From positions 1 to 33,258 of the forward strand of contig CADAHQ010000014.1 in NCBI GenBank assembly GCA_902787715.1: a stretch of 33,258 bases of DNA. Reading direction: 5' to 3'. The translations under genes and the position numbers were made by a program. The notes below the pieces were generated by a model. That model worked only from the letters and a program-made list of their open reading frames with translations, ran no database searches and had not been told where the DNA came from. Positions 1 through 33,258 of the stretch are shown one piece after another (the stretch's first letter is position 1; each line of letters starts with the position of its first letter). The stretch comes from an uncultured Lachnospiraceae bacterium. GTDB taxonomy: Bacteria > Bacillota > Clostridia > Lachnospirales > Lachnospiraceae.

Positions 1-2
1 TG

Positions 3-482
3 AAGTATGCCGTGGATCACGGCATGGAGATCGGTATCCATGCATGGACGCACTCCAAGTACTACGACAGCATTTCCGAAGAAGAGTACAAGGAAGAGGT
101 CAACAAGACCTACGAAGCAATTCTGCAGTACACCGGCGTTGCTCCGCGACTTCTGCGTGCACCGGGCGGACGTATCACAAAGAAACAGATTGCAGAGAGC
201 CCTCTCTATGTCATCAACTGGAACGTGGACTCCGAGGACTGGAAATTAAAGGGACGCAGCACCGAAGCGGCGAAGAAGGAGAACGTAGACAAGATTGTGA
301 ACAACGTTCTCACCCACACCCGCAAGGGCAGCATCATCCTGATGCATGAAATTTACTACAATTCGTACGATGCCTTCTGCCGGATTGTGGACGAGCTGAC
401 CAAGAAGGGCTTCGAGTTCGTGACCGTGTCCGAACTGCTCGGAGAGGCACCTCTCGGAAAGCAGTATTACAATCGTCCGTAA
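3..482 (+). CDS. Polysaccharide deacetylase (NodB/CE4 family), 3' part only
   Basis: This is the last 159 residues of a protein whose start lies left of the window. The visible part carries the C-terminal half of a carbohydrate esterase 4 (NodB) domain: the metal-binding pair in HAWTH (residues about 14-18 of the fragment), the RAPGG motif, the aspartate/tryptophan motif in NVDSEDW, and the LMHE motif near the end that normally supplies the catalytic histidine. CE4 enzymes remove N- or O-acetyl groups from peptidoglycan, chitin-like or xylan substrates. Firmicute members with this layout are usually secreted or membrane-anchored and act on the wall, but the N-terminus that would show a signal peptide is missing. 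The next gene has its own promoter, so this is probably the end of a transcription unit, although I see no clear terminator after it. Family is clear; substrate is not. Confidence 0.88.
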   Translation, partial: KYAVDHGMEIGIHAWTHSKYYDSISEEEYKEEVNKTYEAILQYTGVAPRLLRAPGGRITKKQIAESPLYVINWNVDSEDWKLKGRSTEAAKKENVDKIVNNVLTHTRKGSIILMHEIYYNSYDAFCRIVDELTKKGFEFVTVSELLGEAPLGKQYYNRP

Positions 483-506
483 GCGCTGAACGGCGATTCA
501 TTTCCT

Positions 507-535
507 TTGCATTTTCCGCATGAATATGCTATGAT
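507..535 (+). promoter_or_regulatory. Sigma-A type promoter for the sensor/EAL gene
   Basis: TTGCAT (507-512) and TATGAT (530-535) are separated by 17 bp, with the gene start at 621. This gives an untranslated leader of roughly 80 nt. The match to TTGACA/TATAAT is moderate. It implies that transcription of the sensor, CotH and possibly amidase genes begins here. Confidence 0.55.
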
Positions 536-558
536 AAAGAGTAGCATTGCGTAACTTT

Positions 559-576
559 GCGGACTGCGGTGTCCGC
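559..576 (+). other. Hairpin in 5' leader
   Basis: GCGGAC and GTCCGC form a perfect 6-bp stem around a 6-nt loop, inside the leader between the promoter at 507-535 and the start at 621. It is not followed by a T-run, so it is not a terminator. It is followed by a short direct repeat (CATGCGC twice, about 585-600). Its role, if any, is unknown. Confidence 0.4.
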
Positions 577-620
577 GGTAAACCTCATGCGCTCATGCGC
601 AAACAGGCGGGAGGTTGCAA

Positions 621-3600
621 ATGGATAAGAGGAGAAGAATAGTCGGAGTGCTGATTTCCGACGCGCATCACAAATTTTTTCGGCAGTGCCTGTATTCCGT
701 ACAGAAGGAACTGCTGGCGAACAATATGGACGTTGTCACGTTCACGACGCTGTGCAAACCGGGCATGAACAAGGATTACTCCGACGCGGAGTGCTCCGTT
801 TACGAAGTCATGAACCTCCGGGAGCTGGACGGTTTGATTGTGTACCCGATAACCTTCTACATGGACGCCCAGAAAGAGGTCTTGAGCCGGATTCAGAAAG
901 AATTTGACAAGCCCGTAGTATGCCTGGAGAGCGAGAACGAGTACGGTTTTCCGACGGTTCCCTTCGGGCGTGAGAACGGGATGGAGCTTTTGGTTGACCA
1001 TCTGACGACGCGGCACGGCGCGAAGCGCATCATGCTGGTCGCCGGCAACCGTGATACAGATGTTTACTTCGACCGCGCTTTGCAGGAGGATTTTCTGAAG
1101 GCGATGGCGAAGCACGGTCTGGAGGCGGACCCGGAGAAGATTTTCGAGGGCGGCTTCTGGATTCATTCGGGGGAGGAGATTGCGAAGCAACTGTGCGAGA
1201 GTCCGGAAGGTCTTCCGGATGCCGTTGTCTGTGTCTCTGATGAGTGTGCGGCCGCGCTTGTGAGCGCCTTTGAGAGCCGCGGCGTACGTGTCCCTGAGGA
1301 TATCCTCGTGGCCGGTTACGGCGCGGACGAGGACCGGAAGGTTGCGGAGTTTCTGTCCGTGTACCGCGATCCGGTGGAGATGTCCAAGAATGCCGTGCGC
1401 ATGTTGCTTGCCCTGATGGAGGGCAAGAGTCATTTTCTGCTGCAACACCGCAGCGGATGCTGCCGTCTGATTCCGGGCAGTTCCTGCGGGTGCAGCCGTC
1501 ATTCCAGCGCTTCTTACGCGAACCTCTGGCTGGAGTCCATTCGCGATGAGAATGAGCGATTCCCCTCCGAATTCAATTTCATGAGCGAAGAAGTTACCAA
1601 CGTTGCCGATTTCCGCGAGAGCTTAAAGGCAGTTGACAATTTTTCCCATTACCTCGGGGACTACGAGGCTTTCTACCTGTGCCTGAACGAAAATGCCATG
1701 CACTCGGTGGAGGAGATGGGCCATCTTACGGAGAAGGTGGAGCTTGCCATCTGCCATGAGAAGGACAACGGCGTCTACGGCGACGGCCGCATGTTCGACC
1801 GCTCCTTCATGATTCCCGCACTGTACCGCGAGTGCCCGTATCCGCGGGTTTTCTATGTGGCATCGATTCATTTCATGAACCGCGTGCTGGGCTACATGGT
1901 GTTGTCCTACGGCAAGAGCCCGGAGGTGCACTCCCGATGGCTGCGCGGCTGGACGAGAAAGCTTGCCCACTGCCTGGAGACCCAGCGCCGGTGGTATATG
2001 TATGATGATATGACCGTCCAGAACCAGGTGCGTGACGCCATGACCGGTCTCTACAACTACAAGGGCTACATCAGCGCTCTGACGGACATCTACCGCCACA
2101 TGGGCAGCCCTTCCGTGAAGCTTCGCGTAATCGCCCTGGATATCGAGCGGTTCTCGACCATCAACGATACCTACGGGCGTGATGAGGGCAACGAGGTTCT
2201 TTTAGCCCTTACGAAGATGATTCAGGCGACCATGAACGACCGCGATGTGTGTGCAAGATTCGGTAATGATGAGTTTGTCATCGCGGGATTTTACGATACC
2301 GACAACGACGCCCAGGGGCTTCTTTCCAACCTCAAGGCGCGTCTTCAGACCTACAACAATTTCAACAAAAAATCCTACAGCGTGGATATCGTGTACGCGA
2401 AGATCTGCGAGGATGTGACGGACGAGGCCAGCATCGCCGCAATCACGGCGGATGCCCTTGCCGACAAGAAGACCTACAAGGAGAACAAGCGCCGCGGCAA
2501 GGGCGGCCAGGAGTACTTCAACGAGGAGGAGCGCACGGAGGTCACCCGCGTTCTGGATGACAACCTGCTCACCTATTACTTCCAGCCGATCATCAACGCA
2601 AAGACCGGCGAGGTGGACTCCTACGAGGCCCTGATGCGCACGGAGACGGACAGCACCATGAAGCCCGAGGTCATCCTTCGCCACGCGGAGGCTCTGGACC
2701 GCCTCTACGACGTGGAGCGGCACACGTTCTTCAACACGCTGGCCCTTTACCAGAAGCATCATGAGGAGCTGCAGGGGAAGAAGCTGTTTATCAACAGTAT
2801 CCCCAGCGTTCTCATCAACGATAAGGATTTTGAGAAGTTGGCCGTTTCCTACAAGGATATCCTGGAGAATATCGTCATCGAGTTCACCGAGCAGACGGAG
2901 GCAACCCAGGAGCAGCTGCAGGTCATCAAGAAGCGTTGCTCCGATCACGGCATGCGCCTTGCCATCGACGACTACGGCGCCGGCTATTCCAATATTTCGA
3001 ATCTCTTGAACTACGCGCCCGACTATGTCAAGATCGACCGTGTTCTGATTTCGGGCGTGGACGAGGACAACAAGAAGCAGTATTTTGTGGCAAATACGGT
3101 TGAATTTGCCCACGAGAACGGCTTCCTCGCCCTGGCCGAGGGCGTGGAGACGAAGGAGGAGCTGAACACCGTAATCCGGCTCGGCGTCGACTTGATTCAG
3201 GGCTATTACACGGGACGCCCCCAGGCAGGATTCCTTAAGGAGATTCCGAAGGACATGGCGGACGATATCGTGCGGATGAACCTCCGCAATATCAACACCC
3301 GTCAGAAGAAGACATACATCATCGGCAACGAATCGGAAGTGGCGATTCTGCCTCTGGCAATCAACGGTTACACCGAGCTTGTGGTGCCGAAACCGGACTG
3401 CATCCTGGTGGGAGACCAGAAGCATCCGGCGGACATCGTGATTCATATTCCGGACCACACCGTAAGTCGCATTCACCTGCGGGGTGTGCAGCTTGAGGCG
3501 TACCAGAGACGCCCCTGTATCGAGATCGGCAACCGGAGCGATGTCACCCTGGTGATTGAGGGCAATGTGACACTGCAGGACACGGGCATCCGCGTTCCCG

Positions 3601-4346
3601 AGAGCTCGTCCCTCACCATCGAAGGCAAGGGCAAGCTGTTTATCAACGTAAGCTCCGACCGGAGCTTCGCCATCGGCGGCGACTGTAACCAGTCCGTCGG
3701 GCGGATTACGGTCAACATGGACGGCGAGATCACCATCCACGGCGACGGCAGGGAGTGCGTGGGCATCGGCGGCGGATATATCCGGGACACCGGGCTCCGC
3801 ATCGAGCGCTGCAAGAACATTTACCTGACCATGACCGGAGAGCAGATTGTGGGCATCGGTTCGTCCAGCAATACGGCTTCCGTATTTGTGCAAAATACAA
3901 GAATTCTGGCGCGGGTTAACTCCGACCGCGGAGTCGCCATCGGCTCCGTCGAAGGAGAGGCGCGCGTGGATGCGCGAAATGCCCAAATCAGTTGCATCTC
4001 CTCCGGCGACACGCAGGTGGCCATCGGTACGCTTCTGCACGACAAGATGCAGGCACGGCTTGTGGACTGCGAGTTCCAGACGGAGATGAAAGCGAAGCGG
4101 TGCGTGGGCATCGGAAACCGCGGCGGCATCGCCAACGTCCGGATCTTAGGGTCCACGGTGGGCGTGCGCTGTGAAGGTTCGTCAGTCATCGGCGTCGGTT
4201 CCGGCGTCGGGCAGGGCCGCGGCCAGTTTGAGACATCGACATTCAATTTCCGACTGGCGTCGGCTTCCAAGACGCCCTTCGGTTATGAGGAGGAGGCCAT
4301 GAGCTTCCTGCAATGTGTAACACCTGAAGAAGAGGAGACGAGATAA
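621..4346 (+). CDS. LacI-type sensor / GGDEF / EAL / beta-helix fusion protein (probable c-di-GMP phosphodiesterase)
   Basis: This 1241-residue protein has no signal peptide or membrane segment, so it is probably cytoplasmic. Residues about 5-275 look like the ligand-binding half of a LacI regulator (periplasmic-binding fold) without the DNA-binding head. Residues about 290-460 are an unassigned linker or sensor. Residues about 465-635 are a GGDEF domain with altered residues: GNDEF for GGDEF, and EGNEVL where a GD pair is usual. No RxxD inhibitory site is visible. Residues about 640-890 are an EAL domain whose expected residues are all visible: EALMR (about 667), the Asn of FINS, EFTE, DDYGAGYSN (about 782), VKIDR, AEGVET and QGYYTGRP. 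It should hydrolyse c-di-GMP. Residues about 895-1241 are a repeat region with recurring V(A/G)IG motifs, read as a parallel beta-helix. The ATG at 621 is preferred because GGGAGG at 609-614 is 6 nt upstream; a TTG at 615 abuts that site. The CotH gene follows after 4 nt. Confidence 0.85.
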   Translation: MDKRRRIVGVLISDAHHKFFRQCLYSVQKELLANNMDVVTFTTLCKPGMNKDYSDAECSVYEVMNLRELDGLIVYPITFYMDAQKEVLSRIQKEFDKPVVCLESENEYGFPTVPFGRENGMELLVDHLTTRHGAKRIMLVAGNRDTDVYFDRALQEDFLKAMAKHGLEADPEKIFEGGFWIHSGEEIAKQLCESPEGLPDAVVCVSDECAAALVSAFESRGVRVPEDILVAGYGADEDRKVAEFLSVYRDPVEMSKNAVRMLLALMEGKSHFLLQHRSGCCRLIPGSSCGCSRHSSASYANLWLESIRDENERFPSEFNFMSEEVTNVADFRESLKAVDNFSHYLGDYEAFYLCLNENAMHSVEEMGHLTEKVELAICHEKDNGVYGDGRMFDRSFMIPALYRECPYPRVFYVASIHFMNRVLGYMVLSYGKSPEVHSRWLRGWTRKLAHCLETQRRWYMYDDMTVQNQVRDAMTGLYNYKGYISALTDIYRHMGSPSVKLRVIALDIERFSTINDTYGRDEGNEVLLALTKMIQATMNDRDVCARFGNDEFVIAGFYDTDNDAQGLLSNLKARLQTYNNFNKKSYSVDIVYAKICEDVTDEASIAAITADALADKKTYKENKRRGKGGQEYFNEEERTEVTRVLDDNLLTYYFQPIINAKTGEVDSYEALMRTETDSTMKPEVILRHAEALDRLYDVERHTFFNTLALYQKHHEELQGKKLFINSIPSVLINDKDFEKLAVSYKDILENIVIEFTEQTEATQEQLQVIKKRCSDHGMRLAIDDYGAGYSNISNLLNYAPDYVKIDRVLISGVDEDNKKQYFVANTVEFAHENGFLALAEGVETKEELNTVIRLGVDLIQGYYTGRPQAGFLKEIPKDMADDIVRMNLRNINTRQKKTYIIGNESEVAILPLAINGYTELVVPKPDCILVGDQKHPADIVIHIPDHTVSRIHLRGVQLEAYQRRPCIEIGNRSDVTLVIEGNVTLQDTGIRVPESSSLTIEGKGKLFINVSSDRSFAIGGDCNQSVGRITVNMDGEITIHGDGRECVGIGGGYIRDTGLRIERCKNIYLTMTGEQIVGIGSSSNTASVFVQNTRILARVNSDRGVAIGSVEGEARVDARNAQISCISSGDTQVAIGTLLHDKMQARLVDCEFQTEMKAKRCVGIGNRGGIANVRILGSTVGVRCEGSSVIGVGSGVGQGRGQFETSTFNFRLASASKTPFGYEEEAMSFLQCVTPEEEETR
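3644..4270 (+). repeat. About seven protein-level repeats of 27-29 residues (VGIG beta-helix) inside the sensor/EAL gene
   Basis: The C-terminal part of the encoded protein contains successive units, each with a strand-like segment, then AIGG, VGIGGG, VGIG, VAIG, VAIG, VGIG or IGVG, a glycine-rich turn, and a second strand. Spacing between the IG motifs is about 27-29 residues. The DNA copies have diverged, so the repeat shows only in the protein. Comparable IGGG repeats are known to me from large surface proteins of gut Firmicutes. Here they are attached to a protein without export signals. Confidence 0.7.
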
Positions 4347-4350
4347 TCCC

Positions 4351-6465
4351 ATGAAGATGCATTCGTACAAAAGGATTCTTCTTGTGAGTCTGCTGCTTGC
4401 GCTTTTGGTCGCAGTGGCGGGAGCATACGCGGAAGGAGAGGACGAACCGCCGGCAGCGGAGCCGGAAGTTCCGACCATGTCGCCGGGACAGGGCTTCTAC
4501 AAGGACGCGGTCAAGCTTGAACTCTCCGCACCGGAAGGAGCCACCATCTACTATACCCAGGACGGTTCCACGCCGGTTCCGGGAAACCCGTCCACGCTGG
4601 TGTACAAGAGCCCGATCTGGCTGGAGCGAAACGCCAAGGATGAGAACGGCATACCCAGACCCCGCCTCGTGCGTTGCATCGCAGTTCTCGCCGATGGCAC
4701 CAGGACTCCGGAGGTGGACGGAACCTACTTCGTGGGGCCTGAATTTTACGATTTGTATTCCGTGCCGATCTGGTCGCTGGTAACGGATGAGAAAAATCTG
4801 TACGACGAGAAGACCGGTATCTTCAAAAATTACTCCAAGCGCGGTAAAGACTGGGAGCGCCCGGTGAATGTGACATGTTTCGTGGACGGCGTTGCTGTGC
4901 TGTCTCAAAATGCCGGCATGCGCGTGCACGGTGCCGCAAGCCGCGGTCACCGTATCAAGTCCATGCGTCTGTACGCCCGCGCCGAGTACGACACGTGCAG
5001 CAAATTCAACTACCCCTTCTTCGAGGAGGGGTCCATCAGCACCGCCAACGACGAGAACGGCGACCCGATTGACGGCTACAAGCGCCTGGTTCTCCGCAAC
5101 GGCGGCAACGAGGGTCCCGCGGGCGACAACACCATGTTCCGCGACGTCCTCACCCACTATCTGATGGATGACACGGAGGTTGCCCACCAGGGCGCGCGCC
5201 CCGTGATTGTGTACTTAAACGGAAAGCTTTACGGCTTCTTCAATCTGCAGGAGCGGATTGACGAGCATTACATCAAAGAGCACTACGATGTCAAGGACGA
5301 GGACTGCGCCATCTACGAGTACATGTACGACGGCCGCGGCGCCATGAATCTGACCGTGGATGCAGCTACCGACGCTGTCGCGAAGGAGCAGTCGACATGG
5401 TTCACCAAGGCGTATTCCTACGTCACCAAGAACAGCTTAAAGAAGGATGATGTCTACGCCAAGGCGAAGGAGTATTTCGACATCGACAACCTGGTCGATT
5501 ACTTCTGCATCCAGGTGTTTTGCGCCAACGAGGACTGGCCGGGCAACAACTGCAAGGCGTGGCGCTATCTTGGGACGCCAAACGAGAACCCCGGACAGGA
5601 CGGAAAGATCCGCTTCATCCTCTACGATACCGAGTATGCATGGGGTCTGTACGGCCGTAACTCCCGTCTGGACACCCTGAAGCAGCTGATGACCGCGGGC
5701 GGCAAATTCCACCCTTACCAGGATGGCGCCACCGCATTGTTCCGGTCCTTCATGGCGAACCAGGAGTTCCAGACGAAGTTCGTGAACCGGATGCTGCAGC
5801 TCATCAACTCCACCTATTCGCCGGAGAATCTGCTTGCAACCCTCGACTGGCTTGCAACCGAGTACAAGGACCTGGAGACCCTGCAGCGCGCCCGCATTAT
5901 GGCCGGTTCCCTGAAGCAGGGTATTGAATTCCTTCGCCCGTACCTGAATTCCCGCGGCAAATACGTCCGCGAGCAGCTGAAAACTTATTTCAACTTCGGC
6001 GGCTACCGGACCGTACATTTTGCGTTTGACGCCGAGGTGTCGACGCTGGTTGTGGACGGCGTGACCGTCACCAAGGACAGCCCGTACTACCACGACGGAG
6101 AGTATGTCGGCGTGTATGCCGCGAACCATCCGGTCAGCTGTGAGCTGACCATCGAGTCGAAGCAATATCTCTTTGATGCCATCGAGGGAGACGTGCCTGC
6201 GACGGTGATGGTTTGGACGATTCCGGGAGATGAGAAGCTTTCGCTGGGCGAGGAGCTCCATGAGGAGATCAAGCTGACGAAGCTTCCGGACCCGACGCCG
6301 ACCCCGACCCCGATTCCGTCACCGACGCCGATTCCGTCACCGACACCGACCATTGAGCCGACGATGCCGGAGCCTGAGACCAGCAATGTGGGATTTGTCG
6401 TTCTGTTTACTCTTGCGGCATCCCTTGTGGCAGGCACGGTGCTGATTGTGAAGTCGAGACGGTAA
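4351..6465 (+). CDS. CotH-type secreted protein kinase with N-terminal chitobiase-like domain and C-terminal membrane anchor
   Basis: 704 residues. A signal peptide (about 1-27, ending AYA) is followed by a chitobiase/hexosaminidase C-terminal type domain (GATIYYTQDGSTP, about 66-78), which often mediates carbohydrate binding. A CotH domain spans about 130-540, with MRVHGAASRG, a GFFNLQERIDEHYI segment, the catalytic-loop-like NEDWPGNN (about 392-399) and the metal-binding-like ILYDTEYAWG (about 425). Known CotH proteins are atypical kinases that phosphorylate spore-coat or surface proteins. A Pro/Thr/Ser linker (about 648-675) leads to one transmembrane helix and a short basic tail (KSRR). 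No LPxTG is visible, so it is tail-anchored rather than sortase-linked. GAGGAG at 4332-4337 lies inside the end of the upstream gene, 13 nt from the ATG. The 4-nt gap implies co-transcription with the c-di-GMP gene. The substrate is unknown. Confidence 0.85.
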   Translation: MKMHSYKRILLVSLLLALLVAVAGAYAEGEDEPPAAEPEVPTMSPGQGFYKDAVKLELSAPEGATIYYTQDGSTPVPGNPSTLVYKSPIWLERNAKDENGIPRPRLVRCIAVLADGTRTPEVDGTYFVGPEFYDLYSVPIWSLVTDEKNLYDEKTGIFKNYSKRGKDWERPVNVTCFVDGVAVLSQNAGMRVHGAASRGHRIKSMRLYARAEYDTCSKFNYPFFEEGSISTANDENGDPIDGYKRLVLRNGGNEGPAGDNTMFRDVLTHYLMDDTEVAHQGARPVIVYLNGKLYGFFNLQERIDEHYIKEHYDVKDEDCAIYEYMYDGRGAMNLTVDAATDAVAKEQSTWFTKAYSYVTKNSLKKDDVYAKAKEYFDIDNLVDYFCIQVFCANEDWPGNNCKAWRYLGTPNENPGQDGKIRFILYDTEYAWGLYGRNSRLDTLKQLMTAGGKFHPYQDGATALFRSFMANQEFQTKFVNRMLQLINSTYSPENLLATLDWLATEYKDLETLQRARIMAGSLKQGIEFLRPYLNSRGKYVREQLKTYFNFGGYRTVHFAFDAEVSTLVVDGVTVTKDSPYYHDGEYVGVYAANHPVSCELTIESKQYLFDAIEGDVPATVMVWTIPGDEKLSLGEELHEEIKLTKLPDPTPTPTPIPSPTPIPSPTPTIEPTMPEPETSNVGFVVLFTLAASLVAGTVLIVKSRR

Positions 6466-6475
6466 TTCCGTTTAT

Positions 6476-6507
6476 TGCGGACCCGGGGTACCCCGCAGAC
6501 CGCTTTT
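6476..6507 (+). terminator. Weak terminator or intercistronic hairpin after the CotH gene
   Basis: TGCGG pairs with CCGCA (6476-6480 with 6493-6497) around a GC-rich core that can itself fold (CGGGGTACCCCG). An alternative outer pairing, GCGG with CCGC, is followed by only four T residues. Termination may be partial, leaving some read-through into the amidase gene. Confidence 0.35.
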
Positions 6508-6523
6508 GAGGGAGATGAGATTC

Positions 6524-7390
6524 ATGAGAAAACTGAGACTTTCGGCGGCTTTGTTCTTTTTCGCAGTCGCTCTGTGTGCCTGCGCAAAGAAGCCGAAGGA
6601 CAATGAAATCGATTACTACACCAAGGTCGGCAGCTATGCGGAGCCGACGGAAGGTGTCTACGAGGCCGGAGAGAAGGACCTCGAGCTTTTGGGCGAGAAC
6701 CCTTCCACAGTGAAGCCAAGCGGCGGCGTCACCACCACACCGACGCCGACACCGGTGCCGCACTATGTGGTGGTGATTGACGCGGGTCACGGCGGTTCCC
6801 AGACCGGTGCTTCCTACGACGGCCGGGTGGAGAAGGATGTCAACCTGAAGGTGGCGTCCATGGTGAAGGAGTATCTTTCCACCCACTATGAAAACGTGGA
6901 TGTGTACATGACCCGCACGGAGGACAAGGGCCTCGCGAAGGATGTTGCCGACGACCTCCGGATGCGCGTGGAATTTGCCGCGGAGAAGCAGGCGGACATC
7001 TTGGTGAGCTTCCACTTCAACTCCTCGGACAAGCATTCCCGGAACGGCTCCATGGTCTGCATCTCCAAGCAGCCCCAGGTGCGCGAAGGCTCGGAACAGC
7101 TCGCCAAATGCATCCTCGCCCGTCTTGCATCCCTTGGCCTGAAAAACAACGGGCCGTACCTTCGGGACAGCAACGACATGAAGGATGAGAACGGCGTGGC
7201 GCTTGACTATTACGCCATCCCCAGACACGGTGCCGCCCACAATCTGATTGCGGTCATTGTGGAGAGCTGCTACATGGACAACAAGACCGACATCCCTTAC
7301 ATGAAGGATGACGCCGCCCTGACCGTCTTAGCGGAGCAGGAAGCCCTCGGAATCATGGAGTTCCTGACGCAGTACTATGTGAAGCAGTGA
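6524..7390 (+). CDS. N-acetylmuramoyl-L-alanine amidase (Amidase_3), lipoprotein
   Basis: 288 residues. A lipoprotein signal ends in LCAC with the acylated Cys at about residue 20, so the enzyme sits on the outer face of the membrane. A TP-rich linker (TTTPTPTPVP, about 72-82) precedes the Amidase_3 domain (about 84-285). Zinc and catalytic motifs are visible: IDAGHGG, GRVEKDVN (Glu), SFHFN and VESCYMDN (catalytic Glu). It cleaves the amide bond between MurNAc and L-Ala of the stem peptide. The ATG at 6524 is chosen because GAGGGAG (6508-6514) lies 9 nt upstream; a TTG at 6506 and an ATG at 6515 overlap or abut that site. A bidirectional terminator follows. It is distinct from the second amidase at 21441, which carries an extra SH3-like domain. 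Confidence 0.88.
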   Translation: MRKLRLSAALFFFAVALCACAKKPKDNEIDYYTKVGSYAEPTEGVYEAGEKDLELLGENPSTVKPSGGVTTTPTPTPVPHYVVVIDAGHGGSQTGASYDGRVEKDVNLKVASMVKEYLSTHYENVDVYMTRTEDKGLAKDVADDLRMRVEFAAEKQADILVSFHFNSSDKHSRNGSMVCISKQPQVREGSEQLAKCILARLASLGLKNNGPYLRDSNDMKDENGVALDYYAIPRHGAAHNLIAVIVESCYMDNKTDIPYMKDDAALTVLAEQEALGIMEFLTQYYVKQ

Positions 7391-7433
7391 TTTCCGACAG
7401 GGAGGTCGCAGACATTCAAAATAAATAAAAAGA

Positions 7434-7471
7434 CCGGCATACCGTGACGAATCGCGGCATGCCGGATTTTT
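7434..7471. terminator. Bidirectional rho-independent terminator between amidase and SDR genes
   Basis: CCGGCAT (7434-7440) pairs with ATGCCGG (7459-7465), and inside this CCGTG pairs with CGCGG around ACGAAT. The plus strand continues ATTTTTG. The minus strand continues TCTTTTTATTT. It therefore serves both convergent genes. Confidence 0.85.
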
Positions 7472-7489
7472 GTTGTGTCGGAAGCTGTA

Positions 7490-8215
7490 TCAGAACCATC
7501 CGCCGTTAAAGCCGATGATCTCGCCGGTGAGATAGCGGGGCGCCTGCAGCAGAAGGTCCACCATCTCGGCGACTTCGGAGGGCGCGGCGATTCTTCCCGC
7601 GGGGATCTCGTCGATTAAGGACTGCAGATCATCCTCGCTTAAGCGCGCGTTCATCTTGGTGTCCACCATGCCCGGGGCCAGTGCATTTACCGCGATGTTG
7701 CTCGGAGCAAGCTCCTTTGCCATGGCTTTCGTCAGGGAGTCAAGACCGCCCTTAGTGGCGGAGTAGGCGGCTTCAAAGGAAGCGCCGCGGGTTCCCCAGA
7801 CGGAGGAAATCATGAGAATGCGGCCCTGCTTGCGGTGCAGCATGGCAGGCGTCACGTGCTTGATGCACAGGTAGGCCGAGGTCAGGTTGGCCGAAACCAG
7901 ACGGTTCCACTCCTCGAAGGTTAAGTCGGTCAGAAGACCGGAGCTTGCGTAGCCCGCCACATGGACCAATCCGTCGATGCTGTGGAAGGTGTCGCGGATC
8001 TCCTCCATGGTGGATTGCACGAATCCCTCGTCCCCGAGGTCTCCTGCGTAGGTGCGGCAGTAGGCGCCGAGAGCCGTCGCCTCCTCGGCGGTGCGGGAGA
8101 GTGCGGACGCGTTGGTGTGCCCGATCAGGGCGAGCCGTACGCCGTGCTTTGCGAGCTGCAGTGCCACGGCGGAGCCGATATCGCCGCTGGCACCGGTAAT
8201 TACGATGGTTTCCAT
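7490..8215 (-). CDS. SDR-family NAD(P)-dependent oxidoreductase (FabG-like)
   Basis: 241 residues, the normal size for a classical short-chain dehydrogenase. The Rossmann motif TGASGDIG is at about 7-14. The usual NNAG segment reads HVAG (about 89-92). The catalytic triad is SS (about 137-138), Tyr and Lys in AYSATKGG (about 150-157), and the C-terminus has the typical TGEIIGFNGGWF ending. Such enzymes reduce or oxidise a carbonyl/alcohol pair using NAD(P)H. 3-oxoacyl-ACP reductase is the nearest well-known activity, but the gene is alone on the minus strand with no fatty-acid genes nearby, so the substrate cannot be told. A strong ribosome site (AAGGAGG) lies about 10 nt before the ATG at 8215. 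The HVAG variant is slightly unusual. Confidence 0.85.
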   Translation of the reverse strand: METIVITGASGDIGSAVALQLAKHGVRLALIGHTNASALSRTAEEATALGAYCRTYAGDLGDEGFVQSTMEEIRDTFHSIDGLVHVAGYASSGLLTDLTFEEWNRLVSANLTSAYLCIKHVTPAMLHRKQGRILMISSVWGTRGASFEAAYSATKGGLDSLTKAMAKELAPSNIAVNALAPGMVDTKMNARLSEDDLQSLIDEIPAGRIAAPSEVAEMVDLLLQAPRYLTGEIIGFNGGWF

Positions 8216-8493
8216 AGGAAAATGCCTCCTTTTCGGAAAGAATTCTCTTTACAAAGTTTAGCAAAGAATGACAAAAAATGCAATGAAGAGGGTTGAAACA
8301 CAAAGGATTTTTAGTAAAAAAGCATAGGATTTTCCGAAAGATTTTTGTTGTTATGCAAATTAGACAAAAGTAGAAAACCGAATTTGTACATTTGCGACAT
8401 AGTTTTTTTTGCCGTCGTAGTGTATCATAACGCTTAGGTACTTCGCCGGCGGGCGGAGTGCGTCTCGTTAAAAACAATTAGGAGGCTTTTGTA

Positions 8494-9606
8494 ATGGCTG
8501 GTTTGAAACTTATCAACATTAACAAGACATATCCGAACGGATTCGTCGCTGTTAAGGACTTCAACCTTGATATCAAGGATAAGGAGTTCATCATTTTCGT
8601 AGGACCTTCCGGATGCGGTAAGTCTACGACCCTTCGTATGATTGCCGGTCTCGAGGAAATCACGGGCGGCGAGCTCTACATCGGCGACAAGCTGATGAAC
8701 GATGTTGAGCCTAAGGACCGCGATATCGCAATGGTATTCCAGAACTACGCTTTGTATCCGCATATGTCTGTTTATGATAACATGGCATTCGGTTTGAAGC
8801 TTCGTAAGGTTCCGAAGGATCAGATTGAGAAACTCGTAAACGAGGCTGCTAAGATTCTCGGTATCGAGCAGCTGCTCGACCGTAAGCCGAAGGCTCTGTC
8901 CGGTGGTCAGAGACAGCGTGTTGCCATGGGTCGTGCTATCGTTCGTAACCCTAAGGTATTCCTCATGGACGAGCCTCTTTCCAACCTGGATGCGAAGCTC
9001 CGTGTACAGATGCGTATCGAGATCTCCAAGATTCACCAGAGACTGGAAGCTACGATCATCTACGTAACCCATGACCAGACCGAGGCTATGACGCTCGGTA
9101 CCCGTATCGTTGTTATGAAGGACGGTGTCATCCAGCAGGTTGATACTCCTCAGAACCTTTATGACAAGCCGAACAACCTGTTCGTAGCAGGTTTCATGGG
9201 ATCTCCTCAGATGAACTTCATCGATTCCGTTGTTACCGTTAACGGCAACAATGTTTACCTTGTATTCGGCAACAACAAGATCCGCGTTCCCGAGGCAAGA
9301 GCTAAGAAGCTTGTTGAGGGTGGCTATGTTGACAAAGAAGTTGTTCTCGGTATCCGTCCTGAGGATATCAAGGATGACGAGGCTTTCATCACCGCTCATC
9401 CGGAGTCTTCCTTCGCAGCTACCGTTCGTGTATACGAGCTTCTCGGTGCCGAAGTATTCCTGTACTTTGCAGTTGATGACTACGATATCACCGCTCGCGT
9501 TGATCCTCGTACGACTGCAAGACCCGGCGACACTGTTACGATCGCTATGGACCTTGCGAAGATGCACATCTTCGACAAGGAGACCGAGCAGATTATCACT
9601 CACTAA
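8494..9606 (+). CDS. msmX: ABC transporter ATP-binding protein for sugar uptake (MsmX/MsmK/UgpC family)
   Basis: 370 residues: an ATPase domain with Walker [10 protein letters not shown] (about 38-46), signature LSGGQRQR (about 134), Walker [12 protein letters not shown] (about 155) and the switch histidine in THDQTEA (about 190), followed by an OB-fold regulatory tail (about 235-370). This is the arrangement of the carbohydrate importer ATPases MalK, UgpC and MsmX. No permease or binding-protein gene is adjacent, and a terminator follows directly. That fits the MsmX pattern, in which one ATPase powers several sugar importers. Codon use differs from the neighbours: GCT, GTT and CGT are favoured and TTA, CTA and TCA are absent, which suggests high expression. 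GGAGG at 8481-8485 is 8 nt before the ATG. I could not find a convincing promoter in the AT-rich 278-nt region upstream; TATCAT at 8423-8428 is a weak -10 candidate. Confidence 0.92.
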
Positions 9607-9631
9607 TCACCGGCCGACAACAAAAGAACCC

Positions 9632-9664
9632 AAAGCCCTGCGGCGCAAGTCGCAGGGCTTTTTT
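9632..9664 (+). terminator. Rho-independent terminator of the msmX-like gene
   Basis: An 11-bp stem (9632-9642 with 9651-9661, core AGCCCTGCG/CGCAGGGCT) has an 8-nt loop and runs into TTTTTT. It makes the ATPase gene monocistronic. Confidence 0.93.
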
Positions 9665-9782
9665 GTGTCCTTCGCGGGAGGAGGGGAGGGATTTGCCGCA
9701 GGAGCCGCGAGGCATTGCCGAAGCGGGCTGCGCAGTATTTTCGCGGGGGAGTTACCGATGCGCAACTTCACAGCCTTTTCAC

Positions 9783-9811
9783 TTGAAAAATCACGAAAAT
9801 TGTGTTACAAT
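9783..9811 (+). promoter_or_regulatory. Sigma-A type promoter of the cdaR-ftsEX operon
   Basis: TTGAAA (9783-9788), a 17-bp spacer and TACAAT (9806-9811). The start codon of the regulator gene is about 50 nt downstream. The spacing is ideal and both hexamers have one mismatch from consensus. Confidence 0.75.
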
Positions 9812-9861
9812 AACTCCGATTATGGGGCGCATGACAACATGCGGAAAGGAAAGGGCGAACG

Positions 9862-10950
9862 ATGATTTCCAACCAGATTCTGCAAAATACAATCGACGGC
9901 ATGAAAGGAATTACACGTGTCGATTTGATTGTGACGGACACCGAGGGAAAGATCCTGGCTTCGACGATGAGCAACGCTGAGACAAACGATGCGCTTGCCG
10001 CCGATTTCGCCGGTTCTCCCGCGGACAGCCAGGTGCTTCAGGGGTTTCAATTCTTCAAGGTCTACGATGACCATCAGCTCGAGTATATCCTGATGGCGAA
10101 GGGCGACACCGACGACGATTACAAGGTCGGCAAAATGGCGGCTTTCCACATTCAAAGCCTCTTAGTCGCCTACAAAGAGCGCTTCGACAAGGATAACTTC
10201 GTCAAGAACCTTCTCTTGGACAACCTTCTCTTAGTTGATATTTACAACCGCGCGAAGAAACTGCATATCGATGTGGAGGCTCGCCGTGTCGTCTACCTGA
10301 TTGAGACGAAGACGGAGAAGGATACGAATGCCCTCGAGACCGTGAGAACGCTTTTTGCAGGCAAGCCGAAGGACTTCATTACCGCGGTGGATGAGAAGAA
10401 CATCATCATTGTCAAGGAGCTCAAGGGCAACGAGAACTACGACACGCTGATGAACACTGCGAAGGTGATTGTCGACATGCTCAACACCGAGGCCATGAGC
10501 AAGGTTCATGTCGCCTACGGTACCATCGTCAACGAGATTAAGGACATTTCCCGTTCGTATAAAGAGGCGAAGATGGCGCTCGACGTAGGAAAGATTTTCT
10601 ACAGCGAGCGCAAGGTTGTCGCCTACAACAATCTGGGTATCGGCCGATTGATTTACCAGCTTCCGATGCCTTTGTGCAAGATGTTCATCCGCGAGATCTT
10701 CGACGGTCAGTCCCCCGAGGATTTCGGTGAGGAGACGCTTGCAACCATCAACAAGTTCTTCGAGAAGAGCCTGAACGTTTCGGCCACTTCGAAGGACCTC
10801 TACATCCATCGGAACACCCTTGTGTACCGTCTGGACAAGCTGGAAAAAAGCACGAATCTTGACCTTCGTGTCTTCGACGACGCCATCACCTTCAAGATTG
10901 CCTTGATGGTCGTGAAGTACATGAAGTATATGGAGAACGCTGAATATTGA
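9862..10950 (+). CDS. CdaR/PucR-family helix-turn-helix transcriptional regulator
   Basis: 362 residues. The N-terminal part (about 1-125; VDLIVTDTEGKILAST near the start) resembles the sugar-diacid recognition domain of CdaR. A middle domain (about 130-250) is of the GGDEF-like type found in PucR proteins. The C-terminal helix-turn-helix (about 290-350) contains TSKDLYIHRNTLVYRLDKLE, the hallmark of this family. It probably binds DNA and responds to a small ligand. It is the first gene of the ftsE-ftsX-hydrolase-protease operon, separated from ftsE by 66 nt that contain a strong hairpin. The 'sugar diacid' label describes the family only. The position suggests a role linked to growth or division, or autoregulation of this operon. 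Confidence 0.82.
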   Translation: MISNQILQNTIDGMKGITRVDLIVTDTEGKILASTMSNAETNDALAADFAGSPADSQVLQGFQFFKVYDDHQLEYILMAKGDTDDDYKVGKMAAFHIQSLLVAYKERFDKDNFVKNLLLDNLLLVDIYNRAKKLHIDVEARRVVYLIETKTEKDTNALETVRTLFAGKPKDFITAVDEKNIIIVKELKGNENYDTLMNTAKVIVDMLNTEAMSKVHVAYGTIVNEIKDISRSYKEAKMALDVGKIFYSERKVVAYNNLGIGRLIYQLPMPLCKMFIREIFDGQSPEDFGEETLATINKFFEKSLNVSATSKDLYIHRNTLVYRLDKLEKSTNLDLRVFDDAITFKIALMVVKYMKYMENAEY

Positions 10951-10959
10951 AAATGAAGA

Positions 10960-10998
10960 GAAGCCTCATTTTCCGGGTGTTCCTGAAGATGAGGCTTC
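10960..10998 (+). other. Long intercistronic hairpin between the regulator gene and ftsE
   Basis: A 14-bp stem (10960-10973 with 10985-10998; one G-T wobble; ends GAAGCCTCAT/ATGAGGCTTC) encloses an 11-nt loop. It is followed by GCGAGGG rather than a T-run, so it is not a standard terminator. The putative ftsE ribosome site begins just after it. It may act as an RNA processing or stability element, or as a translational or transcriptional control between the two genes. Confidence 0.75.
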
Positions 10999-11016
10999 GC
11001 GAGGGTTAAACGAAAC

Positions 11017-12255
11017 ATGAGTGAAGAAATCACACGCACGACCGCGGCAGAAGCCGCCGAAGGGGCTTCTGCGGAAGCCCGAAACGACATCGCCGAAAAG
11101 GCCGTGGAGAACGTTTCTGCCGTGACGGAAGCCTTGGGGGATTCCGCGACGGAAGCGAAGGAAACCGCAGAGGACGTGAAGAAGGCTGTGGCGGAAGATG
11201 CCGCAGACGTCGAAGAGACCGTCTCCACCGTAGCAGATGCAGCGAAGAAAACCGTTGCCGACGAGGTAGATGACGAGGACGACTGGGAGGAACCGCTGGC
11301 GTCCGAGAAAATCTCCAAAGTGAGAGCACAGTCCGCAAGAAAGGTCGATCTGCCCGATTCTTACGGCGATGACTACGAGGATTATGACGACAGCATCCGC
11401 ATCTCGGACCACCCGCACACAAGCGCTTCCGAGGATGAGGACGAGGACGAGGAAGAGGATTCGATTCCTTCGGAGGAGGAATTTGAGGACGCTCTCCCTG
11501 AGGTTTACGCAAAAATCAGAAAGAATTCCATCTTAAAGGGTGTGCTTCCGGAGACGCCCGTGATTGTCTTTGACCACGTGACCAAGGAGTACGACGACGG
11601 TCCGGACGACGATGACAACCGCGCGCTCAAGGATGTTTCCTTCAAGATTAACAAGGGCGAATTTGTCTTTATCGTGGGCCCCAGCGGCTCCGGCAAGTCG
11701 ACACTGATCCGCCTTTTGATGCGCGAGATCCGCCCGACGGATGGTTCCATCTACATCGCGGGAACCGACCTTTCGAAGCTTCGGACCAACCAGGTCTGCA
11801 AATACCGCCGCAGCATCGGTATTGTGTTCCAGGATTTCCGGCTTCTCGAGGACCGCACGGTGTACGAGAACATCGCCTTCGCCCAGAAGGTCATCGGCGC
11901 ACCGTCCCGCAAGATTGCGAGAAATGTTTCGAAGATGTTATCGCTTGTCGGCCTTCGCAGCAAATACAAGAGCTACCCGAACAAGCTTTCCGGCGGTGAG
12001 CAGCAGAGAGTTGCTCTTGCCCGCGCGCTCATCAACAATCCCTTGATTCTTCTTGCGGACGAGCCAACCGGAAATCTCGACCCGAAGAACACCGAGGAGA
12101 TCATGGACCTTCTCGAAGAAATCAATATGCGCGGCACCACCGTGGTTGTTGTAACCCACAACCACGAGATTGTGGATGCGATGCAGAAGCGGGTCATCAT
12201 GCTGAATGAGGGTGTCGTTGTAGACGACAAGAAGGGAGGCTATAACCTTGGATAG
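11017..12255 (+). CDS. ftsE: Cell division ATP-binding protein FtsE with a long acidic N-terminal extension
   Basis: 412 residues against about 230 for ordinary FtsE. Residues about 1-180 are an acidic, Ala/Glu/Asp-rich, helix-prone and partly disordered stretch. The ABC ATPase follows: VIVFDHVTKEY (about 182), Walker A GPSGSGKST (about 221), signature LSGGEQQR (about 323), Walker B LLADEPTGNLD (about 345) and VVVVTHNHE (about 370). FtsE works with FtsX at the septum to activate a wall hydrolase, here probably the M23 protein two genes on. The ATG at 11017 has only a modest ribosome site (GAGGG about 12 nt upstream). An in-frame GTG at 11560, with GGAG 6 nt before it, would give a 231-residue protein that starts exactly where canonical FtsE does, so two forms are possible. 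It overlaps ftsX by 8 nt. Confidence 0.92.
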   Translation: MSEEITRTTAAEAAEGASAEARNDIAEKAVENVSAVTEALGDSATEAKETAEDVKKAVAEDAADVEETVSTVADAAKKTVADEVDDEDDWEEPLASEKISKVRAQSARKVDLPDSYGDDYEDYDDSIRISDHPHTSASEDEDEDEEEDSIPSEEEFEDALPEVYAKIRKNSILKGVLPETPVIVFDHVTKEYDDGPDDDDNRALKDVSFKINKGEFVFIVGPSGSGKSTLIRLLMREIRPTDGSIYIAGTDLSKLRTNQVCKYRRSIGIVFQDFRLLEDRTVYENIAFAQKVIGAPSRKIARNVSKMLSLVGLRSKYKSYPNKLSGGEQQRVALARALINNPLILLADEPTGNLDPKNTEEIMDLLEEINMRGTTVVVVTHNHEIVDAMQKRVIMLNEGVVVDDKKGGYNLG

Positions 12256-13168
12256 TTTCTTTTACTGTCTGACACAGGGCATCAAAAATCTCCGGAGAAA
12301 CCGTCTGTTCTCCATCGCGTCCATCGCGACCATGACGGTGTGTCTTTTCCTCTTCGGAATCATGTATTTCTTGCTTGTAAACGTTCGCTTCAGCCTGACC
12401 GAGATGGAGAAGGGCGTAGGCGCAACGGTATTTTTCAAAGAGAATATCACCTACGAAGAGCTGGTTGCCCTTCGGGACAAGATTCTCGACGTGGACGGCG
12501 TCCGCCAGGTGACGTACGTGTCCGCGGAGGATGCTTGGAAGAATTTTAAGCAGGCGCATTTCAAGGCGGAGGATTCCGAGCTTCTGAGGTCCTTCGGAGA
12601 CGACAATCCGCTCCAGAACAGCGCTTCCTTTGAGGTGTATTTCCGCTCGGCGGAGGAACAGTTGCCGGCGGTTGAGGAGATTCGCGGAATGACGGCCGAC
12701 GGCGTCCGTTACGTCAACAACGCGGAGGAGCTGGTTAGCTCCTTGACCTCCATGAACAAGGGCCTCGGCATCGGTGCCGTCGTTTTGATCGTGCTTCTTC
12801 TTGCTATCGCCCTGTTCCTTATCAGCACCACGGTTTCCATCGGTGTTTCCGTGCGTGCGAGAGAGATTCAGATTCAGAGTCTCATTGGTGCAACCGACCT
12901 GTTTATCCGGGCACCGTTCCTTGTCGAGGGTGTGCTGATCGGCCTTTTGGGCGCGGCCATTCCGCTCTCGGTATTGTATGCAGTGTATTACAAACTGGTG
13001 GCTTTGATTTCCGACAATTTCGGAGTCCTGAACACCATCAACTTCGTGCCGGTCAATGAGGTCTTCGGCGTGTTAATCCCGATTTCTTTGTGTATCGGTG
13101 TCGGAATCGGATTCTTCGGAAGCAGCTTTACCTTGAATCGTGAGCTTCGGAAGTTCCGTCGGATGTAG
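12248..13168 (+). CDS. ftsX: Cell division protein FtsX
   Basis: 306 residues, normal for Gram-positive FtsX. One transmembrane segment near the N-terminus (about 22-46) is followed by an extracellular loop (about 47-165) and three more membrane segments (about 172-197, 220-245, 275-297). This is the usual four-helix FtsX layout. The start RNRLFSIASIATMTV is characteristic. With FtsE it forms a membrane complex that transmits ATP hydrolysis to an extracellular PcsB/EnvC-like hydrolase. The start is a TTG at 12248, supported by GGGAGG about 8 nt upstream, and the 8-nt overlap with ftsE implies translational coupling. Confidence 0.93.
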   Translation: MDSFFYCLTQGIKNLRRNRLFSIASIATMTVCLFLFGIMYFLLVNVRFSLTEMEKGVGATVFFKENITYEELVALRDKILDVDGVRQVTYVSAEDAWKNFKQAHFKAEDSELLRSFGDDNPLQNSASFEVYFRSAEEQLPAVEEIRGMTADGVRYVNNAEELVSSLTSMNKGLGIGAVVLIVLLLAIALFLISTTVSIGVSVRAREIQIQSLIGATDLFIRAPFLVEGVLIGLLGAAIPLSVLYAVYYKLVALISDNFGVLNTINFVPVNEVFGVLIPISLCIGVGIGFFGSSFTLNRELRKFRRM

Positions 13169-13185
13169 TTGCGAAAGGAGTAACC

Positions 13186-14538
13186 ATGAAGTTAGGAAAG
13201 AAGCGTTTGCTGGCAGGTGCTTTGATTCTTGTGATCGGTATGGGATCCATGCCGGTTTCCTCGGCAGCGGAAGAGCGTTCCCTCGCCGGTTCTGCTTACT
13301 CGGCATCGGTAGGTGCGGAAATTACGCGCCGCGCGGATGACTACAAGAAGCAGCTCGAGGAAGCGAAGAAAAAGAAGGAAGAGTACGAGCGCAAGAAGAA
13401 AGAGCTTGAGAAAGAGCAGAACGCACTGAAGGCGGAGTACAAGGATATCGAAGCGTACATCGCCGACATGGACCAGAAGCAGAATGAGATTATGATTGAG
13501 ATCCAGAATCTCGAGGATGAGCTTGTGGAGCTGAACGCCGAGCTTGAGGTGACCAACGAGCAGCTTGCGGAGGCCACGAAGGTTGCGGACCGGCAGTACG
13601 AGAACATGACACGCCGTTTCCAGTATCTCTACGAGCACGGCAATATGTCCGAGCTGGAGATGCTTCTGGACGCGCGGAATATCTCGGATGTTCTGAATTA
13701 CGACGAATACACGCTGAGCATTCGTTCCTACGATTATCAGCTTGTCTGCCGCTTCCTGGATGCCAAGAAGGAAGTGGAGCTTGTGAAGGAAAAGCTTGAG
13801 GCCCAGATTGCGACCCTTGATTCCAGTCGTGAGCTGTACGAGCAGGATTATGCGTACGCCCAGGATGTCATCGCAAAGAAGCAGGCTGCCCTCGCTGATT
13901 TTGCGGAGAAGATGGGAACCAACGAGGAAGTTCTCGAGACGTACATCGAGGAGCTGAACAAGGCCAATGCAGATGTACAGAAGATCGAGAAGGAGCTCGC
14001 GAAGCAGCGCGCCCGTGAGGCGGAGGAAGCTGCGAGGAAGCAGAAGGAAGCCCAGGCCAAGGCGGATGCTCAGGCGTACGGCGATGTTCCTCACACCGGA
14101 TACTCCAGTGCGGATGCCATCCCGAAGAAGGATGTGAAGGATCCCAAGAAGATGATCTGGCCGCTTCCCGGCGATTCCTACCGCGGTTCGGGCTTCGGCC
14201 CCAGAAAGGCACCGTGCGCAGGCGCCAGCACGTTCCACAAGGGCGTGGATATCGGCGGCAAATACGGCGCCAAGATTGTTGCTTCCCTCGCAGGCAAGGT
14301 AACCTACGCGGGCTACAACAACAGTGCCGGAAACTATATTGAGATTGACCACGGCAACGGGTACGTCACCAAGTATCTGCACTGCTCGAAGCTGTTAGTG
14401 TCGAGGGGAGATTACGTTTTGCAGGGCCAGGTTATCGGCCTGGTTGGTTCCACGGGTGTTTCGACGGCGCCGCACCTTCACTTCGGTGTATTTATCGACG
14501 GTGTTGCGGTTGATCCGCTTCGATACATTCGCTACTAG
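13186..14538 (+). CDS. PcsB/EnvC-like murein hydrolase: coiled coil plus M23 (LytM) peptidase domain
   Basis: 450 residues. A signal peptide (about 1-27, SSAAEE at the likely cut) is followed by a long charged coiled coil (about 45-295) built of Lys/Glu heptads, a linker, and a C-terminal M23 domain (about 325-450). Zinc-site residues look intact: FHKGVDIGG (about 350) and HLHFG (about 430). It should therefore be a catalytically competent endopeptidase rather than a degenerate activator. In the PcsB/FtsEX system the coiled coil docks on the FtsX extracellular loop, and ATP hydrolysis by FtsE releases peptidase activity at the septum. The gene lies 17 nt after ftsX with a good ribosome site (AAAGGAG). 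Whether it acts alone or also activates other amidases is not shown by sequence. Confidence 0.9.
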   Translation: MKLGKKRLLAGALILVIGMGSMPVSSAAEERSLAGSAYSASVGAEITRRADDYKKQLEEAKKKKEEYERKKKELEKEQNALKAEYKDIEAYIADMDQKQNEIMIEIQNLEDELVELNAELEVTNEQLAEATKVADRQYENMTRRFQYLYEHGNMSELEMLLDARNISDVLNYDEYTLSIRSYDYQLVCRFLDAKKEVELVKEKLEAQIATLDSSRELYEQDYAYAQDVIAKKQAALADFAEKMGTNEEVLETYIEELNKANADVQKIEKELAKQRAREAEEAARKQKEAQAKADAQAYGDVPHTGYSSADAIPKKDVKDPKKMIWPLPGDSYRGSGFGPRKAPCAGASTFHKGVDIGGKYGAKIVASLAGKVTYAGYNNSAGNYIEIDHGNGYVTKYLHCSKLLVSRGDYVLQGQVIGLVGSTGVSTAPHLHFGVFIDGVAVDPLRYIRY

Positions 14539-14576
14539 GATGTGCAAAGCGTGGGTGCGTTTTGGAGGAATGATAC

Positions 14577-15827
14577 GTGAATAAGGATACATGCAAGGGC
14601 TTCCTTGCGGGTTTACTGAGCTGTGTTTTGATTTTCGTCCTAATCGCCTGCGGCGGCAAGGAGGATGAGAACCGGCTGACCAAAAAGAACAAGACAAGTT
14701 CGGCTTTGACGCCCGGCGCCGAGCTGACCCCTGCGGCTTCCCTTACGGAGACCGGGTATCAGGAGAAACTCGACCGGATTGCCGCTGTTCTGGACTACTA
14801 CTATTATCAGGATATCGATTACAACAAGGTGGCCGACGGTATCTACCACGGCGCTGTCAGCGGCGTCGGTGACCCGTACACGGTCTACTTTAATCCGGAT
14901 GAATACTCCTCGTTCCAGGAGTCTTCCGACGGCATGTATGCAGGCTTCGGTTCCCGCGTGCAGATCGGCGACAACGGCTATCCGCTGCTCACGCAGGTAT
15001 TTGCCGGCGGACCCGCGGACAAGGTGGGAATTCTGACCGGAGACTACATCATCGAAATCGACGGCGAGGATGTCTACGGTATGGAGCTGGACCTTGTGGC
15101 ATCGAAGATGCGCGGCCAGGTCGGCACGTATGTCGAGGTTACAATCTACCGCGAAGGTGAGCCGGATTATCTCACGTTCCGCGTGAAGAGAGACATCGTC
15201 GAGATTCCCACGGTGGAGACCGAGATGCTTGAGAACGGCATCGGTTACATCAAGGTTTCCGAGTTTGATGAAGTTACTGCGACGCAGTTTAACGACGCGG
15301 TTAAGAAGATGACCAAAGAGGGTATGAAGGCCCTGATTGTGGACCTTCGCGGAAACCCGGGCGGTCTCTTAAGCACCGTACAGTCCATGCTCTCGCGCAT
15401 TCTCCCCAAGGGTGACCTGCTGGTCTACATGGAGGATAAGAACGGCAAGAGAGAGGACCACTACTCCAACAGTTCCCTCACGGTGGATGTGCCCATCGCG
15501 GTTTTGATGAACGGCTACAGCGCCAGCGCCTCTGAGGTGTTTGCGGGATGTCTGCAGGACTACGGCAAGGCGACGCTTGTGGGTACCCAGAGCTACGGCA
15601 AGGGCATCGTGCAGACGATGTATCCCTTAGGCGACGGCTCAGCCATCAAGGTTACCATCTCTGCGTACTACACGCCGAAGGGCCGCAACATCCACAAGAC
15701 CGGTCTGACGCCGGACGTTATGGTGGAGCTTGATGAGAGCCTTCGGAAGATGAATTCCATCCCGCTTGACCAGGACAATCAGGTGAAGGCGGCAGTGGAG
15801 GTTCTTCTGCCCAAGATTTCCAAGTAA
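14577..15827 (+). CDS. S41 carboxy-terminal processing peptidase (CtpA/CtpB-like), lipoprotein
   Basis: 416 residues. A lipoprotein signal ends LIAC with Cys at about 25. A short Thr/Pro-rich linker precedes an N-terminal helical segment, a PDZ domain (about 115-200; GGPADKVGILTGDYIIEIDG) and the S41 peptidase core (about 215-390). The catalytic Ser lies in GYSASASE (about 315) and the Lys in SYGKGIVQ (about 341). Such proteases trim C-termini of exported proteins. Family members process signalling proteins during sporulation or turn over cell-wall hydrolases, so the neighbouring M23 hydrolase is a reasonable candidate substrate. The start is a GTG with GGAGG 8 nt upstream. It is the last gene of the division operon and is followed by a strong terminator. 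Confidence 0.92.
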   Translation: MNKDTCKGFLAGLLSCVLIFVLIACGGKEDENRLTKKNKTSSALTPGAELTPAASLTETGYQEKLDRIAAVLDYYYYQDIDYNKVADGIYHGAVSGVGDPYTVYFNPDEYSSFQESSDGMYAGFGSRVQIGDNGYPLLTQVFAGGPADKVGILTGDYIIEIDGEDVYGMELDLVASKMRGQVGTYVEVTIYREGEPDYLTFRVKRDIVEIPTVETEMLENGIGYIKVSEFDEVTATQFNDAVKKMTKEGMKALIVDLRGNPGGLLSTVQSMLSRILPKGDLLVYMEDKNGKREDHYSNSSLTVDVPIAVLMNGYSASASEVFAGCLQDYGKATLVGTQSYGKGIVQTMYPLGDGSAIKVTISAYYTPKGRNIHKTGLTPDVMVELDESLRKMNSIPLDQDNQVKAAVEVLLPKISK

Positions 15828-15850
15828 ATACTGTGGAAAACGATGAATTC

Positions 15851-15887
15851 AAGTGACGGTTTGCGGTTGCAAATCGTCACTTTTTTT
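15851..15887 (+). terminator. Rho-independent terminator of the cdaR-ftsEX-ctp operon
   Basis: A 14-bp stem (15851-15864 with 15869-15882) has a GGTT loop and runs into seven T residues. The promoter of the next operon begins 3 nt beyond the T-run. Confidence 0.94.
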
Positions 15888-15889
15888 GA

Positions 15890-15918
15890 TTGCATTTTCC
15901 GGTTGCGTATGGTAAAAT
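15890..15918 (+). promoter_or_regulatory. Sigma-A type promoter of the ACT-hom-apgM operon
   Basis: TTGCAT (15890-15895), a 17-bp spacer and TAAAAT (15913-15918). The leader of about 60 nt contains the palindrome GTCCGCGGAC and a GTTTGT/ACAAAC hairpin. No T-box or known riboswitch could be recognised there. Confidence 0.7.
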
Positions 15919-15984
15919 TGGTTCTGTCCGCGGACAAATGTTTGTCGGGCACAAACAAACGGAGAAGAAAGGGGAATCGCAGTT

Positions 15985-16425
15985 ATGGCAAACGATGAGA
16001 TTTATCTGGTCAGCAAACGGGCATTGCCGCAGGTGCTTTTGAAGGTTGCGGAAGTGAAGCGTATGCTTGCGAAGGACCGTAACCTTACGGTGCAGGAAGC
16101 CACGGATGCGGTCTCCTTAAGCCGCAGCTCGTTTTACAAGTATAAAGATGACGTGCAGCCCTTCCACGAGACTTCGCGGGGCAAGACCGTCAACATTCTT
16201 CTCCAGGTGAGCGACGAGACCGGAATTCTCTCCGCAATCCTTGCGGAGGTGGCCGCGTGCCGCGCCAATGTTTTAACGATTCAGCAGAGTATTCCCATCG
16301 GCGGTGTGGCGTCGGTGGCCCTCGGCTTTGAGATTCTGCCGGAGACTGCGGAGCTTTCCGAGATAGAGTCGCGGATTACGGGACTCTCGGGAGTACAGCG
16401 CATGCAGATTCTGGGAATCGGTTGA
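15985..16425 (+). CDS. ACT domain-containing protein (PheB / UPF0735 type)
   Basis: 146 residues, the normal length for this family. The N-terminal third (LTVQEATDAVSLSRSSFYKYKDDV, about residues 33-56, as two adjoining pieces) looks like a helix-turn-helix. Residues about 70-146 form an ACT domain (VNILLQVSDETGILSAIL). ACT domains bind amino acids, so the protein is plausibly an amino-acid-responsive regulator. The family was named from a gene next to pheA in Bacillus, but its molecular role is poorly known. It heads an operon with homoserine dehydrogenase, which points here to the aspartate/threonine branch. A good ribosome site (AAAGGGG) precedes the ATG. Confidence 0.85.
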   Translation: MANDEIYLVSKRALPQVLLKVAEVKRMLAKDRNLTVQEATDAVSLSRSSFYKYKDDVQPFHETSRGKTVNILLQVSDETGILSAILAEVAACRANVLTIQQSIPIGGVASVALGFEILPETAELSEIESRITGLSGVQRMQILGIG

Positions 16426-16461
16426 TTTACGAAAAGGGAACCATACAGGAGGGTTACAATA

Positions 16462-17661
16462 ATGAAGGTTGCAATTTTAGGCTACGGCACGGTTGGATCG
16501 GGTGTATTTGACGTCATCCGCGGGAACCATGCCATCATCGAAAAGCGTGTGGGTGCGCCGATTGAAGTAAAATACGTCCTGGATCTCCGGGAATTCCCGG
16601 GGAATCCGGTGGAACCTTATCTGGTTCACGATTTCCGGACCATCATCGAGGATCCGGAGATTGATATTATCGTTGAGGTGATGGGAGGTCTGCATCCTTC
16701 CTACGAGTACGTAAAGGAAGCGCTCCTCTCTGGTCGCAGTGTTTGTACGTCGAACAAGGAGCTTGTGGCGGCTTACGGCGCGGAGCTGATTGAGATTGCA
16801 AGAGAGCGCAGCATCAACTTCCTCTTCGAGGCCAGCGTCGGCGGCGGTATCCCGGTGATTCGCCAGCTGATGCGTTCCGTCACGGCGGACGAGGTTGAGG
16901 AAGTGGCCGGTATCCTGAACGGTACCACGAACTATATGATGACCCGGATGCGCGAGGACGGCATCTCCTTCGACGAGGCGCTTGCGGATGCGCAGGCCAA
17001 CGGCTTCGCCGAGAGAAATCCCGCCGCAGATATCGAGGGCTTTGACGCCTGCCGAAAGATTGCCATTCTGACGTCCTTAGCTTACGGACAGCAGGTGGAT
17101 TACCAGGAGATCTATACCGAGGGTATCACGAAGATCTCCGATGTGGACGTTGCCTATGCGAAGGCCATGAAGCGCGGCATCAAGCTGATTGCCCGCAGCT
17201 ATCAGAAGGACGGCAAGGTATACGCCATGGTTTCGCCGATGATGATCCGGAAGAAGAATCCGCTCTATCCGGTAAGCGGCGTATTTAACGCGATTATGGT
17301 GCGCGGAAACATGCTCGGCGAGATTATGTTCTACGGCAAGGGCGCAGGCAAGCTTCCGACGGCCAGCGCGGTTGTCTCCGACGTGATTGATGCGGCCAAG
17401 CACCGCTTTGTGAACATTCCGATTCTCTGGAGCACGGAAAAGCTTACCCTCGGAGAAAAGGACAATATGGAAAGCCGCTTCTTTGTACGCGTGGCTGTCG
17501 CGGATGCGGACAAGGCGAAGGCTACCTTCGACATCCACAAGACGGTTGAGCTTCCGGAGCAGACGCAGGAGTTTGCGTTTGTGACGAAGAGCATGACGGA
17601 GAAGGCATTTGCCGATGCCTGCGAGGACCTTTCGGTCATCAACTCGATCCGGTACGAATAA
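16462..17661 (+). CDS. hom: Homoserine dehydrogenase
   Basis: 399 residues. It reduces aspartate semialdehyde to homoserine with NAD(P)H, the branch point to threonine and methionine. The N-terminal nucleotide-binding motif is GYGTVGSGV (about 7-15). The catalytic domain contains SNKELVAAYG (about 98-107), GILNGTTNYMMTRM (about 152-165) and NPAADIEGFDACRK (about 191-204). The C-terminal 70 residues look like an ACT-type regulatory domain but are shorter than in many homologues of about 430 residues, so feedback inhibition may differ or involve the ACT protein encoded upstream. GGAGGG lies just before the ATG. It is the second gene of the operon. Confidence 0.94.
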   Translation: MKVAILGYGTVGSGVFDVIRGNHAIIEKRVGAPIEVKYVLDLREFPGNPVEPYLVHDFRTIIEDPEIDIIVEVMGGLHPSYEYVKEALLSGRSVCTSNKELVAAYGAELIEIARERSINFLFEASVGGGIPVIRQLMRSVTADEVEEVAGILNGTTNYMMTRMREDGISFDEALADAQANGFAERNPAADIEGFDACRKIAILTSLAYGQQVDYQEIYTEGITKISDVDVAYAKAMKRGIKLIARSYQKDGKVYAMVSPMMIRKKNPLYPVSGVFNAIMVRGNMLGEIMFYGKGAGKLPTASAVVSDVIDAAKHRFVNIPILWSTEKLTLGEKDNMESRFFVRVAVADADKAKATFDIHKTVELPEQTQEFAFVTKSMTEKAFADACEDLSVINSIRYE

Positions 17662-17673
17662 CGAGAAAGGGGT

Positions 17674-17700
17674 CACGCAGGAAGGAAAACTTTCTGCGTG
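17674..17700 (+). other. Intercistronic hairpin between hom and the apgM-like gene
   Basis: CACGCAGGAAG pairs with CTTTCTGCGTG (17674-17684 with 17690-17700; one G-T wobble) around the loop GAAAA. ATTTTAAGG follows, which is too short a T-run for a confident terminator. It buries the GGAAGG that would serve a GTG start at 17698, leaving the TAAGG site for the ATG at 17719. It could be an attenuator or a stability element. Confidence 0.65.
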
Positions 17701-17718
17701 ATTTTAAGGTACATAACA

Positions 17719-18927
17719 ATGAAATATCTTGTGGTTCTGGCGGATGGCATGGCCGATCTGCCCATTGATTCCCTTGGGGGAAAGACACCGCTTGCGTTTG
17801 CTAAGACGCCGGAGATGGACGCGCTTGCGCCCCTTTCGGAGGTCGGCACGGCGCACACAATCCCCGCGGGCATGAAGCCCGGAAGCGACACCGCCAATCT
17901 CGCGGTGATGGGGTATGATCCGAAACAGTATTACACCGGGCGCTCGCCTCTGGAGGCCCTGTCCATCGGCGTTGACATGGCCTCGACGGATGTGGCAATC
18001 CGCTGCAACATCGTGACGCTCTCCGACGACAACCTCCCTTACGAGCAGAAGACGATTCTCGACCACAGCTCCTCGGAGATTTCCACGGCGGACGCGGCGA
18101 TTTTGCTGGAAGCCGTCCGCAAGCAGCTGGAGTGGGAATGGTATCACTTCTACGTCGGCACGAGCTACCGGCACCTTTTGATTTGGAACCGCGGTAACGT
18201 TGTTCCGCTGACGCCTCCCCACGACATCCTGACCCGCGTTGTGGGCGAATACCTTCCCGCAGATCCGGTGCTTCGGGAGATGCAGAAGAGGAGCTATGAC
18301 ATTCTCAATAACCACCCGATTAATGTGGAGCGTGCGAAGAAGGGCTTAAACAAGGCAAATTCCATCTGGTTCTGGGGCGCAGGCACCAGACCTGCATTGT
18401 CGCCTTTTTACGAGAAGAGCGGCCTTAAGGGCGTTATGATTTCCGCGGTTGACCTTCTTAAGGGCATCGCCGTCGGCGCAGGCATGCGCAACATCACGGT
18501 TCCGGGGGCAGACGGAAGTCTCCACACCAACTACCGCGGAAAGGCGGAGGCGGCGGTTTCGGCGCTTCTGTCGGAGGGCGCTGATTTTGCGTACATCCAC
18601 GTGGAAGCTCCGGACGAGATGGGGCATCAAGGAAGCGCAGAGCGCAAGGTACAGGCCATTGAGTTTATCGACGAGCAGATTGTCGGCGTTGCGAAGAGAG
18701 CACTGGATGCCTCGGGCGAGCCGTACCGCATGTTGGTTCTGCCCGACCATCCGACACCGGTGGCGCTTCGGACCCACACATCGGACCCGGTTCCGTACCT
18801 TTTGTATGACAGCACAAAGAAAGTGAACGGCCCTGCGGTTTACACTGAGGAGACCGCGGCAGCGTCAGAGTACAATTTTGACGAGGGCTACCGGCTCATG
18901 GGGCATTTTACGCAGAAAGAAGATTAA
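17719..18927 (+). CDS. ApgM-family phosphoglycerate mutase-like protein, possible homoserine kinase analogue
   Basis: 402 residues of the alkaline-phosphatase superfamily, archaeal-type cofactor-independent phosphoglycerate mutase branch. Visible motifs are LADGMADLP (metal site, about 6-14), PGSDTANLAVMGYDP with the nucleophilic Ser (about 52-66), YYTGRSPLEA, HVEAPDEMGHQG (metal site) and VLPDHPTPVALRTHTSDPVPYL (as two adjoining pieces). Biochemically proven relatives interconvert 2- and 3-phosphoglycerate. Bacterial members that sit beside threonine genes have been proposed by comparative genomics to be functional analogues of homoserine kinase. The position directly after hom, with no ordinary thrB in view, favours that role here. 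The ATG at 17719 is chosen over a GTG at 17698 because the family normally begins MKYLVVLADG and because the GTG's ribosome site is held in a hairpin. Confidence 0.85.
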   Translation: MKYLVVLADGMADLPIDSLGGKTPLAFAKTPEMDALAPLSEVGTAHTIPAGMKPGSDTANLAVMGYDPKQYYTGRSPLEALSIGVDMASTDVAIRCNIVTLSDDNLPYEQKTILDHSSSEISTADAAILLEAVRKQLEWEWYHFYVGTSYRHLLIWNRGNVVPLTPPHDILTRVVGEYLPADPVLREMQKRSYDILNNHPINVERAKKGLNKANSIWFWGAGTRPALSPFYEKSGLKGVMISAVDLLKGIAVGAGMRNITVPGADGSLHTNYRGKAEAAVSALLSEGADFAYIHVEAPDEMGHQGSAERKVQAIEFIDEQIVGVAKRALDASGEPYRMLVLPDHPTPVALRTHTSDPVPYLLYDSTKKVNGPAVYTEETAAASEYNFDEGYRLMGHFTQKED

Positions 18928-18928
18928 A

Positions 18929-20434
18929 ATGACGGGAAACGCGAAACGCAGCAAGGGGCGCCTATGGTGGCGCTGTCTGCTTCGCACGGTTGCGGGGCTT
19001 ATCGCCCTGACGGCGGTGCTTTGGCTTGCTGCGTGCGGGAAGCGAGCAGAGCCCAGAAAAGGGGATGATCCTACGCTCACCCCGGGGGCCGATGCGACGG
19101 TGACGCCGGATGCGGGCATCACCGGCGTTCCAACGGACGGGGCGACACCCACGCCGACGCCCGATGCAACCGTGTATCTGTACGAGCAGGTGGCTGTTAC
19201 GGAGGTCGCGGGATATACGCTTCGGACCACCTCGCATTTTCTGGAGGACGGAAGGCTTGCGGAGAAAATCGAAGAGCGAAAGGCGGCAAATTCTTCCGCC
19301 TGGGAGATGACCTCCAAGACGATGCTCACGGTGCTTTCGGATGGTGACGACACCCTTTCCCTGTATACGGAAATGTATTCCGGCGGAGTGGTGACCACGG
19401 GGTTGGCGGACACGGAGCTTCCCGATGGACGCCGAAAGCAGGATATGCTTGTTTACAGCGAAACAGGAGACCTTCTGTACGGGTATCACAAGCGCTACGA
19501 CGCGAAGGGCACGCTCCACAGCATGGTGACGATTCAGGCGGCCGGGAATGGTCGGTTCACCGAGAAAACCGTGGCTTACCGGGATGACCCGACCGCAATC
19601 CCTTACGTGGACGTGACCACAGAGGCTGACGGCGGAACCGTGGAACGGAGATGCCCGGATATGCAGTACATTGCAGCCACGTCGGTGCAGCCGGAGCTCG
19701 GTTTAATCACCGTAACCGTGACGCCCGGCGGGACGGGCGGTGCCGGACGAACCGTAAAGACAGTGCTTTCCCTTCGCGGAAACGAGTGGGAGGCGACGCG
19801 TCTTACCGCGGCAAATGACGCCGAGATCACCGCAGACGGTGCCGTGGTTCGATACCGCATCACGACGGCGGACGACGAGGAAGAGCTTACGCTGTACTAT
19901 GAGGACGCGACAGAGCAGAAGCTTGCGGGGGCGGCATTTGCCGGAGAATCCTGGAATGTTCCGGTCACGGAAGTTCGGGAGCAGAAGACCGACGCCGACG
20001 GCAGCACCCGCGTGGAGAAGCGCTCGCCGGTGACCGGAGCTTGGTATACGGCGTGGGAACGCCTTCTCGACAGTGAGGGAAGAGTTGTCAGCGAAATCGA
20101 ACGGGATGAGAACGGCGCTTTGCTTTCCAAGGTTTTGTGCTCGTATGTGACGGAGGGTGGCAAGCTGACCGCCATTCGGCGCACGCTGGTTATCACCGCG
20201 GAGGAGTCGGAGCAGTGGAATGTGGTAAAGACCGTTTCCGACACGGAGACGGGACTTACGGAGACGGAAGAGGAGTGGATTGAAAACGGCGACACACGTG
20301 CCACAAGGGCTATCCGGGAGTTTCGATACGATTCCAACCGGCAGCTCCTGCAGACCGTTGTCCGCGACTCGGACGGAACGGAAGTTGTCACGGATTACAA
20401 GAATGAATATCGCAAAAAAACGACCCGGGATTAA
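18929..20434 (+). CDS. Lipoprotein of unknown function with YD-like beta-strand motifs
   Basis: 501 residues, function not recognised. An N-terminal basic region and hydrophobic segment end in LAAC (Cys at about 36), indicating a lipoprotein. A Thr/Pro-rich linker (about 45-80, TPTPTPD) follows. The rest is rich in short strand-turn units such as YDAKGTL, DSEGRVVSEIERDENG and YDSNRQLLQTVVRDSDG, which resemble the YD/RHS style of repeat but are too irregular for a firm assignment. The ATG at 18929 follows the apgM stop by one nucleotide, so translation is probably coupled. An upstream in-frame start at 18878 would overlap apgM and spoil the signal sequence. The stop codon lies in the loop of the following terminator. 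No enzyme motif is visible. Confidence 0.75.
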   Translation: MTGNAKRSKGRLWWRCLLRTVAGLIALTAVLWLAACGKRAEPRKGDDPTLTPGADATVTPDAGITGVPTDGATPTPTPDATVYLYEQVAVTEVAGYTLRTTSHFLEDGRLAEKIEERKAANSSAWEMTSKTMLTVLSDGDDTLSLYTEMYSGGVVTTGLADTELPDGRRKQDMLVYSETGDLLYGYHKRYDAKGTLHSMVTIQAAGNGRFTEKTVAYRDDPTAIPYVDVTTEADGGTVERRCPDMQYIAATSVQPELGLITVTVTPGGTGGAGRTVKTVLSLRGNEWEATRLTAANDAEITADGAVVRYRITTADDEEELTLYYEDATEQKLAGAAFAGESWNVPVTEVREQKTDADGSTRVEKRSPVTGAWYTAWERLLDSEGRVVSEIERDENGALLSKVLCSYVTEGGKLTAIRRTLVITAEESEQWNVVKTVSDTETGLTETEEEWIENGDTRATRAIREFRYDSNRQLLQTVVRDSDGTEVVTDYKNEYRKKTTRD

Positions 20435-20447
20435 ATCCGGGTCGTTT
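20418..20447. terminator. Bidirectional terminator, stronger on the minus strand
   Basis: An 11-bp stem (20418-20428 with 20437-20447, core ACGACCCGG/CCGGGTCGT) has an 8-nt loop that contains the stop codon of the lipoprotein gene. On the minus strand the stem runs into seven T residues, ending the YtxH-like gene. On the plus strand only TTT follows. Confidence 0.85.
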
Positions 20448-20492
20448 GGCATTTCTGTCTGATTATTGCTTCCCTTGCGCGGGAACGGTTCA

Positions 20493-21008
20493 TTATTCGG
20501 GATCGGCAGCGTCCGCCATGTCTACGGCGATGTCCTCGGCCTTGTCGGCAGCATCCTCGAGCTTGCCGGTCCAGTCCTCAGCGGCCTCGTCAACAGCCTC
20601 TGCAGCTTCCTCGGCGGCTTCCTCAGCCTCCTCGGTCTTGCTCTCGAACTTGTTCTGCAGGTATTCCTTAACCTCGGCAGCCTTCTCCTTGGTAGCCTGT
20701 GCAAGATTGCCGGCCTTCTCGGAAACAACAGCGGAAATCTCCACGGTCTTATCCTTTACCTTGTGAGCAACATCGGAAGCCTTTGCCTTAACATTGGCAA
20801 GACGGCTTGGAGCTTCCTCGGCAGCTTCCTCGGTGCCTTCCTCAACGTCCTTCGTAACCTCGGCGATTTCACCGTCGTCCTCGAAGAGATCATCGTCTTC
20901 GAACACCTCGCCCTCAGCGAGTTCCTTCTGCTTCTCAACCTGCTTGTAGAGATAGTAGCCACCTGCGATGGCAGCGGTGAACAATGCAAACTTCGTAAAC
21001 TTCCTCAT
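20493..21008 (-). CDS. YtxH-like membrane-anchored acidic helical protein
   Basis: 171 residues. The N-terminus is MRKFTKFALFTAAIAGGYYLYKQ, given here as positions 1-23 (short basic lead, then one membrane helix). After an acidic segment (about 35-60, EDDDLFEDDGE) the rest is Ala/Glu/Lys-rich amphipathic helix, with repeats such as KAKASDVAHKVKDKT and EEAEEAAEEAAEAVDEAAED. This resembles YtxH-type or apolipoprotein-like stress and envelope proteins, a compositional family with no defined activity. The helix probably lies along the cytoplasmic or outer membrane face or self-associates. A ribosome site (AAAGGAG on the minus strand) lies just before the ATG. The composition resembles the N-terminal extension of FtsE at 11017, which is likely convergence of low-complexity sequence. 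Confidence 0.7.
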   Translation of the reverse strand: MRKFTKFALFTAAIAGGYYLYKQVEKQKELAEGEVFEDDDLFEDDGEIAEVTKDVEEGTEEAAEEAPSRLANVKAKASDVAHKVKDKTVEISAVVSEKAGNLAQATKEKAAEVKEYLQNKFESKTEEAEEAAEEAAEAVDEAAEDWTGKLEDAADKAEDIAVDMADAADPE

Positions 21009-21172
21009 TACAATTCTCCTTTCCGGCGCACAAGACGGTGCGTCCCCCTCCCTTTCCGGTCGGTTTTATGTATTAATTATATCGGATTGCCCTGCAAATG
21101 CAAAGAGAATTTGTCGAAAATCACGAAAAAAACACGGGAAGGAAAAACATGTAAAATTTTCCGTAAAAATAC

Positions 21173-21201
21173 TTGCAAACTTCGAGGCGTTAGTATATAA
21201 T
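21173..21201 (+). promoter_or_regulatory. Promoter of tRNA-Gln
   Basis: TTGCAA (21173-21178), a 17-bp spacer and a perfect TATAAT (21196-21201), 28 nt before the tRNA. The spacer contains TTCGAGGCGTTAGTA, nearly the same as in the greA promoter at 32509-32538. Confidence 0.82.
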
Positions 21202-21229
21202 ATCGACTGTTGACAATCGCCAACGCTCT

Positions 21230-21302
21230 TGGGCTATCGCCAAACGGTAAGGCAACGGACTCTGACTCCGTCATTTTCAAGGTTCGAATCCTTGTAGCCC
21301 AG
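21230..21302 (+). tRNA. tRNA-Gln (anticodon CTG)
   Basis: A 73-nt cloverleaf. The acceptor stem is TGGGCTA (21230-21236) with TAGCCCA (21295-21301) and discriminator G. The D-arm contains AACGGTAAGG, the anticodon stem CGGA/TCCG encloses CTCTGAC with anticodon CTG reading CAG codons, and the T-loop is TTCGAAT. The weak U1-A72 pair is typical of glutamine tRNAs. CCA is not encoded and must be added after transcription. The gene is alone, with its own promoter and terminator. Confidence 0.97.
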
Positions 21303-21307
21303 CTATC

Positions 21308-21333
21308 GCCGGATCGAAGGATCCGGCTTTTTT
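21308..21333 (+). terminator. Terminator of tRNA-Gln
   Basis: GCCGGATC (21308-21315) and GATCCGGC (21320-21327) form a perfect 8-bp stem with GAAG loop, followed by TTTTTT. It starts 6 nt after the tRNA. Confidence 0.93.
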
Positions 21334-21357
21334 CTTTGCGCGGAAACGTGATTTCGG

Positions 21358-21387
21358 TTTACAGACTCCGCGCTTCTATGGTAGAAT
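21358..21387 (+). promoter_or_regulatory. Promoter of the second amidase gene
   Basis: TTTACA (21358-21363), an 18-bp spacer and TAGAAT (21382-21387), about 50 nt before the GTG start at 21441. Confidence 0.6.
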
Positions 21388-21440
21388 AGTCCTTGCCGGA
21401 AATCCTTCCGGATCATACGCAGCATGTAAAGAGGTCCCCC

Positions 21441-22682
21441 GTGAGCAAAGCAAAAGGAACAAGGAGAGCAGTTTTGGCGGCGCTTGTCTTAGCGCTTTTT
21501 CTTGTTGCGTGCAATCGCGTGGGGAATGACAGTAACGGCACCTGGACACCGGACCCCACGGGGACGGCTGCCACGGCAACGCCTGCCGGGGATGTAACGC
21601 AGGGTGTGACTCCCGGCGGGAAGCCCACGGGAGAGCCGGAAACGACGCCTACGGCGGCGCCGGAGCCTACCGGGACAGCGGTGGAGTGGCCGGAGTTCGG
21701 GCAGTACAAGCCTACGGAGATCCCGGAGCTTTCGGGGATTACGGGCACGCCCGGGCGCGCCAATGAGAGCACGTATTTCCGGACCGAGCCCGGACGCACG
21801 AAGACGCGGCTCCTCACGCTTGCAAAGGACTCGCGCTTTCTGGTGCTGGACTCCTACCTTTCGATTTACAATGAAACCTGGTACCGGATCGCCGTGATTT
21901 TGAACGAGCGCATTTATTACGGCTACGTGCAGGCCTCCTCGGTGGATTTGGGCGATTACCGCAGCGATAATCAGAAGACGCGGCTGCAGGCCAACGGCCT
22001 GGCGTACACGCCGTTGTACGGGCCGGACCGGGACGGCGACGGCATCTACGTGGTAGTTCTTGACCCCGGGCACGGCGGACCGTATTCCGGCGCGAGCCAC
22101 TACGGGAAAACCGAGAAGAATATCAACTTAGAAGTCGCCAAATTCTGCAAAAAATATCTGGAGACCGTCTACGACAACGTGGTCGTCTATCTGACGCGGT
22201 CCGGAGACTATGTGTTTGACCCCCGCGACGATGTGGACGATCTGGAGTACCGTGTTTTGTTTGCGAGAAACCATAACGCGGACATCCTCGTAAGCCTCCA
22301 TTTCGACGCCTACAACGGCAGGGAGAACGGCGCCGAGGGACTGGTTCCGCGGAAGAAGGAGATTGCTCCGAAGGCGAAGGCTTTAGCGAGCCTGATTCTT
22401 CGCAATCTGGAGAAACTGGGAATTCGGAACCTGGAGACCATGACACGCGTAAGCGGCAATTCGCGCTACAGCTATCCCAACGGAGAGCAGATGGACGGCT
22501 ATCTGATTCACCGCCTTGCCTCGGAGGTCGGTATCGTCAGCTGCATCATCGAGCACGCGCACATGGACCATGAGAGCGATTTCGCAAGATTTATCGGGCC
22601 GGAGGGGATGCTTGAGAAGATCGGCATCGCCGACGCCGAGGGCATTGCAGAGTTTCTGCAGTTAAAAAAGAAAGAACAGTGA
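21441..22682 (+). CDS. N-acetylmuramoyl-L-alanine amidase with SH3-like domain, lipoprotein
   Basis: 413 residues. The lipoprotein signal ends LVAC (Cys at about 24). A long Thr/Pro/Gly linker (about 35-92) leads to an SH3-like bacterial domain (about 110-175; TYFRTEPGRTKTRLLTLAKD then a WYRI/GYVQ core) that usually binds the wall. The Amidase_3 domain follows (about 195-405). Active-site motifs are LDPGHGG, KTEKNINLE (Glu), SLHFD and CIIEHAHMD (catalytic Glu). It should cut MurNAc-L-Ala bonds at the cell surface. The GTG at 21441 is preferred over an upstream TTG at 21393 because AAAGAGG lies 6 nt before it and because it gives a normal lipoprotein signal. It is transcribed alone: promoter and terminator flank it. 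Confidence 0.88.
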   Translation: MSKAKGTRRAVLAALVLALFLVACNRVGNDSNGTWTPDPTGTAATATPAGDVTQGVTPGGKPTGEPETTPTAAPEPTGTAVEWPEFGQYKPTEIPELSGITGTPGRANESTYFRTEPGRTKTRLLTLAKDSRFLVLDSYLSIYNETWYRIAVILNERIYYGYVQASSVDLGDYRSDNQKTRLQANGLAYTPLYGPDRDGDGIYVVVLDPGHGGPYSGASHYGKTEKNINLEVAKFCKKYLETVYDNVVVYLTRSGDYVFDPRDDVDDLEYRVLFARNHNADILVSLHFDAYNGRENGAEGLVPRKKEIAPKAKALASLILRNLEKLGIRNLETMTRVSGNSRYSYPNGEQMDGYLIHRLASEVGIVSCIIEHAHMDHESDFARFIGPEGMLEKIGIADAEGIAEFLQLKKKEQ

Positions 22683-22692
22683 TTGCAAACAC

Positions 22693-22724
22693 GGACTTCT
22701 CCTTCGGGAGAGGTCCTTTCTTTG
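22693..22724 (+). terminator. Terminator of the second amidase gene
   Basis: GGACTTCTCC (22693-22702) and GGAGAGGTCC (22707-22716) form a 10-bp stem with one G-T wobble and a TTCG loop, followed by TTTCTTTG. Confidence 0.88.
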
Positions 22725-22785
22725 CCCTTGAGACGGGGCGGCAGCGGAGCCCCGAAAGAAAAATGTTAAATAAATGTAAACGCTA

Positions 22786-22814
22786 TTGACACTTTGCGAT
22801 CTTGGTGGTTAAAT
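22786..22814 (+). promoter_or_regulatory. Promoter of the 550-residue membrane protein gene
   Basis: A perfect TTGACA (22786-22791), a 17-bp spacer and TTAAAT (22809-22814). The inverted repeat TTGGT...ACCAA (about 22802-22819) overlaps the -10 region and could be an operator, but it is short. Confidence 0.65.
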
Positions 22815-22880
22815 ACCAACAATTACATTTACATCTGCATAATGCATTCGGAATGTACCTGTGTGTATGGAAAGGAAACT

Positions 22881-24533
22881 ATGAAAAAGAACGGACATGT
22901 TCAGACAAGAGAAAGCATTTTAAGTTATGTGGTCTCCGTGGCGGTCACGGCGGGCCTCGGCTTCCTGCTTTATTATTTTACGCTGCCGGCAATCAATGTG
23001 CACAGCGCGGGCTTCTGGGGAATGCTGATTCTTCTCGGACTCGTGTACTCGGGAGTGCATGCGGCGTCCCACAAGCTGATTTGCCGTCATGAGATTTCGG
23101 TTGTCGGAAAGAAACAGTTCCACGGCTCGATGATCGGTGTCGGAATCGCTGCGGTTGCATTTGTCGCGGTGATTCTCGGAGGCATCAGCTCCGCGAAACT
23201 GTTCCATGCGAAGACCTACGCGAACATCATCACGGTGCAGAACGGTGAGTTCAAAACCGAGATGCCGGAGACCACCAGCGTGACCAACATCGCGCTTATG
23301 GACACCGCGTCCGCACGGATTATCGGCAACCGTACCCTCGGTTCCCTGTCGCAGGTGGTTTCGCAGTACTACGTCAACGACCGGTACAGCCAGATCAATT
23401 ATCAGAATACGCCCAAGAAAGTGGCGGTTCTCGAATATGCGGACTTCTTCAAGTGGGCGGAGAACAAGAGCCGCGGTATCCCCGGCTACGTCATGGTGGA
23501 CCCGGTGGGCAACAGCGCAAGTTACGTTGAGTTCCGCACCCCCGTCCGTTACGCGGAGAGCGGTCGCTTCGGCGATGATTTGATGCGCAAGCTTCGGTTC
23601 TCGTATCCGACGAAGATTTTCGGCGACCCGTATTTCGAGGTAAACGATGCGGGCGAGCCCTTCTATATTGTAGCCTGCATGGGCGCTAACGCCGGTCTGT
23701 TCGGCGCCATGGATGTGACCGAGGTCATCATCTTCAATCCGGTGGACGGGTCCTCGGAGATCTACGATGTCAAGGATGTTCCCAGCTGGGTGGACATCGT
23801 CTACAACGGCGATCTTGCCAGCGAAAAATACAACTGGTACGGCAAGCTGTCCGGCGGCTTCTGGAACAGTGTCATCGGCAACAAGAACTGCAAGATGACC
23901 ACCGACGACTACGGTTATATCGTCATCGACGACGATGTGTGGTATTTTACGGGCGTGACCAGCGTCACAAGCGATGAGAGCAACATCGGCTTCATCATTA
24001 CAAACGCCCGCACCGGCGAATACCGCTTCTACGAGGTCAGCGGCGCCGAGGAGTACTCGGCCATGGGCGCTGCAGAAGGCGAAGTGCAGGAGAAAGGCTA
24101 CAAGGCGTCCTTCCCGTCCCTTGTCAACATCGGCGGGCAGGCGACCTACATCATGGTTTTGAAGGACACCGGCGGACTTGTGAAACTGTACGCGCTTGTC
24201 AATGTGGAGCAGTATAGTATCGTGGCCACCGGAACGACCCAGGCGGAGGCGCTTACCGCATACCGCAAGGCTCTGGTGCGAAACGGCATCAAGGGCATCG
24301 GTGTGGAGGAGGATACGCCGAAGGCTGAGATTACGGTGGAAACCGTACGGCTGGCAACCGTTAATGACGCGACCGTCGTGTACATCACGGCAGTTGACGG
24401 CACGGTTTACAAGGGGTTGCTGTCCGAGGATGAAAGTTTGATTCTTGTGCGCGAAGGCGATAAACTCACGGTTTACTACGACAAGACCGAGATTGAGGGA
24501 CTTTCCGAGATTCGGTCCTGGAGCAAAAAGTAA
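22881..24533 (+). CDS. Membrane protein of unknown function with large extracytoplasmic domain
   Basis: 550 residues, not recognised. Three hydrophobic segments (about 14-35, 41-61 and 84-106) are followed by a soluble domain of about 440 residues with Tyr/Asp/Gly-rich strand motifs (for example YGYIVIDDDVWYFTGVTSV, about 350-368) and no Cys pairs or obvious catalytic motif. An odd number of helices would place the large domain outside if the N-terminus is cytoplasmic. It has a well-formed promoter and terminator and codon use like its neighbours, so it is a real, separately regulated gene. The ATG at 22881, with AAGGA 4 nt upstream, is preferred over an in-frame start at 22794 that overlaps the promoter. 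No adjacent gene suggests a pathway. Confidence 0.8.
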   Translation: MKKNGHVQTRESILSYVVSVAVTAGLGFLLYYFTLPAINVHSAGFWGMLILLGLVYSGVHAASHKLICRHEISVVGKKQFHGSMIGVGIAAVAFVAVILGGISSAKLFHAKTYANIITVQNGEFKTEMPETTSVTNIALMDTASARIIGNRTLGSLSQVVSQYYVNDRYSQINYQNTPKKVAVLEYADFFKWAENKSRGIPGYVMVDPVGNSASYVEFRTPVRYAESGRFGDDLMRKLRFSYPTKIFGDPYFEVNDAGEPFYIVACMGANAGLFGAMDVTEVIIFNPVDGSSEIYDVKDVPSWVDIVYNGDLASEKYNWYGKLSGGFWNSVIGNKNCKMTTDDYGYIVIDDDVWYFTGVTSVTSDESNIGFIITNARTGEYRFYEVSGAEEYSAMGAAEGEVQEKGYKASFPSLVNIGGQATYIMVLKDTGGLVKLYALVNVEQYSIVATGTTQAEALTAYRKALVRNGIKGIGVEEDTPKAEITVETVRLATVNDATVVYITAVDGTVYKGLLSEDESLILVREGDKLTVYYDKTEIEGLSEIRSWSKK

Positions 24534-24596
24534 CCGACGGGCAATCGTTAAATGCGTTGGTTTTGCTTAACAGCTTTGTATGGGGGTAAGAAGGAG

Positions 24597-24627
24597 ACCG
24601 TCCCGGTTGGGGGCGGTTTTCTTCGTT
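24597..24627 (+). terminator. Terminator after the 550-residue membrane protein gene
   Basis: ACCGTCCC (24597-24604) pairs with GGGGCGGT (24610-24617; one wobble), loop GGTTG, followed by TTTTCTTCGTTTT. Confidence 0.75.
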
Positions 24628-24677
24628 TTGCGGGAGAATTTGCCGCGGGGCGGCTTTACACTTTTGCGGTTTGTCGG

Positions 24678-24706
24678 TTGATTTCCGCGCCGCCGTCAGA
24701 TATAAT
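24678..24706 (+). promoter_or_regulatory. Promoter of the HAD phosphatase gene
   Basis: TTGATT (24678-24683), a 17-bp spacer and a perfect TATAAT (24701-24706), leaving a leader of about 20 nt before the GTG at 24735. Confidence 0.75.
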
Positions 24707-24734
24707 GAGAGAATCAACGAAAGGGGAAAATGCC

Positions 24735-25451
24735 GTGAAACATCCCGCTTACCGCTATCTTTTACTGGATTTGGACGACACGCTTTTAGACTGGCACAAG
24801 ACCGAGAGGGAGGCCCTCGTTAAGGTGATCCGCGAGACGTATTCGCGGGAGCTGACGGAGGAGAATGTGCTTTGCTACAACCGCATCAACGCCCGGTGCT
24901 GGAAGCGGCTGGAGCTTCGGGAGATTACGAAGGACGAGCTCAAGGCAATCCGGTTTTCGGAGTTTTTGACGACCCTGGGAATCACGGAGGAGAACGGGGA
25001 GAAGGTTTCGGAGGAGAGAGTCCGGGAGGTCAATTCCCGCTATATGCAGATTCTCTCCAACATCGTAATCGAGATGCCGGATGCGGCGCGGGTCTGCCGG
25101 GAGCTTGCAAAGCGGTACGAGCTCATTTTGATTACCAACGGCACCGACTGGGTGCAGAGAGGGCGGCTTTCGAAAGTGTCCTTCTCCGATTGCCTGCGGG
25201 GCGTGGTAATCTCCGATGAGGTGGGGTGCAACAAGCCCGCGGCTGGATTTTTCGATGGAGTGAAGGCAATCACGGGGGACCCGGATGTGTCGCACTACAT
25301 GGTCATCGGCGACTCCCAATCCTCGGACATCGCCTTCGGGCGCGCCATCGGCGCGGACACGTGCTGGGTGCACCTGCGGGACGACGGGCAGGCGGGGGAC
25401 GCCACCTACACGGTATCCTCGTTAGCGGAGGTCGCGGCGCTTTTGCTGTGA
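24735..25451 (+). CDS. HAD-superfamily hydrolase, YjjG-like nucleotidase
   Basis: 238 residues. HAD motif I is LDLDDTLLDW (about 11-20, nucleophile and acid Asp). Motif II is ITNGTD (Thr, about 136). Motif III is the Lys of CNKPAAGFF (about 171), and motif IV is IGDSQSSDIAFG (about 194). A helical cap lies between motifs I and II. This layout and size match the YjjG group, which dephosphorylates pyrimidine nucleoside monophosphates, including non-canonical ones, as housecleaning. Other small phosphatases of the same subclass remain possible. The start is the GTG at 24735 with AAAGGGG 8 nt upstream. The reading frame is open further upstream, but no start there has a ribosome site or precedes the family N-terminus. 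Confidence 0.83.
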   Translation: MKHPAYRYLLLDLDDTLLDWHKTEREALVKVIRETYSRELTEENVLCYNRINARCWKRLELREITKDELKAIRFSEFLTTLGITEENGEKVSEERVREVNSRYMQILSNIVIEMPDAARVCRELAKRYELILITNGTDWVQRGRLSKVSFSDCLRGVVISDEVGCNKPAAGFFDGVKAITGDPDVSHYMVIGDSQSSDIAFGRAIGADTCWVHLRDDGQAGDATYTVSSLAEVAALLL

Positions 25452-25553
25452 GCCGCAGAAGCGAAATGTACGAAAATTGACGAGCCCTACGACAAGAAGG
25501 GAATGAAACTCCATGCCGGAATGGAAGAAGTTATGTTTCTCATGCCCGAGTTC

Positions 25554-25583
25554 TTGACGACGGGAAATCCCTTTTGGTATAAT
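25554..25583 (+). promoter_or_regulatory. Promoter of the GH94 phosphorylase gene
   Basis: TTGACG (25554-25559), an 18-bp spacer and a perfect TATAAT (25578-25583). A leader of about 90 nt follows, with a GC-rich hairpin (25592-25609) near the expected transcript 5' end. Confidence 0.78.
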
Positions 25584-25681
25584 CGCAGTAGTGCCCGCCC
25601 GGGGCGGCAGGATCGGCGGAATCGCCCGGCGCGGTAATATAGGAAAAATGAAAAATCTACACGCAGGAAGGGGTCTTACTT

Positions 25682-28063
25682 ATGCAGTACGGTTACTTTA
25701 ACGAGAAGGCAAAAGAGTATGTCATCACAAGACCGGACACGCCGTCGGCGTGGGCGAACTATCTCGGCTCGCCGGAGTACGGTGCCATCATTTCGAACAA
25801 TGCAGGCGGCTACAGCTTCGTAAAATCGGGAGCCAACGGGCGCGTCATCCGCTACCGCTTCAACTCCGTGGCCATGGACCAGCCGGGCCGCTACATCTAC
25901 ATCCGCGATCTCGAGGACGGCGACTACTGGTCGGCATCCTGGGCGCCGGTGTGCAAGCCTCTGGATTCCTACAAGAGCGAGTGCCGTCACGGTACCGCGT
26001 ACACGGTGATTTCCTCGGAGTACCGCGGAATCGCTGCGGAGACGTCGTACTATGTTCCGAAGGACGCCACCTACGAGGTTTGGAACGCGGTGATCACGAA
26101 CCGCGACAGCAAGCCCAGAAAGCTTTCCGTCACGGGCTATTGTGAATTTGTCAACGACAACAACTACGAGCAGGATCAGGTGAACCTGCAGTACACGTTG
26201 TTCATCACACATACTTACTTCAAGGGCAATTTCGTTCTTCAGAAGGAGAATGAGAACTTCCACGATCCGAACAAGGAGCGCTTCTTAGGCCTTGCCGGTG
26301 CGAAGGTTGACCGTTTCTGCGGCGACCGCGACCGGTTTGTAGGCAACTACAGAAGTTATGCGAATCCTCTTGGCGTCCAGGAAGGTCTGAAGGGCGAGCT
26401 CAACTACTGCGGAAACTCCTGCGGCGCCCTTGAGAGCGAGATTACGCTGCAGCCCGGCGAGTCCAAGAGATTCACCTACATCCTCGGCCAGAAGCCCGAG
26501 GCAGAGGCTGCGAAGATTATCGCCCGCTATGAGGCGGACGGCGTTTGCGAGAAGGAGCTTGCGGAGCTTAAGGAGTACTGGCACGCAAAGATTAACAACC
26601 TTCAGGTCAACACCCCGGACGAGAACTTCAACAACATGGTGAACGTCTGGAATGCATATAACTGCTTCATCACCTTCACGTGGTCCCGCGCGGCATCCTT
26701 CCAGTACTGCGGACTCCGCAACGGCTTCGGCTATCGCGACACCGTGCAGGATATTCAGGGTATCATTCACCTCGCGCCCGAGATGGCTGCGGACCAGATC
26801 CGCTTCATGCTTTCGGCACAGGTGACCAACGGCGCGGGACTCCCGCTCGTCAAATACACCCACAACGCAGGTCACGAGGACACCCCGGACGACGCTTCCT
26901 ACGTGAAGGAGACCGGACATCCTTCGTACCGCGCGGACGACGCGCTGTGGCTGTTCCCGACGGTGTACAAGTACATCTCCGAGAGCGGCAACATCGCCTT
27001 CCTCGATGAGGAGATTTATTACGCAAACGACATGCAGAAGGGTACGGTGTACGACCACTTAAAGCGCGCCATCGACTTCTCCATGAACAACTTAGGAAAC
27101 CACGGCATGCCGGCAGGTCTCCACGCTGACTGGAACGACTGCGTGCGCCTCGGCAAGAAGGGCGAGTCCACCTTCGTTGCCTTCCAGCTTGTGTACGCCG
27201 TGAAGATTCTCCGCAAATACGCCGTCATCAAGAACGACACCGACTATATCGCATATCTCGACTCCGTGAATGCCAAGATGGAGGAGATTCTCTCCGCATG
27301 CTGGGATGAGGACCGCTACATCCGCGGTTACAAGGAGGACGGGGAGATTATCGGAAAACGCACTGATCCCGAGGCTTCCATGTGGCTCAACCCGCAGTCC
27401 TGGTCGGTAATCGCCGACTTCGGTACGAAGGAGCAGCAGGTGAAGGCCATGGATTCCGTGGAGCGCGAGCTCAATACGCCGTACGGCGCAATGGTAATGT
27501 ACCCTGCCTATGAGAATCATGCATTTGACGGAGCGTTGATGGTATGCTTCAACAAGTGCGTGAAGGAAAATGCAGGTATCTTCTCGCAACCCCAGGGCTG
27601 GCTGATTCTCGCGGAAGCGAAGCTCGGCCACGGCAACCGCGCTTACAAGTACTGGACCGAGGCAGCACCTGCGACCTATAATGCGGACGCCGACCACAGA
27701 GAGCTTGAGCCGTACGTATTCGGCCAGTTTGTGGAGGGCAAGGACAGCCCGTTCGCAGGCCGCGCCCATGTGCACTGGCTCACCGGTACCGCATCCACCG
27801 TCATGGTGGGTACCACCGAGGGTATCCTTGGCCTGAACCCCGAGGCGGACGGCATCGTCATCGACCCGTCCATCCCTTCGGAGTGGAAGAGCTACACGAT
27901 GCGCAAAGTCTTCCGCGGCAAGGTTCTCAATGTGACCGTCATCAATCCGAACGGCTCCGAGCACGGCGTCAAGCGCGTGATTGTGAACGGCAAGGCCATC
28001 GACGGCATCCTGATCCGCGACGATATCTTGCAGGCGGAGAACGAGATTACCATTGAGATGTAA
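25682..28063 (+). CDS. GH94 disaccharide phosphorylase (cellobiose- or chitobiose-type)
   Basis: 793 residues, normal for GH94 disaccharide phosphorylases. It cleaves a beta-linked disaccharide with phosphate to give a sugar 1-phosphate and a free sugar, saving ATP. The N-terminal beta-sandwich (about 1-265; MQYGYFNEKAKEYVITRPD, then NYLGSPEY and NNAGGYSF) is followed by the alpha/alpha barrel (about 310-725) with the general-acid Asp in HADWNDCVRLG (about 483), KENAGIFSQPQGW (about 623) and HWLTGTAST. The protein lacks the long insert that, as I recall, follows DWNDC in clostridial cellobiose phosphorylases. Several stretches (EYVITRPD, SGDYWS-like GDYWS, GQKP region) are closer to what I remember of the N,N'-diacetylchitobiose enzyme, so the substrate is open. 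No signal peptide is present, so it is cytoplasmic and would need an importer, possibly one using the msmX-type ATPase. AAGGGG precedes the ATG by about 9 nt. Confidence 0.9.
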   Translation: MQYGYFNEKAKEYVITRPDTPSAWANYLGSPEYGAIISNNAGGYSFVKSGANGRVIRYRFNSVAMDQPGRYIYIRDLEDGDYWSASWAPVCKPLDSYKSECRHGTAYTVISSEYRGIAAETSYYVPKDATYEVWNAVITNRDSKPRKLSVTGYCEFVNDNNYEQDQVNLQYTLFITHTYFKGNFVLQKENENFHDPNKERFLGLAGAKVDRFCGDRDRFVGNYRSYANPLGVQEGLKGELNYCGNSCGALESEITLQPGESKRFTYILGQKPEAEAAKIIARYEADGVCEKELAELKEYWHAKINNLQVNTPDENFNNMVNVWNAYNCFITFTWSRAASFQYCGLRNGFGYRDTVQDIQGIIHLAPEMAADQIRFMLSAQVTNGAGLPLVKYTHNAGHEDTPDDASYVKETGHPSYRADDALWLFPTVYKYISESGNIAFLDEEIYYANDMQKGTVYDHLKRAIDFSMNNLGNHGMPAGLHADWNDCVRLGKKGESTFVAFQLVYAVKILRKYAVIKNDTDYIAYLDSVNAKMEEILSACWDEDRYIRGYKEDGEIIGKRTDPEASMWLNPQSWSVIADFGTKEQQVKAMDSVERELNTPYGAMVMYPAYENHAFDGALMVCFNKCVKENAGIFSQPQGWLILAEAKLGHGNRAYKYWTEAAPATYNADADHRELEPYVFGQFVEGKDSPFAGRAHVHWLTGTASTVMVGTTEGILGLNPEADGIVIDPSIPSEWKSYTMRKVFRGKVLNVTVINPNGSEHGVKRVIVNGKAIDGILIRDDILQAENEITIEM

Positions 28064-28101
28064 ACAATGATTGAGAAGGAATCGATATTGATGCATATCG
28101 T

Positions 28102-28129
28102 AAGGGGCTGCTTCGGCAGCCCCTTTTTT
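28102..28129 (+). terminator. Terminator of the GH94 gene
   Basis: AAGGGGCTGC (28102-28111) and GCAGCCCCTT (28116-28125) form a perfect stem with TTCG loop, followed by T residues to 28129. Confidence 0.95.
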
Positions 28130-28135
28130 GTGTGT

Positions 28136-28271
28136 GGGGAGAGGGCGTTGCTTTGATGACTTTAGGCGGGTGTTGTGATGCTTTTTGGGGACAGGGCGTT
28201 GTTTTGCTGATTTTTTGCGTGTGTTGTGATGCTTTTTGGGGAGAGGGTGTTGCTTTGATGACTTTGGGCGG
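28136..28271. repeat. 51-bp tandem repeat, about 2.7 copies
   Basis: Copies lie at 28136-28169 (partial, last 34 nt of the unit), 28170-28220 and 28221-28271. The first 17 nt of the two full copies are identical (GTGTTGTGATGCTTTTT). The first and last copies differ at two positions over the shared 34 nt, while the middle copy is more diverged. The period is 17 codons, so both strands give short repetitive open frames, but neither has a good ribosome site and both run into known features. It begins 7 nt after the GH94 terminator. It is strand-asymmetric: G/T-rich on the plus strand. Confidence 0.88.
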
Positions 28272-28337
28272 GCGCTTCCATAGACGGATCAAAGTTTTTG
28301 CGGTTCCGTTTGTGGCAAAATCAGACTAATTTATTAA

Positions 28338-28478
28338 ATCACAGAAGATAGTCTGTATGTGACCGGCGTTTTGAGAGATGACGCTAAACAGGCATACAGA
28401 CTTTTTTGGTCCAAAGGAATGATTAGTATGAGTTTCATGAGAAAATTGCGAGGAATCAATCAACCCTATACAGACTAA
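28338..28478 (+). pseudogene. Possible gene remnant or dispersed element: AT-rich 46-codon open stretch
   Basis: After an in-frame TAA at 28335-28337 there is an uninterrupted frame of 46 codons ending in TAA at 28476-28478. It has no start codon with a ribosome site near its beginning; internal ATGs lie around 28419, 28428 and 28437. The translation reads like protein (for example VTGVLRDDAKQAYRLFWSKG), but I cannot assign a family. The stretch is AT-rich compared with flanking genes and overlaps the large hairpin at 28350-28402. It may be a decayed gene or a copy of a dispersed repeat. Confidence is low. Confidence 0.3.
28350..28407 (+). other. Large terminator-like hairpin in the repeat-rich intergenic region
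   Basis: AGTCTGTATG (28350-28359) pairs perfectly with CATACAGACT (28393-28402). The 33-nt interior can form a smaller GCGT/ACGC stem (28366-28369 with 28381-28384). Six T residues follow (28402-28407). ATACAGACT recurs at 28468-28476. No gene upstream obviously needs this terminator, because GH94 already has one at 28102-28129. It may be a structured RNA end or part of a dispersed element. Confidence 0.55.
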
Positions 28479-28603
28479 AAACCAGTCAGAAAAGAAATAG
28501 TATGATTTTGCCAAAAAAACAACAGCTTGAAAGCGGTGAGAGTGTCCTTACCACGGGGCTCACCACGGTTGCAAAGCCAAATTCCGCCCTGAGCCCCAAC
28601 CGG

Positions 28604-28634
28604 AATAAAACAGCGGCGTCGCGACTGCGACGCC
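28604..28634 (-). terminator. Second (distal) terminator of nifJ
   Basis: GGCGTCGC (28615-28622) pairs with GCGACGCC (28627-28634), loop GACT. On the minus strand a TGTTTTATT tract follows. It is a diverged copy of the proximal terminator 48 bp away. Confidence 0.75.
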
Positions 28635-28650
28635 ACCTGAACCCTAACCG

Positions 28651-28685
28651 GAAAAAAACAGCGGCGTCGCAATGCGCGACGCCGC
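28651..28685 (-). terminator. First (proximal) terminator of nifJ
   Basis: GCGGCGTCGC (28661-28670) pairs with GCGACGCCGC (28676-28685), a perfect 10-bp stem with 5-nt loop. On the minus strand TGTTTTTTT follows. It lies about 45 nt after the nifJ stop codon. Confidence 0.92.
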
Positions 28686-28730
28686 CTCAATGTTTGTGTT
28701 ACTTTGCAAGATTTACAAGAATTACAGGAA

Positions 28731-31700
28731 TTACTTGTAGAGCTCGACGAGCTTGAGCAGGTGCTGGTAACGCTCGTTCGCAACCTTCTCGGACTCGGCG
28801 AAGAGCTTCTCTGCACGCTCCGGGAACGGCTTGATGAGACGCGTGTAACGGGACTCGTTGTTGAGGAATTCCTGATACGTTCCATCGCCTTCCTTAGAAG
28901 TCAGAGTGAAAGGATTCTTGCCTTCTGCCTTGAGAGCAGGGTTGAAGGAGAAGAGATTCCAGTAGCCGGCCTTAACCGCCTTCTTCATCTCATCCTGGCA
29001 GTGGTTCATGCCACCCTTCGCAATTCCGTGGAGCTCGCAAGGAGCGTAGCCGATGATGAGCGAAGGACCGTTGTAAGCCTCAGCCTCCTGGAGAACCTTA
29101 ACTGCCTGAGCAGGGTTAGCACCCAGAGCGATCTGAGCAACATATACATAACCGTACTGCATAGCGATCTCGGAAAGGCTCTTCTTGCCGATCTCCTTAC
29201 CTGCAGCAGCGAACTGGCAAACCTCACCGATGTTGGAAGCCTTGGAAGCCTGACCACCGGTATTGGAGTACATCTCGGTATCGAATACCATTACGTTTAC
29301 GTTCTCGCCGGAAGCAAGTACGTGGTCAAGTCCGCCGTAACCGATATCGTAAGCCCAACCGTCACCACCGAAGATCCATACGGACTTCTTAGCGAGGTAA
29401 TCCTTCTTTGCAAGAACTTCCTTGCAAAGGTCGCAATCGCATTTCTCGAGCTCTGCAACCAACGCGTCGGTATCAGCGGAGTTCTTGAGAGTGTCATCCT
29501 TGGTAGCAAGGAAAGCAGCGATTGCAGCCTTCAGAGAATCGGAAGCATCACCTGCAGCGATCTCCTCGAGCTTTGCGATAGCCTGGTCACGAAGAACCTT
29601 CTGGCCGAGGTACATACCGAAGCCGTGCTCCGCATTGTCCTCGAAGAGGGAGTTGGACCAAGCCGGTCCCTTAAGGGAATCTTTGTTAACGGTGTAAGGC
29701 GAGGTAGCAGCAGGACCGCCCCAGATGGAGGAGCAACCGGTTGCATTGGAGATGTACATATGCTCGCCGAACAGCTGTGTAATCAAACGTGCGTAGGAAG
29801 TCTCGGCGCAGCCTGCGCAGGAGCCGGAGAACTCAAGGAGCGGCTGGTTGAACTGCGAACCCTTAACAGCGGGCATCGTGTCAGCAACAGCCTTCTTGCC
29901 TACGTTAGCAACAAGGTAGTCAAATACCGGCTGCTCAGCTGCCTGGGACTCCTGAGGAACCATAGCGATAGCAGCGGTAGGACATACGGTTACGCACTCG
30001 CCGCAGCCCATGCAGTCCAGAGGAGATACACTCATGGTGTACTTGTACTCGGAAGCCTTCGGCTTGGTGTCTGCAAGCTTGATGTTTGCAGGAGCAGCCT
30101 TAACCTCATCCTCGGAGAGAAGGAACGGACGAATCGTTGCGTGCGAGCAGACAAATGCACAGTTGTTACACTGAATACACTTTGCTGCATCCCACTCCGG
30201 AACGGTAACAGCGGTACCGCGCTTCTCGTAAGCGGAAGCACCGGTCTCGAACTGGCCGTCTGCGATATCCTTGAATGCGGATACCGGAAGGCTGTAACCA
30301 TCCATCAGGCCAATCGGGTCGAGAAGCTCGTTAACCATCTTAACCGTAGCAGGACGGCCGGCGCGCTCAACCTTCTTAGGTGCATCAACTGCGGTAGCCC
30401 AGTCAGCAGGAACGGTAACTTCGTGGATAGCATCTACACCGGCATCGATAGCCTTGTAGTTCATCTCAACGACAGCGTCACCCTTCTTAGCGTAGGACTT
30501 CTTAGCAGCTGCCTTCATGTACTCAACAGCCTCATCAATCGGCATAACGTTCGCAAGCTTGAAGAAAGCGGACTGCAAAATCGTGTTGGTTCTCTTGCCC
30601 ATACCGATCTCGATGGCCTTGTCGATAGCGTTGATCGTGTAAAGCTTGATGTTGTTCTTAGCGATGTACTGCTTAGCCTCAGCAGGCATGTGCTGATTCA
30701 GCTCTTCGTCAGACCACTGGCAGTTGATCATGAAGATTCCGCCCGGCTTAACATCCTGAACCATCTTGTAACCCTTGATTACGTAAGACGGGTTGTGGCA
30801 TGCAACGAAGTCAGCCTGGTTGATGTAGTAAGGGCTCTTGATGGGCTTGTCACCGAAACGAAGGTGGCTGATGGTGATACCACCGGTCTTCTTCGAGTCA
30901 TACTGGAAGTAAGCCTGGATGTATTTGTCGGTATGGTCACCGATAATCTTCGTGGAGTTCTTGTTAGCACCAACGGTACCGTCGCCGCCGAGACCCCAGA
31001 ACTTGCACTCAACCGTGCCCTTAGCCGAGGTGATGGGAGCGGGCTTAACCTCAGGAAGCGAAAGGTTCGTAACATCATCGACGATACCGATGGTGAAACG
31101 TGCCTTCGGAGCATCCTTGGCAAGCTCGGTGTAGATTGCGAAGATCGAGGAAGGAGCGGTGTCCTTGGAACCGAGACCGTAGCGGCCGCCGGAAAGGATC
31201 ACATCGTTCAAACCGGCCTCGCGGAGCGTAGTAGCAACATCGAGGTAGAGAGGCTCACCGAGGGAACCGGGCTCCTTCGTTCTGTCGAGAACGGCAATCT
31301 TCTTAACGGTCTTAGGAAGAACCTTAAGAAGAGCGGAGGAAACCCAAGGACGATACAGACGAACCTTTACAAGGCCGACCTTCTCGCCTGCAGCGGTGAG
31401 GTAGTCGATAACTTCCTCTGCAACGTCGCATACGGAACCCATCGCGATGATTACGCGATCGGCATCCTTAGCGCCGTAGTAGTTGAAGAGATCGTAGTCG
31501 GTACCGAGCTTCTCGTTAATCTTCTTCATGTACTTCTCAACAACAGCGGGAAGTGCGTCGTAAACCGAGTTGCAGGCCTCGCGGTGCTGGAAGAATACGT
31601 CGTCGTTCTCATGGGAACCGCGCATTGCAGGATGCTCAGGGTTCAGAGCGTGAGCACGGAAGTCAGCAACGGCATCCATGTTCGTCATCTCCTTGAGGTC

Positions 31701-32267
31701 CTCATAGTCCCAGAGCTCAATCTTCTGAATCTCATGGGAGGTACGGAAACCGTCGAAGAAGTTCAGGAACGGAACCTTGCCCTCGATTGCAGCGAGATGT
31801 GCAACAGGGGAGAGATCCATAACTTCCTGAGGATTGGACTCCGCCATCATGGCGAAACCGGTCTGACGGCACGCGTAAACGTCGCTGTGGTCACCGAAGA
31901 TGTTCAGGGACTGCGTAGCAACGCAACGTGCGGATACATCGAAAACACAAGGAAGCTGCTCAGCAGCAATCTTGTACATATTAGGGATCATCAAGAGAAG
32001 ACCCTGGGATGCGGTAAATGTAGTGGTGATAGCACCGGCAGCGAGGGAACCGTGAACGGTACCTGCAGCACCGGCTTCGGACTGCATCTCGGTTACCTTA
32101 ACGGTGTTGCCGAAGATGTTCTTGCGTCCTTCTGCAGACCACTGGTCGACACAGTCGGCCATCGGGCTGGAAGGTGTGATGGGGTAGATACCGGCGACTT
32201 CCGTAAACGCATAAGCTACGTGAGCGGCAGCGGTATTGCCATCCATTGACTGTTTCTTTCTAGCCAT
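28731..32267 (-). CDS. nifJ: Pyruvate:ferredoxin (flavodoxin) oxidoreductase, single-chain
   Basis: 1178 residues, the usual length for the homodimeric single-chain enzyme. It oxidises pyruvate and CoA to acetyl-CoA and CO2 and passes electrons to ferredoxin or flavodoxin, the core of anaerobic energy metabolism. Order along the chain: N-terminal pyrimidine-binding domain (VAGIYPITPSSPMAD, about 25-39), domain II, two 4Fe-4S ligand sets CIQCNNCAFVC (about 696) and CMGCGECVTVCP (about 749), the third-cluster segment SCAGCAET (about 816), and the TPP-binding domain with GDGWAYDIGYGG (about 968). A strong ribosome site (AAGGAGGA, about 9 nt before the ATG), a good promoter and two terminators mark a highly expressed single-gene unit. 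No TTA, CTA or TCA codon occurs over its length; this leaves an uninterrupted antisense frame across the gene, which is not a gene itself. Confidence 0.97.
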   Translation of the reverse strand: MARKKQSMDGNTAAAHVAYAFTEVAGIYPITPSSPMADCVDQWSAEGRKNIFGNTVKVTEMQSEAGAAGTVHGSLAAGAITTTFTASQGLLLMIPNMYKIAAEQLPCVFDVSARCVATQSLNIFGDHSDVYACRQTGFAMMAESNPQEVMDLSPVAHLAAIEGKVPFLNFFDGFRTSHEIQKIELWDYEDLKEMTNMDAVADFRAHALNPEHPAMRGSHENDDVFFQHREACNSVYDALPAVVEKYMKKINEKLGTDYDLFNYYGAKDADRVIIAMGSVCDVAEEVIDYLTAAGEKVGLVKVRLYRPWVSSALLKVLPKTVKKIAVLDRTKEPGSLGEPLYLDVATTLREAGLNDVILSGGRYGLGSKDTAPSSIFAIYTELAKDAPKARFTIGIVDDVTNLSLPEVKPAPITSAKGTVECKFWGLGGDGTVGANKNSTKIIGDHTDKYIQAYFQYDSKKTGGITISHLRFGDKPIKSPYYINQADFVACHNPSYVIKGYKMVQDVKPGGIFMINCQWSDEELNQHMPAEAKQYIAKNNIKLYTINAIDKAIEIGMGKRTNTILQSAFFKLANVMPIDEAVEYMKAAAKKSYAKKGDAVVEMNYKAIDAGVDAIHEVTVPADWATAVDAPKKVERAGRPATVKMVNELLDPIGLMDGYSLPVSAFKDIADGQFETGASAYEKRGTAVTVPEWDAAKCIQCNNCAFVCSHATIRPFLLSEDEVKAAPANIKLADTKPKASEYKYTMSVSPLDCMGCGECVTVCPTAAIAMVPQESQAAEQPVFDYLVANVGKKAVADTMPAVKGSQFNQPLLEFSGSCAGCAETSYARLITQLFGEHMYISNATGCSSIWGGPAATSPYTVNKDSLKGPAWSNSLFEDNAEHGFGMYLGQKVLRDQAIAKLEEIAAGDASDSLKAAIAAFLATKDDTLKNSADTDALVAELEKCDCDLCKEVLAKKDYLAKKSVWIFGGDGWAYDIGYGGLDHVLASGENVNVMVFDTEMYSNTGGQASKASNIGEVCQFAAAGKEIGKKSLSEIAMQYGYVYVAQIALGANPAQAVKVLQEAEAYNGPSLIIGYAPCELHGIAKGGMNHCQDEMKKAVKAGYWNLFSFNPALKAEGKNPFTLTSKEGDGTYQEFLNNESRYTRLIKPFPERAEKLFAESEKVANERYQHLLKLVELYK

Positions 32268-32331
32268 TGTAGTACGTCCTCCTTTTTTCGTGGCTTTGCT
32301 TTGGAAAAATCAAGCTTTGCCCAACAGTAAA

Positions 32332-32360
32332 ATTATAGCGTTTCTTTGTTCGTTTGTAAA
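32332..32360 (-). promoter_or_regulatory. Promoter of nifJ
   Basis: On the minus strand, TTTACA (complement of 32355-32360), a 17-bp spacer and a perfect TATAAT (complement of 32332-32337). The leader is about 60 nt. Confidence 0.8.
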
Positions 32361-32403
32361 CATATTTTTCTCGCAGGGAGCGTGTTTTTTCTGTGTATGC
32401 GCG

Positions 32404-32418
32404 TGGGTAAAATACCCA
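32404..32418. promoter_or_regulatory. Palindrome, candidate operator in the nifJ-greA divergent region
   Basis: TGGGTAaaaTACCCA is a perfect 6+3+6 inverted repeat, 44 bp upstream of the nifJ -35 and 91 bp upstream of the greA -35. The divergent region of 355 nt (32268-32622) otherwise holds only the two promoters. It does not match the Rex consensus. An operator role is inference. Confidence 0.35.
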
Positions 32419-32508
32419 AGAAAATGCGGGAAAGCGCGCCAAATTCGTGCACAAGGGAGAAAATGCGGAAAATGAGGCAAAAAACCGTGTTTCGGCTGCA
32501 TTTTGCGG

Positions 32509-32538
32509 TTGACAAATTCGCGGCGTTAGTACTATACT
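32509..32538 (+). promoter_or_regulatory. Promoter of greA
   Basis: TTGACA (32509-32514), an 18-bp spacer and TATACT (32533-32538). The spacer shares GGCGTTAGTA with the tRNA-Gln promoter. The leader before the ATG at 32623 is about 75 nt and GC-rich. Confidence 0.8.
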
Positions 32539-32622
32539 TCAAAAAGTGTTTCAACAATGCACGAAAGTGGCCCCGCGCGCAAGTGCGTAAACGGCGGGCG
32601 CCGGACAATCGGAGGAACCGGA

Positions 32623-33111
32623 ATGGCACATAAGTCAGAGAAGAAGATCATCACGAAGAACGAAATGGAAAAGCTTGAGAGCGAATTGACCGAGCTGCGT
32701 GTGGTTGCCCGCAAGGAAATCGCCCAGAAAATCAAGGAAGCCCGCGAGCAGGGCGACTTGTCCGAGAACGCCGAGTACGATGCGGCCATGGACGAGCAGC
32801 GTGAGATTGAGAGCCGTATCGACGAGCTTGAGGATCTTCTTAAGAACGTGGAGGTTGTAGATGAAGGCGAGCTCGACTTAGAGACCGTCAACATCGGCAG
32901 CAAGGTCACGGTAATGAATATGAATACTAAGAAGCAGGCCGTATACCAGATTGTGGGAACGACGGGAGCGAACGCACTGCTCGGCAAGATCTCCAATGAG
33001 TCGCCGGTAGGACGCGAGCTGATCGGAGCGAAGGTCGGAGCGAAGATTGTTGTCGAGCTTCCGAGCGGAACCGTAACCTACAAGGTTATGGAGATTCATA
33101 AGCCCGAGTGA
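32623..33111 (+). CDS. greA: Transcription elongation factor GreA
   Basis: 162 residues, typical for GreA. The N-terminal antiparallel coiled coil (about 12-80) carries the acidic tip segment and the signature AREQGDLSENAEYDAAMDEQ (about 43-62) that reaches into the RNA polymerase secondary channel. The C-terminal domain (about 88-160) has IGSKVTVM and SPVGRELIGAKVGAKI. It rescues backtracked polymerase by stimulating transcript cleavage. The ATG at 32623 has GGAGG 7 nt upstream; the frame is open further upstream, but that part covers the promoter leader. A terminator-like hairpin separates it from the following gene start. Confidence 0.96.
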   Translation: MAHKSEKKIITKNEMEKLESELTELRVVARKEIAQKIKEAREQGDLSENAEYDAAMDEQREIESRIDELEDLLKNVEVVDEGELDLETVNIGSKVTVMNMNTKKQAVYQIVGTTGANALLGKISNESPVGRELIGAKVGAKIVVELPSGTVTYKVMEIHKPE

Positions 33112-33135
33112 TTCGGACAGGGAACCAGAATACGG

Positions 33136-33168
33136 AGCCGGCGGGCGAACAACCAGCCGGCTTTTCTT
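33136..33168 (+). terminator. Terminator-like hairpin after greA
   Basis: AGCCGGC (33136-33142) pairs with GCCGGCT (33156-33162), 13-nt loop, followed by TTTCTTAC. The short interrupted T-run suggests partial termination, with possible read-through into the next gene. Confidence 0.7.
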
Positions 33169-33193
33169 ACTACCATTTAACAGAATGCATACG

Positions 33194-33213
33194 GCTGCAG
33201 CGATGACTGCAGC
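33194..33213 (+). other. Hairpin in the leader of the last gene
   Basis: GCTGCAG and CTGCAGC form a perfect 7-bp stem around CGATGA, ending 6 nt before the ribosome site GGAGG (33220-33224). There is no T-run. It could affect translation of the downstream gene; no known RNA family is recognised. Confidence 0.4.
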
Positions 33214-33230
33214 GTGACCGGAGGATAACC

Positions 33231-33258
33231 ATGGCAGAGCAGAACAACGAAAACCGCA
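33231..33258 (+). CDS. Start of a gene, probably lysyl-tRNA synthetase
   Basis: Only nine codons are inside the window (MAEQNNENR). GGAGG at 33220-33224 lies 6 nt before the ATG, so the start is well supported. The identity is inferred from the common greA-lysS gene order in Clostridia and from the charged N-terminus usual for that enzyme. The visible residues alone cannot prove it. Confidence 0.5.

Follow-up and report, generated by a model that had tools for sequence, protein, structure and literature searches.

What use is a cytoplasmic beta-helix to an EAL enzyme, and why should it be kept behind many different front ends? These questions are posed by the C-terminal tail of a protein from a rumen bacterium, an uncultured member of the Lachnospiraceae, whose gene lies near one end of the window (the whole stretch of DNA analysed, 33,258 nucleotides). 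Positions 621-4346 of the forward strand hold one intact gene, running from an ATG at 621 to a stop at 4346 with no internal stops; its product of 1241 amino acids comprises, in order, a LacI-type ligand domain, a linker domain, a degenerate GGDEF domain, an intact EAL domain and a tail of 347 residues (Table 1). The reading we favour, with a probability of about 0.6, is that a ligand controls this protein's c-di-GMP phosphodiesterase activity and that its cytoplasmic beta-helix serves to dock the enzyme or to assemble several copies of it.

Table 1. Features of the 1241-residue protein gene and its surroundings (positions in the window; aa, residues of the protein)
Feature	Position	Strand	Basis
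Polysaccharide deacetylase gene, 3' part	3..482	+	PF01522
Sigma-70-type promoter-like site, between deacetylase gene and 1241-aa gene	506..535	+	consensus scan
Ribosome-binding site GGGAGG before ATG 621	609..614	+	read from sequence
LacI/periplasmic-binding-protein-like ligand domain, aa 1-292, SCGC motif at end	621..1496	+	PF13377, PF00532; conservation
Conserved linker domain between ligand domain and GGDEF, aa 296-455	1506..1985	+	genus conservation
Degenerate GGDEF domain, aa 456-630; motif GNDEF at 2262-2276	1986..2510	+	PF00990; motif survey
EAL phosphodiesterase domain, aa 631-880, catalytic set complete	2511..3260	+	PF00563; solved EAL enzymes; residue survey
C-terminal domain, aa 895-1241, predicted beta-helix (beta-solenoid), repeat about 28-30 aa	3303..4343	+	AF2; motif spacing
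CotH-kinase-like protein gene, 4 nt after stop of 1241-aa gene	4351..6465	+	PF08757
N-acetylmuramoyl-L-alanine amidase gene	6506..7390	+	PF01520

That so composite a polypeptide is an artefact, two genes merged in annotation or an assembly chimera, has a negligible chance of being true: clear orthologs, in frame and with the same layout, are present in 20 of the 21 other genomes sampled from the genus (that of G020, included in the count, breaks off within the tail where its contig stops), the remaining one, in G011, being divergent, and the EAL-tail junction with a full tail occurs at 28 places in other genera. A frame error, the failing that would have undone the original prediction of a single gene, is thus ruled out by the orthologs. 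Stops flagged in G006 and G017 fall at the very end of the tail and are the gene end. An alternative in-frame start, TTG at 615, is less likely than the ATG. Scanning positions 440-700 for promoters yielded one candidate, with 9 of 12 consensus matches and a TG before its second hexamer, against 0.4 expected by chance, a count that does not prove the site's function. Among the best 5000 plasmid records, none carries at least 80% of the protein.

The N-terminal region matches Peripla_BP_3 (E 6.5e-22) and Peripla_BP_1 (E 1.1e-10), within residues 8-289 and both above the Pfam cut-off. The ligand domain of the LacI/GalR transcription factor family is therefore present, and the N-terminal helix-turn-helix head of that family is absent: no helix-turn-helix model exceeded the Pfam cut-off and the ligand-domain match begins as early as residue 8. 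Nor does the protein have a transmembrane-like segment; the earlier proposal of a LacI-type sensor devoid of a DNA-binding head, on a cytoplasmic polypeptide, is supported. The assignment rests on sequence profiles, because the AF2 model of residues 1-640 is too poor to use (mean pLDDT 49.6). Near the end of the domain a C-x-C is found in all 41 family members that have it (the pattern in 40, CNC being seen in L097). Residues from about 296 to 455, overlooked in the original prediction, form a linker domain with no Pfam match; it is conserved within the genus and recognised by the genus profile in many relatives, and our guess is that it is GAF-like.

Sensing of a sugar by the protein is likely, judging by the company that sensors of this type keep. 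The same genome, with 6 EAL and 10 GGDEF matches and no PilZ match, encodes two LacI-type sensor proteins with an intact GGDEF. The gene of the first is followed by a galactokinase gene at all 20 genus loci fetched (our genome and 19 others), its motif being intact at each; that of the second adjoins a GH43 gene and lies near a GH127 gene. These settings beside sugar genes lend indirect support to the earlier proposal that the ligand is probably a sugar. Against it, the 1241-residue protein and the galactokinase-linked one share only 24% identity over sensor and GGDEF, so the ligand of the former may differ or be no sugar. Neighbours outside the genus give no pointer to a sugar or a target: at 30 loci a generic ABC-ATPase cluster is present in five, and nothing else recurs in more than three.

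The GGDEF domain (Pfam E 7.5e-19, residues 471-585) carries GNDEF in place of its motif, and an Asn replaces Asp at the guanine site, a position that we assign by equivalence to PleD. Degeneracy, as first proposed for this protein, extends to the family: a perfect GG[DE]EF is seen in none of the 34 GGDEF domains recognised, only two have Gly at the second place, and 23 have Asn at the guanine site, which may abolish GTP binding. An active diguanylate cyclase is ruled out by these motifs. The EAL domain, for its part, is intact. It matches PF00563 at E 3.1e-50 (residues 641-867; 171.2 bits against a cut-off of 31.3) and can be aligned with EAL enzymes of known structure, PA0575 (5m3c) giving the top sequence match in the PDB, over residues 471-867; E669, N725, E754, E757, D783, D784, K804, E840 and Q860, which we take to be the catalytic and metal-binding residues, are all present. 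Of the 53 proteins of the family defined below, 52-53 retain this set (E of EAL, N, E, DD, K, E, Q), and hydrolysis of c-di-GMP by the 1241-residue protein is very likely.

Such conservation bears on the idea that the protein is a receptor, its EAL binding c-di-GMP and its beta-helix being the effector set free or displayed, much as in LapD and FimX. These two are degenerate GGDEF-EAL receptors, resembled by the present combination of degenerate GGDEF, EAL and output-like module, and both turn up when structures are compared with the EAL part. Their EALs are degenerate, however, unlike those of a family in which the catalytic set is retained almost throughout, and we regard a receptor role as improbable.

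Collection of proteins with the tail gave 53 members, three of them incomplete, mainly from Lachnospiraceae with one genome of another family; apparently the family had a single origin in Lachnospiraceae. Every member has an EAL ahead of the tail, the distance from EAL end to tail start being 8-13 residues in all 53 and exactly 10 in 31. The front ends vary, sensor and GGDEF being replaceable: in nine LacI-type members our own profile recognises no GGDEF, and for two of these Pfam gives the same result; in three members the EAL is preceded by only about 80 residues. Since the GGDEF or a long front end is thus absent in some members, the pairing of EAL and tail is the most constant part. The architecture, described at first as unusual, is not confined to this window: it is one form of a recurrent family, a few of whose members have no tail.

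These last are instructive. A search of 150 genomes gave 21 EAL matches with E no higher than 2e-87: 16 belong to tail proteins (one of them truncated by the end of its contig), three have no tail, one has a short tail and one is truncated by a contig end; among weaker matches, ten of 17 were inspected and none has a tail. The first notion, of a tail on every EAL of this clade, was accordingly wrong, and the tail, missing or short in four relatives within the clade, is not needed for the base enzyme. In the EAL tree the tail-bearing EALs and the few tail-less ones fall into a single clade apart from the outgroup (support 100/98), which suggests one old gain followed by three or four losses or truncations. 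The protein might be an ordinary LacI-GGDEF-EAL phosphodiesterase in which a passive beta-helix merely stabilises the fold or the EAL dimer, as the three relatives with the same kind of front end, an EAL and no tail could be taken to imply. The tree sets these three inside the tail-bearing clade, as losses, and the tail itself has persisted down to 23% identity and across changes of front end, beyond what is expected of a dispensable decoration; we hold a passive tail to be unlikely.

What the tail looks like is a matter of prediction. In the AF2 model of residues 631-1241, residues 941-1190 form successive short strands at pLDDT 71-91 (means of blocks of 10 residues), the poorly modelled parts being the tail's first 45 and last 50 residues and residues 781-920; the model thus predicts a beta-solenoid, in agreement with the C-terminal beta-helix of about 350 residues that had been proposed. 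Motifs of the form [VAI][GA]IG at residues 1047, 1077, 1105, 1133 and 1162 are spaced by 28-30 residues. Comparison of the tail with itself is a weak sign of the repeat: lags of 28, 57 and 85 rank 5th, 7th and 9th of 142, and lags that do not fit (117, 149, 39, 8, 69, 97) rank in between. Sequence searches place the tail in no known family of Pfam or the PDB. Nothing in Pfam exceeded the cut-off for residues 895-1241, Beta_helix_3 is absent from the matches of this protein and, even with an E limit of 1, from those of all 22 tails that were aligned, and the PDB gave no sequence match, hence no solved relative. Nor did Foldseek with the EAL-tail model provide a structural match for the tail among the 50 of 363 matches listed, since all of these are EAL structures.

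The tail might itself be a sensor, binding a cytoplasmic polymer or glycan such as a storage polysaccharide or wall precursor and reporting its amount to the EAL, so that the protein would have two inputs. Several observations are compatible with this: of 14 partial profile matches to the tail that were examined, 11 are secreted-type repeat proteins, with Beta_helix_3 in two of the three scanned; outside the closest relatives the tail is less conserved than the EAL, a common trait of recognition surfaces; the short, fixed junction would suit direct transfer of a signal; and in the genus the gene sits between polysaccharide deacetylase and amidase genes, the former upstream at 20 of 20 other loci with a clear ortholog, the latter downstream at 19, the 20th contig ending inside the tail (a CotH-kinase-like gene occupies the same place as here in 3 of the 20). 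Invariant tail positions, on the other hand, are largely Gly and other turn-typical residues with no obvious pocket signature, and sequence searches found no solved or curated carbohydrate-binding relative. A sensing tail is a tentative possibility, well short of even odds. A bolder conjecture, which we rate as doubtful, is that in this phosphodiesterase family the cytoplasmic beta-solenoid, having repeats in common with surface proteins, builds filaments or large assemblies by end-to-end stacking, or else clasps an intracellular polymer; were it true, a sugar-gated EAL enzyme would become a localised sink for c-di-GMP.

On the reading we favour, that of a gated, docked or assembled phosphodiesterase, the LacI-type domain would bind a ligand in the cytosol, for which a sugar or sugar phosphate is the likeliest candidate, and the ensuing change would be relayed by the linker domain and a GGDEF that is catalytically dead to the intact EAL, which would cleave c-di-GMP to pGpG; the dead GGDEF may still bind GTP as an allosteric input. 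Control of c-di-GMP breakdown by the ligand domain, as proposed at the outset, remains the natural interpretation of this set of domains. The beta-helix, held at a near-fixed distance after the EAL, would dock the enzyme to a partner or assemble several copies, which would confine hydrolysis to a particular site or to the assembled form. The protein would thereby be the opposing arm to the LacI-sensor GGDEF synthases: c-di-GMP made by GGDEF proteins with the same type of sensor, encoded among sugar genes, would be read by c-di-GMP-I riboswitches beside surface-type repeat proteins. Three such riboswitches are present in the genome, beside large ORFs with BACON or Listeria-Bacteroides repeats. 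None was found in 11 of 18 other genus genomes searched, so that riboswitch output need not be general in the genus; some may be missed, because only 99 of the 131-281 candidates per genome were scored.

Descriptions of a LacI-GGDEF-EAL or an EAL-beta-solenoid fusion were not found in the one open-licence literature collection searched; its papers on c-di-GMP, EAL and beta-helix proteins had none on such a fusion in their titles and opening lines of abstract, and it yielded little, in the parts available, on c-di-GMP signalling in gut or rumen Lachnospiraceae (including PMC6912079 and PMC9540692). The enzyme family with the predicted beta-helix tail is apparently undescribed. To call it an undescribed signalling system was too strong, this being a known kind of enzyme joined to a C-terminal domain for which no description was found. 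In this family c-di-GMP breakdown is tied to what appears to be a sensor of a cytosolic metabolite, and a conserved domain that lacks a curated model is added; taken with the riboswitches and the GGDEF proteins linked to sugar genes, the family suggests a circuit from sugar supply through c-di-GMP to surface proteins.

Among known systems, LacI-family transcription factors resemble the front end, their PDB chains and NCBIfam models being matched by the ligand domain; here the helix-turn-helix head is absent and the output is an EAL. The LacI-GGDEF proteins of Lachnospiraceae share the type of ligand domain with its SCGC, a linker matched by the same profile and a GGDEF, but theirs is intact and they have neither EAL nor tail, so that they are predicted synthases, not hydrolases. 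LapD and FimX share the GGDEF-EAL core, their EAL structures being among the matches, and differ in the catalytic set, which the present EAL keeps. The core is also like that of CC3396, PA0575 and PA0285, with an active EAL and a non-productive GGDEF through which GTP may act in some (according to the portions available of PMC8835794 and PMC10874727). An active EAL alongside a degenerate GGDEF has a precedent in CC3396 (GEDEF), a phosphodiesterase only, in the available part of PMC8835794; in that of PMC10874727, GTP binding to the GGDEF raised EAL activity in two other enzymes, and GTP caused no detectable conformational change in PA0285. The 1241-residue protein differs from these in its LacI-type front sensor and C-terminal predicted beta-helix, and its family can do without a GGDEF altogether. 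Finally, the secreted-type beta-helix repeat proteins are linked to the tail by partial matches (67-175 positions, E about 3e-6 to 6e-12) and by common IGG-type repeats; they look extracellular, whereas the tail, which no Pfam model covers, sits on proteins without a signal peptide and, in the genomes searched, occurs at full length (about 350 residues) only behind this EAL clade.

The original prediction of a single polypeptide is borne out: the reading frame is intact, and 20 of the 21 other sampled genomes of the genus have a clearly orthologous gene with this layout. Pfam places a LacI-type ligand domain within residues 8-289 of the window protein, a GGDEF domain at 471-585 and an EAL domain at 641-867, and gives zero matches above cut-off in the C-terminal tail, residues 895-1241. 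The protein should be cytoplasmic, because no segment reaches the hydropathy of a membrane helix (the 19-residue mean peaks at 1.32). The LacI-type domain ends in C-G-C (window 1485-1493, residues 289-291), and C-x-C is found near the end of the domain in all 41 EAL-tail family members that have a LacI-type domain; the motif could have a metal or redox role.

Features of the window protein gene and its upstream region
Feature	Position	Strand	Remark
Window protein gene, 1241 codons	621-4346	+	Intact open frame, ATG at 621
GGGAGG site ahead of ATG 621	609-614	+	Read from sequence
Promoter-like site upstream of the gene	506-535	+	Sequence scan

Elsewhere in the window, an FtsE-like ATPase (11017-12255) has an acidic N-terminal extension of about 190 residues ahead of its ABC domain. 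An open frame of 1181 residues (28704-32249, + strand) mirrors the pyruvate:ferredoxin oxidoreductase gene on the opposite strand and does not count as evidence for a gene.

We compared 53 tail proteins: 20 of the genus, that of G011 (the remaining genus genome), two of G023, that of G027, 26 from other genera, L125 and L126 (from genomes G1017 and G682) and the window protein. Three of these are incomplete: L048 and L050 break off within the tail, and L096 is truncated at the beginning of the protein. EAL lies immediately ahead of the tail in all 53, at a gap of 8-13 residues (10 in 31 of them). Ten EAL residues (E669, R673, N725, E754, E757, D783, D784, E840, E843 and Q860) are identical throughout, and K804 is kept in 52. 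We put the probability of the predicted phosphodiesterase activity of the window protein at roughly 0.85. The GGDEF domain, recognised with our own profile in 34 of the 53, has a perfect GG[DE]EF motif in none of these 34; the motif reads TGDEF in two, and its second position is Asn in 22. At the guanine site, 23 carry Asn and eight Asp. Front ends, classed in 51 proteins (L048 and L096 left out), are LacI-type with GGDEF in 32, LacI-type without GGDEF in nine, short in three, GGDEF only in one, a GNAT acetyltransferase domain in one (L089) and a weak or unrecognised GGDEF in five, three of which have TM-like segments. The cut protein L048 clusters with L089 in the EAL tree. Directly behind the tail protein at two loci of other genera (L047:6440-7954 and L096:2443-3915) lies a gene whose product has a hydrophobic N-terminus and an intact GGDEF motif.

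The tail is present in 24 of 99 genomes searched, including all 22 of the genus, the source genome counted. At the 20 loci with a clear ortholog in the other genus genomes a polysaccharide deacetylase gene is always upstream and an amidase gene downstream in 19, the contig of the 20th (G020) ending inside the tail; a CotH-like gene directly follows the ortholog in three. G011 has a divergent tail protein, with none of these three neighbours. In genome samples that share members, the tail profile matched 33 of 397 genomes of the family (24 full tails, the source included; one, in G027, cut by a contig end; eight partial only), 9 of 295 of the order, six of them partial, and 3 of 398 of the phylum, namely the source genome, G239 and G1017, the last from another family of the class. 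Full tails in the order sample are confined to the source genome (G000), G239 and G682, all of Lachnospiraceae. Of 14 partial matches, 11 were examined as open frames: eight start, by eye, with a signal-peptide-like stretch, one does not, and two begin beyond the edge of the DNA retrieved and so lack their start. Beta_helix_3 was found in two of three partial-match proteins scanned.

An EAL-clade profile run on 150 family genomes also recovered tail-less relatives. In the EAL tree, which has six outgroup rows (for this tree and a second one, six of the 20 genus rows were kept, plus the window protein), one clade holds all tail-bearing rows with support 100/98, some inner forks being weakly supported. 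Since the three rows without a tail and the one with a short tail are nested within this clade, the simplest reading is a single gain of the tail, followed by its loss or truncation on three or four occasions.

The C-terminal beta-helix of the original prediction stands as a prediction, backed by a model and a repeat and not by a structural match. The AF2 model (residues 631-1241, from eight input sequences) gives short strands in succession over 941-1190, with pLDDT 71-91 (means, blocks of 10), and is poor at 781-920 and in the final 50 residues; successive copies of an IG-type motif are spaced 28-30 residues apart. The fold stays a prediction because sequence comparison of the tail profile with PDB chains gave no match, a Pfam scan of 22 aligned tails nothing convincing (best DUF7305, E 0.0043), and Foldseek with the EAL-tail model only EAL structures among the 50 matches listed. 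Among several choices of function we tentatively prefer docking or assembly.

Two more proteins of the source genome, both on contig C2, have the same type of LacI sensor and an intact GGDEF, without EAL. The first (L150:709-3826), 24% identical to the window protein over sensor and GGDEF, has galactokinase directly behind it, as in all 20 genus loci fetched (the source and 19 others, leaving out a match in G015; in G002 the gene is split between two frames). Each of the 20 has an intact GGDEF motif and the SCGC motif that ends the ligand domain of the window protein, and this protein is likely a galactose-linked c-di-GMP synthase. The second (L172:4690-7976) adjoins a GH43 gene, with a GH127 gene nearby. 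These neighbours are indirect hints that such sensors read sugars, and for the window protein a sugar-type ligand is somewhat favoured.

Domain matches in the source genome number six EAL and 10 GGDEF, with no match to PilZ. Three c-di-GMP-I riboswitches (L147, L148 and L149, on contigs C18, C30 and C25) each sit at the start of a large ORF. The ORFs have 1356, at least 595 and 2478 residues; all three have BACON repeats, two also Listeria-Bacteroides repeats, and the first two proteins open, by eye, with signal-peptide-like stretches. A search of 18 other genus genomes, in which scoring was limited to 99 candidates per genome, gave no such riboswitch in 11.

Among known enzymes, CC3396, with a GEDEF motif, is reported to be phosphodiesterase-only (PMC8835794). 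GTP may be a second input of the window protein, on the precedent of two other enzymes whose EAL activity is raised by GTP binding; for PA0285 no conformational change caused by GTP was detected (PMC10874727). The kind of enzyme is already known; its C-terminal domain and its combination of domains appear to be new.
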